Assembly: GCF_013185065.1 (NCBI RefSeq) | Contig: NZ_JAAVTO010000008.1 | Span: 1-64,000 of the forward strand | Direction of reading: 5' to 3' | DNA length: 64,000 nt | From: Adlercreutzia sp. ZJ473 | GTDB taxonomy: Bacteria > Actinomycetota > Coriobacteriia > Coriobacteriales > Eggerthellaceae | Shown here: positions 1-64,000 of the stretch, one piece after another | Layout of the letters: the number at the start of each line of letters is the position of its first letter | Numbering within the stretch: position 1 is the stretch's first letter | Translations under genes and position numbers: made by a program | The notes under the pieces: generated by a model | Databases searched by the model: none | Told to the model about the DNA's origin: nothing | Seen by the model: the letters and a program-made list of their open reading frames with translations, nothing else

Positions 1-722
1 GCAGCGCCTTCGCCGCCCGCAGCCCCCGGCGCGCTCGCACCGCCCGTGCCCGCAAGCGCGCCCACGCCCGCGCCGCCCGCCACCTCGCCGTACACGAGCG
101 CCTCGGCCATGGCGCGCGCCTGCGCGTCGGACACCGCCACGTCGTCGCGCGTGGCGCTCAGGCGCTGCATGATCAGCCGCCGCGTCTCCTCGTCGGGCGC
201 GAAGTCGGCCAGATCCGGCAGGTCGGCCACGGAGCGCAGGCCGAACTTCTCCAGAAAGCCGCGCGTGGTGCCGTAGAGCACGGGGTTGCCCGGCGTGTCG
301 GCCGTGCCCACCTCGCGCAGAAGCCCCTTCTCCACCAGCGAGTTGATGGAGCTGTCGGAGTTCACGCCGCGCACGCTCGCCACGCCCGCGCGCGTGACCG
401 GCTGCGTGTAGGCCACGATGGCGAGCGTCTCCATGGCCGCCGCCGACAGCTTGCGCGTGTCCCACGACAGCACGTACTTCTCGACCAGCTCGTGGTAGGC
501 CGGGTGCGTGAACAGCCGCCAGCCGCCCGCCACCTCGCGCAGCTGGATGCCGCGGTTCTCGAACTCGAGCGCGTCGCGCAGGCTCACGAGCGCGTCCTCC
601 ACCAGCGCGACGTCGCACTCGAGCATCTCGGCCAGCGTGATGGTGCCCACCGGCTCGTCGGTGACGAAGAGCATGGCCTCGACCGCGCCTCTGACCTGGT
701 CAGCTTGAAGTCCTTGGAACAT
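1..722 (-). CDS. scpB: Segregation and condensation protein B (partial)
   Basis: ScpB is the winged-helix partner that, with ScpA and SMC, forms the bacterial condensin complex for chromosome compaction and segregation. The reading frame starts at an ATG (positions 722-720) preceded by GGAG and runs off the left edge, so the C-terminus is missing. About 240 residues are visible. They include the family's typical stretches, such as the METLAIVAYTQPVTRA segment with its following RGVNSD, and a late YGTTRGFLEKFGL. An alanine/glycine-rich tail begins near the edge. The start is 5 bases after the scpA stop, so the two are co-transcribed. Confidence 0.95.
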   Translation of the reverse strand, partial: MFQGLQADQVRGAVEAMLFVTDEPVGTITLAEMLECDVALVEDALVSLRDALEFENRGIQLREVAGGWRLFTHPAYHELVEKYVLSWDTRKLSAAAMETLAIVAYTQPVTRAGVASVRGVNSDSSINSLVEKGLLREVGTADTPGNPVLYGTTRGFLEKFGLRSVADLPDLADFAPDEETRRLIMQRLSATRDDVAVSDAQARAMAEALVYGEVAGGAGVGALAGTGGASAPGAAGGEGA

Positions 723-727
723 GGGGG

Positions 728-1519
728 CTACTCCTCTCCCACCGACGTGAGCGCGTCCTCGCCCACCAGGCTCAGCTCGCCCGAGCCCTCGATGTAGTCG
801 ATTGCGATGTCGCCGAACGTCTCGGGCTGCTCAAGCCGCACCATGGAGCGCTTGTACAGCTCGAGGATCGCCAGAAACGTGACGACCACCACCTCGGGCG
901 GCGTCTCGGCGCTCACCAGGTCCGAGAAGCGCAGGTGCTTGCGGTTCACGATGCGCTGGTGGATGGCGCGCACGTGCACCTCGACCGGGATGGGCTTCGC
1001 GGCGATGTGCTCGCTCTCCAGCAGGAACACCTCGCGGCGCGCCATGGCGCGCGCGGCCAGAAGCCCGAGCGCGTCGATGCTCACGCCGGCCAGGAAGTCG
1101 GGCATGAGCCCCAGAAAGCTCGCGTCGGGCCCGAAGGGGCGCACGTGCATGCGGCCCTCGGCGACGAAGCGCGCGTGCAGCTCGCTCGCCGCGTTCTTGT
1201 ACTTCTTGTACTCCACCAGCCGCTCGACGAGCAGGTCGCGCGCCTCGGAGGGCGCGAGCTCCGCCAGCTCGTCGTCGAGCTCGGTGCGGTCGCGCGGGAT
1301 GAGGCTCTGCGCCTTGATCTCGAGCAAGGTAGAAGCCACCAGCAGGAAGTCGCTCGCCACGTCCAGGTCGAGGCTGTCCATGTGGGACACCTCCTCGAGG
1401 TACTGGTCGGCGATCTCGGTGATCGAGATCGCCCCGATGTCCACCTTCTGGCGGCTCACGAGGTAGAGCAGCAGGTCAAACGGCCCCTCGAAGCTGTCAA
1501 TGCGCACCTTGTACGACAT
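728..1519 (-). CDS. scpA: Segregation and condensation protein A
   Basis: ScpA is the kleisin of bacterial condensin; it bridges SMC heads and binds ScpB. The 263-residue protein has the usual length. It opens with the family signature around residues 8-25 (FEGPFDLLLYLVSRQKVDI), which forms the N-terminal SMC-binding domain. It has a charged middle and ends in a winged-helix segment (about residues 190-250). The gene follows the site-2 protease gene by 18 bases and precedes scpB by 5, consistent with one transcript. Confidence 0.96.
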   Translation of the reverse strand: MSYKVRIDSFEGPFDLLLYLVSRQKVDIGAISITEIADQYLEEVSHMDSLDLDVASDFLLVASTLLEIKAQSLIPRDRTELDDELAELAPSEARDLLVERLVEYKKYKNAASELHARFVAEGRMHVRPFGPDASFLGLMPDFLAGVSIDALGLLAARAMARREVFLLESEHIAAKPIPVEVHVRAIHQRIVNRKHLRFSDLVSAETPPEVVVVTFLAILELYKRSMVRLEQPETFGDIAIDYIEGSGELSLVGEDALTSVGEE

Positions 1520-1537
1520 GCGGCCCCCAAGCCCCCC

Positions 1538-2218
1538 CTAGGCCACGCGGAACGGGAACATCAGGTTCGCCAGGTTGCACGCCGTGAGGTCCAAATACCA
1601 GGAGAACGGGTTGAAGTTGAACACGTACGGGACCACCACGACGGCGATCATGAAGATCGGGAACGCGTAGCGCTGGATCTCGTAGTACTTCGGCAGATAC
1701 TGGCGCGGGATGGCGAGCGCGAAGATCGACGAGCCGTCAAGCGGCGGGATGGGCAGCAGGTTGAAGAACATGAGGTACAGGTTGATCAGCGCGAACATGG
1801 GCAAAAACATCAGGTAGAAGTACTGGAACGCCTCGTTTTCCAGAAGGCTCGGCGCCACGCCGAAGAGCGCGTGGGCCACAAGCGCCGCCGCGCCCGCCAT
1901 CACGAGGTTCGCGCACGGGCCCGCGAGGCCCACGATGAAGTCACCCTTGCGCGGGTCCTTGAAGTACGTGGGGTTGTACGGCACCGGCTTCGCGTAGCCG
2001 AAGATGGGCCAGTTGAGCACCATGAGCATGAGCGGCAGAAGCACCGTGCCGAACGGGTCGACGTGCTTCGCGGGGTTGAGCGAGAGGCGCCCGGCGCGCT
2101 TGGCCGTGGGGTCGCCGAGCTTGTAGGCCGCGAAGCCGTGCGCCACCTCGTGCAGCACAATCGCCGGCGCGAAGCTCAAGATGGAGCAGATGATGTAGAT
2201 GAGGTAGTTGGTATCCAT
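1538..2218 (-). CDS. Site-2 protease family membrane metallopeptidase (M50)
   Basis: This is an integral-membrane zinc metalloprotease-like protein of the M50/site-2 protease family, which cleaves substrates within or near the membrane. The zinc motif HEVAH is at residues 23-27 in the first hydrophobic segment. The third metal-ligand region appears as LPIPPLDGS near residue 160. There are about four to five hydrophobic segments in 226 residues. I place the start at the ATG of MDTNYL (2218), because the longer frame adds only an Arg-rich, unconserved extension. The substrate is unknown. Location directly upstream of scpA-scpB is a recurrent arrangement in Gram-positive genomes. Confidence 0.88.
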   Translation of the reverse strand: MDTNYLIYIICSILSFAPAIVLHEVAHGFAAYKLGDPTAKRAGRLSLNPAKHVDPFGTVLLPLMLMVLNWPIFGYAKPVPYNPTYFKDPRKGDFIVGLAGPCANLVMAGAAALVAHALFGVAPSLLENEAFQYFYLMFLPMFALINLYLMFFNLLPIPPLDGSSIFALAIPRQYLPKYYEIQRYAFPIFMIAVVVVPYVFNFNPFSWYLDLTACNLANLMFPFRVA

Positions 2219-2281
2219 GGGGCATAAGTCTAGTCGATGCGCGCGGATGCGGGAACGCGCGCGGGCGCGCATGGGCGAAAA

Positions 2282-2742
2282 TCACACAAGCCCGGGGAAG
2301 CCCTGCTGGCGCAGGGCCTCGAAGACCGCGATGGCGGCGGCGTTCGACACGTTGAGCGAGTCGAGGCCCGCGCGCATGGGGATGCGCACGCAGCGCTCGG
2401 CGAAGCGCTCGATGAGCGCGGGGTCGAGCCCGCGGCTCTCGCGCCCGAACACCAGGTAGGCGTCAGGCCCGAAGCTCGCCTCGGCATAGCCGCGCGTCGC
2501 CGCGCCCGTGAACAGGTGCAGCTCGTCACGTTCGTGTGCCTCGAAGAACGCCTCGGCGCAGGGCCAGCGCTCGATGTCCACGTCGTTCCAGTAGTTGCAG
2601 CCCGCGCGCTTGAGGTTGCGCTCGGTGGCGTGGAAGCCCATGGGCTCCACGAGGTGCAGCCGCGCGCCCGCGCACGCGCAGGTGCGCGCGACGTTGCCCG
2701 CGTTCTGCGGGATCTCGGGCTCGACCAAGACGACGTTCAGCA

Positions 2743-2743
<1 letters not shown>
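2282..2743 (-). CDS. trmL: tRNA (cytidine(34)-2'-O)-methyltransferase
   Basis: This SPOUT-class methyltransferase uses S-adenosylmethionine to 2'-O-methylate the wobble nucleotide of tRNA-Leu isoacceptors. The 153-residue protein has the compact TrmL length. It carries the family motifs PEIPQNAGNVARTC near the N-terminus, LVFGRESRGL in the middle, and the C-terminal knot sequence LNVSNAAAI. Its ATG overlaps the stop of the upstream ABC-F gene by one base (TGATG), so translation is coupled. Confidence 0.93.
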
Positions 2744-4926
<2,183 letters not shown>

Positions 4927-5135
4927 GGAGCTGCCTCTGCTTGGTTGGTTCGTTGGCTGGCCAGGCGACGCGGCAGCATGCCGGCACGCCAGGCTGATTT
5001 TCGTCGTAAAGGTTGATTATAAGGGTTTTTCGGCGAATGCGAAGCAGACCGTGAGGGCAAGGCCCACCTCCCCCTTCCTCTTCGACGTGCGCAAACGCGC
5101 TACGATGCTTTACCATAAGGCGTCGAGAAGAGAAG

Positions 5136-5170
5136 GCGCCCGCCCGCGCAAAGAGCGCGCGGGCGGGCGC
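5136..5170. repeat. Perfect GC-rich inverted repeat
   Basis: Two perfect 14-bp arms (5136-5149, GCGCCCGCCCGCGC, and 5157-5170) flank a 7-base loop. The hairpin abuts the first codons with similarity to GH5 cellulases. There is no T tract, so it is not an obvious intrinsic terminator. It may mark the deletion or rearrangement junction of the neighbouring pseudogene. Confidence 0.7.
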
Positions 5171-5582
5171 GCACGGGTTGGCGTGGTTCCCGCAGTACGT
5201 GAACGCCGATGCGTTCGCCACGCTGCGCGAAGACTGGGGCGCCAACGTCGTGTGCCTGGCGATGCACACGGCCGAGAGTGGCGGGTATTGCACGGACGGC
5301 GACCGAGCGGCGCTCCTCGCCCTCGTCGACGCCGGCGTGCCCGCGTTCGTGAGCGAGTGCGGCATCACCGACGCCTCGGGCAGCGGGCATATCGACGGCA
5401 ACTCGGCTGCAGCGTGGCTCAACCTGCTGAACAGCCGAAACGTGAGCTTCGTCGCGTGGAGCCTCTCGAACAAGAACGAGACGTCCGCTCTCATCGCGCC
5501 CGGCGTGCAGGCGACGTCAGGCTGGGCGGAAGCCGACCTCGCAGACGCCGGCCGCTGGTTCAAAGAAGCCCATCGCAAGCTC
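5171..5582 (+). pseudogene. GH5 cellulase remnant, internally deleted
   Basis: The reading frame resembles the start and end of secreted glycoside hydrolase family 5 endoglucanases joined together. It begins with HGLAWFPQYVN and GANVVCLAMHTAE, typical of the first strands of the barrel. It then passes through DRAALLALVDAGV straight into PAFVSECGITDASGSG, the nucleophile strand close to the C-terminus. The roughly 120-170 residues between, including the NEP acid/base motif, are absent, as are the signal peptide and true start. The frame continues past the homologous part into unrelated sequence. It cannot make an active enzyme. The nucleophile glutamate (VSECG) survives. Confidence 0.75.
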
Positions 5583-5663
5583 ATGAGAACGAGCAAGCCG
5601 GGGCAAGGAGCATTTGCTTGCGACCAAACGCGCCCCGCGCTCACCGTCTCTCACTTGCGGCGG

Positions 5664-5669
5664 TATAAT
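5664..5669 (+). promoter_or_regulatory. Consensus -10 box (TATAAT) 7 bp before ATG
   Basis: A perfect TATAAT ends 7 bases before the ATG at 5677, and no Shine-Dalgarno sequence is visible. If it is used, the transcript would start on or beside the A of the ATG, giving a leaderless mRNA. No convincing -35 element is seen. Confidence 0.5.
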
Positions 5670-5676
5670 CACCAGC

Positions 5677-6066
5677 ATGATCAAGCCGAGGGGAAAGATA
5701 GTCATCGAGCCCGGCACCAACGTCTGGGAGCACGAGCTGAGAACCGCCGAAGCATTAGCCGCGGCAGGCTATACCGTTATGTTCGTCAAGAAAAGCGAAG
5801 TCGATTACGAGAAAACTGCTGACACCCTGATCAACGGAATCCGCTGGGAGTTCAAATCCCCGACCGCAGACAACCTCAAGACCGTCGAGCGAAATCTAAA
5901 GCGTGCCCGATGGCAGTCAGGAAACATCGTATTCGACTGTCGCCGCATGAGGAAACTGCCCGACCATGCAATAGAACGCGAAGTACGGAAGCAAGCGCAT
6001 GCGATACCCCACATCGCAAAACTGCTCTACGTTAACAAGCAGGGCGAAATCATTGACATAAAGTAG
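5677..6066 (+). CDS. CdiA C-terminal-like (tRNase-type) nuclease domain protein
   Basis: The 129-residue protein matches the pattern of the CdiA-CT-type nuclease domain that ends many phage MuF/SPP1 gp7 and contact-dependent toxins. It has an N-terminal GKIVIEPG..WEHELRTAEAL, a central DTLINGIRWEFKSP (probable catalytic D..E-x-K core of a PD-(D/E)XK-like fold), RARWQSGNIVFDCRRM, and a terminal LLYVNKQGEIIDI. Here it stands alone with no capsid or secretion module, and no obvious immunity gene follows. The family assignment is recalled by pattern. A nuclease acting on tRNA is what is known for some family members, not shown here. Base composition is lower in GC than the flanking core genes. 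Confidence 0.72.
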   Translation: MIKPRGKIVIEPGTNVWEHELRTAEALAAAGYTVMFVKKSEVDYEKTADTLINGIRWEFKSPTADNLKTVERNLKRARWQSGNIVFDCRRMRKLPDHAIEREVRKQAHAIPHIAKLLYVNKQGEIIDIK

Positions 6067-6091
6067 ACTCGCATCGTATGATAATTCGCAT

Positions 6092-6140
6092 AAAGCGCCG
6101 GAAAGGTACGTGAGTTACCTACTCTGGCGCTTTAGCTTTT
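6092..6140 (+). terminator. Intrinsic terminator-like hairpin
   Basis: AAAGCGCC (6092-6099) pairs with GGCGCTTT (6126-6133), with an inner AGGTA/TTACCT pairing, followed by a T-rich stretch. It lies between convergent genes and best fits termination of the plus-strand nuclease gene. Confidence 0.65.
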
Positions 6141-6149
6141 ACAGCCGTC

Positions 6150-6515
6150 CTACAGAACGGCTTCCGCTATCATGCGGCTTATTTTGTTGACATCCGCTCC
6201 GCGTTTGAGATTGATCTTCACGTGGCCCGCGCGCGTCCACAGCTCAACTTCCGCGCTGAGGTCGAGATGCCCTGCGTTCTCAACGCTCCACATATCCACC
6301 GACCTCCACGGCAGCGAGTACGTCTCGACCTTCTTGCCCGTGAGACCCTGCGCGTCGCGCACGATGAGGCGTTTGGTGGTGAAAACAGCTATGTCTCGAA
6401 TCGTCTCAAATGCCGCAACCGCCTGCTCGCCTTCAACGAGCAAGTCCTGCGCGCGCGACGGACTCACCTCGCCCATAAACGTCCACTCCGCAAACCTTGC
6501 CAGCTCGTTTGCCAT
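6150..6515 (-). CDS. Bacterial PH-domain protein (bPH_1 type)
   Basis: The 121-residue protein fits the bacterial pleckstrin-homology family PF08000 over its length. Landmarks are LLVEGEQAVAAFETIRDIAVFTTKRLIVRDAQGLTGKKVE in the middle and ENAGHLDLSAEVELW further on. Members are small soluble proteins of unknown biochemical function. The start ATG is preceded by GGAGGGAGAAGG. It lies between the CdiA-CT-like gene and the HsdR-N-like gene in a patch that looks acquired. Confidence 0.85.
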   Translation of the reverse strand: MANELARFAEWTFMGEVSPSRAQDLLVEGEQAVAAFETIRDIAVFTTKRLIVRDAQGLTGKKVETYSLPWRSVDMWSVENAGHLDLSAEVELWTRAGHVKINLKRGADVNKISRMIAEAVL

Positions 6516-6567
6516 CCCCTTCTCCCTCCTTTATGATGTGCTGCGTTCTCGTGATGTGCTTCAACGC

Positions 6568-7338
6568 TTAGCTTTTCGAGCTTTCTCCATCCGTCTTAAT
6601 CTTTGACTTTTGACGCTCTGACCTCTGCATTTTACGTATTGCCCTTCGATGATCGTCGGTCGTCTTCTCCGGCCTGAAAAGCCTGTCGATCAGCGCCTGA
6701 GCAATTTCCGAATTGGAGAGCTTTTGGCCAGTTCCGTTTTTTAACGAGATACGCAGCTTGTTTATTACGTCATCGCTCAGAATATGATCGGCAAGATTCT
6801 CGCCCGAAAGGGCTATTCGGCGCTGATAGTAGTCTTCTATCTCATGTTTTCTATTGGCCTCTTCGGAGAATAGGTACAGGAGATCGACTTTCTCCGCAGG
6901 CTTCATATTCTTGTCGGATATTCTGACCGTGAACACGTGCTTGGTAACGGGTATTTTCCCCTCAAGAGACGTTCTGTATGCTTGCCATTCATCGCCATTG
7001 GTCAGTATGATCCAATCTATGCCCTCATCGACAGCATACTGGCGCGCTTGATTCAAATGCGTCTCTTTGAGTTTGAGTCCGATTTGCTTTACCTCAACAA
7101 CGAACACCGCCTCTTGATCCGTCTTGACCACATAGTCAGCATATCTCGAGCCGATCATCTGCTCAGCCGTAACATTCTCGAACTTATCCCAGCCAAGCTG
7201 TTCGCAGAGCATATCCGAGACGATCTTACGAGTGTCCGCCTCTTTATACTCGTCGCGAATCCCGCGCTCAACTATACCCGACATGCGCCTGAGACCCTTC
7301 TTTATACGCTCTTTAGCTTTGTCTTGGTATACAGCCAT
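6568..7338 (-). CDS. HsdR N-terminal-like nuclease, stand-alone
   Basis: This resembles the N-terminal nuclease domain of type I restriction subunit R (HSDR_N type), without helicase or methylase partners nearby. Residues about 30-145 carry the motif series: DTRKIVSDMLCEQLGWD, then ADYVVKTD and VFVVEVKQIG (the D..E-x-K core), then QARQYAVDEGIDWIILTNGDEWQAY. The C-terminal 100 residues are charged and not recognised. I choose the second ATG (7338) because AGGAGG lies 5 bases before it. The GC content is clearly lower than in trpS. Such solitary proteins are often annotated as restriction-like, but no function can be inferred. Confidence 0.78.
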   Translation of the reverse strand: MAVYQDKAKERIKKGLRRMSGIVERGIRDEYKEADTRKIVSDMLCEQLGWDKFENVTAEQMIGSRYADYVVKTDQEAVFVVEVKQIGLKLKETHLNQARQYAVDEGIDWIILTNGDEWQAYRTSLEGKIPVTKHVFTVRISDKNMKPAEKVDLLYLFSEEANRKHEIEDYYQRRIALSGENLADHILSDDVINKLRISLKNGTGQKLSNSEIAQALIDRLFRPEKTTDDHRRAIRKMQRSERQKSKIKTDGESSKS

Positions 7339-7619
7339 CATGTCCTCCTAATCCAAATGGCCTATACAGCTTGATCGGTTTTCGCTTCGCTTCTTTCACG
7401 GTCTCGAATTTCACAAGAGCATGAAATGCCCGATGCCTTGTGTCATCACAGCATTACTGGGTTAAAACCGCAGCTCCCGGGCGATGGCACGAGGCCCATG
7501 ACGTCTAGCAGATTGCGAGATCGTATCTGCAAACTCGATACGCACGAGTACAAATATCGCAATCGAGAGACGTTGCTTTTTCACGCCACCGCGCGGGCGA
7601 GCCCGCCCTCGAGCTGGCC

Positions 7620-8678
7620 CTAGTACACCATGCCCATGGCTTCGCGCACCTCGTCGAGGGTGGCGTTCGCCAGCTCGTTGGCGCGGCGGTTGCCCTCGGC
7701 GAGCACCTCGCGGATGAACTCAGGCCGCACGGCGAGTTCCTCGCGGCGCTCGCGAATGGGGGCCAGGTAGGCGTTCACGGCCTCGGTCACGTACTTCTTG
7801 AGCGCGCCCGAGCCGTCGTTGCCGATCCCCTCGGCGATCTCCGCCTCGGTGCGGCCGGTGCACAGCGCCGCCGTGGTGAGCAGGGCCGACACGCCGGGGC
7901 GATTCTCCTTGTCGAACGTGATGAAGCGCTCGGAGTCGGTCTTGGACTTCTTGATGAGCTTGGCGGTCTCCTCAGCCGTGGCCGACAGCGCGATGGAGTT
8001 GCCGTAGCTCTTCGACATCTTGCGGCCGTCGAGCCCGGGGATCTCCACGGCGTCGGTCAGAAGGCCGTGCGGCTCGGGGAACACGCGACCGTAGCGCTCG
8101 TTGAAGCGGCGCGCGATCTGGCGCGTCTGCTCGATGTGGGGCAGCTGGTCCTTGCCGACCGGCACGATGTTGCCCTTGCAGAACAGGATGTCGCACGCCT
8201 GGTGCACGGGATAAGTGAGAAGAAGCCCCGTGAGCGCATGCCCGCTCGCCTCCTGCTCGGCCTTCACGGTGGGGTTGCGCTGCAGCTCGGCTTCGGTGAC
8301 GAGCGACAGGAACGGCAGCATGAGCTGGTTCAAGGCCGGGATGGCCGAGTGCGTGAAGATGATGGTCTTCTCCGGGTCAATGCCGCAGGCCAGATAGTCG
8401 ATCACCATGTTGTGCACGTTGTCGGCGATGTGCTCGGTGGTGTCGCGGTCGGTGATCACCTGGTAGTCGGCGACGATGATGCGCGTGGTGATGCCGGCGT
8501 CTTGCAGGCGCACGCGCTCGCGGATGGTGCCGAAGTAGTGGCCCATGTGCAGGCGCCCCGTGGGGCGGTCGCCCGTGAGCATGGTGTACTTCTCGGGATG
8601 CACGGCCAGGTCGGCCTTGATCTCGTCGCTGATCTTCTTGGAGGCCAGGAAGGTGTCGGATGTCATGTCGGATGCCAT
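7620..8678 (-). CDS. trpS: Tryptophanyl-tRNA synthetase
   Basis: This class I synthetase charges tRNA-Trp. The 352-residue protein shows the HIGH-type sequence GRLHMGHYFG near residue 45 and the KMSKS loop as GRKMSKSYGN near residue 215. The start at 8678 (MASDM) is favoured over a 9-codon longer frame because AAAGAGAG precedes it at a usable distance. It is transcribed alone. A GC-rich palindrome just downstream (about 7589-7602) is the only terminator candidate. Confidence 0.96.
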   Translation of the reverse strand: MASDMTSDTFLASKKISDEIKADLAVHPEKYTMLTGDRPTGRLHMGHYFGTIRERVRLQDAGITTRIIVADYQVITDRDTTEHIADNVHNMVIDYLACGIDPEKTIIFTHSAIPALNQLMLPFLSLVTEAELQRNPTVKAEQEASGHALTGLLLTYPVHQACDILFCKGNIVPVGKDQLPHIEQTRQIARRFNERYGRVFPEPHGLLTDAVEIPGLDGRKMSKSYGNSIALSATAEETAKLIKKSKTDSERFITFDKENRPGVSALLTTAALCTGRTEAEIAEGIGNDGSGALKKYVTEAVNAYLAPIRERREELAVRPEFIREVLAEGNRRANELANATLDEVREAMGMVY

Positions 8679-8840
8679 GTCTGTCTCTCTCTTTCGCCAA
8701 CGCACGCGACGTCTGGCAGCCGCGCGCGCATGAGTTCAAACCCGGCGAAATAGTATAGCATCGCCGCGCGCTCGCCGCGCCGACGCGCCTTGTCCCGACG
8801 CGCCTTGGGTAAAAAATCGCGAGAAAGTGGAGAAAGGGGC

Positions 8841-8869
8841 TTGCGCTCGAGGTGAAGTGCCGTTATCAT
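8841..8869 (+). promoter_or_regulatory. Promoter of tRNA-Val
   Basis: TTGCGC (8841-8846) and TATCAT (8864-8869) are separated by 17 bases, 33 bases before the tRNA-Val gene. This is a normal sigma-70-type arrangement. Confidence 0.6.
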
Positions 8870-8902
8870 AATCAAACGCCGTTGAGATACGGCAGCATAT
8901 TC

Positions 8903-8977
8903 GGTCGCTTGGCTCAGCGGGAGAGCATCGCCTTCACACGGCGGGGGTCACAGGTTCAAATCCTGTAGCGACCACCA
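8903..8977 (+). tRNA. tRNA-Val (anticodon CAC)
   Basis: The acceptor stem GGTCGCT pairs with AGCGACC. The anticodon loop is TTCACAC, giving CAC, which reads GTG. The T arm is CACAGGTTCAAATCCTGTA. The CCA end is encoded. A terminator follows 9 bases later. Confidence 0.95.
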
Positions 8978-8985
8978 TAAACAGC

Positions 8986-9015
8986 ACGGGCCGGACATTC
9001 CGGCCCGTTTCGTTT
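8986..9015 (+). terminator. Terminator of tRNA-Val
   Basis: ACGGGCCGG pairs with CCGGCCCGT across a 5-base loop, followed by TTCGTTTT. Confidence 0.85.
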
Positions 9016-9069
9016 TCTACGCGCTTCACCCCTCAACGCAGAGATCAGGCTATGTTTCAAAAGAGCGGC

Positions 9070-9450
9070 CTAGTTAATTTGGCTGAGCCAGAAGATGAGT
9101 ATTCCCATCCAAAGGAGCACCATGAACACTGCCATGCCGCAAAGGAAGGGGCGAATTGTCTTTCGGCTAACTCCGTGAACAAGACCGAGGTCGAAGAGCT
9201 TGTCGCTGAATGCGTAAAAAAGCATGAACAGCAGGTTGCAGCCCAGCATGATGAAGGAGAGAGGGAGCATCTCCCACGGCGAACCGAAGCGGTCAACCTG
9301 ACCTTGCGCGTTCCAATGCATCGGTATTTCGATGCCCGGCGGGAACTGCGCGATGGCGACAAGGGAGGCAATAGCGGGAGCCGCAATGACAGCTATCCAA
9401 AACAGGGCCATGAACAACTTCTTGACGCCCCTGTTCGCCCTCGCATTCAT
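9070..9450 (-). CDS. DUF1648-type membrane protein
   Basis: The 126-residue protein has a first transmembrane helix (about residues 12-34) followed by the DUF1648 signature FPPGIEIPMHWNAQGQVDRFG. Two more hydrophobic helices follow. DUF1648 occurs in SdpI-like immunity and transport-associated proteins, and its role is unknown. The ATG at 9450 is preceded by AGGAGGT 7 bases upstream, which rules out the longer frame. Confidence 0.8.
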   Translation of the reverse strand: MNARANRGVKKLFMALFWIAVIAAPAIASLVAIAQFPPGIEIPMHWNAQGQVDRFGSPWEMLPLSFIMLGCNLLFMLFYAFSDKLFDLGLVHGVSRKTIRPFLCGMAVFMVLLWMGILIFWLSQIN

Positions 9451-9597
9451 ATTCGGACCTCCTTGCCTGCTTGTAAGTAACCATACACTCAGCTTGTACA
9501 CGAAATTACATTTTGAATGCTTGCGCAAGCTGTCGAAAAGGAAAAGCGCCTGCGAAGCTTGACTGGTGCACTCCGCACTCGGGGAACGTCTACGAGC

Positions 9598-10893
9598 CTA
9601 CGGCGTCTGCTCAACCGCCGGATGGTCGGAAGAAGCGGCATCGAGCTCCCGTACGCTCTTAGCAAGGCCAAGCGTAACAGCCAGCAGAAGAATGAAGGCG
9701 CCGTCGATCTGGAAGAAAAGCGGCGTGCCGGTGACTTCGGCGACAACGCCTCCGAGCGCCGTGCCTGCGGGGATGGCCAGGCCGTTCATGGCCGTGAAGA
9801 GCCCCATCACGCGGCCGAGCTTCTCGTCGGGGATGTTCTTCTGCAGAAGCGTCATGAGGGGCGCGTTGAACCACGCGCAAGCGATGGCCAGCACGCCGAT
9901 GCACGCCACGAACGCCCAGTAGCCGCCCTCGGGAATGAGGCCCGCCGTCACAGCGCCCGCCCCGACCACGAACGCGGCTACGACGATTACGCGCGCGAGC
10001 TTCCTGCGCGGGTTCACGGCCATGAGGACCACCGAGCCGACGAGCAGGCCCACGCCCATGACCGCGGCGATGAGCGACGCTGCAAACCCGTCTCCCTTGA
10101 AATGGCCGTACACCATGAGGGGCATCAGCGAATCGATCGGCCCGTACGCCAGCATGCCGAGCGACACGCCGATGGTCAGCACGAGCAAGCCGCGCTGGCC
10201 CGCCAGGGTGGCTGCGCCTTCCCTGAGGCTCGCCCACGCCCCCGCCTGCTCACGTGTCCCGTGGTCGCGCGGAATCACCGCAAGCAGCATCGTGACGCCG
10301 GCGGCCGCAGCGCCGAAGCCGCCGAGGAGGAGCACGTATTGAAGGCCGAGGCTCGTGTACAGCAGGATGCCGAGCGCCGGGCCCGCGATCATCGAGATGC
10401 TGCCGAGCAGCGTGTCCATGCTGTTGATGCGCACGAGGTGGCGTTCGGGCACGAGCAGGGGCATGGTCGCGTTGTAAGCCGGCGTGCGGAACCCCGACAC
10501 GAAGCCGAACGCGGCGCAGTACAGCGCGACCGCGGCGAAGCTCGGGCCGGCGATGAAGGTCCAGGCTGCTAGCGCCAGGCTGGTCAGCGCCATGAGCGTG
10601 TCACAGGCCACGATGATGGCCTTGCGGTTGAGCTTGTCGGCCACGACGCCCCCGAACGGCGAGAGCAGGCCCATGGGCAGAAACGCCAGCACGTAGAGGA
10701 ACGCGAGGCTCAAAGGAGAGCCCGTCGTCTCGGTCGCGTACCAGATGCCGGCATAGCTGGCGGCGTTGCCCGCGAACATCGAGACGGCGTATCCGCTCCA
10801 GATGAGCGCGACGCGTCCGAGCCAATCGGCGGGCAGCGCGTGCCCGCCGGCCGTGAGGTTCGCCGTTAGCGCAGCTTGCTTCGAAGGTTCCAT
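9598..10893 (-). CDS. MFS efflux transporter (macrolide-exporter-like)
   Basis: This 431-residue protein of about 12 transmembrane helices belongs to the major facilitator superfamily, closest in pattern to the MefA/Tet(V)-like MFS_3 exporters. Features include an N-terminal SGYAVSMFAGNAASYAGIWYATETTGSPLSLAFLY and the loop-2 motif GGVVADKLNRK after TM2. The cytoplasmic loop in the middle has RDHGTREQ. The substrate is not predictable. It is divergent from a region containing a TetR-type operator (11075-11092), so the TetR protein at 13020 probably represses it. Confidence 0.85.
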   Translation of the reverse strand: MEPSKQAALTANLTAGGHALPADWLGRVALIWSGYAVSMFAGNAASYAGIWYATETTGSPLSLAFLYVLAFLPMGLLSPFGGVVADKLNRKAIIVACDTLMALTSLALAAWTFIAGPSFAAVALYCAAFGFVSGFRTPAYNATMPLLVPERHLVRINSMDTLLGSISMIAGPALGILLYTSLGLQYVLLLGGFGAAAAGVTMLLAVIPRDHGTREQAGAWASLREGAATLAGQRGLLVLTIGVSLGMLAYGPIDSLMPLMVYGHFKGDGFAASLIAAVMGVGLLVGSVVLMAVNPRRKLARVIVVAAFVVGAGAVTAGLIPEGGYWAFVACIGVLAIACAWFNAPLMTLLQKNIPDEKLGRVMGLFTAMNGLAIPAGTALGGVVAEVTGTPLFFQIDGAFILLLAVTLGLAKSVRELDAASSDHPAVEQTP

Positions 10894-10979
10894 GCTGGCG
10901 CCTGCCCCCGTTCGTCTTTTCGTTCGCTCTCAGCCCCCCGTTGACCCACTTGCAAAGCCAACAGGCGGCAGACCGGCAG

Positions 10980-11187
10980 GCCGGCAAGGTCCGGCGAAGG
11001 GAATGCTTTTTCCGGTTTCTCTCCGATCATGCCGCCAATCCAGCCCACGATCTGATACAGTTGGCAGAGCAAAAAGTGACCGCTCGTTCACTATACATGA
11101 AAAGCGGCCGTACGTACACCCAGATTTGCGAGGAAAGCAGCGGCCAGAGACACGAAGCAACGGATACTCGACGCGGCGCTCGTCATG
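10980..11187 (+). repeat. Duplicated tetR control region, copy 1, with dead tetR 5' end
   Basis: This 208-bp segment is a near-identical direct repeat of 12861-13067. It contains the same operator palindrome, the same ribosome-binding site and the first 16 codons of the tetR gene. In this copy the start codon GTG has become GCG (11140), and the reading frame then leaves the homology at 11187. It is therefore a broken fragment that still supplies regulatory DNA to the divergent MFS gene. Confidence 0.85.
11075..11092. promoter_or_regulatory. TetR-type operator, copy 1 (MFS side)
   Basis: AGTGACCGCTCGTTCACT is an 18-bp palindrome of the TGAnCGnnCGnTCA form used by many TetR/AcrR regulators. 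It lies about 180 bp upstream of the MFS start codon. The identical 18 bp occur at 12955-12972. Confidence 0.6.
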
Positions 11188-11253
11188 GAGCAAGAATCGC
11201 CATCGAAAAATGCGGTAGGGTTCTCGCCGAGCAAAGAGGAAGGAATTCGCACT

Positions 11254-11817
11254 ATGGATGTGAATTACGAAACGAAGCCGTCAATGACCTTCATCGGATA
11301 CCATACGGAGATTCGCCCGGAGGAAGGCTACCAGAAGTGTCCTGAGTTCTGGGACAAGGAGTACGCTGCAAAATACGCAAGGCTTTGGCAGACCATGAAG
11401 CCTGAGACGGAAGTTGAAAAGGCGATCCTGGAGAACGGGATCGGCATGTTTGCCATCTGCGCAGAATCCGAAAACGGATTCGAGTATTGGATTGCGGGAA
11501 TGTATCAGGGCGGTGATGTGCCGCAAGGATTAGAGCTGTATTCCTTCCCCGCAAGCGACTGGGCCGTTTTTACCGCAAAGGGGCCGATGCCCGGCTCGCT
11601 GCAGACCCTGAACACTGCAGTATGGCGGGAATGGTTCCCGAACGACGGCCAGAAGCATCGCGCGAACGGAACGGCTACCCTCGAGGTCTACCCTGCCGGC
11701 AACCCTCAGTCTCCGGATTACGAATGCGGCATTTGGGTTCCCGTCCAGGGGATGGACGAGGACGCCGATGGGCAATTAGCGGGTCAGAGCGTTATTCGCC
11801 CTGGTCTTTTTCTTTGA
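11254..11817 (+). CDS. GyrI-like / AraC effector-binding-domain protein
   Basis: The 187-residue protein resembles the small-molecule-binding domain found alone (GyrI-like) or at the C-terminus of AraC/MerR regulators. It opens with MDVNYETKPSMTFIGYHTEI and has the family's FWDKEY stretch. It continues with GIGMFAICAESENGFEYWIAGMY, then WAVFTAKGPMPGSLQTLNTAVWREWFP, and ends near YECGIWVPV. There is no DNA-binding domain, so it probably binds a ligand or modulates a partner. The start is set by GAGGAAGGA ahead of 11254. It is the first gene of the insert between the two copies of the duplicated tetR region. Confidence 0.78.
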   Translation: MDVNYETKPSMTFIGYHTEIRPEEGYQKCPEFWDKEYAAKYARLWQTMKPETEVEKAILENGIGMFAICAESENGFEYWIAGMYQGGDVPQGLELYSFPASDWAVFTAKGPMPGSLQTLNTAVWREWFPNDGQKHRANGTATLEVYPAGNPQSPDYECGIWVPVQGMDEDADGQLAGQSVIRPGLFL

Positions 11818-11861
11818 TTTTAAAGCCAAGGGTTAGAAAGGGATGAATTGCTCTCAAAGGA

Positions 11862-12275
11862 TTATCCGCAAAGCTCCACTTCTTCCAGGTAATTCACGCC
11901 GGCATCTTGGCAGAGTTTTGCGAGTTTTTTATCGAGCGTCATCAGGGTCGCACCCTTACGACGAGCCAGGCAAAAATAGAGCATGTCGTATACGGGGTGC
12001 TTGCGTCTTATCGCCTCAAGGAGCGCCTCGTCGCCGAGTTCCTCAATGGGGACATAGGTATCAACATAGCCGATGGCGATAGCTGCTCGCTTTTGCGCGC
12101 ATTCCTCAGACATCATTTGAGCAGTGACGTACTTCCAAAATGAATTGCGCACTTCGACGCGAAGCAAGTCGCAGCTTATCAGCTGCTCCCCTTCTTCGAG
12201 CAGGGCACGAAGCGCTTCGCCTTTTGGCGTGCTGTTTGCTATTTCGACAGCAGCGCTGGCATCAAGCACGATCAC
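11862..12275 (-). CDS. PIN-domain toxin (VapC/FitB-like)
   Basis: This 137-residue PIN ribonuclease is the toxin of the pair with the gene just upstream. Acidic active-site residues are visible in VIVLDASAAVE (D near residue 5), CDLLRVEVRN, the YDMLYFCLARR segment, and TLDKKLAKLC. I choose the GTG at 12275 because GGAGG lies 7 bases upstream inside the antitoxin's 3' end. Frames starting further upstream add sequence with no PIN similarity. It overlaps the antitoxin stop by 14 bases. Confidence 0.88.
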   Translation of the reverse strand: MIVLDASAAVEIANSTPKGEALRALLEEGEQLISCDLLRVEVRNSFWKYVTAQMMSEECAQKRAAIAIGYVDTYVPIEELGDEALLEAIRRKHPVYDMLYFCLARRKGATLMTLDKKLAKLCQDAGVNYLEEVELCG

Positions 12276-12669
12276 GTTGGGCCTCCGTTTTCCGAATCGC
12301 ATCCAAATCCCCAACGGCTTCCAGGATTCGATCGGCACGCTCTTCACGCATTAAGCGAATGAGCTCTGCAGCATCGGGAAAACTGGCTGGAATATCGGCT
12401 GGCCCAAGTTCGTCAATTCGGTCGTTGAGAGCCCGCCTTCGCTTTGCGCGCTTCCGGCGCTCGCGATCCTCGTCCTCGCTGAGAAGGTCGGCACCATAGG
12501 GAGCCGCCCAGAGCGCATCCTTCACAGCCTGTTGAGCCTTGTGCATGCGGAGGAATTCCCTGAGGCCGTAGATGGTCTGCTGGGAAACGCTTCGACACTC
12601 CTTGGCTGCGCACTCGCGCAATTCCTCATAGAGATCGTCAGGGAAATCCTTCACTTGCAATGCAGGCAT
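12262..12669 (-). CDS. Ribbon-helix-helix antitoxin (FitA/VapB-like)
   Basis: The 135-residue protein opens with a typical FitA-like ribbon-helix-helix (MPALQVKDFPDDLYEELRECAAKE...). The long basic/acidic tail (about residues 60-135) would wrap the PIN toxin. ACGGAGG precedes the ATG. A TATAAT (12709-12704 on the minus strand) lies 35 bases upstream of the start. RHH antitoxins normally repress their own promoter. The cassette sits inside the duplicated tetR region. Confidence 0.85.
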   Translation of the reverse strand: MPALQVKDFPDDLYEELRECAAKECRSVSQQTIYGLREFLRMHKAQQAVKDALWAAPYGADLLSEDEDRERRKRAKRRRALNDRIDELGPADIPASFPDAAELIRLMREERADRILEAVGDLDAIRKTEAQRDRA

Positions 12670-12740
12670 GCTTTTTACCTCCGTTTAACATCCATTTTGC
12701 ATGAATTATAGATGCTGCACGAGACGAGCACAAGCGAAAC

Positions 12741-12759
12741 GACGTGACCTCGTCACGTC
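12741..12759. repeat. Perfect inverted repeat upstream of the PIN cassette
   Basis: GACGTGA and TCACGTC form perfect 7-bp arms around CCTCG. It lies upstream of the antitoxin promoter and 100 bp before copy 2 of the tetR control region. It could be an operator or an insertion scar. Confidence 0.5.
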
Positions 12760-12860
12760 AGGGCTTGACCCGAAAGCACTACAATGGAGACGCCATTACC
12801 CTGCCCATTGTAAAACAGTCGTGAGGTGCACTGACCACGGAAAGCCTGGCAAGTCAGCAA

Positions 12861-13067
12861 GCCGGCAAGGTCCGGCGAAGGGGACGCTTTTCCGGTTTCT
12901 CTTCGCTCATGCCGCCAATCCAGCCCACGATCTGATACAGTTGGCAGAGCAAAAAGTGACCGCTCGTTCACTATACATAAAAAGCGGTCGTACGCACAAC
13001 CAGATTTGCGAGGAAAGCAGTGGCCAGAGACACGAAGCAACGGATACTCGACGCAGCGCTCGTCATG
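12861..13067 (+). repeat. tetR control region, copy 2 (intact)
   Basis: This direct repeat of 10980-11187 differs by roughly a dozen substitutions and one base in a T run. Copy 2 retains the GTG start and leads into the complete tetR gene. Confidence 0.85.
12955..12972. promoter_or_regulatory. TetR-type operator, copy 2 (tetR side)
   Basis: The same 18-bp AGTGACCGCTCGTTCACT palindrome as copy 1, 48 bp before the tetR start codon, suits autoregulation. Confidence 0.6.
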
Positions 13068-13619
13068 TTCGCGCAACGCGGCTACGAGGGCACGAACATG
13101 CGCGAGCTCGCGCAGGCGCTCGGGTTGGGCAAATCGGCCCTCTACAAGCATTACGCCAGCAAGGAGGACATCTGGGCCTCCATGCTCGACGCGCTCGAAG
13201 CCCACTACTCCAAGAGCTTCGGCTCCAAAGACAACCTGCCTCCCGTTCCAAGCTCGTGCGACGAGCTCGTCGAGATGTCGATGAAGATGGTCGGCTTCAC
13301 CATCCACGACGAGAGGATCGTGCTCACGCGCAGGCTCCTCCTTACCGAGCAGCACCGTGACGAACGTGCGAGGGCACTCGCCTCCGAGCACTTCCTGAAA
13401 AGGCTTGAGCGCATCTTCACGCACGTGTTTGCGGGTATGATGGACAAGGGCCTGCTGAAGCGCTGCGACCCGCAGCTCCTTGCCCTCGCGTACACCGCGC
13501 CCGTGTCGGCGCTCATCATGGAGTGCGACCGCTACCCGGAAAAGGAGCCCGAGATCACAGAGCGCATCCGCACGTTCGCGACCCGTTTCGCCGAAGCGGC
13601 CAAGGAGCAGGGGAAATGA
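13020..13619 (+). CDS. TetR/AcrR-family transcriptional regulator
   Basis: The 199-residue protein has the classic TetR DNA-binding domain at residues 6-52: KQRILDAALVMFAQRGYEGTNM, then the recognition helix region LGLGKSALYKHYASKEDI. A divergent ligand-binding domain follows. It starts at a GTG with GAGGAAAG upstream; the same GTG is mutated in the duplicate at 11140. Given the shared operator, the likely targets are its own gene and the MFS exporter at 9598-10893. The ligand is unknown. Confidence 0.9.
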   Translation: MARDTKQRILDAALVMFAQRGYEGTNMRELAQALGLGKSALYKHYASKEDIWASMLDALEAHYSKSFGSKDNLPPVPSSCDELVEMSMKMVGFTIHDERIVLTRRLLLTEQHRDERARALASEHFLKRLERIFTHVFAGMMDKGLLKRCDPQLLALAYTAPVSALIMECDRYPEKEPEITERIRTFATRFAEAAKEQGK

Positions 13620-13656
13620 GCGAGAAGTATATTGCAGAAACAGGAAGGTGGAAAAC

Positions 13657-13917
13657 GTGGGCGAGTTCCTTTCCGCCGCCCTTCCGCTGGTGTTGACGGG
13701 GATCGCGCTGGCGGTTTTGGCGGCAAGCTGCAGCACGAAAGAGCGTCGCAGCCGGGTTAGCGGCGTGAATGTGGCCATGGGGGCGTGTTTTGGCCTGTTG
13801 CTGGGCGTGGCGCTGAATTACTGCGGCTTGTGGGAAGACCATGCCATCGGATTCGCCTTCGGCCCCCTGTGGGGCATGGCGCTGGGCGCGATCTACAAAG
13901 GTGACCGAACGCGGTGA
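13657..13917 (+). CDS. Small membrane protein, hypothetical
   Basis: The 86-residue protein has two to three hydrophobic helices: FLSAALPLVLTGIALAVLAA near the start, then VAMGACFGLLLGVAL, and FAFGPLWGMALGAIY at the end. I choose the GTG at 13657, which has AGGAAGGTGG just upstream. It follows tetR by 37 bases and is probably co-transcribed with it. I do not recognise the family. Confidence 0.6.
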   Translation: MGEFLSAALPLVLTGIALAVLAASCSTKERRSRVSGVNVAMGACFGLLLGVALNYCGLWEDHAIGFAFGPLWGMALGAIYKGDRTR

Positions 13918-14006
13918 GCGGCTGGGCGCTATGGTGCGGGACGCCTCAAGCAACAAGGGCTCAAGCCGACAGGCGTCTGGCGTTCCCAAAGCACTCGTCC
14001 TCGCCT

Positions 14007-15239
14007 TCAGCGTCCCTCGCGCGTTGGTGCTTCCCAGCTTCTCGCGAGGCGCACAAGCAGAACCGCCCCGATGGCGAGAAGCACGACCAGAACAGCTACC
14101 TCCATGCCGCAGGGCATGAGCACCGACGAGCCGGGAGCCACATCCCGGATCATGAGCGCCTCTTCCGTCGCCCACGGCGCAAGCACCATCCCGAGCACGG
14201 CGAACAGCGGCAACGCCTTCAGCAGCGCGGACACGTAGTTGTCGCTGAGCTGCGAGAGGAAGAGCGCGCCCGCAGCGGCAACGAGCCCCCAAGCCACCGT
14301 CAGCACCGCGAGAGCCAGCAAGTACTGCCCGTATGTCACGCTCAGCCACGGCACGTAGAAGTGGTTCGCGTAGTTGAGAAGCGGACAGCTCGCAAACGCC
14401 AGCGTGCCACTGAGCGCAAGCGGGATGCCCCACGCCGCCACGTTCGCCAAGGCGAGCAGCGCTGCTGACGACATGCCTGCCGCAATCTGCGTGCGCACGC
14501 TTTCGCACCCCGCGCGCGACGTTCGCTGGATGACGCGCATGCCGTGCAGCCGATCACGCGTCATCACGGGTATGAGCAGCAGAATCACGCTCAGCACCGT
14601 CCACGACGCCAGATGCCCCGCGTAGCTCATGACGCGCTCGAGCATGCCGTGCGGCAGGAACCCGCGCTCGCCTCCTTCGTACGCCGCGAGCATGCGTTGG
14701 TCGACGGCAGCCGCTCGCGGCCCAACGAGGCCGCCGCTCCATGGCGCATCGGCGACGTCCGACGCCTCGGCAGCACGCGCAGCAGCAGCCTCCTCCGTCA
14801 TGTCATAGGATTCCATGAACAACTCAAGCTGCTGAATCGTCGGATAGCTCGTCTCCGAAGCCAACACCTTGGCAAGGTCCGCGTCACGCGGGAAATCCCC
14901 CTCGGACGGCCGCTCCGACAGAGCGGCCCGATACGCTGCGTAGCTACCAATGTCCGCTTCAACCGCCTCTGGCAAGTCGGCCACCTGATCGTCGAACGCA
15001 GCGATCTCCCTTGCCAGCCGCACGTCGAGCTGCGCGCGCTCCTCGGGCTCCATGGTGGGACCGAACTCCTTGAGCCAGCCTTCGGCCAACGCAGCATCAG
15101 CCTGGAAATAAGGGCCGTTGTTCAGGTGGCGCAGATCAAAGCTCGCGACCGTCACCCAGTATGCCAAGCCAAGCGCCGCGATGACCACGACCAAACCCGG
15201 ACGCCATATCTTGCGCATCTCGCAGAGAAACAGCCTCAT
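14007..15239 (-). CDS. ABC transporter permease (ABC-2 type)
   Basis: The 410-residue membrane protein has the ABC-2 layout. One helix lies near the N-terminus (LVVVIAALGLAYWVTVA), followed by a large extracytoplasmic loop of about 190 residues. Five C-terminal helices follow, ending in a VLVVLLAIGAVLLVRLA helix. It is the last gene of the sigma-membrane protein-ATPase-permease operon and starts 17 bases after the ATPase gene. The substrate is unknown. Operons of this shape often act in peptide-antibiotic or lipid efflux. Confidence 0.82.
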   Translation of the reverse strand: MRLFLCEMRKIWRPGLVVVIAALGLAYWVTVASFDLRHLNNGPYFQADAALAEGWLKEFGPTMEPEERAQLDVRLAREIAAFDDQVADLPEAVEADIGSYAAYRAALSERPSEGDFPRDADLAKVLASETSYPTIQQLELFMESYDMTEEAAAARAAEASDVADAPWSGGLVGPRAAAVDQRMLAAYEGGERGFLPHGMLERVMSYAGHLASWTVLSVILLLIPVMTRDRLHGMRVIQRTSRAGCESVRTQIAAGMSSAALLALANVAAWGIPLALSGTLAFASCPLLNYANHFYVPWLSVTYGQYLLALAVLTVAWGLVAAAGALFLSQLSDNYVSALLKALPLFAVLGMVLAPWATEEALMIRDVAPGSSVLMPCGMEVAVLVVLLAIGAVLLVRLARSWEAPTREGR

Positions 15240-15256
15240 GCCATCACGCCCCCTTC

Positions 15257-16204
15257 TCAGCCCGTCCAGGCGAAGGAGAAGTCCTTCTCCGAGCTATCGT
15301 CATACAGATACAGAAACACATCCTCCAAGCATGGCTCGACGGGAACGGCACCGGCAGGCGGACACACCGCGTCTGCGCCGCCTTCGTCACACGCGATGCG
15401 CGTGACGACGTGCCCGCCGCGTTGGCGCTCGCTCAAGACCCGCCACCCCGACGGGAGCGGCGCAGGCGAAGCCCGCCCCAGAACCCGCCTCAACGCAGAC
15501 GGGAGCGGCGCAGGCAGGGGCATCTCGAACACCCTGCCCGCCGCCCGCGCGCATACGCTCGCCGGAGACTCGCAGGCGAACACTCGACCGTCCTTCAGCA
15601 AGATGATCTCATCGGCGATGGCCTCCACGTCGGACACGACGTGCGTGGACATGATGACGATGCGATCATCTGCAACCGCGCGCACAAGATTGCGGAACCG
15701 CACGCGCTCGCGCGGGTCGAGGCCCGCCGTGGGCTCGTCAAGCACGAGAAGCTGGGGGTCGCAGAGAAGCGCCTGGACAATACCCACACGGCGCAGCATC
15801 CCACCCGAGAACTCACACATCTTCCGATCAGCCACGCCCCACAGACCGACCGCGTCAAGCAGGCGGTCGATGTGCGCGTCAGCCTGCGCGCGCGGCATGC
15901 GCTGCAACGTCGCGACATAGCGCAGAAATCGTCGCGGCGTGTAACGGGGATAGAAGCCGAACTCCTGCGGAAGATAGCCGAAGCACGCGCGATACCCCTC
16001 CCCCAGGCAAAGCACGTCCTCCCCGTTCCACAGGATGCGACCTTCCGTGGGAGCCATCAAGGTGGTCAGCATCTTCATGAGCGTCGTCTTGCCCGCGCCA
16101 TTTGGCGCCAGAAGCCCGTACACCCCTGGCTCAAAGGCAAGCGAGACGTCTTCGAGCACCGTCACCTCCCCGAAACGCTTCGTCACATGATCGACTTGCA
16201 GCAC
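15257..16204 (-). CDS. ABC transporter ATP-binding protein
   Basis: This 315-residue ATPase is of the bacitracin/NatA type. Walker A reads [11 protein letters not shown] near residue 35, the signature is FSGGMLRRVG, and Walker B is LLVLDEPTAGLDP. A 100-residue C-terminal extension ends in EDVFLYLYDD, as is common in this class. It appears to start at a GTG (16204) with GGAGGGAGG upstream, and it overlaps the membrane-protein gene by 22 bases. It pairs with the permease at 14007-15239. Confidence 0.9.
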   Translation of the reverse strand: MLQVDHVTKRFGEVTVLEDVSLAFEPGVYGLLAPNGAGKTTLMKMLTTLMAPTEGRILWNGEDVLCLGEGYRACFGYLPQEFGFYPRYTPRRFLRYVATLQRMPRAQADAHIDRLLDAVGLWGVADRKMCEFSGGMLRRVGIVQALLCDPQLLVLDEPTAGLDPRERVRFRNLVRAVADDRIVIMSTHVVSDVEAIADEIILLKDGRVFACESPASVCARAAGRVFEMPLPAPLPSALRRVLGRASPAPLPSGWRVLSERQRGGHVVTRIACDEGGADAVCPPAGAVPVEPCLEDVFLYLYDDSSEKDFSFAWTG

Positions 16205-16983
16205 GTCATGCCTCCCTCCACCGGCCGCAGGACGCAGCGCCGCAGCTCACCAACGTAGACAAAAGCCGCACCTGCGGCCACAGCCACAAGCACCGCGAGG
16301 GGCACCTGCTCAAGCGCCGACGAAGCCGGCGGAAACGCCACGAGCACCGTGCTCACGAGCGCCCATGCGGCTGGCGGCACAAGATAAGCCCACCTCCCCC
16401 GTGCAAACCGCTCGCACACAAGCGCTGCGGCGGCGTACGCGAACAGGCTCGAGCACGCCAGCGCCAGAAGCCAGATGAGCGACGCCTGCTGTCCCGTCGC
16501 ACTCCACAGAGCAAGCGCAAGCACCACGGATGATGCCGTCGACGCGCCGCCAAACAGCAGCATGCGCAGCGCATCGAATGCCTGCGGAGAAACGCAGCAG
16601 GTCAACCGCCACTCGAGCACCTTGCGCATCGCCTCCTTCCAGCGAACGAGTACGCTTGCCAAGGCGTACAGAAGAGGCGAGCAGGCGAAGAGCAGAGGAG
16701 CGAGCAGGTCACCCTGCTGTGCGGCGGCGAGAACGGCGGGCGCAAACACGAGCGCCGATGCGACAAGAGCCAGAAAGAGGCAGTCCTCCACGCCGAAGAC
16801 AAGCTCGTGAACAGGCACCTCATGTAAGAGGCTTGCAAGCTGCGCGCGCAGGCCCATGCGCGCAGGCAGCGCAGCATCCACGATGACGGCGATGCTGCGC
16901 TCGCGCTCCGCAGCGCTGGGCAGATCCGCGGCGCCAGGCACGCCTATCGCATCCCACACGCTTTTGACCACAGGATCATTCAT
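16183..16983 (-). CDS. Membrane protein, candidate anti-sigma factor
   Basis: The 266-residue protein has a cytoplasmic N-terminus of about 70 residues and six hydrophobic helices. Its start overlaps the sigma-factor stop by 8 bases, with AAGGAG upstream. No zinc-binding anti-sigma HxxxC motif is visible. Position and topology suggest that it controls the ECF sigma factor or senses the ABC transporter's substrate, but that is inference from context. I recognise no named family. Confidence 0.6.
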   Translation of the reverse strand: MNDPVVKSVWDAIGVPGAADLPSAAERERSIAVIVDAALPARMGLRAQLASLLHEVPVHELVFGVEDCLFLALVASALVFAPAVLAAAQQGDLLAPLLFACSPLLYALASVLVRWKEAMRKVLEWRLTCCVSPQAFDALRMLLFGGASTASSVVLALALWSATGQQASLIWLLALACSSLFAYAAAALVCERFARGRWAYLVPPAAWALVSTVLVAFPPASSALEQVPLAVLVAVAAGAAFVYVGELRRCVLRPVEGGMTCCKSIM

Positions 16984-17716
16984 GGGGTCCGAACTCCTTC
17001 CTCAAGCGAGCCGCCAAACGGTAGTACCGCGCCTTGACGGCAGACTCTGACATCCCAAGCACCTCAGCGATCTCGGGAAACGTATGCTCGGCATACAGCC
17101 TCAGACGATACACCGCCTGCGATTCAGCGTCGAGCGCGCAGACGTAGGACTCGATCTGCTCAAGCAGCATGCGATCGCACGCCTGAGCCGCGAAGTCCTG
17201 CCCGTCAGACACGTCAACGTCGCCGAGCGGGGCGACGTCGGCGCGCACGCGCCGCCGCGCGTCAATGACCTTGTGCGCGGCGATGCGGTAGAGCCACGTG
17301 CGAAACGAAGCGCGGCGGCGGTCGAATCGCGGAAGGGAATGCAGCGCCGCCATGAAAATGCCCTGCGTCAGGTCAAGCGCATCTTCCTTACGCCCACACT
17401 GACGAAACGCGAACGCATACACCTCGTCGTAGTACGCGCGCACAAGCTCCTCGGCCGCCTCGCGCGATCCCCGCCGCTGCACGTCGCGGATGAGCTTCCG
17501 CTCCCGCGCGCTGCTCAGCCCACGCATGTCGCGAGCATCATGCGCGCTAGACGAGCCCTGCGTGCGCTGCGTGTTGTGCACGTTGCGTAAGCCCTGCACG
17601 TCGCGGATGCCCTTCGCGTCTGTCGCCTTCCCTCCCACCGCCTCACCACCTTTCACTCCTATATTCGCAATCCTATATTCGCAATCCGCGCCCTTATCGT
17701 TGCAAGATATTCCCAC
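16976..17716 (-). CDS. ECF-type RNA polymerase sigma factor
   Basis: Region 2 of the sigma-70 family lies around residues 85-150: LVRAYYDEVYAFAFRQCGRKEDALDLTQGIFMAALHSL, then FRTWLYRIAAHKVIDARRR. Region 4 is near the C-terminus (YRLRLYAEHTFPEIAEVLGMSESAVKARYYRLAARLRKEF). The first 60 residues are repetitive and unlike sigma factors. The true start may be an internal ATG near 17527 or a GTG in between; none has a clear ribosome-binding site. It heads the four-gene operon through 14007 and probably activates it. Confidence 0.82.
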   Translation of the reverse strand: MGISCNDKGADCEYRIANIGVKGGEAVGGKATDAKGIRDVQGLRNVHNTQRTQGSSSAHDARDMRGLSSARERKLIRDVQRRGSREAAEELVRAYYDEVYAFAFRQCGRKEDALDLTQGIFMAALHSLPRFDRRRASFRTWLYRIAAHKVIDARRRVRADVAPLGDVDVSDGQDFAAQACDRMLLEQIESYVCALDAESQAVYRLRLYAEHTFPEIAEVLGMSESAVKARYYRLAARLRKEFGPHE

Positions 17717-17753
17717 ATTCTTCTTTATTTAATAGAACATCTGTATTATTATT
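17677..17753. repeat. Intergenic direct repeat A, copy 1
   Basis: This 77-bp AT-rich segment shares about 85% identity with 19548-19623, in the same orientation. Both start ATTCGCA and run through ATCGTTGCAAGATA and AATAGAACAT to TATTATTA. Each copy lies in a divergent gap between a minus-strand gene and a plus-strand hic gene. It probably carries a promoter or operator that moved with the hic cassette. Confidence 0.75.
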
Positions 17754-17861
17754 GAGTTAAGCTTTTCTAGCAGCTTGCACTTTGCCCTTAACGATACGCA
17801 CTCTTGGGATCTTGATTAAAAGCGCAGGCTGGCTTTAGGCGTGCCCCCGAAAGGAAGCATC

Positions 17862-18326
17862 ATGGGAAAGTACATCTATGATGCCGTGTTTCACGCTGCA
17901 GAAGAAGGCGGCTACTGGGCTGACGCACCTGACCTTCCCGGATGCGTGAGCGAAGGTGACACGATAAACGAAGCTGCGAGCATGATGGCCGATGCGATGA
18001 AGACCTACGTAGCATCCCTGCTGCTGCATGGAGACGAGGTTCCCGTCTCTCACATCGGCCACGAAGCCGATGACGGGGAGATCGTCATAGCCGTGTTCTT
18101 CGAAACGGACGAGAGCTATGTCATACGCGGCAAAGTTGTGTCAGCCGCCCAAGCCGCCCGCGATCTAGGCGTTTCAGCGGGGCGCGTAACCCACATGATC
18201 GACGCAGGGCTGCTTGACGGCTATCGCAGCGGCAGACGCACTTACGTGAGCGTCGAGTCCATCAAGAAGAGGAAAGCCGACCCACGCAGCGCGGGAAGAC
18301 CGCGAAAAGAAGCCTTGCAAGGATGA
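17862..18326 (+). CDS. HicB-type antitoxin with C-terminal HTH, no HicA partner
   Basis: The 154-residue protein has an N-terminal HicB fold of the partial RNase-H type (YDAVFHAAEEGGYWADAPDLPGCVSEGDTINEA). A C-terminal excisionase/MerR-like helix-turn-helix follows (SAAQAARDLGVSAGRVTHMIDAGLLDGY), ending in GRPRKE. GGAAG precedes the ATG at 17862. No HicA-sized frame with the HicA signature exists on either side, so it is an orphan. It is a paralogue of the HicB at 19948 by its HTH and tail. Confidence 0.82.
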   Translation: MGKYIYDAVFHAAEEGGYWADAPDLPGCVSEGDTINEAASMMADAMKTYVASLLLHGDEVPVSHIGHEADDGEIVIAVFFETDESYVIRGKVVSAAQAARDLGVSAGRVTHMIDAGLLDGYRSGRRTYVSVESIKKRKADPRSAGRPRKEALQG

Positions 18327-18379
18327 GCCCGCGGCCGTGACTGCGCTGAGAACCTCAAACGACTCTCTGATCAGACAAC

Positions 18380-18613
18380 TCACCGCTCAATGCAAGCTTT
18401 GCGCTGCTCAACTTGATACGCCTCGGCGATCGCGGAGGGGCCGTCCCACCACAGCTTGAGCGAGTCGTCGTAGAGCTGCGCACCGACGTTCGACGAGAGA
18501 AGTCCTAGCAGCGCCTGCGCCGTGCTTGTTTGCTCATACGCGGCAATCTGCTCAGCAGCCATGACGGCCGTGAGGTCAATGGCGCTCTCGATCATCTGCC
18601 TGCTCGCCGTCAT
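18380..18613 (-). CDS. Third gene of the DUF3791/DUF3990 cassette, unknown
   Basis: The 77-residue acidic protein starts at an ATG that overlaps the DUF3990 stop (ATGA), with GAGGAAAC upstream. Its conspicuous part is the C-terminal YDDSLKLWWDGPSAIAEAY stretch. I recall similar short proteins next to DUF3990 genes in Firmicutes and Coriobacteriia but cannot name the family. It may be an antitoxin or accessory subunit. Confidence 0.6.
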   Translation of the reverse strand: MTASRQMIESAIDLTAVMAAEQIAAYEQTSTAQALLGLLSSNVGAQLYDDSLKLWWDGPSAIAEAYQVEQRKACIER

Positions 18614-19170
18614 GTTTCCTCATTCCCCTCAAAGGTCAGGCAACTCAAGGATTTGCTGCTGCGGAAGCAGAACTGGTCAGACAGCCTCTCGGGAAGCAGA
18701 AGCCCGATGCATATCTCGTCAGCTTGCTTCGAGCCAAGCGGACCGAACACATCGGCCATATAAGCAGCGATGGTGGCGTTCGTCTGATCGTTGGCTACCT
18801 TGCCTACGATGACGTCACAGGGCAGGCACTTCTCGAGAACGAGGGGGAACGCGCCGTCCTTCCGGTGGGCAACAACGCAGTGAAGCCAGGCAGCATCAGC
18901 GGAATCGAACGCCATCACGTTGAGCTCTTCCACCGGCGCGTGAAACGTAAACCGCGACACATATCCGCAGGGCACCCCAGCTGCCACGATCTTGTTCGCC
19001 TTGGCCTTTCTGAGGGATAGCCTGGCAAAACTTCGGGCCTGCTGAAGCGAAGTGGTGAGGTAGAACCCTCGGCCGAAGTCCTTGTGCAGCGCGCATTTCG
19101 AGAGATCCGGATCAGAGACTTCGGTGTAGCTGCCGTGGTAGAGCGACAGGCCGTCAGCGAGCTTGCGCAT
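18610..19170 (-). CDS. DUF3990 protein (ADP-ribosyltransferase-like fold)
   Basis: The 186-residue protein fits DUF3990, a family placed in the ADP-ribosyltransferase clan. It has an N-terminal SLYHGSYTEVSDPDL and then KDFGRGFYLTTSLQQARSFA. These look like the His and Tyr parts of an H-Y-type NAD-binding site. The start at 19170 overlaps the upstream DUF3791 gene by 17 bases. Catalysis, target and toxicity are unproven; a toxin role is inferred from fold and cassette structure. Confidence 0.75.
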   Translation of the reverse strand: MRKLADGLSLYHGSYTEVSDPDLSKCALHKDFGRGFYLTTSLQQARSFARLSLRKAKANKIVAAGVPCGYVSRFTFHAPVEELNVMAFDSADAAWLHCVVAHRKDGAFPLVLEKCLPCDVIVGKVANDQTNATIAAYMADVFGPLGSKQADEICIGLLLPERLSDQFCFRSSKSLSCLTFEGNEET

Positions 19171-19420
19171 GTTCCTCGGCCTCCCGTCGGTTGACGTAGG
19201 CGGCGACGTCCTCAAACACGGCTTCGTCGCCCTCAAGGTGCAGCAGGTCATAGTTCTGCTCAATGTAGGCTGTCACGTCGTACTTCGCGAAGCGCTGGGA
19301 TACCTGGCTGAGCGTCGCATCCCAGGTGCGCATGGCGCAGCGAGCCATGCGCACCTGCATGTAGGTTATCTCCCTCTGACGGTCCACGTGCGGCTCCTCT
19401 GGATTGACGGCAACGCCCAT
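19154..19420 (-). CDS. DUF3791 protein
   Basis: A short protein with the DUF3791 pattern QVRMARCAMRTWDATLSQVSQRFAKYDVTAYIEQNYDLLHLEGDEAVFEDVAAYV. The annotated ATG gives 88 residues without a ribosome-binding site. An internal ATG at 19360 (MQVRMARCA) has GAGGGAG upstream and is the likelier start (68 residues). It is the first gene of a three-gene overlapping operon and a candidate antitoxin for the DUF3990 protein. Confidence 0.72.
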   Translation of the reverse strand: MGVAVNPEEPHVDRQREITYMQVRMARCAMRTWDATLSQVSQRFAKYDVTAYIEQNYDLLHLEGDEAVFEDVAAYVNRREAEEHAQAR

Positions 19421-19547
19421 GACAAAGCCATTCTAAATCAGATGAGCATCGCGTTTCAAATCAAGCGCTGCCTCGCGCATCGGCGCTTCCCGACGCTTCC
19501 CATTGTCTCCCACTGTCTCCCACCATCCCGCCATCCTTTACTTCCAC

Positions 19548-19623
19548 ATTCGCAGCCTGCGTCCCTATCGTTGCAAGATACTCTCACGCTCTTCTTTACT
19601 AAATAGAACATTTGTATTATTAT
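19548..19623. repeat. Intergenic direct repeat A, copy 2
   Basis: The partner of 17677-17753. It lies between the DUF3791 gene (minus) and hicA (plus). Confidence 0.75.
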
Positions 19624-19745
19624 GAAATAGCTCGTTATGGGAACAGATGTCTGATTACGATCCGCAAGCTACCTGCCGTGAAAGAGGGAACGTCTCTCCC
19701 TATTACTAAACAATAGTTTATAATATCCACCATCAGGAGGCCATA

Positions 19746-19922
19746 GTGGTAAAGAGGAAAGACGTGGTGAAATTCTTCAAATCGCAGGGCTTCATCGTCA
19801 AGGGCGGCACCAACCACGACAAGCTGGTGCATCCTGACGGAAGGTGGACAACGCTTGGACGACACACCGAGATCGACGACGACACGTTCAGGCTGATGAA
19901 GAAGCAGGCAGGGCTCAAGTAG
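19746..19922 (+). CDS. hicA: HicA-type mRNA interferase toxin
   Basis: The 58-residue protein has the YcfA/HicA double-stranded-RNA-binding-like pattern: VKRKDVVKFFKSQGFIVKGG, then TNHDKLVHPDG with the active-site His, and a C-terminal DDDTFRLMKKQAGL. It starts at a GTG with a perfect AGGAGG (19735-19740) 5 bases upstream. HicA cleaves mRNA and is held inactive by HicB. The HicB gene follows 25 bases later. Confidence 0.88.
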   Translation: MVKRKDVVKFFKSQGFIVKGGTNHDKLVHPDGRWTTLGRHTEIDDDTFRLMKKQAGLK

Positions 19923-19947
19923 CCCGCCCCTTCGGATGGGAGCAAGC

Positions 19948-20394
19948 ATGCTTCACGTTTACGAGTTCGAGGTGTTCGAGGGAGAGCGGCTTCTGATCGC
20001 GGCTCCCTACGATATGGAAGGCGGCACGCAAGGAGCCGACTTCAAGGAGGTCTGCGAGATGGCCGCAGACTGGCTGCAGATCGAAATGGAGCACCGCGCC
20101 ATGCACGGGCTGCCGTTTCCCGAGGCGACCTTCGACAACGAGCCGCGGCACGGCGGGCGCAACATCGTAGTGGCGGTGAACGCCGGCAAGGAGACGGTGA
20201 TGCGCGTGACGGCGGCTGAGGCGGCGCGCAGGCTCAGAGTGACTCGCGGGCGCGTGAGCCAAATGATCACGGCAGGGCTGCTCGAGACGTTCGAACTCGA
20301 TGGACGCACCTGGGTTACCGAGCACTCGGTCGAAGCGCGCCTCGCCGACCAGCCGAGGCCGGGAAGGCCCCGCAAGGAAAAGGTCGAAGCCTGA
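19948..20394 (+). CDS. hicB: HicB-type antitoxin with C-terminal HTH
   Basis: The 148-residue partner of the HicA at 19746 has an N-terminal HicB-like domain (about 1-85), less canonical than that of the orphan HicB at 17862. The HTH reads TAAEAARRLRVTRGRVSQMITAGLL and the tail ends RPGRPRKE. I choose the ATG at 19948, which has GGGAGC upstream, rather than 19936. The HTH would bind the cassette promoter, perhaps in repeat A. Confidence 0.82.
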   Translation: MLHVYEFEVFEGERLLIAAPYDMEGGTQGADFKEVCEMAADWLQIEMEHRAMHGLPFPEATFDNEPRHGGRNIVVAVNAGKETVMRVTAAEAARRLRVTRGRVSQMITAGLLETFELDGRTWVTEHSVEARLADQPRPGRPRKEKVEA

Positions 20395-20604
20395 CGAGGA
20401 GGTTGCGGCCGTCCCCAAACTACGCCTTGGCGATCTCCCCGGCTACATCTAGCAATCGTCCCCGGCTGCGCCCAGCGGCTGCCCTCTGGCTGCGCCCGGC
20501 ATGCAACCGCCCCCGGCTGCGCCTCTGGCCAACGCGATATGTGAGCGTGCCGAGAATCACATGGCGCTTACGCTGAAATGGGTTAAAATAGCCAACGCGA
20601 AAGC

Positions 20605-20679
20605 GGGCCTGTAGCTCAACGGTGGAGCAGGGGACTCATAATCCTTTGGTTGTCGGTTCGAATCCGGCCGGGCCCACCA
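20605..20679 (+). tRNA. tRNA with CAT anticodon (Ile2 or elongator Met)
   Basis: The acceptor GGGCCTG pairs with CGGGCCC (one G-T), the anticodon loop is CTCATAA, and CCA is encoded. The TTGGTTGTCGG variable and T-arm region resembles lysidine-type tRNA-Ile(CAT) such as E. coli ileX more than elongator tRNA-Met. This is a pattern judgement only. It is not an initiator tRNA by its acceptor end. Confidence 0.92.
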
Positions 20680-21046
20680 CTTCGACGCCGACCGTACCCT
20701 CAACCGAGGGTACGCCTGCCTCTAGCGCCGCGAACCCCCCGTGGAGCCGACGCGCCCCTCATCTACGCATCGTCATAATTCGCCCGCTCTCCCCAAAAAT
20801 ACCTCGGGAGAAACCCATTCGGTGCACCCACCATACGCGCCCACGCACGAATCACCTGTGCCGCCAACAAAACACGATCACGGCAAACGAAGTTCGCCGC
20901 CACCCCGCAACAACACTCCCCCTTCAAGCGCATATCAAGACATATGCCAGCATGCCTAACGTCGGAAAAAGCAATTGAATCTACTTGTTTTTCATTATAA
21001 AATGCGTATGTAATACGTTTTTCTATATTGATGCGGAGATAAACCC
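20680..21046. other. Intergenic region, tRNA to relB-like operon
   Basis: No gene is supported in these 367 bases. The last 70 bases are AT-rich and hold TTGAAT (20975-20980), TATAAA (20996-21001, short 15-bp spacer) and the palindrome CGTATGTAATACG (21005-21017). These are plausible promoter and operator elements of the toxin-antitoxin operon that follows. Confidence 0.45.
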
Positions 21047-21343
21047 ATGCCGATGACCATAAGCATTGAGGACGAGCTCAAAGACAGCTTTTCTGCAACC
21101 TGCAAGAAAATGGGGCTTACCCCTTCCGCGGCCTTCGGAATCTTCGCCATAGCCGTCGTGAGGGAGCAGAAGATACCCTTTGAGCTGTCAGCCATAAGCA
21201 GTGCCGAGCGCAGAGTGCGCGAAGCCGAGCATTGGGTCAACCAAGGGATAGCCCAAGGATGCGCAGAGTACCAAACCGGACAAACCGTCACGCGCGCCGA
21301 ATCGCGGCAGATGCGCGCAAGCCTGAAAACGAAGCCCGCATGA
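21047..21343 (+). CDS. RelB/DinJ-type antitoxin
   Basis: The 98-residue protein starts with the RelB/DinJ ribbon-helix-helix (MTISIEDELKDSFSATCKKMGLTPSAAFGIFAIAVVREQKIPFEL). A toxin-binding tail follows. CGGAGAT precedes the ATG. It normally represses its own promoter together with the toxin. Its stop overlaps the toxin start (ATGA). Confidence 0.9.
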   Translation: MPMTISIEDELKDSFSATCKKMGLTPSAAFGIFAIAVVREQKIPFELSAISSAERRVREAEHWVNQGIAQGCAEYQTGQTVTRAESRQMRASLKTKPA

Positions 21344-21663
21344 GCGACGCCGAAGAAAGACCCTCCTATTCCGCCGTCTACGCAAAGTCGTTCAATGACG
21401 CCCTGCTTGCACTTCCGGACAACGCCTATGCGCGCATAGAGCACATCGTAGACCTGCTGGAGAATTTTCCCTACCTCGGACGTCCCTACAATCCAACCTA
21501 CGATGCCGCCCTGCCTCCGATCGAGTGCATGCAGATGCTCGTCAGCAAGACCCGCTACGCGCTTTACTACATGATCGACGAGAAAGCCAAGGAGATCATC
21601 TTCTTTTACCTAGGAGACACGCGTCAAGATCCGCTGACCATGTTCTCCGACGTTGAGGCCTAG
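21340..21663 (+). CDS. RelE/ParE-superfamily toxin
   Basis: The 107-residue protein is translated through an ATGA overlap with the antitoxin. RelE/ParE features are the helical YAKSFNDALLALPDNAYARIEHIVDLLENFP, the GRPYNP turn, and the strand pair YALYYMIDEKAKEIIFFYLGDTRQD. Whether it is an mRNA interferase (RelE/YafQ) or a gyrase poison (ParE) cannot be told by eye; DinJ-type partners usually pair with mRNA interferases. Confidence 0.8.
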   Translation: MSDAEERPSYSAVYAKSFNDALLALPDNAYARIEHIVDLLENFPYLGRPYNPTYDAALPPIECMQMLVSKTRYALYYMIDEKAKEIIFFYLGDTRQDPLTMFSDVEA

Positions 21664-21849
21664 GGCTCTTGGCCTGTCGCGCATTTGCAAGCTCCTGCGT
21701 CACTGGCAAAACGCAGTCGCGGCGGGCGAGGTTTTCGCCTATCATGGTTCCTCGTGACTTCTGAAGCCGCTCCCTTGCGCACGCGAGCCGTTGTCTGTCG
21801 CCCACTCATCGCGCGGCAGACGCAAAGCGCGCAAAAGGGAGCGGCACGC

Positions 21850-22626
21850 GTGAAAGACGAGGCTGTGGAATACCTGATCATCTGCCCGCTCGCGTTCGTG
21901 GCGGGCTTCGTTGACGCCATCGCCGGAGGCGGCGGACTCATATCGCTTCCCGCGTTCGTGCTCGCGGGGCTGCCCATGCACGCCTCCCTCGGCACGAACA
22001 AGCTCTCGAGCTCGCTCGGCACGCTCATCGCGACCATCCGCTACGCGCGCGCCGGCTACATGGTGCGCGCCTTCGTGCTGGTCGCCGTGCCGTGCGCGCT
22101 TGCCGGCTCGTATGCGGGCAGCAACGCCGCGCTGCTCGCAAGCGACACGGCGCTCAAGGTGGTCATGCTCGTGGCGCTGCCCGCCATGGCGGCGTTCGTC
22201 CTGCGCACCAAGGACCTCGACTCCTTCGCGCGCACCGCCATCCCGCGCCGCCGCGCGCTCTGCATCACCGCGGCGATCGCGCTCGGCGTGGGGTTCTACG
22301 ACGGCTTCTACGGCCCGGGCACGGGCACGCTGCTCATGCTCGCGCTCACGGCGCTCGCGCGCCAGGACGTGCGCACCGCCGCGGGGACCACCAAGGCCAT
22401 CAACCTGTCCACCAACCTCGCCGCACTCGCGGTGTTCTTGGTGAACGGCGTGGTGGTCCTGCCCCTAGGCCTCGCGGCGGGCGCGTTCAACATCGCGGGC
22501 AACTACCTGGGAGCGGGCGCGTTCTCGGGCAAGGGCTCGGCCATCGCGCGGCCCATCATGCTCGTGGTGATGGCGCTCTTCTTCTGCAAGGTGATCGCCG
22601 ACCTCGCCGGCGAGCTCTGCCTGTAG
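21850..22626 (+). CDS. TSUP-family (TauE/SafE) sulfite exporter-like permease
   Basis: The 258-residue protein has about eight transmembrane helices and the family's two internal halves. The first half has FVAGFVDAIAGGGGLISLPAFVLAGLP followed by LGTNKLSSSLGT. The second half has LGVGFYDGFYGPGTGTLLMLALT. TSUP permeases move sulfite, sulfonates or related anions. The specific substrate is unknown. The start is a GTG at 21850 with GGGAGC upstream; the longer frame is unlike the family. Confidence 0.88.
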   Translation: MKDEAVEYLIICPLAFVAGFVDAIAGGGGLISLPAFVLAGLPMHASLGTNKLSSSLGTLIATIRYARAGYMVRAFVLVAVPCALAGSYAGSNAALLASDTALKVVMLVALPAMAAFVLRTKDLDSFARTAIPRRRALCITAAIALGVGFYDGFYGPGTGTLLMLALTALARQDVRTAAGTTKAINLSTNLAALAVFLVNGVVVLPLGLAAGAFNIAGNYLGAGAFSGKGSAIARPIMLVVMALFFCKVIADLAGELCL

Positions 22627-22749
22627 CGCCCCGCGTCTCCCGATCACGTGACGAAGAAGGGTTCAGGGGGACAGGGGCGAGGCCCTTGCCCTACAATGGC
22701 GCATGACAGACGAATCGCGCAAAGCCCTTCCGGAAAGGAGACGCCAGCC

Positions 22750-23238
22750 ATGTTCCGTGAGATGAGACGCAAGAAGCAGATGCTGTCGCACGAGGAGTGC
22801 GCGGCGATCCTCGCGCGGGGAACCTCAGGGGTCCTGGCGCTCGCCGGCGACGAGGGCTACCCCTACACGGTGCCGCTCAGCTACGTGTTCGACGGCGAGA
22901 GCCTCTACTTCCACAGCGCGCTCGCCGGGCACAAGATCGACGCCATCACACACAACGACAAGGCGTCGTTCTGCGTGATCGACCAGGACGATGTGGTGGC
23001 TAAGGAGTACACCACGTACTTCCGCAGCGTGATCGCCTTCGGGCGGGCGCACATCATCGAAGACCCCGTGGAGAAGCGACACGCGCTCGACCTGCTGGCG
23101 GCGCGCTACACGCCCGACGACGAGGAAGGCCGCCAAGCCGAGGCTGACAAGCTCTTCGACCGCACCTGCATGATCCGCCTCGTCATCGAGCACCTCAGCG
23201 GCAAGGAGGCCATCGAGCTCGCGCGCGCCCGCGCGTAA
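22750..23238 (+). CDS. Pyridoxamine 5'-phosphate oxidase-family flavoprotein (NimA-like)
   Basis: The 162-residue split-barrel FMN-binding protein resembles NimA nitroimidazole-reductase relatives. It has an N-terminal MRRKKQMLSHEEC, then GVLALAGDEGYPYTVPLSYVF, the heme/flavin-type histidine region YFHSALAGHKIDAI, and a mid-protein SVIAFGRAHII. It starts at an ATG with AAGGAGA upstream. Its role as a detoxifying reductase is a family-based inference. Confidence 0.88.
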   Translation: MFREMRRKKQMLSHEECAAILARGTSGVLALAGDEGYPYTVPLSYVFDGESLYFHSALAGHKIDAITHNDKASFCVIDQDDVVAKEYTTYFRSVIAFGRAHIIEDPVEKRHALDLLAARYTPDDEEGRQAEADKLFDRTCMIRLVIEHLSGKEAIELARARA

Positions 23239-23380
23239 CGCGCACCAGCGGCCGACCGCCGCAAGCGACGCACCTGCGCGGGCCGGCCCAATCGCACGAC
23301 CGCCCGGGGCCGGGCGGCAGCCTGCACGCAGCCCACGTGCGGCCCCCGCACCCGCCGACCGCCGCCCGCCGACCGCCCTC

Positions 23381-25411
23381 CTACACGTGGTTGTCCAAGT
23401 CCAGCTGCATGAGGTGGACGTTCTCGCGCATGCGCTTGGCGGCGGCGCGGCTCAGGCGCTCCTCCTCGTACATCGTCTGGATCTGCTCGAGCTCGAGCTG
23501 CAGGGCGTAGCGGCGGATGTCATCGGTGCGGCTGACCGTCTTGATGACCGTCGACACGCTCGGCGTGGCGCTCATGAGCTTGCGCTTGTTGCCCTGGTAC
23601 TCGAGCAGCAGCGCGGTGGCGTCCTCGGTGGGCACCTCGGTCGACGCCACCTTCTCCTCCAAACGCGCGATGGCGTACGTCGCCGTCTCAACCTGCAGCT
23701 TGCGCTGCTCCTCGGCGCGCAGGCTCATGTTGGAGTTGGTGGGCAGCTCGATCAGCATGCTGTGCAGGCCGCGGCGCATGATGGCGCGCACGCGGATCCA
23801 CAGGTGCTTGGGCGACAGGCGGCCCGCGTGGTGCTCGAGCAGCTGCTCGACCTGCTCGAGGCGCGCGAGGTAGGCGTACCCCACCATGCCCGACACGCCC
23901 TTCTGCTCGATCAGCTCAAGCGTGCGCTCGCGCTCCCAGTGCAGCGCCTCGATGCGCAGCCTCACGTTCGGCTCGTCCTCCATGTCGTTGATCTCCTTGA
24001 TGCGCTCGAGCCGGTCGTTGTACGAGCGGATGACCGCCTGCGTCTCCAGGCGGTTCTGCGGCGTCTGCCGCGAGGTGAGCTCCTCGATCACGCTGCGCAT
24101 GATCTCCAGGTTGCACTCCACCTCGCGCTTCTTCGCGTCAAGCTCGGCCTGCTTCGCGTCGCGCCTCGGCGCCAGAAGCGGCACCACGAACGTGGCGAGC
24201 AGAAGCGTGCACACGATGACGCCGCAAGCCAGGAAGATGATGAGGTCGCGCTGCGGGAAACGGACGCCGGGCGCGATGAACACCGGGATGGTGAACAGGA
24301 TCGACAGCGTGATGGTCCCCTTCGCGCCGCACAGCGTGGTGATGAGCGAGGTCTTCGCGTCGGCGAGCGTGAAGGAGCGCTTCCCCACCCTCCGCACGAA
24401 GGCGTACTCCATGGCCAGGCACCACGCGAAGCGCACGGCCAGAAGGACGAACGTGAGCCCGATCACGTAGCCGACGAGCATGCCGTTGCCGATGGACACG
24501 TCGTCCCAGGTGTGGCGCATGGCGTTGGGCAGCTGCGTGCCCAGGAGCACGAACACGACGCCGTTGAGCGCGAAGGTGAGCACGCGCCACACGCTCGACG
24601 AGACGATGTTCATGCGCGCCACCGCCGGCCCGATCGTGCGCGGCGAGATGACGTTCACCAGGCCCGCCACCACCACGGCGATGATCCCGCTCACGTGGAG
24701 CGCGCCCGAGATGAGGTACACGAGGAACGGCGTGAACACCTCGAACAGCACGTGGAAGGTGGTGTTCTCCACGCCGATGTCGCGCACCTTGCGCACGATG
24801 AAGTTGCCCACCGCGCCGAGCACGACGCCCACCACCAAGCCGCCGAAGAACTCGACGAGGAAGTCGGCGGTGGCGTCGAAGAGCGAGAACGCGCCCGTGA
24901 TGGCCGCGGCGAGCGCGAACTGGAACGACACGATGCCCGAGGCGTCGTTCAGGAGCAGCTCTCCTTTGAGGATGCTCTTCTGGCGCTCGGGGATGTCGAT
25001 CTGCTTGGAGAGCGACGACACGGCCACAGCGTCGGTCGGGCCGAGCGCGGCGCCGAGCGCGAAGGCGGCGGCCAGGCCGATCGAGGGGATGACGGCGTTC
25101 ACCGCGAAGCCGATGATGAGCGTGGTGACGACCACGAGCCCGATGGCCAGCGACAAAATGGGCTTCCGGTCGCGCCACAGCAGCACCTTGTCGGCGTGCT
25201 TCGCCTCGTCGTAGAGCAGGGGCGCGATGAAGAACACCAGGAACAGCTCCGGGTCGAGCGCGATCTGGATGCTCCCCGAGGCGAACAGCGCAACCACCAC
25301 GCCGAGCGCGATCTGGATGAGCGGAAGCGACACCTTGGGAACGATCTGGTCGATGACAGACGATACGAGGACGGCGGCAAGCAGCAGCAGCCCGAGCGTG
25401 AGCGTTTCCAC
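23381..25411 (-). CDS. Na+/H+ antiporter (CPA1 family)
   Basis: The 676-residue protein has about 12 transmembrane helices in residues 1-410. They include GAALGPTDAVAVSSL near residue 120 and LLNDASGIVSFQFA near 155, which contains the Asn-Asp ion-binding pair of electroneutral CPA1 exchangers. The cytoplasmic C-terminal 260 residues are charged and helical, probably regulatory. The start is a GTG at 25411 with AAGGAGG upstream. It is transcribed alone, convergent with the NimA-like gene. Confidence 0.92.
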   Translation of the reverse strand: METLTLGLLLLAAVLVSSVIDQIVPKVSLPLIQIALGVVVALFASGSIQIALDPELFLVFFIAPLLYDEAKHADKVLLWRDRKPILSLAIGLVVVTTLIIGFAVNAVIPSIGLAAAFALGAALGPTDAVAVSSLSKQIDIPERQKSILKGELLLNDASGIVSFQFALAAAITGAFSLFDATADFLVEFFGGLVVGVVLGAVGNFIVRKVRDIGVENTTFHVLFEVFTPFLVYLISGALHVSGIIAVVVAGLVNVISPRTIGPAVARMNIVSSSVWRVLTFALNGVVFVLLGTQLPNAMRHTWDDVSIGNGMLVGYVIGLTFVLLAVRFAWCLAMEYAFVRRVGKRSFTLADAKTSLITTLCGAKGTITLSILFTIPVFIAPGVRFPQRDLIIFLACGVIVCTLLLATFVVPLLAPRRDAKQAELDAKKREVECNLEIMRSVIEELTSRQTPQNRLETQAVIRSYNDRLERIKEINDMEDEPNVRLRIEALHWERERTLELIEQKGVSGMVGYAYLARLEQVEQLLEHHAGRLSPKHLWIRVRAIMRRGLHSMLIELPTNSNMSLRAEEQRKLQVETATYAIARLEEKVASTEVPTEDATALLLEYQGNKRKLMSATPSVSTVIKTVSRTDDIRRYALQLELEQIQTMYEEERLSRAAAKRMRENVHLMQLDLDNHV

Positions 25412-25667
25412 GCAGGGACCTCCTTCGGGCAGTATGTTTCTGTTTCGTGTTTCGCCTTCATTGTAAGGAAAAAGCTCAGCGTCACCCGCCCTACGCGCCC
25501 GAAGGCACGGGTTCTTCAGAAAAGCGTGACCGAAGCGTTACATGCGGAGCGTCGGGGGCGTGATCGGGGCGCTGGGGACGTGATCGGAGTCATAATCGGG
25601 GCCGCGGGCTGCGACGCGCGCCAAGCACCCCGCCGCAGCTCCCGCCGCGCCCCCCTCCCCGAGCAGC

Positions 25668-25693
25668 AAAAAAGCCCCTCGTCGAGGGGCTTT
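25668..25693 (-). terminator. Terminator of tRNA-Lys
   Basis: On the minus strand AAGCCCCTC pairs with GAGGGGCTT, followed by a run of Ts. It is 11 bases beyond the tRNA. Confidence 0.85.
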
Positions 25694-25703
25694 CCGAAAT
25701 TCG

Positions 25704-25779
25704 TGGTGCACCATGAAGGACTCGAACCTTCGACCTTGGGATTAAGAGTCCCCTGCTCTACCAACTAAGCTAATGGTGC
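25704..25779 (-). tRNA. tRNA-Lys (anticodon CTT)
   Basis: The acceptor GCACCAT pairs with ATGGTGC, the loop CTCTTAA gives anticodon CTT, and CCA is encoded. Confidence 0.95.
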
Positions 25780-25864
25780 AAAAGTCGTTCGCGCTCAAAG
25801 CGCTTTGCTATTTTAGGCCAAGCGCTGCGTTTGCGCAAGACCCTTTTTCAAGCAATTCGCGCGC

Positions 25865-25942
25865 TGGGGTGGATGATGGGACTCGAACCCACGATCTCCA
25901 GAGCCACAATCTGGCGCCTTAGCCAACTAGGCCACACCCACC
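25865..25942 (-). tRNA. tRNA-His (anticodon GTG)
   Basis: The loop TTGTGGC gives anticodon GTG. The extra G(-1) paired with C73 that is typical of tRNA-His is encoded, as is CCA. It lies 85 bases upstream of tRNA-Lys, on the same strand. Confidence 0.95.
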
Positions 25943-26130
25943 ATGGCGCAAGGCAATATTATAGGGATGCGACCCTGGCCTTGCAAGAGGAAATTTCGCG
26001 TATTTCCGAAGTTTCTGCCCGAACAGACGCAACGCGGCCCCAAACGCGCCCGCCACGCGCTATCATCTAAGGCATCGCAAAACATATCTGCACGCATCCC
26101 CTCCGGGGGACCGGCTCGAGAAAGCACCCT

Positions 26131-27891
26131 ATGGAAATCAAGACATCTTCCGACAAGCGCTTCGCGCTGCTCATCGACGCTGACAACGTGTCAGCGCGCT
26201 ACATCAAGCCCATCCTCAACGAGCTGTCGAAGTACGGCACCGTCACCATCAAGCGCATCTACGGCGACTGGACGCTCACGCTGCACGCCAAGTGGAAGGA
26301 CGCGCTGCTTGAGAACTCGATCACGCCCATCCAGCAGTTCGGCTACACGCAGGGCAAGAACGCCACCGACTCGGCCATGATCATCGACGCCATGGACATC
26401 CTCTACACGGAGTCGGTCGACGGGTTCTGCATCGTGTCGAGCGACTCGGACTTCACGCGCCTGGCGAGCCGCCTGCGCGAGAGCGGCCGCACCGTCATCG
26501 GCATGGGCGAGAAGAAGACCCCCACGCCCTTCCGTCGCGCGTGCGACGTGTTCACCACGCTCGAGCTGCTCATCGACAGGCGCGGCAAGAGCGGCAACGC
26601 CAACGGCCCCGCCATGTCGAAGGACGAGGTGGAGCAGGCCGTGGTCGACATCATCACCGACAACCAGAACAACGGCAAGTCCACCGGCCTCGGCGAGGTG
26701 GGAAGCCGCCTGCTCAAGCGCTACCCCGACTTCGACGTGCGCAGCTACGGCACGAACCTGCTCTCGAAGCTCCTGAGCGAGTTCACGCGCGTGCGCATCA
26801 CGAAGGACCACAGCTCGGTGACCGTCGAGCTCACCGAGGGCGGCGAGGACAAGCGCGAGGAGAAGGCCGCGAAGGCAGACGAGCGACGCGAGGATAAGGC
26901 TGCGAAGGCCGAGGACCGACGCGACGAGAAGCGTCCGCGCCGGTCCTCGAAGACCTCCAAGGCCGCGTCCCAGCAGGCAGCTGAGGAAGCTGCGGCGGCG
27001 AAGCCCGAAGAAGGCGAAGGAGCTGGCGAAGTGGCCGCCGAAGCTGTCGGAGCAGCTGCGGAGAAGGGCGCCGAGAAGATTGCTGAGAAGGTTGCCGGAA
27101 CGCTCGAGGAGAAGACTGGCGAAAAGCCGGCTGAGAAAGCTGCCGGGGCGCCCGCGGACAGGAACGGCGAAAAGCCAGTCGAGAAGGCTGTCGGAACGCC
27201 CGCAGACAGGAGCGGCGAAAAGCCGACCGAGAAGCCGGCGGCCCCGAAGCGCAGCCGCCGCGGGCATCGCGTATCGGCCAAGGCAGCCGCCAAGGTGGAG
27301 AAGCCCGAGGCCGCGCCCGATATGACGGAGCCGGCGGCCACGCCTGCGGCCGAGCTCGCGACAACAGCGTCAGAGTCGACCGCACCCACATCGGGGCCGA
27401 CTACATCCGCGGTCGAGCTGACGACCCCCGCACCTGAGCCGACGTCGGCTAAGCCGAAGTCGCCTGCCAAAGCAACTCGCAAGTCGCCCGCCAAGGCAGC
27501 CCCCCAGCTTGCAGCCGAAGCAGCTCCCCAGCCCACGCCGCTCGAAACAGCTCCCGCCCCTTCGGCCGAAGCCGCCCCTGCTCCCAAGCCCGCAGCCGAA
27601 GCCGACTCCCCCGCCCCCGCCAAGAAGCCTGCGCGCAAATCGCGCCGCCGTTCGGGCAAGAAGACGACGGCTGCGTCCGAGACGCCGCAGGACTACATCC
27701 GCCAGCTCGTGCGCGAGTCCGGCGCGACGGGCATCGAGCTTGCTCAGATCAGCGAGTCCGTGCGCGCGAAATTCAAAGACTTCAAGGTACGCGACCTCGG
27801 CTTCTCGCAGCTGCGCCAGTACGTGAGCAGCATCGACGACTTCTCCATCGAGAAGATCGGCAAGAGCATCATCGTCAAGCTCGCCGAATAA
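26131..27891 (+). CDS. NYN-domain RNase-like protein with two OST-HTH/LOTUS domains
   Basis: The 586-residue protein has an N-terminal NYN (PIN-like) nuclease domain with acidic residues in ALLIDADNVS (near 15-20), NATDSAMIIDAMD and IVSSDSDFTRLASRLRESG. A first OST-HTH/LOTUS domain lies at about 168-232 (SKDEVEQAVVDIITDN...). A long Lys/Glu then Ala/Pro-rich repetitive linker runs from about 240 to 515. A second LOTUS domain lies at the C-terminus (PQDYIRQLVRESGATGIELAQI...). NYN-LOTUS proteins are thought to cleave or regulate RNA; targets are unknown. It is transcribed alone. Confidence 0.87.
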   Translation: MEIKTSSDKRFALLIDADNVSARYIKPILNELSKYGTVTIKRIYGDWTLTLHAKWKDALLENSITPIQQFGYTQGKNATDSAMIIDAMDILYTESVDGFCIVSSDSDFTRLASRLRESGRTVIGMGEKKTPTPFRRACDVFTTLELLIDRRGKSGNANGPAMSKDEVEQAVVDIITDNQNNGKSTGLGEVGSRLLKRYPDFDVRSYGTNLLSKLLSEFTRVRITKDHSSVTVELTEGGEDKREEKAAKADERREDKAAKAEDRRDEKRPRRSSKTSKAASQQAAEEAAAAKPEEGEGAGEVAAEAVGAAAEKGAEKIAEKVAGTLEEKTGEKPAEKAAGAPADRNGEKPVEKAVGTPADRSGEKPTEKPAAPKRSRRGHRVSAKAAAKVEKPEAAPDMTEPAATPAAELATTASESTAPTSGPTTSAVELTTPAPEPTSAKPKSPAKATRKSPAKAAPQLAAEAAPQPTPLETAPAPSAEAAPAPKPAAEADSPAPAKKPARKSRRRSGKKTTAASETPQDYIRQLVRESGATGIELAQISESVRAKFKDFKVRDLGFSQLRQYVSSIDDFSIEKIGKSIIVKLAE

Positions 27892-27900
27892 CCAGCATCG

Positions 27901-27918
27901 GAGCCCCGCAAGGGGCTC
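27901..27918 (+). terminator. Terminator of the NYN-LOTUS gene
   Basis: GAGCCCC and GGGGCTC pair around GCAA, 10 bases after the stop codon. The T tract is weak. Confidence 0.5.
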
Positions 27919-27987
27919 CTGCATCATCTGGGAAACACTAGCGAGGTACAACCCGCTTCCCCTTGTAACAGAGCAAACTAAGGACGC

Positions 27988-28020
27988 AAAAAAGCGGCCC
28001 CTCGGGTTGAGGGGCCGCTT
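27988..28020 (-). terminator. Terminator of argS
   Basis: A perfect 12-bp stem (27992-28003 with 28009-28020) and 5-base loop, with a T run on the minus strand. It lies downstream of argS. Confidence 0.85.
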
Positions 28021-28127
28021 CGCTATCTGAGAGCAGGAGGTGCGCTGGTTCGTGCGCGTCCGTCAGACGGCAGGCTGCGCAAGCGGCAACACACGGACGG
28101 CAGGCGCACGCCCGCCGTCCCCCGCCG

Positions 28128-29855
28128 TTACATCTTCTCGGGGGCGGAGACGCCGAGCAGGCTCAGCGCCAGGGCCAGCACGATGCGGGTGGCGTCCACG
28201 AGCGCCAGGCGCGCCTCCTGGAGCTGCTTGTCCTCCACGAGCACGTGGCAGTTGGTGTAGAACTGGTGGAACAGCGCCGCGAGGTCCTGGCAGTAGTGCG
28301 TCAGGCGGAAGGCCGCGCGATCGCGCGCCGCGAGCGCCACGAGCGAGCCGAAGTCGGCCATCTTGCGCATGAGCGCCAGCTCGGATGCGTCCGTGAGCAC
28401 CGAGAGGTCCACGTCGGCCGGGATCACCTTCGCCGCCAGCTCGTCCGTTGAGACCTCCCCCGCCTCGGCGGCCGCGGCCACGTCGGCCGGGGCGGCCTTG
28501 CGCAGGATCGAGCAGATGCGCGCGTGCGCGTACTGCACGTAGTACACCGGGTTGGAGTTGTCCTTCTTCTTCGCCACCTCGATGTCGAAGTCGATGGGCT
28601 GGTCAGACGAGCGCGACAGCATGAGGAAGCGCGTGGCGTCCACGCCCACCTCGTCGATGAGCTCCTCGAACGTGATCATCTCGCCCGTGCGCTTCGACAT
28701 GCGCACCGCCTCGCCGTTGCGGAAGAGGTTCACCAGCTGGCCGAGCATGATCTCGAGCGCGCCGGGCCAGCCCCACGCGGCCAGCATGGCCTCGCAGCGG
28801 GCGATGTAGCCGTGGTGGTCGGCGCCCCAGATGTTGATGAGGTGGTCGAAGCCGCGCTCCATCTTGTTGTAGTGGTAGGCCACGTCGCTCATGAAGTAGG
28901 TCATCTCGCCGTTGGCCTTGATGAGCACGCGGTCCTTCTCGTCGTCGAACGCGCTGGACTTGAACCAGGTGGCGCCGTCCTTCTCGTAGATGTAGCCCTT
29001 CTCGTCCATCGCCTTGAGCGAGCGGGACACGGGCGTCTCGCCGTTCTCGTCCTCCTCGTAGAGCGAGCGCTCGGAAAACCAGCGGTCGAACGTGGTGCCG
29101 AAGCCCTCGCAGATGCGCTTCTGGTCCTCGAGCATCATCTGGTAGGCGCGCTCGCGGAAGTTCACCATGCGCTCGCGCGGGTCGGCGTCGAGCCACTTGT
29201 CGCCGTCCTCGTCGATGATGACCTGCGCGATGTCCTTCACGTAGGCGCCGGCGTAGCACGCCTCGGGCATCTCCGCGTCGCACCCGAGCAGCTGCTGGTA
29301 GCGCACGGCCACGCTCTCGCCGAAGTTGTCCATCTGCACGCCGTGGTCGTTGACGTAGAACTCCTCGTACACGTCGTAGCCCGCGTGGCGCATGACGCGC
29401 GCCGTGGCGTCGCCGAGCGCCGCCCAGCGGCCGTGGCCCACGTGCATGGGGCCGGTGGGGTTCGCCGAGATGTACTCGAGGTTGATCTTGCGCTGCCCCT
29501 CGGGAATGGTGCCGCGGCCGTACTCGCCGCGCACCTCGCGCACCTCGCGCACCACGTTCTGCAGCACGCTGTTGGACAGGCGGATGTTGATGAAGCCGGG
29601 GCCGGCGATCTCGATCTGCGCGATCATGTCGTTGGCCGGCACGTGGTCGACGATGATCTGAGCGATCTCGCGCGGGTTCTTGCGCGCGAGCTTGGCCGAG
29701 CGCATGGCGACGGTGGAGGCCCAGTCGCCGTTGGACTCGTCGCGCGGGCGCTCAAGCGCTGCCTCGGGCGCGCTGTCGAGCTCAAGCGAGCCGTCCTCGC
29801 GCGCCGCGGCGATGGCCGCGTCGATGATCTGCTCCAGTGATTCGCGAATATCCAT
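28128..29855 (-). CDS. argS: Arginyl-tRNA synthetase
   Basis: This class I synthetase charges tRNA-Arg. The 575-residue protein has the N-terminal Add1 domain, the HIGH-type motif in NPTGPMHVGHGRWAALGD, the YVNDHGVQMDNFGES region, and the C-terminal DALR anticodon-binding domain. The KMSK-like loop is RMSKRTGE. I start it at MDIRES (29855), which has GGAGAAG upstream; the 65-codon upstream extension is not conserved. Confidence 0.96.
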   Translation of the reverse strand: MDIRESLEQIIDAAIAAAREDGSLELDSAPEAALERPRDESNGDWASTVAMRSAKLARKNPREIAQIIVDHVPANDMIAQIEIAGPGFINIRLSNSVLQNVVREVREVRGEYGRGTIPEGQRKINLEYISANPTGPMHVGHGRWAALGDATARVMRHAGYDVYEEFYVNDHGVQMDNFGESVAVRYQQLLGCDAEMPEACYAGAYVKDIAQVIIDEDGDKWLDADPRERMVNFRERAYQMMLEDQKRICEGFGTTFDRWFSERSLYEEDENGETPVSRSLKAMDEKGYIYEKDGATWFKSSAFDDEKDRVLIKANGEMTYFMSDVAYHYNKMERGFDHLINIWGADHHGYIARCEAMLAAWGWPGALEIMLGQLVNLFRNGEAVRMSKRTGEMITFEELIDEVGVDATRFLMLSRSSDQPIDFDIEVAKKKDNSNPVYYVQYAHARICSILRKAAPADVAAAAEAGEVSTDELAAKVIPADVDLSVLTDASELALMRKMADFGSLVALAARDRAAFRLTHYCQDLAALFHQFYTNCHVLVEDKQLQEARLALVDATRIVLALALSLLGVSAPEKM

Positions 29856-30171
29856 AGTGTCGTCTTCTCCAAACTCGTTCGAGGGCAGCCGCGCCGTCCC
29901 CTGCCGCGCGACGCGCCCGCCTACGTGGCGCGCCCCGCGAGACAGCGCGCCGCCGGGATGATGGTCCTTCGGGGTGGCGCTACTGCTGGGGCAACGCGCC
30001 CGCTCGGGCGGCGCGGCGGCCTGAAACCGCAAGTGGGCTGATTCTACCATCTTTCACCTGCCCATGCGGGCGTTTTGCCGCCGCAGCCCCCGCATTCGCC
30101 ATTCGTTCACAACTCCCCGCCGCAGAGGGCCCGCGAGGCGGGGGTGAAGCGGCAGCCGAGCCGCCCGTCCG
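29856..30171. other. Gap between argS and hipA
   Basis: No gene is supported. On the minus strand TAGAAT (about 30045-30040) could be the argS -10 box, implying a GC-rich leader of roughly 180 nt with several possible hairpins. I looked for a T-box core sequence and found no convincing match. Confidence 0.35.
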
Positions 30172-31413
30172 CTACCTTCCGCCCTGCGCGCAGGACCTCA
30201 GCCGCTCGACCGCGCCGTCAAAGCAGCTCGCCATGCCCGCGATGGAGCTCGCCGATATGCCGTTCGAGCGCGCCGCCTTGCGCCAGCCTCCCAGCACGCG
30301 CGCCATGTTCGCGCACGTCGCGCGCGCCTCCTCAACGCTCACGCGGAAATACTCGCACACCGACACGGCCACCTGCGGAAGCGCCTCGATCGCCTCGTAG
30401 TCGAGCGCCGTGTTCAGGTACTTGAGCTCGTCGCCCGGCGTAGGGTTCACGTCGAACGAAGGAGCGAGGCGCCACCCTCGCCCATCATGCAAGAAGCCGT
30501 AGTTCCGCAGGTGGTTGTCAACGTTGCCTATCGCGCAGCTGAGCAGAGCGCGCCGCCAGAGCTCGGGAAGGTCCTCGCCGGGAGCCGACCCGTTCTCTTC
30601 CAGAAACTCAACCAGGTCGAGGTAGGAGTACCGTTCGCCATCCGTCCCCTGAACCGCCGTCAAGCCGCTGATGTACGGGATGCGGCGCTCGCCTTCGCGG
30701 TCAAAGCGCTCAAGGAGCAGCACAGAGCGGCCCGACACGCGCAGAATCCGCGCGGGAGGGACGCGCATGCCCGCGCGCCGCGCCAAATGCGCCGCCACGT
30801 TCTCCCATGCGCACACGTCCTCGTCGGGAAGCTCATCGGCCTTGGGGAACTTGGCCACGTTGAGCACGCCCCTCTCGTCACGCACCGAAGCCTTCGGGCG
30901 CGCGCCGCCGAGGCTCGACCCCGCCGCGAGGAGATCGCGCACGTCGGCGTCCATGTCACGCGCGGCGCGATCAGCCGAGGTCAGCAGCGCCGGTATGCTC
31001 ACCTCGCGCGGAACGCCCGAGGCGCTTGGCGCGAGGGCAATGCCCTCTTGCCAGAAGCGCAGCGCTCCCTGCCGCGTCTCGTCGCTCACGCCGGCAAGCA
31101 GATCGCCCTCGAAGAGAGAGCGAGCCGCACGGCCCTCCTCGCGCGCCGTCGCGCGCTCTGCCCGCAGCATGAGGTTCCGCCCCCAGCGATCAGGCATGCA
31201 GTCCTCGAACGCGCGGAACATCGGCGACGAGCCCGCATGCAGCGTGCCCGCAGCAAGCGGCATGCTCGGATCAAGGGCGATGGCGCGCGGCAGGGCGAGA
31301 TACGCCGCGTCGTACGTGAAGCTTGCCGACTCAACGCCATGTCGCACGTGGGTATAGAGCCGCCCTGCCAGCACGTCCTCCCCGCAGAGCTGAACGGTGA
31401 CCGCGAGCTCCAT
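30172..31413 (-). CDS. hipA: HipA-family Ser/Thr kinase toxin
   Basis: The 413-residue HipA-like kinase has the N-terminal subdomain with MPDRWGRNLM and the Gly-rich AAGSSLGGARPKA loop. It also has the ATP-binding NVAKFP lysine, the catalytic loop CAIGNVDNHLRNYGFL with its Asp, and the metal-binding LAPSFDVNP. HipA kinases phosphorylate glutamyl-tRNA synthetase or other targets and cause growth arrest. The start is taken at the ATG that overlaps the hipB stop (TGATG, 31413), after GAGGGGG. Confidence 0.92.
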   Translation of the reverse strand: MELAVTVQLCGEDVLAGRLYTHVRHGVESASFTYDAAYLALPRAIALDPSMPLAAGTLHAGSSPMFRAFEDCMPDRWGRNLMLRAERATAREEGRAARSLFEGDLLAGVSDETRQGALRFWQEGIALAPSASGVPREVSIPALLTSADRAARDMDADVRDLLAAGSSLGGARPKASVRDERGVLNVAKFPKADELPDEDVCAWENVAAHLARRAGMRVPPARILRVSGRSVLLLERFDREGERRIPYISGLTAVQGTDGERYSYLDLVEFLEENGSAPGEDLPELWRRALLSCAIGNVDNHLRNYGFLHDGRGWRLAPSFDVNPTPGDELKYLNTALDYEAIEALPQVAVSVCEYFRVSVEEARATCANMARVLGGWRKAARSNGISASSIAGMASCFDGAVERLRSCAQGGR

Positions 31414-31712
31414 CACTGCCCCCTCACGCGCTTGGGCACGTCGTCGTAGGCGCGCAGCTTGCCCATGGGGGTGTTGAGCGGGTCGGTTGCCTTCTCCACG
31501 TAATCGAGGAGCCCCAGGATGCGCGCCACGCGCAAGAAGCTCTCGAAGCTGCCGGCGCCTTCGTTGAGCAGCTTGCGAACCGTCGGCACGGAGAGGCCGG
31601 CGCGGTCAGCCAGAAGCTCCACGGTTATGCGCTGCTGGCGTCGCGCAAGGTCTAGGTTGCGCGCCACGTTGCGCATCGCCCGATTGACGGGAAGCGGCGT
31701 CCTGGTTGGCAT
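31413..31712 (-). CDS. hipB: HipB-type HTH antitoxin
   Basis: The 99-residue XRE-type helix-turn-helix protein (ARRQQRITVELLADRAGLSVPTVRKLLNEG at about residues 23-52) is encoded directly ahead of hipA and overlaps it by one base. AAAGGAG precedes the ATG. HipB neutralises HipA and represses the operon by binding paired palindromes, two of which are visible in the promoter. Confidence 0.9.
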   Translation of the reverse strand: MPTRTPLPVNRAMRNVARNLDLARRQQRITVELLADRAGLSVPTVRKLLNEGAGSFESFLRVARILGLLDYVEKATDPLNTPMGKLRAYDDVPKRVRGQ

Positions 31713-31729
31713 GCGGCGTCTCCTTTATA

Positions 31730-31780
31730 GAAATAAACGTTTCCTCCTGAGATTATAGATGAAATGTTCATTTCTGTTAA
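31730..31780 (-). promoter_or_regulatory. hipBA promoter with two operator palindromes
   Basis: On the minus strand TTAACA (31780-31775) and TATAAT (31757-31752) are 17 bases apart. The spacer contains the palindrome GAAATGAACATTTC (31761-31774). A second related palindrome, GAAATAAACGTTTC read on the plus strand, lies at 31730-31743, between the -10 box and the hipB start. HipB bound there would block RNA polymerase. Confidence 0.72.
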
Positions 31781-31868
31781 TTTGATAATAGAACTACGAT
31801 GCGGGGCGCCGGGGCGGGACGGGACGGGGTGGGACGACGGGGCGGGGCCCACTCCCTTCCCTACATGC

Positions 31869-31900
31869 GAAGATGCGCCCGGTTTCCCAGGCGCATCTTC
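31869..31900 (-). terminator. Terminator-like hairpin after the YfcC gene
   Basis: GAAGATGCGCC and GGCGCATCTTC form a perfect 11-bp stem with a 10-base loop. It lies 46 bases beyond the stop codon. There is no T tract. Confidence 0.6.
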
Positions 31901-31945
31901 TAGTGCTCGGACATGAGGCTACGGTTCCTAGTGCCCGAGGGGTAC

Positions 31946-33538
31946 TCACATGGTCATCGGGATGGCCAGCATGGCGACGGTGAGGATGATCGCGCACGCC
32001 ACGCCCAGGACCACGAACAGCTTGCCGCCGAACTTGAGCCAGGTGCCGTACTCGATCTTGGCGAGCGCCAGGCCGCCCATGATGGCGCCGGAGGTGGGGG
32101 TGAACAGGTTCACGAGGCCGTTGCCCGCGCTGAAGACCATGATCATGGTCTCAACCGAGAACCCGAGTTCCCCGGCCAGGGGGCCCATGATGGGCATGGA
32201 CACGGTTGCCATGCCGGAGGAGGACGGGATCAGGAAGGACAGCACGATGTAGAGCAGGAAGGACAGCGGTGCGAAGATGATGGCCGACACGCCGGCGAGC
32301 GCGTTGGCGGCGTTCTCGAGGATCCACATGCTCAGGCCCGTCTCGCCCATGAGGACGGTGATGGAGCGGGCCAGCGCGATGATGAGGACGACCGACATCA
32401 TGTCAGCAGCGCCGTTGATGAACGCCTTCACGAAGCGCCTCTCGGAGAGTCCGCCGATGATGCCGATCACGAGCGCCATCAGCAGGAACCAGGTGGAGGC
32501 CTCGTCGAAGTACCACTGGCCGAGCGGCAGGCCCGTCAGGAACGACGACCAGCCCTCGGTGACCTGCTCCTCGGCGACAGCCGTGCCGGAGACGTCGCCG
32601 TCAAGCGTCAGCGCGGTGCCGGTGGCCTCGTCGTACACTGCGGCGATCTCCTCGCCGTCAACCGCCGTCTCGACTTCCTCGTAGGTCGCGCCCGCGTTGA
32701 ACACGTCGACGCCGAGGTCCTCCCACGGGATGAAGCTGACGATCATGATGACGAACGTGAAGGCGAACACCACGAGCGTCCACTTCTGGCGGCTGGTCAT
32801 GGCCGGGGCGTTGCTTGCCGCAGCCTCTTCCTCAACATGGCTGAACTCGGCGTGCATGGTCTCCTGCTCCTGGAGGGACAGGATCGTTGACCCCTTGTCG
32901 GCCTTCACCTTCTTGGCGTAGCGCATCACGAACACGATGGAGATGGCCAGCGTCACGAGCCACAGCACGGCGCCGAGGCCGATGATGATGCCCTGGTTGA
33001 TGACGAGGCCGGTGGCGGACAGCGAGTCGATGGCCGCGCCGACGGCGAACGGGTTCACCGTGGAGCCGAGGACGCCGCAGCCGGCGCCGAGCAGGACCAC
33101 GGCCGCGCCGACGAGGCTGTCAAAGCCCGCGGCGACCATGGTGGCGGCGAGCAGGAGGTAGAACGGGACCGTCTCCTCGCACATGCCGTAGGTGGTGCCG
33201 CCGATGGAGAAGATGAGCATCAGAATGGGGATGAGCACGAGCTCGTTGCCGTGCAGCTTCTTGACGAGCGCTGCGATGCCGGCGTCAAGCGCGCCGGTCT
33301 CGGTGACGATGCCCAGGAATCCACCGAGGATGAGCACGAACAGGCAGACGGGCAGGGCGTCGGTGAAGCCCTTCACGGGCGCGGTGAGCACGCCTGAGAG
33401 CGTTGCGCCCTCGACGCCCTCGACGCCGACGGCGCCCATGATGATGGTGATAACGGCCAGTGCGACGAGCATGATCAACAGGATGGTAAACGAGGATATG
33501 CTTCTCTTCTTGCGATCTTTCTTGGTCTCGGAAGTCAT
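31946..33538 (-). CDS. YfcC-family transporter, probable arginine/ornithine exchanger role
   Basis: The 530-residue protein has about 12 hydrophobic helices in the YfcC/ion-transporter pattern. An N-terminal region contains LPVCLFVLILGGFLGIVTETGALDAGI. Twin loops follow (GGTTYGMCEETVPFY, and FLIPSSSGMATVSMPIMGPLA near the C-terminus). A soluble acidic insertion lies mid-protein at about 290-345. A strong GGAGGGG precedes the ATG at 33538. No classical ArcD is present, so its place at the end of the arc cluster suggests it exchanges arginine for ornithine. That role is inferred from context. Confidence 0.85.
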   Translation of the reverse strand: MTSETKKDRKKRSISSFTILLIMLVALAVITIIMGAVGVEGVEGATLSGVLTAPVKGFTDALPVCLFVLILGGFLGIVTETGALDAGIAALVKKLHGNELVLIPILMLIFSIGGTTYGMCEETVPFYLLLAATMVAAGFDSLVGAAVVLLGAGCGVLGSTVNPFAVGAAIDSLSATGLVINQGIIIGLGAVLWLVTLAISIVFVMRYAKKVKADKGSTILSLQEQETMHAEFSHVEEEAAASNAPAMTSRQKWTLVVFAFTFVIMIVSFIPWEDLGVDVFNAGATYEEVETAVDGEEIAAVYDEATGTALTLDGDVSGTAVAEEQVTEGWSSFLTGLPLGQWYFDEASTWFLLMALVIGIIGGLSERRFVKAFINGAADMMSVVLIIALARSITVLMGETGLSMWILENAANALAGVSAIIFAPLSFLLYIVLSFLIPSSSGMATVSMPIMGPLAGELGFSVETMIMVFSAGNGLVNLFTPTSGAIMGGLALAKIEYGTWLKFGGKLFVVLGVACAIILTVAMLAIPMTM

Positions 33539-33592
33539 GATATCCCCTCCTTTTCTCAATAGAGGTTGAGTATGGGTCGCACCACGGCTCCC

Positions 33593-34546
33593 TTAAGCCG
33601 TGATGATGGTACCGGTTTCCCCCTTGAGGCCCGCAGCGGCGCATTCGAGCGAGGTGATGAGGGCGCGTCCCTCGGGATGCGCCTCCAGGTACTCGATGCA
33701 TGCCTGGACCTTCGGGAGCATCGACCCGGGGGCGAACTGCCCCTCGTCGATGTACTTGCGCGCCTCGGCGACGTTCATGACGTCGATGTCGCGCTGGTCG
33801 GGCTTGTTGAAGTTGATGGCCACCTTCTCGACGGCCGTGAGGATCACGAGCATGTCGGCTTTGAAGTCGGCTGCCAGCTTGGCGCTCGAGCGGTCCTTGT
33901 CGATGACCGCGGGCACGCCGTGGTAGCTGTCGTCGCGCTCGATGACCGGCACGCCGCCGCCGCCTGCGGCGATGACGATGTAGCCGTCGTCCATGAGATC
34001 CCTGATGGCGTCAAACTCCACGATGCGCTGGGGCTTCGGCGAAGCGACCACCTGGCGCCAGCCGCGTCCGGCGTCCTCCTTGTAGGTGTAGCCCGTCTCG
34101 GCCGCGCGCGCCTTCGCCTCCTCTTCGCTGAGGAAGGCGCCCACGGGCTTCGTGGGGTTCTCGAACGCCGGGTCGTCGGGGTAGACGACCGTCTGCGTGA
34201 CCACGGACGCCGTCGAGCGCATGATGCCGCGGCGCTTGAGCTCGCCGAGGATCGCCTGGGACAGGTGGAAGCCGATGTAGCCCTGGCTCATGGCACCGCA
34301 CTCGGGGAAGGGCATGGCCGGCGTCTTACCGTCGTGGGTGCTTGCGTAGTCAAATGCGTTGTTGATCATGCCGACCTGAGGACCGTTGCCGTGGGACACC
34401 ACGACGTTGATGCCCTCGGCCACCATGTCGACGATATGGATGGCCGTGCTCTTCACGAGCTCAAGCTGCTCGGCCGGCGTGTTGCCCAAAGCGTTGCCAC
34501 CCAATGCAATGACTACGCTTTTGCCGTCGCCTTTCTGATAGGCCAT
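33593..34546 (-). CDS. arcC: Carbamate kinase
   Basis: The enzyme transfers phosphate from carbamoyl phosphate to ADP, giving ATP, CO2 and ammonia in the last step of arginine fermentation. The 317-residue protein has the N-terminal VIALGGNALGN motif, VVSHGNGPQVGMI, and the amino-acid-kinase signature in VIAAGGGGVPVI. It lies downstream of arcB after a structured 319-base gap and upstream of the transporter. The start at 34546 is preferred to a GTG four codons earlier. Confidence 0.95.
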   Translation of the reverse strand: MAYQKGDGKSVVIALGGNALGNTPAEQLELVKSTAIHIVDMVAEGINVVVSHGNGPQVGMINNAFDYASTHDGKTPAMPFPECGAMSQGYIGFHLSQAILGELKRRGIMRSTASVVTQTVVYPDDPAFENPTKPVGAFLSEEEAKARAAETGYTYKEDAGRGWRQVVASPKPQRIVEFDAIRDLMDDGYIVIAAGGGGVPVIERDDSYHGVPAVIDKDRSSAKLAADFKADMLVILTAVEKVAINFNKPDQRDIDVMNVAEARKYIDEGQFAPGSMLPKVQACIEYLEAHPEGRALITSLECAAAGLKGETGTIITA

Positions 34547-34865
34547 TGAAATCACCACTCTCAGGTCGAATTTGGGAACAGGGACCCAGGGGAGGCCCCC
34601 TAAAGCCTCCCCGACAGGTCAGGGGGTACTAAAAGCTAAACCAGCTGGTCGTTCGTAAAGCGGGACGTGCAGGTCGTTCGCAACGCAGAACGTGCAGGTC
34701 GTTCGTAACGTCAGCGAGGGTTCCTGCGGTGCCTGGAATAGCCCCGCCTTGGGGCCAAGTGGGCTTCGCCCACGCCGCGCCCCAAACAAGGGGCTAGGCC
34801 AGGTGCCGCAGGAAGCCGCAGCGTCGAGCAGTTCCGCCCGTTCCGCAAGGACGGGCGGAACCTAC
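34547..34865 (-). other. arcB-arcC intergenic region, structured
   Basis: No gene is present. It contains a terminator-like hairpin just after arcB (34832-34841 with 34851-34860, TTCCGCCCGT/ACGGGCGGAA) and a GC-rich palindromic stretch at about 34741-34800. It also contains a 25-bp tandem repeat (34647-34721) and a CT-rich segment before arcC. The hairpin suggests that arcC expression is partly uncoupled from arcAB. Confidence 0.55.
34647..34721. repeat. 25-bp tandem repeat, about three copies
   Basis: Units begin at 34647, 34672 and 34697 with GGTCGTTCG(T/C)AA and end in CGTGCA. The third unit is incomplete. The period is exactly 25 bp. It is non-coding and lies between arcB and arcC. Confidence 0.75.
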
Positions 34866-35861
34866 CTACTTCAGAGTTGCGTACATGACCGCCTTGATGG
34901 TGTGCATGCGGTTCTCAGCCTCGTCGAACACGCGCGACTGCTTGGACTCGAACACCTCGTCAGCCACCTCCATCTCGGTGACGCCGAACTGCTCGGCGAT
35001 CTCGGCGCCGATGGTGGTCTTGGTGTCATGGAACGACGGCAGGCAGTGCATGAAGATGGCGTCGTCGGAGGCCATGCCCATGACCTCGGCGGTCACGCGG
35101 TACGGCTCGAGCAGGCGGATGCGCTCGGCCCACAGCTCGGCGGGCTCGCCCATGGACACCCAGATGTCGGTGTAGATGACATGCGCGCCGGTGCAGGCTT
35201 CCTCCACGTCCTCGGTGAGGGTGATCGAGCCGCCCGTCTCCGCGGCGATCTCACGGCAGGTCTCCACGAGGTCGCTCTTCGGCATCTGCTCAGCCGGGCC
35301 GCAGGCCACGAAGTGCAGGCCGAGCTTCGCGCACACCACCATGAGGGAGTTGCCCACGTTGTTCTGGGCGTCGCCCATGAACACGAGCTTCAGGCCCTTG
35401 AGGCCCTGCGGGAAGTTCTCCTCCACCGTGAGCATGTCGGCGATCATCTGCGTGGGGTGGAAGTCCGTGGTGAGGCCGTTCCACACCGGGACGCCGGCGT
35501 TGGCGGCCAGCTCCTCCACGATGGACTGGTCGAAGCCGCGGTACTCGATGCCGTCGTACATGCGGCCGAGTACGCGGGCGGTGTCCTCGATGGACTCCTT
35601 CTTGCCCATCTGCGAGCTGCCCGGGTCGAGGTAGGTCACGCCCATGCCGAGGTCATAGCCGGCGACCTCGAAGGAGCAGCGGGTGCGCGTGGACGTCTTC
35701 TCGAACAGCAGCACGATGTTCTTGCCCTCAAGGTAGCGATGCGGCACGCCTGCGCGCTTCATGTCCTTGAAGTTCTTGGAGAGCTTGATGAGGTAGCGGA
35801 TCTCGTCAGGGGTGAAGTCAAGCAGCTTCAGGAAATGACGACCACTCAGATTAACAGGCAT
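34866..35861 (-). CDS. arcB: Ornithine carbamoyltransferase (catabolic role)
   Basis: In this pathway the enzyme works in the direction citrulline + phosphate to ornithine + carbamoyl phosphate. The 331-residue protein shows the carbamoyl-phosphate loop FEKTSTRTRCSFE near residue 53 and the HPTQMIADMLT motif near 135. The catalytic MHCLP segment is near 270. AAGGA precedes the ATG. The catabolic assignment comes from its position between arcA and arcC; the sequence alone does not exclude biosynthetic use (argF). Confidence 0.94.
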   Translation of the reverse strand: MPVNLSGRHFLKLLDFTPDEIRYLIKLSKNFKDMKRAGVPHRYLEGKNIVLLFEKTSTRTRCSFEVAGYDLGMGVTYLDPGSSQMGKKESIEDTARVLGRMYDGIEYRGFDQSIVEELAANAGVPVWNGLTTDFHPTQMIADMLTVEENFPQGLKGLKLVFMGDAQNNVGNSLMVVCAKLGLHFVACGPAEQMPKSDLVETCREIAAETGGSITLTEDVEEACTGAHVIYTDIWVSMGEPAELWAERIRLLEPYRVTAEVMGMASDDAIFMHCLPSFHDTKTTIGAEIAEQFGVTEMEVADEVFESKQSRVFDEAENRMHTIKAVMYATLK

Positions 35862-35899
35862 GTTGGTTCCTTTCGGTAGAACATGGAAAAAGCGAGGGA

Positions 35900-35935
35900 G
35901 TGCCGGCCGCTGGCGGGGAGACCAGCAGCCGGCAC
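35900..35935 (-). promoter_or_regulatory. Strong hairpin in the arcA-arcB gap
   Basis: GTGCCGGC pairs with GCCGGCAC and an inner GCTGG/CCAGC adds length, in an 83-base gap. Without a T tract it may be an RNA-stability or processing element that sets the ratio of arcA to arcB. Confidence 0.5.
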
Positions 35936-35944
35936 AGGGGAAGG

Positions 35945-37165
35945 TTACTCGTCTTCACGCCACAGCGGCATGGACATGCAGCGCGGGCCGCCACGACCGC
36001 GGGAAAGTTCGGCAGACGGCACCTGGATGGTGCGGATGCCCTTCTCCTCGAGCAGGGCGTTGGTGACGTCGTTGCGGTCGTAGACCACCACGGTGCCGGG
36101 GCGCACGCACAGCGTGTTCGAGCCGTCGTTCCACTGCTCGCGCTCGGCCGCGATGCGGTCGCCGCCGCCGCACGGGATGAGCTCGACGGGACGCCCGACG
36201 TACTCCTCGAGGATGCTCTCGAGCGTGCCGTTCATCTCCTTCACCTTGATGCCGCCCTGGCCGTCGGACTTGATCTCGAACACCGTGAGCGGGCCGAGGA
36301 TGCCGGGGTGCACGGTGAACTTGTCGTAGTCGATCTGCGTGAACACCGTGTCGAGGTGCATGAAGGCGCGGGAGTTCGGGATGTTGAACGCCAGAATGGT
36401 GTCGATGGGAGAGTCGGACTCGAAGATGTTCTTCGCGATGCCGTCGATGGCGTCCGGCTCGGTGCGCTGGGAGATGCCGATGGCGAGCACGTGCTCGTTG
36501 ATGTTCAGGATGTCGCCGCCCTCGATGTGGAACGTGTTGTAGCGGCTGTAGTACTGCGGCACGCCCTGCAGGTCAGGATGGTACTTGAAGACGTACTCGC
36601 CGTAGATGGTCTCGCGGTTGCGGGTGACCGAGTACATGCGGTTGATGGACACGCCGTTGCCGATCATGGCGAACGGGTCGCGCGTGAAGTACAGGTTCGG
36701 CATGGGCGCCACGACCATCTTGGAAGCCTCGCTCACCAGGTCAACCAGCGAGTTGGACTTGTCGGTGTGAAGCTCGGTGAGGTTGATGCCCTCCATGGTC
36801 TTCAGGACGAGGTCCTTGTTGGCGGGGTAGTTGTCGTTCAGGTAGTCGAAGATGATCTTCTGGTAGCGAGAGGTGCGGATGCCGGCCTCCTCGATGAACT
36901 GCTTGAGGAACTTCTCGCGCAGCTCAGGGTACAGGTCGAGCACCTCAGCCATCAGGTCCTCGAGGTAGACGACCTCGACGCCCTCGTCGCGCAGGGCCTG
37001 CGCGAACGCGTCATGCTCGGCCTGGGCGACCTGCAAGAAGGGGATGTCGTCGAAGAGCAGCTCTTCGAGGGTGTTCGGGGTAAGGTTCAGGAGCTCCTTG
37101 CCCGGACGGTGCAGCAGAACTTTCTTCAGGGGCATGATCTCGCTTCTAACGTTCACACCAGCCAT
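35945..37165 (-). CDS. arcA: Arginine deiminase
   Basis: Arginine is hydrolysed to citrulline and ammonia, the first step of the pathway. The 406-residue protein has the guanidino-binding motifs FTRDPFAMIGNG near residue 160 and FHIEGGDILNI near 210. HLDTVFTQID follows, and the catalytic Cys sits in GGPRCMSMPL at the C-terminus. ACAGGAGGA precedes the ATG at 37165. It is the first gene of the arc cluster and is divergent from its probable regulator. Confidence 0.97.
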   Translation of the reverse strand: MAGVNVRSEIMPLKKVLLHRPGKELLNLTPNTLEELLFDDIPFLQVAQAEHDAFAQALRDEGVEVVYLEDLMAEVLDLYPELREKFLKQFIEEAGIRTSRYQKIIFDYLNDNYPANKDLVLKTMEGINLTELHTDKSNSLVDLVSEASKMVVAPMPNLYFTRDPFAMIGNGVSINRMYSVTRNRETIYGEYVFKYHPDLQGVPQYYSRYNTFHIEGGDILNINEHVLAIGISQRTEPDAIDGIAKNIFESDSPIDTILAFNIPNSRAFMHLDTVFTQIDYDKFTVHPGILGPLTVFEIKSDGQGGIKVKEMNGTLESILEEYVGRPVELIPCGGGDRIAAEREQWNDGSNTLCVRPGTVVVYDRNDVTNALLEEKGIRTIQVPSAELSRGRGGPRCMSMPLWREDE

Positions 37166-37532
37166 GAGAATCCTCCTGTTCGTGTGTCTGAATGATTGCC
37201 TTCGCCAAAGCGCAAGGCTTCGCGCATCCGTTCGCACGCTTTGGTGCTACAAACGTCTCACGGAGCGCACAGAAAAGCAACGGAAGTTGCTGTTTGTTAA
37301 GAGGACGGAAATGAACTCGGCACCTGCAGGTTGCCGGGCCGTCATCCAGCGATTTCTCGGTGCTTCCCTTCCTGCGGCCCTTCGGCCGCTCGGCCTTCAC
37401 TTGCACCTCAGCTGATTGCATACCTGTATTCTACGCACCTTGCGACCCAAAATATATGTCAATCGTAGCCATATATGACATGATTTTTGGTGTATGGTAG
37501 CCATATGGATTCTGGACGAAGGAGCGAGCGCG
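37166..37532. promoter_or_regulatory. Divergent arcA/regulator control region
   Basis: This 367-base gap is GC-rich near arcA and AT-rich near the regulator. GTAGCCATAT occurs twice in direct orientation (37465-37474 and 37497-37506), 32 bp or about three helical turns apart. The first overlaps an ATGTCA...TGACAT inverted repeat (about 37455-37482). These are candidate binding sites for the PucR-type regulator. TAGAAT (37433-37428, minus) is a possible arcA -10 box. Confidence 0.5.
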
Positions 37533-39104
37533 ATGCAGTTTCCCCTCGACGTGATCACCGGGTACTTCGACGAGAACGACATGCGCGTGACCAAGCACCC
37601 CCGGCACCCCAAGGACCTCTTCTCGTGGGTGTCGGCCTTCTGCGACGACGACGCGCCGGGCATAGGCGTGGCGGGTATCGAGGGGAAGCCCGTCTACGTG
37701 GTGGAGTCCCGCGGCACGCTGCCTGAGAACGCGTGCTGCGTCATCGTGTCGAAGCCGGGCGAGAGCATATCCTCCTCCCCCGCCGGGGCGCGGGCTGACG
37801 ACATCTGCGTCGAGTCCGCCCTCGAGCCCGCCGTCATCGCCGACCGCATCCAGCGCTACCTCATGGGCATCATCCAGTGGAACGACGTGATGGGCGACAT
37901 GATCGAGAGCGAGTGCATCTGCCAGGACCTGCTGAAGGCGTCCGAGCCGGTACTCAAGAGCTACGTGGGGCTTTCGGACTCCACGTACTCCTACATCGCG
38001 CACACGCCCAACATCGCCCCCATCGACGACACGAGCCGCTACTTCATCGAGAACAAGTTCTACAGCTCCGACGCCCTGAGCAAGGCGCGCGAGAAGGGGC
38101 TGGTGCGCACGTGGGCGCACCAGGACTGGACGACCGTCCACAACGAGCCCAACGAGATCACCTCGCACCCCTCCATCGAGCGCGTGTTCCGCCTGAACGA
38201 CGCCTACGCCGCGCACCTGGTGATGGTGTCGGAGAAGCCGATCAGCACCGCGCAGGTGTTCCTGTTCAACCTGCTGGCGAAGCGCGTGGAGATGTGCCTC
38301 ACGCACCACTGGCGGCTCGAGAACCCGCTCGAGCAGCGCTACACCTACTTCCTGAAGGAGCTCCTCACCGGCAACACCTACGACGGCTCCTACCTGGAGG
38401 AGCGCGCGCTCCTCCACGGGCTGCCGCTGACGGGCCTGTTCGAGATGTGCCTGATCGACAACACGTGGCGCGCCGGCTCGGCCAGCTACTTCGCGAAGAA
38501 GGTGCTCGAGACCGACCCCAACTGCAAGGTGGCGTTCGAGGGCTCGCGCGTGGTGGTGCTTCTGTGCACGCCCGAGCCGCGGCGCGGGCGCATCGCCGGC
38601 ATGGAGGAGCGCCTGTTCGAGCTGGCGGGGCAGATGCGCCTGGAGGTGGGCGTGTCGGACCGCTACGAGCACATCGACCAGAGCGCGCTCGCGCTCGAGA
38701 AGGCGCGCATCGCGCTCAAGTACGGACACCGCCGCTCGCGCCGCTACACGACGTTCGACCAGGGGCTCACCGCCGAGGGGGTGTTCCGCTTCCGCCGCTA
38801 CTTCCCCTACTTCGTCACCGACCCGTTCAGCCGCAGCGAGAAGTTCGTCGCCAAGCTCCTCTCCTCGCCCAACCCGCTGTCGATGCTGCGCGAGGCCGAC
38901 CGCGAGCGCGGCACGAGCGACTTCGAGATCCTGCGCACGTATCTGTACTGCGAGGGATCCATCAAGAAGGTGTGCGACATCATGCACATGCACCGCAACA
39001 CGGTGAGCTACCGCCTCGACAAGATCCGCGACGCCATCGCCACCGACCTGGAGGACCCCGACATGCGCATGTACCTGCGCACGCTCTACCTCCTGAACGA
39101 GTGA
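37533..39104 (+). CDS. PucR-type (HTH_30) transcriptional regulator of the arc cluster
   Basis: The 523-residue protein has an N-terminal sensory part without a recognised domain. The C-terminal PucR helix-turn-helix is at about residues 462-512 (LRTYLYCEGSIKKVCDIMHMHRNTVSYRLDKI). A GGDEF-like/CdaR-type middle precedes the HTH, around the VGVSDRYEHIDQSALALEKARIAL segment. AAGGAG precedes the ATG at 37533. Divergent placement from arcA suggests it controls arginine catabolism; activator or repressor is unknown. Confidence 0.85.
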   Translation: MQFPLDVITGYFDENDMRVTKHPRHPKDLFSWVSAFCDDDAPGIGVAGIEGKPVYVVESRGTLPENACCVIVSKPGESISSSPAGARADDICVESALEPAVIADRIQRYLMGIIQWNDVMGDMIESECICQDLLKASEPVLKSYVGLSDSTYSYIAHTPNIAPIDDTSRYFIENKFYSSDALSKAREKGLVRTWAHQDWTTVHNEPNEITSHPSIERVFRLNDAYAAHLVMVSEKPISTAQVFLFNLLAKRVEMCLTHHWRLENPLEQRYTYFLKELLTGNTYDGSYLEERALLHGLPLTGLFEMCLIDNTWRAGSASYFAKKVLETDPNCKVAFEGSRVVVLLCTPEPRRGRIAGMEERLFELAGQMRLEVGVSDRYEHIDQSALALEKARIALKYGHRRSRRYTTFDQGLTAEGVFRFRRYFPYFVTDPFSRSEKFVAKLLSSPNPLSMLREADRERGTSDFEILRTYLYCEGSIKKVCDIMHMHRNTVSYRLDKIRDAIATDLEDPDMRMYLRTLYLLNE

Positions 39105-39225
39105 TGCCGACGAGAACGAAGGCGCGGGGCGGACGGGAACGGGAGCAGGACATAACCCTTCGCTGCGACCATCTGGGACTACGGGGGCGCAGCCCGTTAT
39201 CCCTCCTCGTCTCTTGCTGCTCCCG

Positions 39226-39507
39226 TCAAGCGAGTGCGATCAGCTCATTGTCGATTGCGCGACGAACGAACTCCGACCGACTGACTCCCGCCTCCCGTGC
39301 CATACGGTTGACGGCCTGGAGACGGGATCTCGGGATCTTGAGAGAGATGGTGTCCATCGGCTCCTGCTCGAGCGGACGCCCTGCCATCACCCTGCTCGTG
39401 TCGTAATCGCTCAAATCGCCAGCCTCTACCTTGGCGACGATTTCCTCTACCTCGCCCATCGTTAGCCCAAGTTCGCTGCAAATCTGCTCGTCATTCATCG
39501 TTGTCAT
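39226..39507 (-). CDS. Ribbon-helix-helix antitoxin
   Basis: The 93-residue protein has a C-terminal RHH/CopG-like domain (MDTISLKIPRSRLQAVNRMAREAGVSRSEFVRRAIDNELI) and a short acidic N-terminus. Its ATG overlaps the toxin stop (ATGA), with GGGAGGGG upstream. The toxin-first order and C-terminal DNA-binding domain recall BrnTA. Confidence 0.78.
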   Translation of the reverse strand: MTTMNDEQICSELGLTMGEVEEIVAKVEAGDLSDYDTSRVMAGRPLEQEPMDTISLKIPRSRLQAVNRMAREAGVSRSEFVRRAIDNELIALA

Positions 39508-39782
39508 CGTTTTCCCCTCCCAAGGCCAAGCTCCCTCTTGATGCTTTCTCGCGGAGGTGTCTGTCCGTGTATGACGACCCATATGCCTCCGCTTTTCCTG
39601 ACTACTACCAGCTCGACCAAGCGTCCCTTGCTGTCCGCCCCGATGGCGACGTACCTGTCGGGATCACCCGTAAAGGCAGGCATGCACTTGATGCAGTTAT
39701 TCCAAGCATCCGCTGCGTCCTGCTTGCTCACGTCTGGATGACGCTCTGGGACCCTATCAAGGACTATCACTCGCTCCAACAT
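39504..39782 (-). CDS. BrnT-like toxin, putative
   Basis: The 92-residue protein from MLERVIVLD has a C-terminal half of strands resembling BrnT/RelE-fold toxins (RYVAIGADSKGRLVELVVVRKSGGIWVVIHGQTPPRESIKRELGL). I take the ATG at 39782. A longer frame from a GTG at 39818 would begin inside the operator palindrome. The toxin function is inferred from gene order and strand pattern. Confidence 0.65.
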   Translation of the reverse strand: MLERVIVLDRVPERHPDVSKQDAADAWNNCIKCMPAFTGDPDRYVAIGADSKGRLVELVVVRKSGGIWVVIHGQTPPRESIKRELGLGRGKR

Positions 39783-39797
39783 ACCCTCATTCTCGTT

Positions 39798-39826
39798 GAT
39801 ACGATTTGGTATCACCAAATTGTATC
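39798..39826 (-). promoter_or_regulatory. 29-bp operator palindrome of the BrnT-like cassette
   Basis: GATACGATTTGGT and ACCAAATTGTATC are arms with 12 of 13 matching positions around ATC, placed 16 bp upstream of the toxin ATG. TACAAT (39824-39819, minus) within it can serve as the -10 box, so a bound antitoxin would block transcription. Confidence 0.65.
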
Positions 39827-40012
39827 ATTTTCGTTTATACCCCTTCATGCTCATACGCAAAAACGCCCCGTTATGTTGAGGCTGGGGAACAAAGGGGACA
39901 TGGCCTGTTGTCCTCCAGCGCGCTGCGTCGAAAGCAGGCGAAGGACAGCTATCTACGCCCCCGTTGCCCTCCATGTCCCCCGCGCCGTTCTTCTCTTCGC
40001 TGCAAAACGCAA

Positions 40013-40043
40013 GCAGGCCAGCAGCAAAAAGCCACTGGCCTGC
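40013..40043 (-). terminator. Hairpin after tRNA-Arg
   Basis: GCAGGCCAG pairs with CTGGCCTGC across a 13-base loop, 9 bases beyond the tRNA 3' end. The stem is the same as that after tRNA-Pro (42260-42293). Confidence 0.6.
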
Positions 40044-40051
40044 GAATACTC

Positions 40052-40127
<76 letters not shown>

Positions 40128-40298
40128 AGATGACGGCGTTGCCGCCGCCAACGTATTATAGAGCAACCGTCGGCTTACAAGATAGTAAGGAATTCGTTCT
40201 TTCGGCGCAAAGGGGCGCCCGCATGTCCGATAATGCTGAGGGAGGAGCATAGGAATGCAGTTGAGCGGGCGCGCGGCGCCCGGGAAACGGAGCCCGTC

Positions 40299-40541
40299 AT
40301 GGCTTATCTCGAGAACCACCAGCTGTACTACAAGAAGTCCTGCCCCTTCTGCGTGAAGGTCCTCCGCTTCATGGAGGACAACAAGATCACGCTCGACCTG
40401 CGCAACACCCTCGAGCCCGGCATCCAAGACGACCTCGTGCGCATAGGCGGCAAGAAGCAGGTGCCGTGCCTGGTGATCGACGGCAAGGCGCTCTACGAGT
40501 CCGACGACATCATCGCGTACCTGCGCACGCACGTCGGCTAG
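40299..40541 (+). CDS. Glutaredoxin-like thioredoxin-fold protein
   Basis: The 80-residue protein has the redox motif CPFC near residue 15 in LYYKKSCPFCVKVLRFMED. A cis-Pro segment follows (KKQVPCLVIDGKALYESDDIIAYL), which is the pattern of glutaredoxin / GST N-terminal folds. The start follows ACGGAGC. The substrate and reductant are unknown. It is monocistronic. Confidence 0.88.
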   Translation: MAYLENHQLYYKKSCPFCVKVLRFMEDNKITLDLRNTLEPGIQDDLVRIGGKKQVPCLVIDGKALYESDDIIAYLRTHVG

Positions 40542-40594
40542 GACGCGCCAGCTGCCAAGAGCAGCCCCCAGCTCAGCGCCAGCCTCCGACCAGC

Positions 40595-40626
40595 AAAAAA
40601 CGCGGCGCCCCGTCCGGGACGCCGCG
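40595..40626 (-). terminator. Terminator of the M23 peptidase gene
   Basis: CGCGGCG and CGCCGCG form the stem with an inner CCCG/CGGG, followed on the minus strand by a T6 run. It may also stop plus-strand transcription of the glutaredoxin-like gene. Confidence 0.75.
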
Positions 40627-40694
40627 CCTGTCAGCCATAAGTCGCCGGCGACAGAGCTTGCCAGGCGGCCTGCGCCAGCTAGAACCGCGCCAGG

Positions 40695-41876
40695 CTAGAA
40701 GTAGTTGTGCGGGTTCACCGCCACGCCGTTGACCTCAACCTGGAAGTGCAGGTGCGCGCCGAACGACTGGCCCGTGTTGCCCACCAGCCCGATGTTCTGC
40801 CCGCGCGAGACGGTCTGCCCCGGCGACACGAACACGGCGCTCGAGTGCATGTACTTGGTCACCATGCCGTTGCCGTGCGCGATCACCACCCAGTTGCCCG
40901 CGCCGCCGTTGTAGCCGCCGTCGTTGGTGGCGTAGATCACGGTGCCGCTCTCGGCCGCGTAGTAGGGCGTGCCCTCGGGCGCGGCCATGTCGGTGCCCTT
41001 GTGGAACGAGTTGTCGAAGGCACGCCAGCCGTACCCGCTCGACGTGCTCGCCGCCGGGCACGGGTTGGACAAGGTGCCCGACCCCACGACCACCGACGAG
41101 CCCGCTGACGCGCCCGCGAAGCTGTTGGAACCCGAGCCGCCCGAGTTGGCCGCGCTCATCTGCGCTTGGCGGGCCGCCTCAGCCGCTGCCGCCGCCTCGG
41201 CCGCCTGGCGCGCCGCCTCAGCCTGAAGCTCGATCTGGGCCTGCATCTCAGCCACCTCGGCCGTGATGCTGTCGGCCTCGACCTTCAACGCAGCCTGCGT
41301 GCTCGCGATCTCGTTCTTCAAGTCGAGCGACTTCTGCATCTGCTCGGAGGCGATGCGCTCCTGCTCGGCGTACTCGGCGTGCGCGGCCTCAGCTTCGGCG
41401 CGCACGTCCTTGGTCTCCTGCACGAGCGCCGCGTCCTGGCTCGTGATGCGCTCGATCATGTCCCAGCTGGTGAGGAACTCCTCGAAGGAGGAGGCGCCGA
41501 GGAGCACGTCGAGGAGCGAGGAACTCCCGCCCGTCTTGTACATGCTGTTGGCGCGGTCGCCCAGGCGCTCCTGCAGCTCGGCGATGCGCGCCTCGGCGGC
41601 GTCGATGCGCGCCTGCGCCTCGTCCATGGCCTCCACCGCCTCGTCGTGGGCGACGACGGCGTTCTCGTAGTCGACGTTGGCCTGGTTGAGCTCGGTTTGC
41701 AGCGCGTCGATGCGCACGAACAGCGCGTCGGCCTCAGCTTGCAGCGCGTCACGCTCGGCCTCGCTCACCGCGAAGGCCGATGACGCGGGAACGCACGCCA
41801 GCGACAGGCTGGCAGCTACCACGCAGAGCCCGATTCGCCTGAAGACGGGGGTGCGTCGTGTGTTTTCGTGGGTCAT
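40695..41876 (-). CDS. Secreted M23-family peptidoglycan hydrolase with coiled coil
   Basis: The 393-residue protein has a signal peptide (residues 1-37, hydrophobic core CVVAASLSLACVPASSAFA). A long coiled coil lies at about 40-240, and a Gly/Ser linker precedes a C-terminal M23 LytM domain. Zinc ligands are visible in SFHKGTDMAAPEG and FGAHLHFQVE. The layout is that of EnvC/RipC-type cell-separation factors. The DNA for the coiled coil is Ala/Glu-rich. The start is set at the second ATG (41876) after CAGGTG. Confidence 0.88.
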   Translation of the reverse strand: MTHENTRRTPVFRRIGLCVVAASLSLACVPASSAFAVSEAERDALQAEADALFVRIDALQTELNQANVDYENAVVAHDEAVEAMDEAQARIDAAEARIAELQERLGDRANSMYKTGGSSSLLDVLLGASSFEEFLTSWDMIERITSQDAALVQETKDVRAEAEAAHAEYAEQERIASEQMQKSLDLKNEIASTQAALKVEADSITAEVAEMQAQIELQAEAARQAAEAAAAAEAARQAQMSAANSGGSGSNSFAGASAGSSVVVGSGTLSNPCPAASTSSGYGWRAFDNSFHKGTDMAAPEGTPYYAAESGTVIYATNDGGYNGGAGNWVVIAHGNGMVTKYMHSSAVFVSPGQTVSRGQNIGLVGNTGQSFGAHLHFQVEVNGVAVNPHNYF

Positions 41877-42001
41877 ATGCACCTGCTCTCTCGTTACGGT
41901 TTCGCAACGCAGCCCATCATAGCAGCAACCTCACGACCACACATCGATTAAACCGAAGCCCCATAACGCCAGATGAGAGATAAGGAAGGAGAAGGAGAAG
42001 A

Positions 42002-42075
42002 TGGAGCGGGCGACGGGAATCGAACCCGCGTCAGGAGCTTGGAAGGCTCCGGTTCTACCATTGAACTACGCCCGC
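42002..42075 (-). tRNA. tRNA-Gly (anticodon TCC)
   Basis: The acceptor GCGGGCG pairs with CGCCCGC, the loop CTTCCAA gives anticodon TCC, and CCA is encoded. Confidence 0.95.
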
Positions 42076-42259
42076 AATCTGAGGACGGATTATAACCCAA
42101 GATCCCGGAAAGCCAAAACGAGACGGCGAATAATTCCACTGAGCGGCCAAATCGCCCGCAGTTCTTGAAGAACACGCGGTTCCTGCAAGCCAGCGCATAG
42201 CAGGGCGGAGATGATTCACACGCCAGCATGCCGCAGCCTGGCAACTCCGGGAAGCAGAA

Positions 42260-42293
42260 GCAGGCCAGAAGCTGAGATGCGCTTCTGGCCTGC
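42260..42293 (-). terminator. Hairpin after tRNA-Pro
   Basis: A perfect 12-bp stem (GCAGGCCAGAAG/CTTCTGGCCTGC) with a 10-base loop, 9 bases beyond the tRNA 3' end. Confidence 0.7.
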
Positions 42294-42301
42294 GAGTTTA
42301 C

Positions 42302-42378
42302 TGGTCGGGATGACAGGATTCGAACCTGCGGCATCCTGCTCCCAAAGCAGGCGCGCTACCAGACTGCGCCACATCCCG
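42302..42378 (-). tRNA. tRNA-Pro (anticodon TGG)
   Basis: The acceptor CGGGATG pairs with CATCCCG, the loop TTTGGGA gives anticodon TGG, and CCA is encoded. Confidence 0.95.
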
Positions 42379-42411
42379 ATTGCTTGGCAGCGAAGGTGAT
42401 TATAGCAGAAC

Positions 42412-43008
42412 TTACGCCAGCTGAGACTTCAGCTCGCGCAGCGCGTTGCCGCGGTGCGAGATGGCGTTCTTCTGCTCCTGGCTCACCTCGGCCAGCGTGA
42501 GGGCGCCCGCGAACTCGTCGGGGAAGAACAGCGGGTCGTAGCCGAAGCCCTCGCTGCCGCGCTCCTCGTACCCGATCCGGCCCTCGATGGTGCCGCGCGC
42601 CACGCGCTCGGTGCCGTCGTCGTCGACGAACACGAGCGTGCACGCGAAGCGCGCCGTGCGCTCCTCGTCCGCCACGCCGTCGAGCTCGCGCAGAAGCTTC
42701 GCGTTGTTGGCCGCGTCGTTTCCGTCCTCGCCCGCATAGCGCGAGGAGTACACCCCCGGCGCGCCGCCGAGCGCGTCAACCTCGAGCCCCGAGTCGTCCG
42801 CGAGCGCCGCCACCGCGCCGCCGCATGCCTCGCGCGCCGCGCGCGCCTTGATGCGCGCGTTGCCCTCGAACGTGTCCGCGTCCTCAACAGGATCGGACTC
42901 GACGCCCATCTCGCGCAGGGTCTTGAACTCCCAGCCCTCGAAGTCGAGCGCCGTGGTGATCTCGGCGACCTTGTGGGCGTTGTTCGTGGCTATGACGACC
43001 GTCTTCAT
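42412..43008 (-). CDS. rdgB: XTP/dITP diphosphatase (RdgB/HAM1)
   Basis: The enzyme hydrolyses non-canonical purine triphosphates to monophosphates, keeping inosine and xanthosine out of DNA and RNA. The 198-residue protein has the N-terminal VVIATNNAHKVAEI, the central ADDSGLEVDALGGAPGVYSSRYAGE, and the SEGFGYDPLFF motif with SHRGNAL near the end. All are typical of the family. AAGGAGCC precedes the ATG. It follows murI by 41 bases, a common pairing. Confidence 0.96.
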   Translation of the reverse strand: MKTVVIATNNAHKVAEITTALDFEGWEFKTLREMGVESDPVEDADTFEGNARIKARAAREACGGAVAALADDSGLEVDALGGAPGVYSSRYAGEDGNDAANNAKLLRELDGVADEERTARFACTLVFVDDDGTERVARGTIEGRIGYEERGSEGFGYDPLFFPDEFAGALTLAEVSQEQKNAISHRGNALRELKSQLA

Positions 43009-43049
43009 GGATGGCTCCTTCTTCGCTTCCCGCGCCGGCGGCGCGGCCC

Positions 43050-43952
43050 TTAGAACTCAACGTGGCCCACGTGCTCGACGGGGCTCGACAGGACGCGCGC
43101 GCCGAAGCGGGCGAACTCCTCGACGTCGCTTCCCGAGGTGAGGAACAGGCGCTGCGCCTGGTTGCCCGGACGGGCGAGCGCGCCGCGGCGCTTGAGCAGC
43201 TGCTGCACGTCGCGCGCCGTCTCCTCGGCCGAGGACACCAGCGTGACCTCGCGCCCGATGACGCCGCCGATGAGCGCCTTGAGCAGCGGGTAGTGCGTGC
43301 ACCCCAAGACCAGCGTGTCGACGCCGCAGCGCCGCAGCGGCTCCAGGTACTCGCGCGCGATCTTTTCGAACTCGGGGCGGATGTAGACCTTCGACGCCTC
43401 GGACATGTAGCTCTCCACCGGGCCCTCGGCCATCTTGATGCCCAGCTCGGCGATCTCCACGAACCGCGGCGTGGCCGTCGAGAACACGGTGATGCCCGCG
43501 TCGAGGTGCCGGATGGCCTCCGAGTACGCGTTCGAGGCGACCGTGCCCTTCGTGGCGATCACGCCCACCTTGCGGTTGCGCGTGATGCGCGCCGCCGCGC
43601 GCGCGCCGGGTTCCACCACGCCCACGATGGGCACGTCGAACGTGCGCTGGGCGTGCGCGAGACCCGCCGCCGTAGCCGTGTTGCACGCGATCACGATGAG
43701 CTTCACGCCGCGCCCCACCAGATACGAGCAGATCTGCTGCACGAAGCCGTCCACCTCGCGCAGATCGCGCGGGCCGTAGGGACAGCGCGCCGAGTCGCCC
43801 ACGAAGATGACGTTCTCCTGCGGGAGGCGGCGGCAGAGCTCGCGCACCACGGTCAGCCCGCCGTAGCCGGAGTCGAATATGCCGATGGGTGCGTTGTCGT
43901 AGCGCGCGGGCTCAGCTGCCGCGGCGCCTCTGATCTCGTCGTTGGTGTCCAT
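43050..43952 (-). CDS. murI: Glutamate racemase
   Basis: The enzyme makes D-glutamate for peptidoglycan. The 300-residue protein has the N-terminal IGIFDSGYGGLTVVREL and the first catalytic Cys in VIACNTATAA. The second Cys lies in LVLGCTHYPLL. The initial 20 residues before the barrel are a non-conserved extension, so a later start is possible. It is upstream of rdgB in the same transcript. Confidence 0.95.
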   Translation of the reverse strand: MDTNDEIRGAAAAEPARYDNAPIGIFDSGYGGLTVVRELCRRLPQENVIFVGDSARCPYGPRDLREVDGFVQQICSYLVGRGVKLIVIACNTATAAGLAHAQRTFDVPIVGVVEPGARAAARITRNRKVGVIATKGTVASNAYSEAIRHLDAGITVFSTATPRFVEIAELGIKMAEGPVESYMSEASKVYIRPEFEKIAREYLEPLRRCGVDTLVLGCTHYPLLKALIGGVIGREVTLVSSAEETARDVQQLLKRRGALARPGNQAQRLFLTSGSDVEEFARFGARVLSSPVEHVGHVEF

Positions 43953-44157
43953 GGCCGCTAGTATACCCCCTCGCGCCGCACGCGGGCGGCATCAGGCGGC
44001 CCTCCGTAAAGAACCCACGGGCGACGTGCGCGCCCAAGCCGCGTCAGCTACAATCAGCACGGCGCGGCGAGAGGCCGCGCGCGAGGCCGGCGGGCAGGCG
44101 AGCCACGAGGACCGGCGGGCGGGCCGCGAAGACGCCGCACATGACGAGGAGGCACCC

Positions 44158-44670
44158 ATGGCAAAGCAAGCGCACGACCACAAGACCAACGCCATGCGCG
44201 TCCTCGACGCGGCGAACGTGGCGTACGACTTCCGCATGTTCGACTGCGAAGGCGCGCCCTCCGGCGTTGAGGTGGCCGCGATGCTCGGGCTCGACCCCGA
44301 CCGCGTGTTCAAGACGCTCGTCACGCAGGGGAAGTCGGGCGGCTTCTACGTGTTCATGATCCCCGTGGCCGCCGAGCTCGACCTCAAGAAGGCCGCGAGC
44401 GCCGCCGGAGAGAAGGCCGTCCACATGATCAAGTCGCGCGAGCTTCTGCCGCTCACCGGCTACGTCCACGGCGGGTGCTCGCCCATCGGCATGAAGAAGC
44501 TCTTCCCCACCTTCGTCGACGAGACGGCGCAGCTGTTCGAGCGCATCATGTTCTCAGGGGGCCGGATCGGCTGCCAAGTGGAGCTTGCCCCCGACGACCT
44601 GGGAAGCGTGGTGCCCTACGAGTACGCCGACCTCACCAGTGAACCACTACCACGTCGCCCTTCTCGATGA
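44158..44670 (+). CDS. ybaK: YbaK/EbsC-type aminoacyl-tRNA deacylase
   Basis: YbaK hydrolyses mischarged Cys-tRNA(Pro). The 170-residue protein has the family's N-terminal TNAMRVLDAANVAYDFRMFD, VEVAAMLGLDPDRVFKTLV, and FMIPVAAELDLKKAA with the conserved Lys. SPIGMKKLFPTFVDE lies near the middle of the second half. GAGGAGG precedes the ATG. Its last 38 bases overlap the 3' end of the convergent L,D-transpeptidase gene. Confidence 0.92.
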   Translation: MAKQAHDHKTNAMRVLDAANVAYDFRMFDCEGAPSGVEVAAMLGLDPDRVFKTLVTQGKSGGFYVFMIPVAAELDLKKAASAAGEKAVHMIKSRELLPLTGYVHGGCSPIGMKKLFPTFVDETAQLFERIMFSGGRIGCQVELAPDDLGSVVPYEYADLTSEPLPRRPSR

Positions 44671-46177
44671 TGCCGTAGAGCGCGGCGGCGGCGTCGAGCG
44701 AGATGTTCACGCAGCCGTGGCTGCCGTAGCCCTGCTGGTAGCGCGAGCCGCCGAACGCCGCCTGCCACGTGGCGTCATGCAGCCCGATGGCGTTGCCCAC
44801 GAACGGCATCCAGTACGAGACCTGCGTCTCGTACTCCGGCTTGCCCGTCTTGGGGTCCTTCTCGCCGATGAGCATCGAGGGGCTCTCCATGCCCCACGTG
44901 ATGTACCACACGCCGGGAGGCGTGCCGTGCTTGCCGTCGGGCGTGCCGGTGACCACGGCCGTCTCCCACACGCAGGCGCCCGAGTCGTCGTAGAAGCGCG
45001 CGTACTGCTCGGAGAGGTCGATGTCGCAGTAGCGCGCACCCCAGTCCCTGCTGCCGAGCTCGGAGAATCCGTTGCCGCTCTGCAGCACGGGGATGTCGAT
45101 GTCGCCCACCGTGCCCGCATGGACCGCGTCGGTCACGAGCGTGCGTAGCGCGTCGCCGTCGATCTCCCAGCCGTAGCTTCCGCCCGACACCGTGACCGCC
45201 TTGCCGTCGGCGCGCGTATAGGAGCGCTCGCTGCCCACCGTGTTGCACTGGGCGCTTATCTGGTCGATCCACGCCGTGAAGGCCTCGTCGTTGAACACCA
45301 CGGTTATCTCAGGGCTCACCGTCACCCATGACGCGATGAGCGCCGGGGTCACCTCGGCCACGAGGTTGCCGTCCATGTACAGGTCGAGGTCGGCCTTGAC
45401 CATGCCGTCGGCCTCCTCGACCGCCGCAGCCAGGCGCGGGTCGTCCTTGAACACCGTGGGCTGGAGCAGCACCTCGGGCGTGAGCGTGATCTTCGGCTCG
45501 AGCTGCATGGCGCCTTCGGTGATGGCCTCGATCACCTTCTCGGCGTCGAGGGCCGTCCCCGCCACCTCGGGCACGATGGCGAAGGTGCCCTTCTCGGCGT
45601 CGAAGGCGATGGTGGCGTCCGTGGGGAGCACGGCGCCTTCGTTCACCTTCGCGACCTCGGCGTTCACGGCGTCAGCGAGCGCGGTAGAGCCGTACGAGGC
45701 GACGAGCGACTCCGTCTCGTCATGCGCGGAGAGCACCTCGACGGGCCACGCCCATGCGTTCACGTCGGCCATCATGCTCTCGGTGATCTTCTCGGCGTCG
45801 AGCGTCATGCCGGCTTCCTGCGAGGTGAACGTCATGTCGAGGCCCTGGCCCACCACGCGGAAGCTGTAGTCGCCGACCAGGTCGTCGAGCACGGCGTGCA
45901 CCTCTTCGGGCGTCTTGAGCGAGATGTCCACGTCAGCCACGTACGTGTTCGGGAAGAACCGCCCCGAGAACACGACGACGCCCGCGGCGTAGGCCGCCAC
46001 GAGCAGCGCCACGAGCACGCCCATGGTGATGCCGAATACCTTGAGCCCCTTGCGCTTGCGCTTCTCGTCGTTCTCCTCCAGGGAGAACGCCGGGGCCATG
46101 CCGCCTGGGAGAGGCTGCTCGACCGAAGGGGCGCTCTGCTCAGGAGCTGTGTGTTTGCCTGCTGCGTGCTTTGCCAT
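44633..46177 (-). CDS. L,D-transpeptidase with peptidoglycan-binding repeats
   Basis: The 514-residue membrane-anchored protein has a cytoplasmic tail of about 47 residues and one transmembrane helix (FGITMGVLVALLVAAYAAGVVVF). Two PG-binding_4-like domains span about 80-340. A C-terminal YkuD catalytic domain carries the His of GNAIGLHDATW and the Cys of GSHGCVNIS. It would form 3-3 peptidoglycan cross-links or attach proteins. It is convergent with ybaK. Confidence 0.93.
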   Translation of the reverse strand: MAKHAAGKHTAPEQSAPSVEQPLPGGMAPAFSLEENDEKRKRKGLKVFGITMGVLVALLVAAYAAGVVVFSGRFFPNTYVADVDISLKTPEEVHAVLDDLVGDYSFRVVGQGLDMTFTSQEAGMTLDAEKITESMMADVNAWAWPVEVLSAHDETESLVASYGSTALADAVNAEVAKVNEGAVLPTDATIAFDAEKGTFAIVPEVAGTALDAEKVIEAITEGAMQLEPKITLTPEVLLQPTVFKDDPRLAAAVEEADGMVKADLDLYMDGNLVAEVTPALIASWVTVSPEITVVFNDEAFTAWIDQISAQCNTVGSERSYTRADGKAVTVSGGSYGWEIDGDALRTLVTDAVHAGTVGDIDIPVLQSGNGFSELGSRDWGARYCDIDLSEQYARFYDDSGACVWETAVVTGTPDGKHGTPPGVWYITWGMESPSMLIGEKDPKTGKPEYETQVSYWMPFVGNAIGLHDATWQAAFGGSRYQQGYGSHGCVNISLDAAAALYGIIEKGDVVVVHW

Positions 46178-46427
46178 AGAATCGCTCTCGACCTCGAATT
46201 AATATCGGTATCATTGTAGCGAATCGCGGGCTTAAACTTCCCTTAACTTTCCCTCCGTTGCATACGCTCGGCAAACCGACGCAAATTCCGTCATCTACGC
46301 CGCCTGGGAGGGATGCGACTACGCCCTTTAAGATCTACTGAACATGTCCTCTCGGACATCTCACTCCTCCCTCTGTTTACTTCAGCTGCATGCTATACCA
46401 TTGTCCTGAAGCCCATATTTTAAAAAG

Positions 46428-49400
46428 TCACATCTTCCCGCCAAAAGTCTTCTCAACAAACTCCGCGAGCTTGCCTTCCTTGGCCAGGGCGGCCGAGTCG
46501 GCACACACGAAATTGCTGTCAAGCCACTGCCCGTGCTCTCCGTCATATCCCAAGATGAAGTGCGTCGCAATCTGGTAGATGATCTCTGTTGGGGCTATGC
46601 CGAACACCTGCTTGGAAAGAATATGCTTAAGCCGCTCGTCATCGTCGGGGAACAACTCGCGCATCCTCTCGGAGTTGTATAGCCGCGTAACGATCTCGGT
46701 AATGTACAGCCCTGACTTCATGTACAGGTCGGCAAAGGTATGCGTAGGGTCGTCGAAGCAGCCGGGATTCTCCTGCTCGAACAGGTCCACCATCTGCTTC
46801 ACCACGCGCTTCGGCGTATAGATCTGGTTCGTCTTCTGCGGCGGCACGTAGTCGAAAATGTCTTCGGTCTGGCCCTCGTCGAAGTAGTCAGCCAACCTCG
46901 TGCGCAGCGCAATGAACTCCTGCACGGAATCATCGAAAACCACCGGGTCGAACAGGTTGCCGTCGAAGTGCTTGATTTCGCCGTCTTCCTCGTAGGGGCC
47001 GCCGTCGCGCAGAAAGCGAAACTCGTCAACCGTGATGGACGTGACCCCTTTGAACACATCGGGTGGGATGATGATGTCGAAGTTCGCAAGCGTAGTGCCC
47101 TTATCGCCGTAAGCCATAAGGAAGCTGGGGATCGTGCGGGAAAACCCGCGCAGATGATCGCGTATGCCCGTCTCTATGTCGCGCTTGGCAGCCTCCTTCT
47201 TGGCGGTCTCAACCTCGCGCACGATGGTTGCACCCGCACTCTCCACCAGCACGGGCCTGCTCGCCTCCAACCGTCTGCGCAGCCTGTCTGCGACCTCACG
47301 CATACGTTCGTCATGCTCGGCGTTTATGGCGTCCATTGCCTCGTCAGTCTCGGCCTCGGCAAGAGCATCCGTACGCGATTTCTCGATGATACTGCGCTGG
47401 ATCTTGTAGTCGCCGACCTCACGGTTGAGCGTCATGTCGGCATCTGCCTTTATCTTGCGTTCGATGCGCTTCTGCTGGGCGCTCTTGAGCTCGCTTCTGT
47501 AGCTCTGCTTTGCTGCTTCCACCAAAGGCTCGGTAACGTCATGTACGAATGCCTTGGAAAGCCCGCGTATCAGCTCGTCCTCGTCGGTGCTGCGCTCGTC
47601 CTCCATCTTAATCACCCAATATTCGATGGAACCCTGCAGCTCCTGTTCCACCTTGCCGTAGACCTTATCTCCGAACAAATCGCTCGCAAGCCCGATGGCA
47701 ACCTCCTGCGGAATGTTCACGTCTCCGTTCTCGTCAAGTGAAAGCTCGTCGGCGGTTTCAGGTGTAATGTCCAGATTGTTGTTGGGTGCCTTGCAAGGCT
47801 CGAAGTTCTGTATGAGCTCCACCACCGCCGCAGGCGCACGAAATACGTTCGATATGTTCTGGAACAGAAAATCGCTCATGAAGCCGCGCCGCACCACCTC
47901 GGTGCTCCGTATCTTGCGCGGCACCGAAAGCACCTGCGCAGCATCAAGCTCCACCATCTGCCCGTCTTCGTCCTCGCCAATGACGGGGAAGAAGTTCAGC
48001 AGTTCCTTGATGTGCGCCTTTCGCGTGTCCAAATCGCCGCGCGCGCCGGAGGTATCCGAATACAGGTCATTGGCGAACTGTTCGAAGATGGTCAGCGTGC
48101 GGGCTGGATCGAAGTCGAACACATAAGCGTTCTCCTTGCGCAAGTACTTGCCGTTATCGTAGAACAAACACGGGTTCTGCGCGCGGAAAGCCGCCTGCAT
48201 GTAAAGAGCGGGGCTCTTCATGTTGGAAAGCATCAGCACGGCTGTCCACTCGGGAATTGTGACACCCGTGGTCAGCTGTCCGACCGAAAGAGTGATCGTC
48301 TTCTCGTGCGTGGCTATAGCCGACCGCACTTTGTCGAAGCTCTTGGCTCGCTCGTCATCGTTGTCGATCTTGCCATCTCCCGCAGCGAGCACAATCTCGT
48401 ACTCGCCGAATACGGGGTGCTTGCGCAGCTTCTTCGCCAAGGCGCGCGCCGAATCAACGAAGTTCAACATCCACAGCGTGTGTTTCAACTCACTTCTCAG
48501 CTCCGGCGTACTGAAGGGAAACTTCAGCTGGGCGGTCAAAGCCTCCAGGAAGCGGTCAACGTCATCGTTGTGGATGAAATTGCCCGCCGCGGTGGTGGCG
48601 AAGAACTCGTTCAGGTCGAAGGCGTACTCGACCGACTTCCCGTCGATGTCCGCCCCGACGGCGACCTTCTCCTCCATGATGTCGCTCATCTTGTAGGTGA
48701 ACATGTTGAGGCGAGGCAGGTTTGCGTAGGGGTTTGGCAGCTCGGCATCATCAGGCCACGCCTCTTTCGCCTTCTGCTCGTCGGCGTATGTCCAGTTATA
48801 GATGGCATTCTGAGGGAACTTGTCGTTGGCGAGCGCCTTGAAGGGTGTGCCCGAAAGGTGCAGCGTGAACTTGCGGTCGATATGGTCAAAGGCAACGTCC
48901 GTCAGATACGTGTCAACGCCCTCATGCGCCTCGTCGATGATCAACACATCCCATCCGCCGTGAATCTCGGTCAGCCACTTGTACTTGTCGTAGTCGCCAC
49001 CGAAATAGAGGGATCCTTTAAGGTCTTGCAGGCTCACGAAGGCGATAAACTTGTTACAAGAGTTTCGATCATTGCGACGCATGGCCATGAACTCCTGCTG
49101 CGTCATCACGTGCGGCTTCTTCGCCAGAGAGGTAGCCTCGCTGATGAAGCAGTACCCGCTCTGTTCGCCGAGGAAGCGCACGTAATCCTCATACCAGCTG
49201 TTGGCGATCGCGGGCCGGTTGGTAACGATCAGCACGGTCTTGGCATCCATCTGCTTGCAAAGGTCGTAGGCGGTAAGCGTCTTGCCGAACCTTGGCTTAG
49301 CGTTCCAAAGGAACTCAGCGCGCTCGTGCAGACGCGAGTAATCAAGCGCTTCCGCAACGGCTTGCTTTTGCTCGGCGCGCAATTGGTAGGGCACAGCCTC

Positions 49401-49769
49401 CGGTAGCGGTATCTCGCCGCGCTTTATGCGGAAGTCAATGAAGCGCCCATGGGATTCCTTACCGCTGACGCAGAACCACTCGGTTCCAGGCTTGTCCTTG
49501 TATCCCAATTTGCGAAGGTAAGCGTGGAAGTCATGATCTGTGAATGTGTCACCCGTGCCATCTTCGTAAATGGCGTTGCCTTGCCATTCCTTATGCCAAG
49601 ATATATCAGCCGTGTGGGTCTGCTGCTTGATGCGAGTATCGACGTCTTGTTCGGTGTAGCCGATCTTCGTCCAGCCGTCGTGTGCCGCTATCTCGGGCGT
49701 GGTGTAGGCGTATATCTGCGGGATCGCCCGCGATGTACTTTTTATGAGACCGGAAACGTCATACGTCAT
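46428..49769 (-). CDS. GIY-YIG / DEAH helicase / partial methylase fusion (restriction subunit)
   Basis: This 1113-residue fusion protein has a T5orf172-like GIY-YIG domain at residues 15-110 (IPQIYAYTTPEI..., KIGYTEQDVDTRIKQQ). The superfamily-2 helicase core has motif I NAKPRFGKT (157-164), the DEAH box IIDEAH (277-282) and LSGTPF (305-310). Motif VI is LYMQAAFRAQNP. A charged helical middle follows at about 680-880. The last 130 residues resemble the N-terminal part of N6-adenine methylases (NQIYTPKRVVKQMVDLFEQENPG) but end before any NPPY. It looks like the cleavage/translocation subunit of the adjacent methylase. It overlaps the YhcG-like gene by 4 bases. GC is lower than in the core genes. 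Confidence 0.8.
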   Translation of the reverse strand: MTYDVSGLIKSTSRAIPQIYAYTTPEIAAHDGWTKIGYTEQDVDTRIKQQTHTADISWHKEWQGNAIYEDGTGDTFTDHDFHAYLRKLGYKDKPGTEWFCVSGKESHGRFIDFRIKRGEIPLPEAVPYQLRAEQKQAVAEALDYSRLHERAEFLWNAKPRFGKTLTAYDLCKQMDAKTVLIVTNRPAIANSWYEDYVRFLGEQSGYCFISEATSLAKKPHVMTQQEFMAMRRNDRNSCNKFIAFVSLQDLKGSLYFGGDYDKYKWLTEIHGGWDVLIIDEAHEGVDTYLTDVAFDHIDRKFTLHLSGTPFKALANDKFPQNAIYNWTYADEQKAKEAWPDDAELPNPYANLPRLNMFTYKMSDIMEEKVAVGADIDGKSVEYAFDLNEFFATTAAGNFIHNDDVDRFLEALTAQLKFPFSTPELRSELKHTLWMLNFVDSARALAKKLRKHPVFGEYEIVLAAGDGKIDNDDERAKSFDKVRSAIATHEKTITLSVGQLTTGVTIPEWTAVLMLSNMKSPALYMQAAFRAQNPCLFYDNGKYLRKENAYVFDFDPARTLTIFEQFANDLYSDTSGARGDLDTRKAHIKELLNFFPVIGEDEDGQMVELDAAQVLSVPRKIRSTEVVRRGFMSDFLFQNISNVFRAPAAVVELIQNFEPCKAPNNNLDITPETADELSLDENGDVNIPQEVAIGLASDLFGDKVYGKVEQELQGSIEYWVIKMEDERSTDEDELIRGLSKAFVHDVTEPLVEAAKQSYRSELKSAQQKRIERKIKADADMTLNREVGDYKIQRSIIEKSRTDALAEAETDEAMDAINAEHDERMREVADRLRRRLEASRPVLVESAGATIVREVETAKKEAAKRDIETGIRDHLRGFSRTIPSFLMAYGDKGTTLANFDIIIPPDVFKGVTSITVDEFRFLRDGGPYEEDGEIKHFDGNLFDPVVFDDSVQEFIALRTRLADYFDEGQTEDIFDYVPPQKTNQIYTPKRVVKQMVDLFEQENPGCFDDPTHTFADLYMKSGLYITEIVTRLYNSERMRELFPDDDERLKHILSKQVFGIAPTEIIYQIATHFILGYDGEHGQWLDSNFVCADSAALAKEGKLAEFVEKTFGGKM

Positions 49770-50836
49770 TCGTCCTGCTGCCTTTCTTCGAACCTACGGC
49801 GTTCTTCCTGTATGTACGCCTCTAGCTCTTCGGGCTTCGGGATTGTCGTCTCGTATTTGGAGGCGAAGATGTTCTTGTCATCTGCCAATAGGGAGTATCG
49901 CGCTACTGTTTCGTTTTTCTCCGAACAAAGCACAATGCCTATCGTGGGATTATCATTCGACCCTCGCTGAAATTTGTTATACAGACGGACGTAGGTATCC
50001 ATCTGCCCTATGTCTTGATGAGTGAGTTTGCCAGTCTTGAGATCGATCAGAACGAAGCAGTTCAACAGATAGTTGTAGAACACAAGATCGATGTAGAAAT
50101 GGTCGCCGTCAAGGTCGATGTGCTTTTGGCGGGCAACAAACGCGAAGCCGCGTCCCAATTCCAACAGGAATTCCTGCAAATTACCGATGAGTGCCTGCTC
50201 GAGCTCGCTTTCGCGAAATTGAGCATCTTGATTTATGCCAAGGAACTCCAGCACGTAAGGGTCACGGATGATGTCTTCCGGGCGCTTCGGGGGTTCCTTT
50301 TCGAAGACCTCCGCTATAACTTCCGGCCGTTTGCTCTCTTGCGTTGCTAAAAGCCGTTCGTAATAGAAGCTGTTGATCTGACGTTCAAGCTGACGTGTTG
50401 ACCAATTAGAGTCGACACATTCATTCATGTACCACAGTCGCTTGTTCGCATCTTTGACTTTTATAAGCTGGCGATAATGCGTCCAGCTCAATTGTGGACG
50501 CAGCGCGTCGAGAATCGGAAAAGCAAGGTAGAAGTTACGCATATGCCACAAATTCGTCGGATCGAAGCCTTTTCCGTAGTCACGAGTAAGGCGAGCGGAA
50601 AGCTCCTTTACAAGCTCTCGTCCGTACGTAGACCGCTCTTCCCCGCCCTGAGCCTCAACTATGCTTTTGCCAACTTCCCAGTAAGCCTTCACCATTTCAA
50701 AGTTGACAGCATGGTAGGTTCGGGCGCGCGCCTCTTCAAGAATGCCGCGAACTTGTGAATAGAGCCCGTCGAGCTCAGCATGTTCCAAGGCTTTTCGCTC
50801 CGACAACGAAGAGCCATGTTTCTCTGCGGGCTTCAT
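49766..50836 (-). CDS. DUF1016/YhcG-family PD-(D/E)XK nuclease
   Basis: The 356-residue protein has the DUF1016 N-terminal domain at about 18-160: NFEMVKAYWEVGKSIVEAQGG and then YGKGFDPTNLWHMRNFYLAFP. A C-terminal nuclease domain with the core FYIDLVFYN then VLIDLKTGKL lies at about 240-285 (D and D-x-K). The family is common in accessory DNA and is linked to restriction systems, but its exact reaction is unproven. It is sandwiched between the methylase (0-base gap) and the helicase fusion (4-base overlap). This argues for one functional complex. Confidence 0.88.
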   Translation of the reverse strand: MKPAEKHGSSLSERKALEHAELDGLYSQVRGILEEARARTYHAVNFEMVKAYWEVGKSIVEAQGGEERSTYGRELVKELSARLTRDYGKGFDPTNLWHMRNFYLAFPILDALRPQLSWTHYRQLIKVKDANKRLWYMNECVDSNWSTRQLERQINSFYYERLLATQESKRPEVIAEVFEKEPPKRPEDIIRDPYVLEFLGINQDAQFRESELEQALIGNLQEFLLELGRGFAFVARQKHIDLDGDHFYIDLVFYNYLLNCFVLIDLKTGKLTHQDIGQMDTYVRLYNKFQRGSNDNPTIGIVLCSEKNETVARYSLLADDKNIFASKYETTIPKPEELEAYIQEERRRFEERQQDE

Positions 50837-52765
50837 CTACGACATCTCCTTGACGTGGGTCTCGATGAACTTGATCTCTTCATCGGAGAGACCGTATTTC
50901 TTATAGAGCTGCTGGTCGCTATAAATATGATCGTAGGGTTGCTCCGGAACGAACGCGTATACCTTTCGCGTGGCATGCTGGGCGGCTTTGCGCAACGAGA
51001 CAAGAAAACGGAAGAATCGCGTTCGAATATAGCTTGCGAGGCTTTCCGCCTCCTCCCGGGCATCAAAAACACCAGCTATTACATACGTCTCTGTACAAGC
51101 CGTCCCGGGCGCCACAACCTTCGGTCTCGAAAGGAACATCTTGTCTACTGATGCGCTAGTGCCCGATACGGCATTCATGAAAACTTTCCACTTATCTATA
51201 TGCTCTTGCCCGAGCGGTATATCAGAACGCTCAACATAGCCGATTCGTTGGGATTCGTACAACTTGACAGGATCGCGAATGCCCTCAGGCGTCTCTGCGC
51301 CATGGAAATTGGTTTGTAACCCAAAAGGCTTGCGTGGCGATACCCTTTCACTCAACGAAGGTTCACCTAAAGCAACTACCTTTCGCACTATAGGGACCGC
51401 CTCGTTTCGTCTAATGAGCACGTCGAATTCATCCAGGTCGCGAGTCGCCGATGGCCCTGAGGGCTTTCCTCCCTCCATAGTTTGAATCCTGCAGGGACCT
51501 TCATACTGGCTGTCCCAGAGGAAGAAAGAGACTCCACCGCGAATCTTAACGTTAGGAAAGGGTTCGTAAAGTCGGGGAAAGTCGACGATGTCCCTTACAT
51601 GATGCTCGGATAGCATTTTCGCGCGAAATTCGTCAAGCCCCTTTCCCCCAGAAAACCAACGGGATGGGGTAACCAACTCCACTCGGTCACTTACTTTCAT
51701 CGCCTCTTCGGCGAACGAATGATATGTAGGAGTAGCAGATGCCTCATAACCGCCATCCATTTCCTGATAAGGCGGGTTACCAATTACGCCGTAGAACATC
51801 TTCATGCCAGCCGCCTTCCTTGTCTTCGTCGAAACGTACGTCTGCTGCTTCTTCGCCCGCCAGTCATAGATCACGCAAAACTGCGCCTGTGCGTCTTTCT
51901 CTTCTTCCAGGAAATCAAATACGCTCATCTGAAACTGATCTCCGACAGGCTTGTCACTAGGCACCGTGCCTCTAAGCCCATCCATCTGCCAAATATTCCA
52001 GCTTATTATCTTGGCAGCCCGCAAGGCTTCTTTCTCGCTTGGGAGCTTGCCCCAAGCATGCTGCAGCGCTTCAGCGAACGCCTGAAGCACGTTGATGCGG
52101 GCTATCAGCAGGTTGTCTCCTTGGTACTCGTATCCATAGGTGGCTTCAAACGCGCGATACGCCCATTTCAGCCACTCGTCATAGTCGGTCGCATTCTCCG
52201 TTACAATGCGCAACTTGCGATCCAAAAAACCTACTCTGTCCACCACGGCTATGGCTTCGCCCGTCAGCATGTCATAGCGAGTGGTTATGAATGGCGCTTC
52301 TCCGCAGGTGATCTCAAGGCGTCGCTGATCAACGAAGTCCTTCCAGGTGCCTGGCGCGTTATCGAAACTGATGCTATTGGCGCTAACCCGCCAGCAGCGG
52401 CCTTCGCATGTACTGAAAACGCCCTCGCGGCCGAACCAGTCATCGTCCATGTATCCGTTCATCTGGTTAACCAGCCAAGCGGGCGTGAACACCTCCGCGT
52501 GCGTCTTGGTGCGCTGGCTTTGCTTTTCCAAGGCCTTGGCAATGCGAGGCTTGATAACGCCACTGTTCGTGCCGCTGATTTTGGGAATGGTTATCTCGTT
52601 GTGACTTAAGTATTGCTCGCCTAAGGCTTCGTATTCATCGTCTGCCCAAATGATGTTCTTGCCAGTTGTGCGGTCGATCAGGAGGGTTTTTAGCACACTC
52701 GCTGGGTACATCGCCTCGATGCTCTCAACGAATCCTATGTTGCCAATAGGCGTATTCTGCTCCAT
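50837..52765 (-). CDS. Eco57I-type N6-adenine DNA methyltransferase
   Basis: The 642-residue protein carries N6-adenine methylase motifs in the gamma order. Motif X is VFTPAWLVNQMN (about 92-103). A motif I-like ITCGEAPF follows near residue 153, and motif IV NPPY is at 330-333. A target-recognition-like C-terminal half ends with YDHIYSDQQLYKKYGLS. It would modify host DNA to protect it from the linked helicase/nuclease. It is the first gene of the three-gene operon. No clear Shine-Dalgarno precedes its ATG. Confidence 0.87.
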   Translation of the reverse strand: MEQNTPIGNIGFVESIEAMYPASVLKTLLIDRTTGKNIIWADDEYEALGEQYLSHNEITIPKISGTNSGVIKPRIAKALEKQSQRTKTHAEVFTPAWLVNQMNGYMDDDWFGREGVFSTCEGRCWRVSANSISFDNAPGTWKDFVDQRRLEITCGEAPFITTRYDMLTGEAIAVVDRVGFLDRKLRIVTENATDYDEWLKWAYRAFEATYGYEYQGDNLLIARINVLQAFAEALQHAWGKLPSEKEALRAAKIISWNIWQMDGLRGTVPSDKPVGDQFQMSVFDFLEEEKDAQAQFCVIYDWRAKKQQTYVSTKTRKAAGMKMFYGVIGNPPYQEMDGGYEASATPTYHSFAEEAMKVSDRVELVTPSRWFSGGKGLDEFRAKMLSEHHVRDIVDFPRLYEPFPNVKIRGGVSFFLWDSQYEGPCRIQTMEGGKPSGPSATRDLDEFDVLIRRNEAVPIVRKVVALGEPSLSERVSPRKPFGLQTNFHGAETPEGIRDPVKLYESQRIGYVERSDIPLGQEHIDKWKVFMNAVSGTSASVDKMFLSRPKVVAPGTACTETYVIAGVFDAREEAESLASYIRTRFFRFLVSLRKAAQHATRKVYAFVPEQPYDHIYSDQQLYKKYGLSDEEIKFIETHVKEMS

Positions 52766-52777
52766 CTATCACTTAGC

Positions 52778-52807
52778 CTTATATATATTCCTGATATTAT
52801 CTTGCAA
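52778..52807 (-). promoter_or_regulatory. Promoter of the restriction-modification operon
   Basis: On the minus strand TTGCAA (52807-52802) and TATAAG (52783-52778) are 18 bases apart, ending 12 bases before the methylase ATG. The surrounding DNA is AT-rich. Confidence 0.55.
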
Positions 52808-52920
52808 AAAGGCCACCTTGCTGTCCCACAAAGCGGCCTTCATACAGGTTTTCTGTGTGCTACTGACAGATTTCCTAGATCAGCATTTTACCAAGTGCCT
52901 CTCGTTTCCATCAACCGCTC

Positions 52921-52959
52921 AAAAAGAATAGCCGCCCCCACCTAGCAGCGAGAGCGGCT
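52921..52959 (-). terminator. Terminator upstream of the restriction-modification operon
   Basis: On the minus strand AGCCGC and GCGGCT pair across an 18-base loop, followed by ATTCTTTTT. It would insulate the operon from tRNA-Thr read-through. Confidence 0.6.
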
Positions 52960-52965
52960 CCTCTG

Positions 52966-52986
52966 CACATTGAATAGGGCAATGTG
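52966..52986. repeat. Short inverted repeat
   Basis: CACATTG and CAATGTG are perfect 7-bp arms with a 7-base loop, beside the terminator above. Function is unknown. Confidence 0.5.
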
Positions 52987-53107
52987 AGGTAGCCAGCCGG
53001 TTGCGTCGGTGACCACCTGCCCGTATTCTAGCACGCTTCCCGCCCCCTGAGTGCGCGAATCACGAGCCCGTTGTAAAGCAAGAGACGCTTCAGGGAAGGC
53101 CCTCGCG

Positions 53108-53139
53108 CAAAAAAGCGGGCCGCCTCGGGCGACCCGCTT
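53108..53139 (-). terminator. Terminator of tRNA-Thr
   Basis: On the minus strand AAGCGGG and CCCGCTT pair with additional inner CGCC/GGCG pairing, followed by T6. It is included in the 102-bp duplication at 57772-57873. Confidence 0.85.
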
Positions 53140-53146
53140 CGCTTTC

Positions 53147-53221
53147 TGGAGCCGGTGACAGGAATCGAACCCGCAACCCACTGATTACAAATCAGTTGCT
53201 CTACCGTTGAGCCACACCGGC
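53147..53221 (-). tRNA. tRNA-Thr (anticodon TGT)
   Basis: The acceptor GCCGGTG pairs with CACCGGC, the loop TTTGTAA gives anticodon TGT, and CCA is encoded. Everything from the anticodon loop onward is duplicated, inverted, at 57772-57873, as expected of an integrase attachment site. Confidence 0.96.
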
Positions 53222-53409
53222 GAAGTCACGCCCAAACGGCGCGCCTGCGTATTGTACGTCAACGGGCACGTTTAGGGAAGCCCTCGGCGCCCGCGCCCGA
53301 CCTCGTGCCCGGCGCCACCTGGCGCCGTGCTCGCTCCCGCGCCTGACGCTGCCCACACCCGCGACCCGCGTCAGCAGCCCGCGACCCGCGCAACCCGCGC
53401 CCGGCGCCC

Positions 53410-54093
53410 TTACGCCTTCGCGCCGTACTGCTCGTAGTAGGCGTCGAGCGCGGCCTTCACGGCGTCGTCGATCACCACGCGCCCGCCGACCTCGCGGTTG
53501 TGCAGAAGCTCGCACACCTCGGCCATGCTCACGATGGAGGCCACGGGGAAGCCGTACTTCTCCTGCACCTCCTGCTGCGCGGTGACCACGCCGCCCTTGC
53601 CCACCTCCATGCGGTTGAGCGACACGATGAGGCCCTTCACCTCCACGTCGGCGGCGGCCTTCAGGATGGGGTACGTCTCGTCGATGGACTTGCCCGAGGT
53701 GGTCACGTCCTCCACGATGATCACGCGGTCGCCGTCACGCAGGTCGGCTCCGAGCAGGTTGCCCGCGTCGGCGCCGTGGTCCTTCGCCTCCTTGCGGTTG
53801 GAGCAGTAGCGCACCTCGCGCCCGTAGAGCTCGTGGATGCCCATGGCCGTGATGACCGACAGGGGGATGCCCTTGTAGGCCGGCCCGAACACCACGTCGA
53901 AGTCGAGCCCGAAGTTGTCGTTGATGGCCTGCGCGTAGTACAGGCCCAGGCGGTGGAGCTGGTCCCCCGTGACGTAGGCGCCGGCATTCATGAAGAAGGG
54001 GGACTTGCGGCCGCTCTTCAGCGTGAACTCGCCGAACTTGAGCACGTCGCTCTCCACCATGAACTCGATAAACTCCTGCTTGTAGGCCTCCAA
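53410..54093 (-). CDS. pyrE: Orotate phosphoribosyltransferase
   Basis: The enzyme joins orotate and PRPP to give OMP in pyrimidine synthesis. The 227-residue protein has FTLKSGRKSPFFMNAGAY near the N-terminus, the FGPAYKGIPLSV loop, and the PRPP-binding signature VIIVEDVTTSGKSI near 140. I start it at a TTG (54093) because AGGAGGG lies 5 bases upstream. The longer ATG frame adds an Arg-rich stretch unlike the family. Confidence 0.94.
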   Translation of the reverse strand: MEAYKQEFIEFMVESDVLKFGEFTLKSGRKSPFFMNAGAYVTGDQLHRLGLYYAQAINDNFGLDFDVVFGPAYKGIPLSVITAMGIHELYGREVRYCSNRKEAKDHGADAGNLLGADLRDGDRVIIVEDVTTSGKSIDETYPILKAAADVEVKGLIVSLNRMEVGKGGVVTAQQEVQEKYGFPVASIVSMAEVCELLHNREVGGRVVIDDAVKAALDAYYEQYGAKA

Positions 54094-54234
54094 GGAACCC
54101 TCCTCACCTCGTCGGGAGCCGCGAGCGCGCCTCCCCTTACCAATGCCCTCCATAATACTACGACTGAGCCGCGCGCTTGCCGGGTCGTGCTAAGATGGGC
54201 GGCGAACAATTTCTCGAAAGGACGCGCACGCCCC

Positions 54235-54516
54235 ATGCAGACCTACATCGCCCACTACCGATCCCCCAACGCCTCGGCCAAGCGCGCCAAGGGGCTCTTC
54301 GAGTTCGCCAGCGGGGCGCGCATGGGCACCAAGGCCAACATGCACGACGCGCGCGTGCGCATGCTCGAGATATTCGGGTCGGACGCGGTGTCGTGGACGA
54401 TCGACAAGGTGGAGCGCAAGCGCGCGACCGAGACGCACAACGACGGCCAGCTCGAGCTGGACTTCCGCGCGCCGAAGCCCGAGCGCAAGCGCAAGGTCAA
54501 GCGGGAATACTGGTAG
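54235..54516 (+). CDS. Small basic protein, hypothetical
   Basis: The 93-residue protein starts MQTYIAHYRSPNASAKRAKG and ends in a very basic PKPERKRKVKREYW tail. There is no signal peptide or membrane segment. AAAGGA lies 10 bases before the ATG. It precedes the M42 peptidase gene by 24 bases, and the two are probably co-transcribed. I do not recognise the family; the basic tail suggests nucleic-acid contact. Confidence 0.65.
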   Translation: MQTYIAHYRSPNASAKRAKGLFEFASGARMGTKANMHDARVRMLEIFGSDAVSWTIDKVERKRATETHNDGQLELDFRAPKPERKRKVKREYW

Positions 54517-54540
54517 GCGCCCGCCGTGAAGGAGACAGGC

Positions 54541-55749
54541 ATGAAGAAAAAGAACGTGAAGTTCCTGAAGGCCCTCGTGGAGACGCCCTCGCCGACGGGC
54601 GCCGAGGAGCCGGTGGCGCAGCTCGTGCGCGAGCGCCTCGCGGACGTGGCCGACGAGGTCCAGACCAACACCATGGGCTCGGTGCACGCCGTGCTCGAGG
54701 GCGCGGGGTGCGCGCCCACGCTCATGCTGGCGGCCCACATGGACGAGATCGGCCTCATGGTCACCTACGTCAGCGACGAGGGCTTCCTGTCCGTGGCTGC
54801 CGTCGGCGGCGTGGACGCGGCCATCCTGCCGGGCATGCGCGTCGACGTGCACACGCACGCGGGGACCCTGCGCGGCGTCGTGGGCCGCAAGCCCATCCAC
54901 CTCATCGAGGCCGACGAGCGCAAGAGCGTGACCCCGCTCTCGAAGCTCGTGATCGACCTGGGCCTCCCGGCGAAGGACGTGCAGGAGACGGTGCGCGTGG
55001 GCGACGTCATCACCTTCGGCGTGGGCTTCGAGCGCTTCGGGAAGGGCATGGCCGTCTCGCGCGCCTTCGACGACAAGTGCGGCGTGTGGGTCGCCTGCCG
55101 CGTCATGGAGAGCCTCGCGCGCGCAGGGCGCCCCCGCGGCACCTTCGTCGCCGCGGCCACCGTGCAGGAGGAGATCGGCACGCGCGGCGCCATGACGAGC
55201 GCCTTCGGCGTGAACCCCGACGTGGCGCTCGCGTTCGACGTCACGCACGCCACCGACTACCCCGGCATCGACAAGACGAAGTACGGCAAGATCACCTGCG
55301 GCGACGGCCCGGTGATCGCGCGCGGCCCCAACATCAACCCGCTCGTGTTCGAGCGCTTGGTGGCCGCCGCCGAGGCCGAGGGCATCCCGTACCAGCTCGA
55401 GGCCGAGCCCTCCGTCACGGGCACCGACGCGCGCGCCATCCAGGTCACGCGCGCGGGCATCCCCACGGGCCTCGTCTCGGTGCCGCTGCGCTACATGCAC
55501 ACGCCCACCGAGGTCATCGCGCTCAAGGACCTCGAGAACACGGTGCGCCTCATCACGCGCTTCGCGCTCGACCTCGACGAGGACGCCTGCTTCGTGCCGG
55601 GCATCGCCGCGCCGGTGCGCCACGCGGGCGCGCCCGAGACGCTCGACGACGTGGCGGGCGACGCCGCGGACGCCGGCAAGGCAGCCGCCTCCGGCGACGC
55701 CGCAGCTGCCGGCGACGCCACCGCCTCCGGCGAGCCTTCCCAGGCATGA
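54541..55749 (+). CDS. M42-family metallo-aminopeptidase
   Basis: This 402-residue cytosolic zinc/cobalt aminopeptidase belongs to the M42 (glutamyl aminopeptidase/FrvX) family. The metal ligands lie in LAAHMDEIGLM near residue 65, AFDDKCG near 175, and TVQEEIGTRGA near 208. ALAFDVTHATDYPG follows. The last 35 residues are an Ala/Gly/Asp-rich extension. GGAGACAGGC precedes the ATG. Its stop overlaps an upstream smpB start candidate. Confidence 0.93.
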   Translation: MKKKNVKFLKALVETPSPTGAEEPVAQLVRERLADVADEVQTNTMGSVHAVLEGAGCAPTLMLAAHMDEIGLMVTYVSDEGFLSVAAVGGVDAAILPGMRVDVHTHAGTLRGVVGRKPIHLIEADERKSVTPLSKLVIDLGLPAKDVQETVRVGDVITFGVGFERFGKGMAVSRAFDDKCGVWVACRVMESLARAGRPRGTFVAAATVQEEIGTRGAMTSAFGVNPDVALAFDVTHATDYPGIDKTKYGKITCGDGPVIARGPNINPLVFERLVAAAEAEGIPYQLEAEPSVTGTDARAIQVTRAGIPTGLVSVPLRYMHTPTEVIALKDLENTVRLITRFALDLDEDACFVPGIAAPVRHAGAPETLDDVAGDAADAGKAAASGDAAAAGDATASGEPSQA

Positions 55750-55757
55750 AGGCGCCC

Positions 55758-56225
55758 ATGAAGAAGAAGCAGGACACCACCATCGCCAAGAACCGCCGCG
55801 CGCTGCACGAGTACGAGGTGATCGAGACGTTCGAGGCGGGCATCGAGCTCGTCGGCTGCGAGGTGCGCTCGCTGCGTGACAACGGCTGCCAGCTCACCGA
55901 CTGCTTCGCGCTCATCCGCGGAGGAGAGGTGTGGCTGAACAACGTGCACATCCCCCCGTTCGCGCAGGGCAACATCAACAACGCCGACCCCGACCGCAAG
56001 CGCAAGCTGCTCATGCACAAGCGCCAGATCCGCTACCTGTCCGAGAAGGTGAGCGAGAAGGGCCTCGCCCTCGTCCCGCTCAAGATGTACTTCAAGGACA
56101 ACGGCCTGGTGAAGGTGGAGCTCGCGCTCGCACGCGGCAAGAAGCTCTACGACAAGCGCGCCAGCATGAAGGAGCGCGACACCAGGCGCGAGATCGACCG
56201 CGCGTTGAAGGAACGCAGCAGATAG
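55758..56225 (+). CDS. smpB: SsrA-binding protein
   Basis: SmpB binds tmRNA and brings it to stalled ribosomes. The 155-residue protein has the family pattern: IAKNRRALHEYEVIETFEAGIELVGCEVRSLR, then NNVHIPPF and DPDRKRKLLMHKRQI, and the basic tail RRE.DRALKERSR. A second ATG 12 bases earlier (55746) overlaps the peptidase stop. I prefer 55758 because GAAGG precedes it. The tmRNA gene lies 412 bases downstream, so both partners are linked. Confidence 0.94.
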   Translation: MKKKQDTTIAKNRRALHEYEVIETFEAGIELVGCEVRSLRDNGCQLTDCFALIRGGEVWLNNVHIPPFAQGNINNADPDRKRKLLMHKRQIRYLSEKVSEKGLALVPLKMYFKDNGLVKVELALARGKKLYDKRASMKERDTRREIDRALKERSR

Positions 56226-56234
56226 GAGCCCGCC

Positions 56235-56594
56235 ATGGCTGACGAGGAGATCATCGAGCTCGAGGTAGGAGAGGACGACATCTACGCCTACCTCGTCGAC
56301 GAGGACGACAACGAGATCGGGTTCGTGGTCCTCGACGAGAACGGCGAGGAGCAGGAATACTACTACGCCGAAGGCGAAGGCGAGGAGGGCGAGGGCGCCG
56401 AAGGAAAGCCCGGCGAGGTCCCGCAGCCCTCGAAGGCCCTCGACGAGTACGACCTCGGCATCACGCGCGAGGGAGTCGCCGACGCCACGGCCGACATGAA
56501 CGCCGTCTACAAGGACGGCGTGGCCGTGGTCACGGAGCTCAAGAGCGCGTTCGACGACATAGCGTCCGGCTTCGACTTCCTCAAGAAGAAGTGA
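56235..56594 (+). CDS. Acidic protein, hypothetical
   Basis: This 119-residue protein is strongly acidic in the first 70 residues (EEIIELEVGEDDIYAYLVDEDDNEIG, then a Glu/Gly run). A helical C-terminus follows (VVTELKSAFDDIASGFDFLKKK). It lies between smpB (9 bases after) and ssrA, whose promoter overlaps its last codons. I recognise no family. DUF1292-like acidic proteins look similar, but the match is weak. Confidence 0.65.
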   Translation: MADEEIIELEVGEDDIYAYLVDEDDNEIGFVVLDENGEEQEYYYAEGEGEEGEGAEGKPGEVPQPSKALDEYDLGITREGVADATADMNAVYKDGVAVVTELKSAFDDIASGFDFLKKK

Positions 56595-56600
56595 TATAAT
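56571..56600 (+). promoter_or_regulatory. Promoter of ssrA
   Basis: TTCGAC (56571-56576) and a perfect TATAAT (56595-56600) are 18 bases apart, overlapping the end of the upstream coding region and 37 bases before tmRNA. Confidence 0.7.
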
Positions 56601-56637
56601 TCCCTGATTCCTCGGTTTCGCGCCTCGCGCGCATTTC

Positions 56638-57006
56638 GGGGGCGACTGGTTTCGACATGGTAAGTTCGAAGTGAGGAGCAGGTCGTGGTCTCCTCGCCAC
56701 GTTAAACAGGGGTAACGTCAAGTTAATTGGCAAGAAGAACACTTACAGCGCTCCGGCGCTCGCCATGGCTGCTTAATCGCGCTTGGCTGCCGAACCCGCA
56801 TGTTCCCCGATGCGGGCAAGGCATCATCTGAGGGGAATGCCCCGCGGCACGTAGCCGGTATGGCTCGCGGGAAAGACTGAACCGGCTCGGGGCGTCGACG
56901 CTGGTCGACGAGCAGACGCGCTCCTAAACCCGATCGTCGACTAAGCTTGTAGCGCCTTGCGGACAATTTAGTATGGACCGGAGTTCGATTCTCCGCGCCT
57001 CCACCA
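56638..57006 (+). ncRNA. ssrA: Transfer-messenger RNA
   Basis: tmRNA rescues stalled ribosomes by adding a degradation tag. The 5' end GGGGGCGACTGGTTTCGAC and the 3' end GGAGTTCGATTCTCCGCGCCTCCACCA form the tRNA-like domain (acceptor GGGGGCG with CGCCTCC; CCA encoded). The resume frame reads GKKNTYSAPALAMAA then TAA, giving a 15-residue encoded tag ending in the usual AA. The length is 369 nt. Confidence 0.96.
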
Positions 57007-57013
57007 GTTGATC

Positions 57014-57046
57014 GAGGGCCCGGCGTCGCGAAGACGCCGGGCCCTC
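57014..57046 (+). terminator. Terminator of ssrA
   Basis: GAGGGCCCGGCGTC and GACGCCGGGCCCTC form a 14-bp perfect stem with a 5-base loop, then TTGCTTCT. Confidence 0.88.
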
Positions 57047-57234
57047 TTGCTTCTCGGCAAGAGCGAAGTAAAGCAGTTTCGTCCAAGTGCCATGTTCTAA
57101 GCGCGATACTCGTAGATGGCCTCGAGCGCAGCTGTTAGGAATATTGGGAAAGCCAGCTAAAGCCTTGTTATATTCGAAGCTGTGGCTATTGTGGAATGGG
57201 ATATTCGACTCATTGTTGAAAGCGAGGAGAAAAG

Positions 57235-57686
57235 GTGACAGATAGTTTACCTAATAGCGTATACCCCGAATCCTCGTTGCTTGTCGGGGCCGCCGAAAGT
57301 GTCTGGAACGGTAGCGATGTGAAGATCAACATAGGCATTGGCATCAGCGAAAAGCTGGTTGCATTCATGAGTGAGCACTTGCCGGAGAAACTGGAATCTG
57401 TCTTTATCACAGACAGCGATATTCGACACATCAAGCGCAAGCATGGAGACAATGAGGAGCAGCGTGGGCAAAGCAACATCAAGCCAAAGGATTTTGCCTG
57501 CATTCCATTGGTCTTGAATGATTTTGATTCGTGCGAGCACATCGATACAGACAAATTGGGCAACAAGAAGTTCCTTCTGAAAAAGGCATCGGCGCAAATG
57601 TGTACCTCGTGACCATTCAGCGCGGCAAAAGAAAGCTCGGGATTAAAACAATGTGGAAAGAAGGTCAGTCGGGTGCCTCGTGCTAG
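57235..57686 (+). pseudogene. Frameshifted phage-type Barnase/EndoU/ColicinE5/RelE-like nuclease
   Basis: The first part (GTG at 57235, GAGGAG 5 bases upstream) encodes VFITDSDIRHIKRKHGDNEEQRGQ and later KKFLLKKAS. It then shifts to a stop at 57612. In the next frame the protein continues as NVYLVTIQRGKRKLGIKTMWKE up to a TAG at 57684-57686. The pattern is that of the phage-associated PBECR nucleases found at the C-terminus of MuF-type proteins. One missing base near 57590-57597 explains the break. A sequencing error cannot be excluded. It sits in an AT-richer gap after ssrA. Confidence 0.68.
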
Positions 57687-57771
57687 CCAAAATGGCTCCC
57701 TTGGGCTTACGTCCGAAACAACCCCGACGGATGGTTTGATTATAGCAAGCAGTTGTGAAGAACCGAGTGAT

Positions 57772-57873
57772 TTTGTAATCAGTGGGTTGCGGGTTCGATT
57801 CCTGTCACCGGCTCCAGGAAGCGAAGCGGGTCGCCCGAGGCGGCCCGCTTTTTTGCGCGAGGGCCTTCCCTGA
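57772..57873 (+). repeat. Inverted partial copy of tRNA-Thr 3' half plus terminator (att-like)
   Basis: These 102 bases match the complement of 53090-53191 at 101 positions. The copy starts exactly in the anticodon loop (TTTGTAATCAG) and includes the CCA end and the whole terminator. The 5' half of the tRNA is absent, so it is not a functional gene. This is the usual footprint of tRNA-targeting integrases, but the orientation is opposite to the intact gene. Confidence 0.9.
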
Positions 57874-57880
57874 GCGCTTC

Positions 57881-57976
57881 TCATGCCCTCGCTATCTCCT
57901 TGCGCGGCCTTCCCGCCTTCGGACGCTCGGCGATGCGCGCCTCGACGCTTGCGCGGGTGACGAACGTGGCACGGCC
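57881..57976 (-). pseudogene. HicB antitoxin C-terminal remnant
   Basis: About 31 codons read GRATFVTRASVEARIAERP and KAGRPRKEIARA before a TGA. This closely follows the C-terminus of the HicB at 19948 (GRTWVTEHSVEARLADQP, RPGRPRKE). The HTH and N-terminal domain are missing, and upstream sequence is unrelated. It directly adjoins the tRNA-Thr fragment. Confidence 0.7.
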
Positions 57977-58068
57977 GCGCGCATATCCCTCATATTTTTG
58001 CCATCTAAACGCTAAACTTCCCTTACCGTTTCGCGTCTTTCTGCGGCGAGGGCTTCCCCCGAGGCGCC

Positions 58069-58974
58069 TCAGCGGCGCGCGCTTACGGCGAGGGCTTGGG
58101 GGTCCTCCTGCATCTCGGTGAGGTTCCTCCAGAAGCGCTTGGGCATGAAGTGCCGGCGGAGCTCGGGGTTGTAGCGCGACTCCACGGCCACCGTGCGGTA
58201 GAAGCGCTTCCACGCCTGCTGCATCGCCGCCTCGTCGGCCGCATGGCCGGGAAGCTCGAGCAGCGACGTGGCGGGGTCGTCGGTGCGGACGAGGTACCAC
58301 GTGCTCCCGTCGAAGACGCCGGCGAGGTGGTGGTTCTCGTCGTAGATGATGAAGGGCTGTATGCTGAAGCGCTCGACGAAGTGCCCCATGACCAGCGGGA
58401 CCACGCTGTCGCGCGGGTTGCAGCGCGCGAACCACACGTCCGCCTCGTCCGACCTGAGGTGCTCGAAGCGGATGAACTGGCGCATGTGCTCGCACTCCTG
58501 GTCAACCGCGCGCGCTATCCTGAACAGCGGCTCGACCGCCGGGTGCGTGACGTCGGACAGGGCGCGCCCGCGCTGCCTGGGGCACGGTCCCCTCCCCTGC
58601 GCGCCCGAGCACGTCGCGCGCTTGCGGCAGCGCGCGCAGTCGCGCTTCTTCTGGCTGTCCATGGCGTAGCGGACGAAGCGGTACGCGGCGGTTCCCGCGT
58701 CCTCGCGCGCGGAGAGCGCCGCCTTCTTCACGGCGCCGAACGCCTGGTGCCCGCATGCCCGGCACAGCCCGCGGCGCACGCGGTCGGCGTGCGAGACGTC
58801 CGTCTCGATGCGCGCTAGGCGCTGCGCCAGCCGCGGCTGCATGACGCCCTCGCGCACGACGTCGGAGGGGTCCTCATGGTTGGCGTAGGCCGCGAAGATC
58901 GCCGAGAGCAGGCCCTCGAGCGTCCCGTCGTAGACGTAGGCCACCTCGTCGTATACCTCAGGCTGCGCGGGCAT
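58069..58974 (-). CDS. TIGR03915-type putative DNA metabolism/repair protein
   Basis: The 301-residue protein fits the partner family of the TIGR03916 radical SAM proteins. Its N-terminus is VYDEVAYVYDGTLEGLLSAIFAAYANHEDP. Later it has RFEHLRSDEADVWFARCNPRDSVVPLVMGHFVERFSIQPFIIYDENHHLAGVFDGSTWYLV. The C-terminus has RYNPELRRHFMPKRFWRNLTEM. A Cys-rich stretch near residue 120 (DCARCRKRATC) may bind metal. Its ATG overlaps the radical SAM gene's stop by one base. The function is unknown; a repair link comes from the pairing and the SOS-like promoter. Confidence 0.85.
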   Translation of the reverse strand: MPAQPEVYDEVAYVYDGTLEGLLSAIFAAYANHEDPSDVVREGVMQPRLAQRLARIETDVSHADRVRRGLCRACGHQAFGAVKKAALSAREDAGTAAYRFVRYAMDSQKKRDCARCRKRATCSGAQGRGPCPRQRGRALSDVTHPAVEPLFRIARAVDQECEHMRQFIRFEHLRSDEADVWFARCNPRDSVVPLVMGHFVERFSIQPFIIYDENHHLAGVFDGSTWYLVRTDDPATSLLELPGHAADEAAMQQAWKRFYRTVAVESRYNPELRRHFMPKRFWRNLTEMQEDPQALAVSARR

Positions 58975-60515
58975 CAGAACAGCGCCTCCACCGTCGGCTT
59001 CGCGCGCCGCGCACCCGCGAGCGCCCGGCGATCCTGCGCGACCGCTCCCCTGGTGACGCCTGCGCCGCTGCCGCCGCCCGCCCTGCCGGCCGCAGCCGCG
59101 CCCGCCACCATGCCCGTGCCCGTCACCGCGCCCGCGAGCGCCCGGTGCTCCTGCGCGGCGCGCCCCCGCCCGAGCGCGCGCTCCTTCTCGGGCGTGCTCA
59201 CGGAGTCGAACAAGCTCATCTGGCCGGGAAGCGCCCTGTCGGCGCGCCTGCCGTGCCGCCCGCCCTGGATGGGGGCCGCAAGCGCCGCGTGCAGCGACTC
59301 GCGCGAGAACTCGACGCCGGCGCCCGCGTACGTGCCGTTGCACGTGATGAAGTAGCGAGCGCGCTTGTAGGCCACGCCGAGGCGGCGCAGCTCGTCCTCT
59401 CGCAGCGTCGACTGACGGCGTGCGCGCACGATGAGCTTGGCGCCGCGCACGCCGATGCCCGGCACGCGCAGGAGCGTCTCGAACGGCGCGGTGTTCACCT
59501 CGACGGGGAACAAGTCCAGGTTGTTCAGGGCCCAGTTCGCCTTCGGGTCCACGTCGGTGGCGAGGAACGGATGCTCCTCGTCGATCACCTCGCCCACCTC
59601 GAACCCGTAGAAGCGCATGAGCCAGTCGGCCTGGTAGAGGCGGTGCTCGCGGTTGAGCTGGACGGCGTCGGCGGAGGGAAGCCGCGCGTCTTCGTTCACG
59701 GGCAGATACGCGCTGAAGAACACACGCTTGAGCGAGAGCGAGCGGTAGAGCGCGGCCGACAGGCTCAGGATCTGGTAGTCGCTCTCGGGCGAGGCGCCGA
59801 TGATCATCTGGGTTGACTGCCCGGCGGGCACGAAGGCGCGCGCCGCCGCGCGCGGGCGGCTGCTCGCCATGTACACGGTGGTGCGCCGCCGCACGAGCGC
59901 GCGTGACTCGGCGTCCTCCGCGATGGACTCGCTGATCTGCCGCATGGGAGCCAAGATGGCGCGCTTCGACTTCTGCGGGGCGAGCAGCGCAAGGCTCTCG
60001 CTCGAGGGCAGCTCGAGGTTCACCGACATGCGGTCGGCCAGATGCCCGAGGCGGGCGATGAGCTCAGGCGAGGTGCCCGGCACCGCCTTGGCGTGGATGT
60101 ACCCGCGAAAGCCGTACTCGCCCCGCAGTATCTCGAGCGTCTGGATCATGAGCTCGGAGGTGAAATCGGGGTTGCGCATGACGCCCGAGCTGAGGAACAG
60201 CCCCTCGATGTAGTTGCGGCGGTAGAACCCGATGGTGAGGTCGGCCAGCTCGCGCGGCTTGAAGCACGTGCGCACCACCCCCTCGTTGCTCGCGCGGCTC
60301 GAGCAGTAGGCGCAGTCGAACACGCACACGTTGGTCATGAGCACCTTGAGCAGCGTGATGCAGCGGCCGTCGGCGGTGAAGCTGTGGCAGCAGCCCGCTG
60401 ACGACGCCGCGCCGAGCCGTCCCTTCTTCCCCGCGCGGTCGACGCCCGAGGAGGTGCAGGCCACGTCGTACTTGGCCGCGTCGGCGAGGATCTCGAGCTT
60501 GTCGGCGACGTCCAT
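58974..60515 (-). CDS. TIGR03916-type radical SAM protein, putative DNA modification/repair
   Basis: The 513-residue protein has the radical SAM cluster motif CVFDCAYC (CX3CX2C) near residue 64. A barrel with VNLELPSSE follows, and a C-terminal helix-hairpin-helix (FETLLRVPGIGVRGAKLIVRARR) suits DNA binding. After about residue 425 there is an Ala/Gly-rich repetitive tail. GGAGG precedes the ATG. The family is predicted to work on damaged DNA. Here the promoter contains two LexA-box-like palindromes, which supports that view. Confidence 0.88.
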   Translation of the reverse strand: MDVADKLEILADAAKYDVACTSSGVDRAGKKGRLGAASSAGCCHSFTADGRCITLLKVLMTNVCVFDCAYCSSRASNEGVVRTCFKPRELADLTIGFYRRNYIEGLFLSSGVMRNPDFTSELMIQTLEILRGEYGFRGYIHAKAVPGTSPELIARLGHLADRMSVNLELPSSESLALLAPQKSKRAILAPMRQISESIAEDAESRALVRRRTTVYMASSRPRAAARAFVPAGQSTQMIIGASPESDYQILSLSAALYRSLSLKRVFFSAYLPVNEDARLPSADAVQLNREHRLYQADWLMRFYGFEVGEVIDEEHPFLATDVDPKANWALNNLDLFPVEVNTAPFETLLRVPGIGVRGAKLIVRARRQSTLREDELRRLGVAYKRARYFITCNGTYAGAGVEFSRESLHAALAAPIQGGRHGRRADRALPGQMSLFDSVSTPEKERALGRGRAAQEHRALAGAVTGTGMVAGAAAAGRAGGGSGAGVTRGAVAQDRRALAGARRAKPTVEALF

Positions 60516-60537
60516 GAGCCTGGCCTCCTGAATGATG

Positions 60538-60597
60538 AAACATCTGTTCTTGCGAATGTTTGTTTGCTATAATATCGAACGGACATTCGCCTGTCAA
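60538..60597 (-). promoter_or_regulatory. Strong promoter with LexA-like (SOS) boxes
   Basis: On the minus strand TTGACA (60597-60592) and TATTAT (60574-60569) are 17 bases apart. The spacer holds CGAATGTCCGTTCG (60576-60589), one mismatch from the Gram-positive SOS consensus CGAAC-N4-GTTCG. A second site, GAACAGATGTTT (60549-60538), also one mismatch off in its core, lies downstream, 22 bases before the ATG. Confidence 0.72.
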
Positions 60598-60633
60598 GGG
60601 GAAGGGAGGCTCGGAAGATGTGCGGGGGAGGTG

Positions 60634-60712
60634 GTCGCAGGCTGCTCAGGGAAAGCTGTCGCGGGCCGCTCGGGAGAGGCGGTCGCAAGCTGCTCGGGAA
60701 ATGCCGTCGCGG
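60634..60712. repeat. 24-bp tandem repeat, 3.3 copies
   Basis: Units start at 60634, 60658 and 60682 with GTCGC(A/G)(G/A)GC and share GCTC(A/G)GG, followed by a partial fourth. The identity between units is about 70-80%. It lies between the pflX-like stop and the SOS-like promoter and is not part of a supported gene. Confidence 0.65.
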
Positions 60713-60716
60713 AAGC

Positions 60717-61778
60717 CTAGGCGCCCGTGCCGGAGAACTCCGGGATGAAGCTCTCCTCGCAGGCGCCGCCCTCCTGCCAGAAATAGTCAGGCACACCGAG
60801 GACGTCGGCGAAGTCGAGCAGCTCCTCGTACTCCTCGTCGGGCACGCGGCACGCCAGCTCGGGGCAGCGCGCGAGCACGCGGCGCGCCCGCGCGTCGCCC
60901 GCCTGCGCGGCCGTCGCCACCACGGGCGTGTACTGGTTCATGATGGAGAGGCGCACGTCGGCGCCGTAGCGCTCGTGCACCGTCTGCACCACGCGCTTGG
61001 AGTCGTCCAGGTGCCCCGGCAGGATGAGGTGGCGCACCACCACGCCGCGCGTCATGCGCTCCTGCCCGCGGTACTCGTCATATGTCGGCGCGCCCACGGC
61101 GCGCACCATGGCGTCGAGCGCCTCCGTCGCGCGCGCGGGGTAGTCGGGCACGTGCGAGTAGCGCGCGCCGAGGGCCGCGTCAGCGTACTTGAAGTCGGTG
61201 AGGTACACGTCCACCGCGTTCGCGTTGTCGCGGATGGCGCGCACGGTCTCGTACCCGCTCGTGTTCCACACGATGGGAAGGGCCAGGCCGCGTGCGCGGG
61301 CCAGGCGCACCGCCGCGCGCGCATGGGGGGCGTAGTGCGTGGGCGTGACGAAGTTCACGTTGAGCGCGCCCTGCTGCTCGAGGTCGAGGCACATCGCGGC
61401 CAGGTCGGGCACGCGCGCGGGCGCGCCGAGGGCGCCGTGCGCGATCATCGCGTTCTGGCAGTAGTCGCAGCGCAGCGGGCAGTGTGCGAAGAAGATGGTC
61501 CCGCTGCCGTCGTCGCCGCTGATGGGAGGCTCCTCCCACAGGTGCAGCGCCGCGCGCGCCACGAGCACCTCCGCGCCCGCGCCGCACGCGCCCCGCTCTC
61601 CCGCCGCGCGGTTCGCGCCGCATGCCCGCGGGCACAGGTCGCACGCGGAGGGGTTGAGGTCGCCCTCGTCAAAGGCGGCAGCCACGCTGCGGGCGCCCAG
61701 GGTATCGTCGCCGAGGGCGGCAGCCGCGCTGCGGGCGCCGACGCAGGCGCCCGGTCCGGCGTCATCGAAGGAGCCCAT
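60717..61778 (-). CDS. PflX-like radical SAM protein (COG1313)
   Basis: The 353-residue protein has an N-terminal Cys cluster ACDLCPRACGANR...GACGAG and the radical SAM motif CPLRCDYCQN near residue 100. A barrel follows with NVNFVTPTHYAPHARAA, PIVWNTSGYE and VYLTDFKYAD. These match the uncharacterised PflX family related to pyruvate-formate-lyase activases. The first 40 residues contain two copies of a GARS(A/V)AAA repeat and may not be translated. It ends an operon with the dehydrogenase-like and DegV genes. Confidence 0.87.
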   Translation of the reverse strand: MGSFDDAGPGACVGARSAAAALGDDTLGARSVAAAFDEGDLNPSACDLCPRACGANRAAGERGACGAGAEVLVARAALHLWEEPPISGDDGSGTIFFAHCPLRCDYCQNAMIAHGALGAPARVPDLAAMCLDLEQQGALNVNFVTPTHYAPHARAAVRLARARGLALPIVWNTSGYETVRAIRDNANAVDVYLTDFKYADAALGARYSHVPDYPARATEALDAMVRAVGAPTYDEYRGQERMTRGVVVRHLILPGHLDDSKRVVQTVHERYGADVRLSIMNQYTPVVATAAQAGDARARRVLARCPELACRVPDEEYEELLDFADVLGVPDYFWQEGGACEESFIPEFSGTGA

Positions 61779-61802
61779 GAGACGTCCGCGCCCCCTCGCG
61801 CC

Positions 61803-62804
61803 TCAGTTGTTGGAGAAGGTGCCGTAGGGGTCGTCGAGGTCGTAGCCCTCGTAGTCGTCGTAGCGGTGCTCGTGGTCGTGCCCGCAGCCGCAGCCGTCGT
61901 CCTCGAAGGCGTAGTCGTCCTCGCCGTCGTGCTTGCCCGCGCCGTAGACCTCCTCGGCGCGCGTCCAGTCCAAGCCGTGCTTGGCACACTCGGACTCGTC
62001 ACCGTACACGAGCGACAGCGCCGCGGGCGACTTGTCGGCGCCGCCCACCACGGCCAGAAGCTCGAGCAGGTGCAGCGCAGCCTCGGCCTGCGGCAGGATG
62101 AGCTCCACGTCGTCGGCCGCCATGATGGCCGCGGACAGCGCGGACATGAGCATCTCGGCGTTGTAGGCGCCCGTGAAGCGCTCGGCGGCCACCGCCTCGA
62201 GCACCTGGGCCGCCGCAGGCGACGCGCCGCCCGGGCGCTCGCCCTCCCCCGCGTTGCCGCACGAGACGCTGCGGCGCGTCGCGCGGAAGAGCGCGTCGGC
62301 CTCGACGGCGCCGATGACCTGCGCCGCGAGCTGCAGCGTGTACGCCGCGCGCGCGAGCTGGGCCGACCCCGGCGCGCCTTCCTCGCTCACCTGCCCGAAC
62401 AGCGCCTCGAGCACGGGCCGCGCCCGCGTGACCGCGTCGGCCTCGCCCGCCGCGAAGCACGCGGCGTTCTCGCGTGAGAGCGCGTCGGCGGCGGCCACGT
62501 CGGCCACCACGAGCGGCGCCTCGACCAGCGCGAGGTCGCTCACCGTGGCCACGGCGCTCATCTCGCGCGCGAAGCTCGGCGTGGTGGCGCTCAAGTCGAT
62601 GAGCAGCGCGCCGGGCATCGCCGACTGGATGACGCCCCCTTCGCCGAAGTAGAGGTCCTCAAGCGCGCCCTGGCTCGTGCAGAACGTGATGACCACGTCG
62701 GCGGCGGCCACCTCGGAAGCGCGCGCAAGCCCCGCAGCCTCAAGGCGCCCCGCCATCGCGTCGATGAGGCCCTCGCTCCCGCGGTAAGCGTACGACTGAG
62801 CCAT
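61803..62804 (-). CDS. HIBADH/6PGDH-like protein lacking the N-terminal NAD loop
   Basis: The 333-residue protein aligns by eye with beta-hydroxyacid dehydrogenases from the middle of the Rossmann domain onward: ADVVITFCTSQGALEDLYFGEGGV, ALLIDLSATTPSFAREM and VEAPLVVADVAAA. The helical C-terminal domain follows. The first strand and the GxGxxG fingerprint are absent; the protein starts at MAQSYAYRGSEGLIDAMAG. The last 45 residues are acidic with a CGCGHDHEH cluster that could bind metal. It starts 3 bases after the DegV stop. Confidence 0.75.
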   Translation of the reverse strand: MAQSYAYRGSEGLIDAMAGRLEAAGLARASEVAAADVVITFCTSQGALEDLYFGEGGVIQSAMPGALLIDLSATTPSFAREMSAVATVSDLALVEAPLVVADVAAADALSRENAACFAAGEADAVTRARPVLEALFGQVSEEGAPGSAQLARAAYTLQLAAQVIGAVEADALFRATRRSVSCGNAGEGERPGGASPAAAQVLEAVAAERFTGAYNAEMLMSALSAAIMAADDVELILPQAEAALHLLELLAVVGGADKSPAALSLVYGDESECAKHGLDWTRAEEVYGAGKHDGEDDYAFEDDGCGCGHDHEHRYDDYEGYDLDDPYGTFSNN

Positions 62805-62807
62805 GAT

Positions 62808-63734
62808 CTAGTTGCCCCCCTTCACGCGGCGCGCGATGCGGTCGGCAACCGACAGGTTCTCGCGCTTGTCCCGTCCCCAGAACACCACGGCCAGCATGCC
62901 AGGGCCCACATGGCTGCCGATGACCGGGCCGATGTTGCACTCCAGGAACATGATGTTCTCGTCGACCTTCAGAAGCGCGTCTTTCAGGCGCTGCGCGTCC
63001 TTCGGGCAGTCGGCGTGCCCGATGGCCACGTACCGGCTCGGCCCGTTGTCCGCCGCGTTCTTCTGGAAGTACTCGGCCAGCTGCTTGATGCCCTTCTTGC
63101 GCCCGCGCGCCACGCCCACGAGCGCCAGCTTGCCGTCGGCGTCGATGTTGAGCAGCGGCTTCACGTCGAGCGCCGAGCCCGCCACGGCCACCGACCCCGG
63201 GATGCGCCCGCCGCGGCGCAGCGCCTCGAGGTCCTCCACCATGAACTCCTCGTTGATGAAGCAGCGCGCCTCCTCGGCCCAGCTCGCCAGCTCGGCGGCG
63301 GAGAGCCCCTTCTCGCGCTGGTTGACGGCCTCGTAGACGAACAGGCCCTCGGCCACCGACGCCAGGCGCGTGTCCACCACGTAGAGCTCGAAGTCAGGAT
63401 GGGCCGCGCGCACCTGCTCGTACACGAGCATGGCCACGTCGTAGCTGCCCGACATCCCGCTCGTGAACGCCAGGTACACCGTGGGGATGCCACTGTCGAC
63501 GGCGGCGTTGAAGGCGTCGATGATGACGGGCATGGAGATCTGCGAGGTGGACGGCTCGGCCCCCTTGCGCATGGCGTCGTAGAACTCCGGCGCCGAGACC
63601 GACTGGAACAGGTCGTCCTCGAAGGTCTGCCCGTCGAGGATGTAGGGGAACTTCAGCAGGTAGATCCCCTCGCGGTCGACCACCTGGGGCGGAAGGTCGC
63701 AGCACGAGTCGATGATGAGGTTGCATTTCGGCAT
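62808..63734 (-). CDS. DegV family fatty-acid-binding protein
   Basis: DegV/FakB proteins bind a fatty acid and present it to the kinase FakA. The 308-residue protein has the family features LIIDSCCDLPPQVVDREGI, SQISMPVIIDAF, TSGMSGSYDVAML, RGGRIPGSVAVAG and the C-terminal IGPVIGSHVGPGMLAVVFW. ACAGGAG precedes the ATG at 63734. It follows another DegV gene by 54 bases, so two FakB-like proteins are made from one operon. Confidence 0.93.
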   Translation of the reverse strand: MPKCNLIIDSCCDLPPQVVDREGIYLLKFPYILDGQTFEDDLFQSVSAPEFYDAMRKGAEPSTSQISMPVIIDAFNAAVDSGIPTVYLAFTSGMSGSYDVAMLVYEQVRAAHPDFELYVVDTRLASVAEGLFVYEAVNQREKGLSAAELASWAEEARCFINEEFMVEDLEALRRGGRIPGSVAVAGSALDVKPLLNIDADGKLALVGVARGRKKGIKQLAEYFQKNAADNGPSRYVAIGHADCPKDAQRLKDALLKVDENIMFLECNIGPVIGSHVGPGMLAVVFWGRDKRENLSVADRIARRVKGGN

Positions 63735-63788
63735 GTTTCCAAGCTCCTGTTCGCTTCTGTCCACTTCTGTCCGCTCCTGCTCGCCTCG

Positions 63789-64000
63789 TCAGAGGGAGAA
63801 CACCAGGTCGGCGGTGTTTCCCGCGTACTTGCCCGCAAGGGGCGCGTTGCACTCGTAGGCGAGGCCCACGGCGGGCCCCACGTGGCACCCGATGACGGGG
63901 CTCACCGGCAGCACCTCCACGGCGCGGCCCAGGTAGGGCTCCACGGCCTCGCGCGCCCACGTGAGCGCCGGCGCCGCCTCGCCGATGTAGTGCACCACCA
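63789..64000 (-). CDS. DegV family protein, C-terminal part (cut by window edge)
   Basis: The last about 70 residues of a second DegV/FakB-type protein are visible, with the family's C-terminal VSPVIGCHVGPAVGLAYECN and a final ADLVFSL. The rest lies beyond the right edge. It is the first visible gene of the operon running down to 60717. Confidence 0.85.
   Translation of the reverse strand, partial: VVHYIGEAAPALTWAREAVEPYLGRAVEVLPVSPVIGCHVGPAVGLAYECNAPLAGKYAGNTADLVFSL

Follow-up and report, generated by a model that had tools for sequence, protein, structure and literature searches.

What kind of system is encoded by the compact operon at positions 46428–52765 of the window, the 64,000-nucleotide stretch of Adlercreutzia sp. 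ZJ473 DNA analysed here? A preliminary description put its three genes forward as the window's best candidate for an undescribed defence system. The genes, which like all the protein features located below lie on the minus strand, encode a gamma-class m6A DNA methylase of 642 aa (MT, 50837–52765), a YhcG/DUF1016 PD-(D/E)XK nuclease of 356 aa (49766–50836) and a protein of 1113 aa (HEL, 46428–49769) that combines a GIY-YIG (T5orf172) domain, an SF2 helicase, a helical coupler and a partial methylase. The three open reading frames, their 0-base gap and their 4-base overlap are as first described, Pfam matches confirm the families of all three products, and the frames are intact with conserved motifs present. 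The reading of the operon as restriction-like and outside the standard type I, type III and single-chain type ISP layouts is likewise borne out.

Examining co-occurrence, we found a recurring MT–HEL pair and not a conserved three-gene system. A methylase and a GIY-YIG/helicase protein occur together in more than 100 loci from many phyla, and MT adjoins HEL in 113 of 118 scored helicase loci, a count into which a few loci entered twice. The operon is a widespread, apparently unstudied and putatively DNA-cutting immune system whose core consists of four modules: N and C in the methylase, and Hh (GIY-YIG and helicase) and Hc in HEL. With slashes separating proteins, these are arranged as N-C / Hh-Hc in 61 loci, as in the window, and elsewhere as N / C / Hh-Hc (30 loci), N / Hc-C / Hh (24), N / Hh-Hc-C (4) and N / Hh-Hc / C (2); however the genes are fused, almost all loci retain both N and Hc. 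The single chain Hh-Hc-C is found in plasmid relatives from lactic-acid bacteria and in L141/L142. Since modules fused in one locus are separate in another, one assembly is implied. In a distant family, an HsdS gene was at first suspected between those for methylase and helicase and then ruled out; the ORF maps of that family instead show the N half as a gene of its own, together with an Hc-C methylase and a helicase.

MT matches Eco57I in Pfam (5e-17), and its AlphaFold model (pLDDT 87, pTM 0.86), whose best matches in a fold search are CamA, BrxX/PglX, MmeI, TaqI and LlaBIII, is predicted to be a complete methylase fold with motifs in the order X-I-II-III-IV. The preliminary description missed that this protein joins two modules, which other loci often encode as separate genes. 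Module N (residues ~1–314, 51824–52765), delimited by conservation and by its separate ORF in split loci, carries motif X (T94-P95), motif I (LEITCGEAP, 150–158), the motif II acid E213 and motif III D262, and ends just ahead of motif IV. It is a gene of its own in many relatives, and canonical N halves stand alone in distant ones. Module C (residues ~319–642, 50840–51811) contains the catalytic motif IV, NPPY (51767–51778), and a target-recognition region at about residues 426–610. Read-through of an in-frame stop was considered for many methylase genes, which turned out to be two ordinary tandem genes; in the sequences as read, the stop is followed by a ribosome-binding site and a new ATG.

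HEL matches ResIII (5.3e-15) and T5orf172 (1.3e-4) in Pfam. Its GIY-YIG/T5orf172 nuclease domain, placed by Pfam and conservation at residues 17–104 (49458–49721), has the invariant residues Y20, Y22, K35, G37, R46, D78, H82 and E97. The usual metal-binding Glu position is apparently Asp (D78) throughout the family, and for this reason the cleavage chemistry of the domain is assumed. The SF2 helicase/translocase (residues 125–640, 47850–49397), identified by Pfam and by its conserved motifs, has an intact Walker A (PRFGKT) and DEAH box, followed by SGTPF and QAAFRAQ. In the model, a helical region (688–877) then leads into methylase strands beta1–3. This C-terminal partial methylase domain, also missed in the preliminary description, is module Hc (residues 960–1113, 46431–46892), a second and degenerate methylase N half with motif X NQIYTP, motif I DLYMKSG, motif II FGIAPTE, in which the acid is lost, and motif III D1091. 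It stops short of motif IV, and in relatives it is joined to C. No target-recognition domain belonging to HEL itself could be recognised. Its top Foldseek match in the PDB is LlaBIII (4xqk), a type ISP enzyme (E 6.9e-12, 1067 columns), with HsdR and SauUSI among the other matches; because a sequence search of the PDB finds helicase matches at the level of UvrB/XPD only, the relation to type ISP enzymes is one of fold and domain order.

The behaviour of module C suggests how these proteins may be connected. Operons that are ~95–99% identical elsewhere drop to ~45–65% DNA identity across C; DNA identity profiles pass from 99% to 51–66% and back to 99%, with sharp borders at C. Locus pairs whose HEL proteins are at least 90% identical have median identities of 95% for N, 64% for the motif IV region and 39% for the target-recognition region. 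HEL identity correlates with that of N (rho 0.64 and 0.41) and not with that of C (−0.05 to 0.13). Between the window and Adlercreutzia sp. ZJ141, N is 90%, HEL 92%, YhcG 92% and C 39% identical, and one locus (L022) contains tandem methylase genes whose N modules are 86–91% and whose C modules 47% identical. On these identities, C is exchanged as a cassette, repeatedly within populations. As hosts survive such swaps with HEL unchanged, recognition must be common to methylation and cutting, and restriction must read its target via C, as in type I and type ISP enzymes; alternatively, the swaps could be tolerated through inactive restriction in some loci.

Type ISP enzymes such as LlaGI and LlaBIII use ATP to translocate DNA and cut between head-to-head sites. 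HEL resembles them in running from nuclease through SF2 translocase and coupler to a gamma-methylase N half, in that order, and in the predicted use of one target-recognition domain for methylation and cutting. It differs in having T5orf172/GIY-YIG in place of an N-terminal Mrr nuclease, and in that the single type ISP polypeptide, from nuclease to target-recognition domain, is here split over two proteins: the chain is cut between motifs III and IV, the C half lies in the other protein and an extra N half is present. Type I systems (HsdR, HsdM, HsdS) are similar in their multiple subunits, in an exchangeable specificity component common to methylation and restriction, and in the accessory genes, YhcG included, embedded in their operons. 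In contrast to type I, there is no HsdS-like subunit (no HsdS or HsdM Pfam match was found in the three proteins), the cassette holds motif IV together with target recognition, and the nuclease is GIY-YIG. Likeness to type III, with its beta-class Mod (DPPY) and a Res ending in PD-(D/E)XK, is limited to the helicase match to ResIII, as NPPY and GIY-YIG are found here; type IIG enzymes place nuclease, methylase and target recognition in one chain with no ATPase motor, whereas an SF2 helicase is present here. The core proteins are covered piecewise by PADLOC, in which REase_MTase_IIG PDLC03626 matches the single-chain form, and the MTase_II profiles PDLC03390 and PDLC03375 match the N and C halves (MT residues 17–312 and 324–641). 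These profiles are labelled type II or IIG despite the SF2 helicase, and the assembly is not described there. The proteins of the core pair are thus catalogued, and no paper describing the operon was found in the open-access literature.

Based on these observations, we suggest that the operon probably encodes a mobile, ATP-dependent, type ISP-like split GIY-YIG restriction-modification system with a hitchhiking YhcG. The comparisons show the module content, the changing connectivity, the exchange of C and the scarcity of YhcG; complex formation, methylation, translocation, cutting and defence we infer. The core proteins would act as one complex, in which C supplies NPPY and target recognition, N supplies the SAM-binding half, and N and C together methylate adenine in host sites. 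HEL would dock on the recognition module of C, probably via Hc; at an unmethylated site its helicase would translocate DNA and its GIY-YIG nuclease cut. With both activities using C, a swapped C would change methylation and cutting specificity jointly and safely. YhcG would have an accessory role, its nuclease gene having entered between C and HEL, and would be dispensable for the core, most likely giving a separate or back-up anti-phage activity.

The strongest novelty is the split methylase with its exchangeable C cassette, which the preliminary description lacked. If our reading is right, a restriction system common in gut bacteria and on plasmids has been overlooked, its parts being listed under separate type II profiles; it would contain an adenine methylase with a natural break between motifs III and IV, whose catalytic-plus-recognition half circulates as a cassette, and would offer a direct route to studying the joint change of methylation and cutting specificity. 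It would also show how single-chain type ISP enzymes could be formed from multi-gene systems or break up into them.

The edges of the cassette gather accessory defence and toxin genes, YhcG among them. YhcG itself matches YhcG_C (2.4e-58) and DUF1016_N (3.8e-48) above the gathering scores and has the PD-(D/E)XK residues D250...D265-x-K267 (at ~50036–50089). It also matches, at full length and with the active site intact, the PADLOC candidate PDC-S02, which is usually solitary or in type I operons and is here within a GIY-YIG/helicase operon. It may be viewed as a PrrC-like guard, silenced by the restriction complex and freed when a phage blocks restriction, a reading that we hold possible but doubtful. 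The slot next to C and HEL is occupied in other loci by unrelated toxin-antitoxin and nuclease genes (HicAB, PIN, MNT-HEPN, HNH, T5orf172), in type I operons YhcG likewise lies between HsdM and HsdS, and prrC, embedded in the EcoprrI operon (PMC3874165), is a precedent for a toxic or nuclease gene within a restriction operon. PrrC, however, is a tRNA anticodon nuclease, whereas YhcG, predicted to cut DNA, is maintained where its host system is missing: it is intact and alone at the same site in a sister species (G029/L103), where MT and HEL are deleted, and solitary in many genomes. A nuclease silenced by the complex should vanish with it, and this persistence argues against a strict need for the complex.

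One point against the split restriction-modification system proposed above is that N, Hc and C would make three methylase halves, with one left unpaired. We consider it rather unlikely that C switches between the canonical N for methylation and the degenerate Hc, with KSG in motif I and no motif II acid, for restriction, toggling the complex between modifying and destroying DNA. Such partner-switching would account for the retention of both N and Hc in almost all loci and, if true, would give restriction-modification a new principle of control.

That MT and HEL are independent enzymes, type II or type III-like and merely sharing an operon, is consistent with the MT model being a complete methylase by itself. 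We judge it distinctly unlikely: no part of HEL is recognisable as a target-recognition domain, its C-terminal methylase half is joined to C in relatives, and C is exchanged while HEL remains constant. Were HEL to have its own target, C swaps would uncouple protection from cutting.

An integral role for YhcG, as the third subunit of an undescribed three-gene, two-nuclease defence system, was in essence the earlier proposal and now appears very improbable. Tight coupling by the 0-base gap and 4-base overlap, a gene order that two species of different genera share at different sites, and purifying selection (window–ZJ141 dN/dS 0.06–0.11) are in its favour. YhcG is embedded between MT and HEL, however, only in the window and in ZJ141 (L002/L102), 2 of ~150 loci with the helicase module; the other loci that carry the pair lack it, other unrelated genes fill its slot, it outlived MT and HEL in the sister species, and most relatives in its family stand alone. 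These neighbourhood counts rule it out as a conserved partner; YhcG is variably present, the pair recurs, and YhcG is a recent passenger known from two species.

The setting of the operon agrees with the earlier impression that it was acquired, with a GC content of 50–57% against 62–71% in the flanks and a tRNA-Thr (53147–53221) 382 bases upstream of its first start codon. Integration into this tRNA was assessed by repeats and the idea dropped; the opposite border of the operon yielded no direct repeat of the tRNA end. A flanking L,D-transpeptidase was sought in a third congener (G030) and not found. The single promoter and own terminator first proposed were not confirmed, as promoter-like sites (3 against 3.9 expected) and terminator-like sites (7 against 7.6) show no excess over chance; the strongest hairpin (52959–52930, minus strand) lies ahead of the operon, and the search gave none downstream of its last gene. 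A decaying relic without function would fit the deletion of both large genes in the sister species and the HEL stubs in other genomes, but is highly implausible given that all three frames are open, the motifs are conserved, and dN/dS between the window and ZJ141 is 0.06–0.07 for HEL, YhcG and N.

Three open reading frames lie on the minus strand exactly as claimed in the preliminary description, with the 0-base gap and 4-base overlap borne out: the methylase MT (50837-52765, 642 aa, Pfam Eco57I), the nuclease YhcG (49766-50836, 356 aa, Pfam YhcG_C/DUF1016_N) and the GIY-YIG/helicase protein HEL (46428-49769, 1113 aa, Pfam T5orf172 and ResIII). GC content of the island is 50-57% versus 62-71% in its surroundings, it starts 382 bases from tRNA-Thr, and no repeat of the tRNA-Thr end was found at its other border. 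A promoter and terminator of the operon's own are not supported, the patterns being no commoner than shuffled expectation.

YhcG had also been regarded as an integral third member of the trio, a view we abandon, as it is missing between MT and HEL in the relatives compared other than Adlercreutzia sp. ZJ141. Most of the 80 MT relatives fetched from GTDB genomes (of 526 found; Bacillota, Pseudomonadota, Bacteroidota and others) have MT followed directly by HEL, and only ZJ141 has YhcG between them. Within the window's family, full-length HEL occurs in 11 of 140 genomes searched, and MT immediately precedes HEL, with no YhcG, in all nine checked genomes other than the window's and ZJ141; a wider set from the window's class agrees. 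To judge from these gene orders, YhcG is a passenger of the MT-HEL operon, and the three-gene arrangement itself arose by local rearrangement. In other settings YhcG stands alone or within type I operons, where its usual place is between HsdM and HsdS; of 20 copies sampled in the window's family, one lies in HsdM-YhcG-HsdS-HsdR, and for the other 19 no type I neighbour was detected. Species ZJ141 carries an operon of this order (L262, G139 C23) besides the YhcG within its GIY-YIG system, and a second YhcG in the window's genome (G000:C34:16297-17283, 59% identical) has no restriction genes detectable nearby.

At the same chromosomal site, between an L,D-transpeptidase gene and tRNA-Thr/pyrE, the sister species G029 has kept YhcG intact, whereas two separate deletions have cut MT down to its last codons and HEL to two short fragments (L103:8700-10260, on G029 C2). 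The two YhcG proteins are 86% identical, with dN/dS about 0.1. The dS of 0.97 in YhcG, versus 0.13 in the neighbouring gene, shows that the allele in the island did not just descend together with its flanks. Short C-terminal HEL stubs in genomes without a full copy (G106:C5:34218, G319:C13:834835, G337:C34:110782, G524:C5:515128) are traces of past loss.

The core itself has four modules, those of a predicted methylase and restriction enzyme in split form. MT joins N (motifs X, I, II, III) to C (motif IV NPPY plus TRD), and HEL joins Hh (GIY-YIG and helicase) to a C-terminal second methylase N half, Hc; N and C are two genes in many loci, split just before motif IV, where Hc likewise stops. 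With hyphens for fusions and slashes for gene boundaries, we observed N-C/Hh-Hc at 61 loci (of which 52 are full and 9 lie at contig ends), N/C/Hh-Hc at 30, N/Hc-C/Hh at 24, N/Hh-Hc-C at 4 and N/Hh-Hc/C at 2, a few loci being counted twice (fetched by two routes); rarer or broken layouts are also present. In a distant branch (about 35% helicase identity), Hc has left the helicase and is fused to C, the product resembling a complete methylase; N stands by itself there, about 220-245 aa long, and shows the canonical motifs EPACGxGNFL, YGVDI and GDAL but no motif IV. Lactic-acid bacterial plasmids, and likewise L141/L142, encode Hh-Hc-C in one chain with N separate. Fusion in one lineage of modules that are separate in another, a classic form of evidence, suggests that they form one complex. 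A record labelled as phage, from human faeces (L129, MT835780.1, “Bacteriophage sp.”), has an N/C/Hh/Hc version, its HEL 59% identical and broken in two.

The AlphaFold model of MT (pLDDT 87, pTM 0.86) has its matches among complete, TRD-bearing m6A methylases (CamA, BrxX/PglX, MmeI, TaqI, LlaBIII), and that of HEL (pLDDT 82, pTM 0.71) best matches LlaBIII over 1067 columns, followed by SNF2 motors, SauUSI and HsdR; because full-length TM-scores are low, these matches speak to the order of the domains and the class of fold and do not indicate a close resemblance. The core probably resembles type ISP and type I systems in its way of working, but it lacks two defining type ISP features, a single chain and an Mrr nuclease (PMC3874165, PMC4666363). 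Its pieces are already profiled separately in PADLOC, filed under type II/IIG, and YhcG is PADLOC candidate PDC-S02; no description of the four-module assembly as a whole was found in the open-access papers searched.

The comparison of loci shows C to be an exchangeable cassette. Where two loci have HEL 90% identical or more (14 pairs, of which one sets a locus against itself and some have a member in common), median identity is 95% in N, 64% in the motif IV region and 39% in the TRD; segment-wise, identity usually exceeds 85% as far as the N/C border, drops across C and returns at its last 30 residues or in HEL. At the DNA level, L131/L132 run from 99% to 51-66% and back to 99% with sharp edges, a pattern repeated in L029/L005, L040/L026 and the window with the ZJ141 locus (L102). 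Rapid TRD drift alone would not yield such sharp borders. Across 1953 pairs, HEL identity follows N (rho 0.64 and 0.41), not C (about 0). Tandem MT genes at L022:5923-10536, two complete and one truncated at the contig end, share nearly the same N (86-91% identity) but diverge in C (47%), and look like a specificity array. Since C is exchanged against an unchanging HEL, the nuclease side must, on this reading, recognize targets through C, as otherwise each swap would leave the host unprotected.

In the mechanism we propose, N and C would methylate DNA, and HEL would join the complex via Hc, and use the recognition by C to begin, on unmethylated DNA, both ATP-driven translocation and cleavage by its GIY-YIG domain. 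In Hc the acid of motif II is gone and motif I reads KSG, which is why N is taken as the true SAM-binding half. At its boldest, this reading would have the two N halves, N and Hc, sharing one C by partner switching.

The borders of C hold other genes elsewhere: PIN with a putative antitoxin, MNT+HEPN, T5orf172, a 145-aa gene of no assigned family, HNH, HicAB, KilA-N and DUF4238. Because different genes fill these borders at other loci, we view the slot as a landing place of which YhcG is one occupant. Differing accessory or toxin-antitoxin inserts, one of them an uncharacterised gene, were seen there in L048, L052, L024, L032, L077, L194, L200, L202 and L213. In L106, L135, L137 and L112 HEL is intact but the methylase frame is disrupted in its recognition region, either by frames that overlap or by an in-frame stop, which may represent phase variation, decay or yet another natural split.
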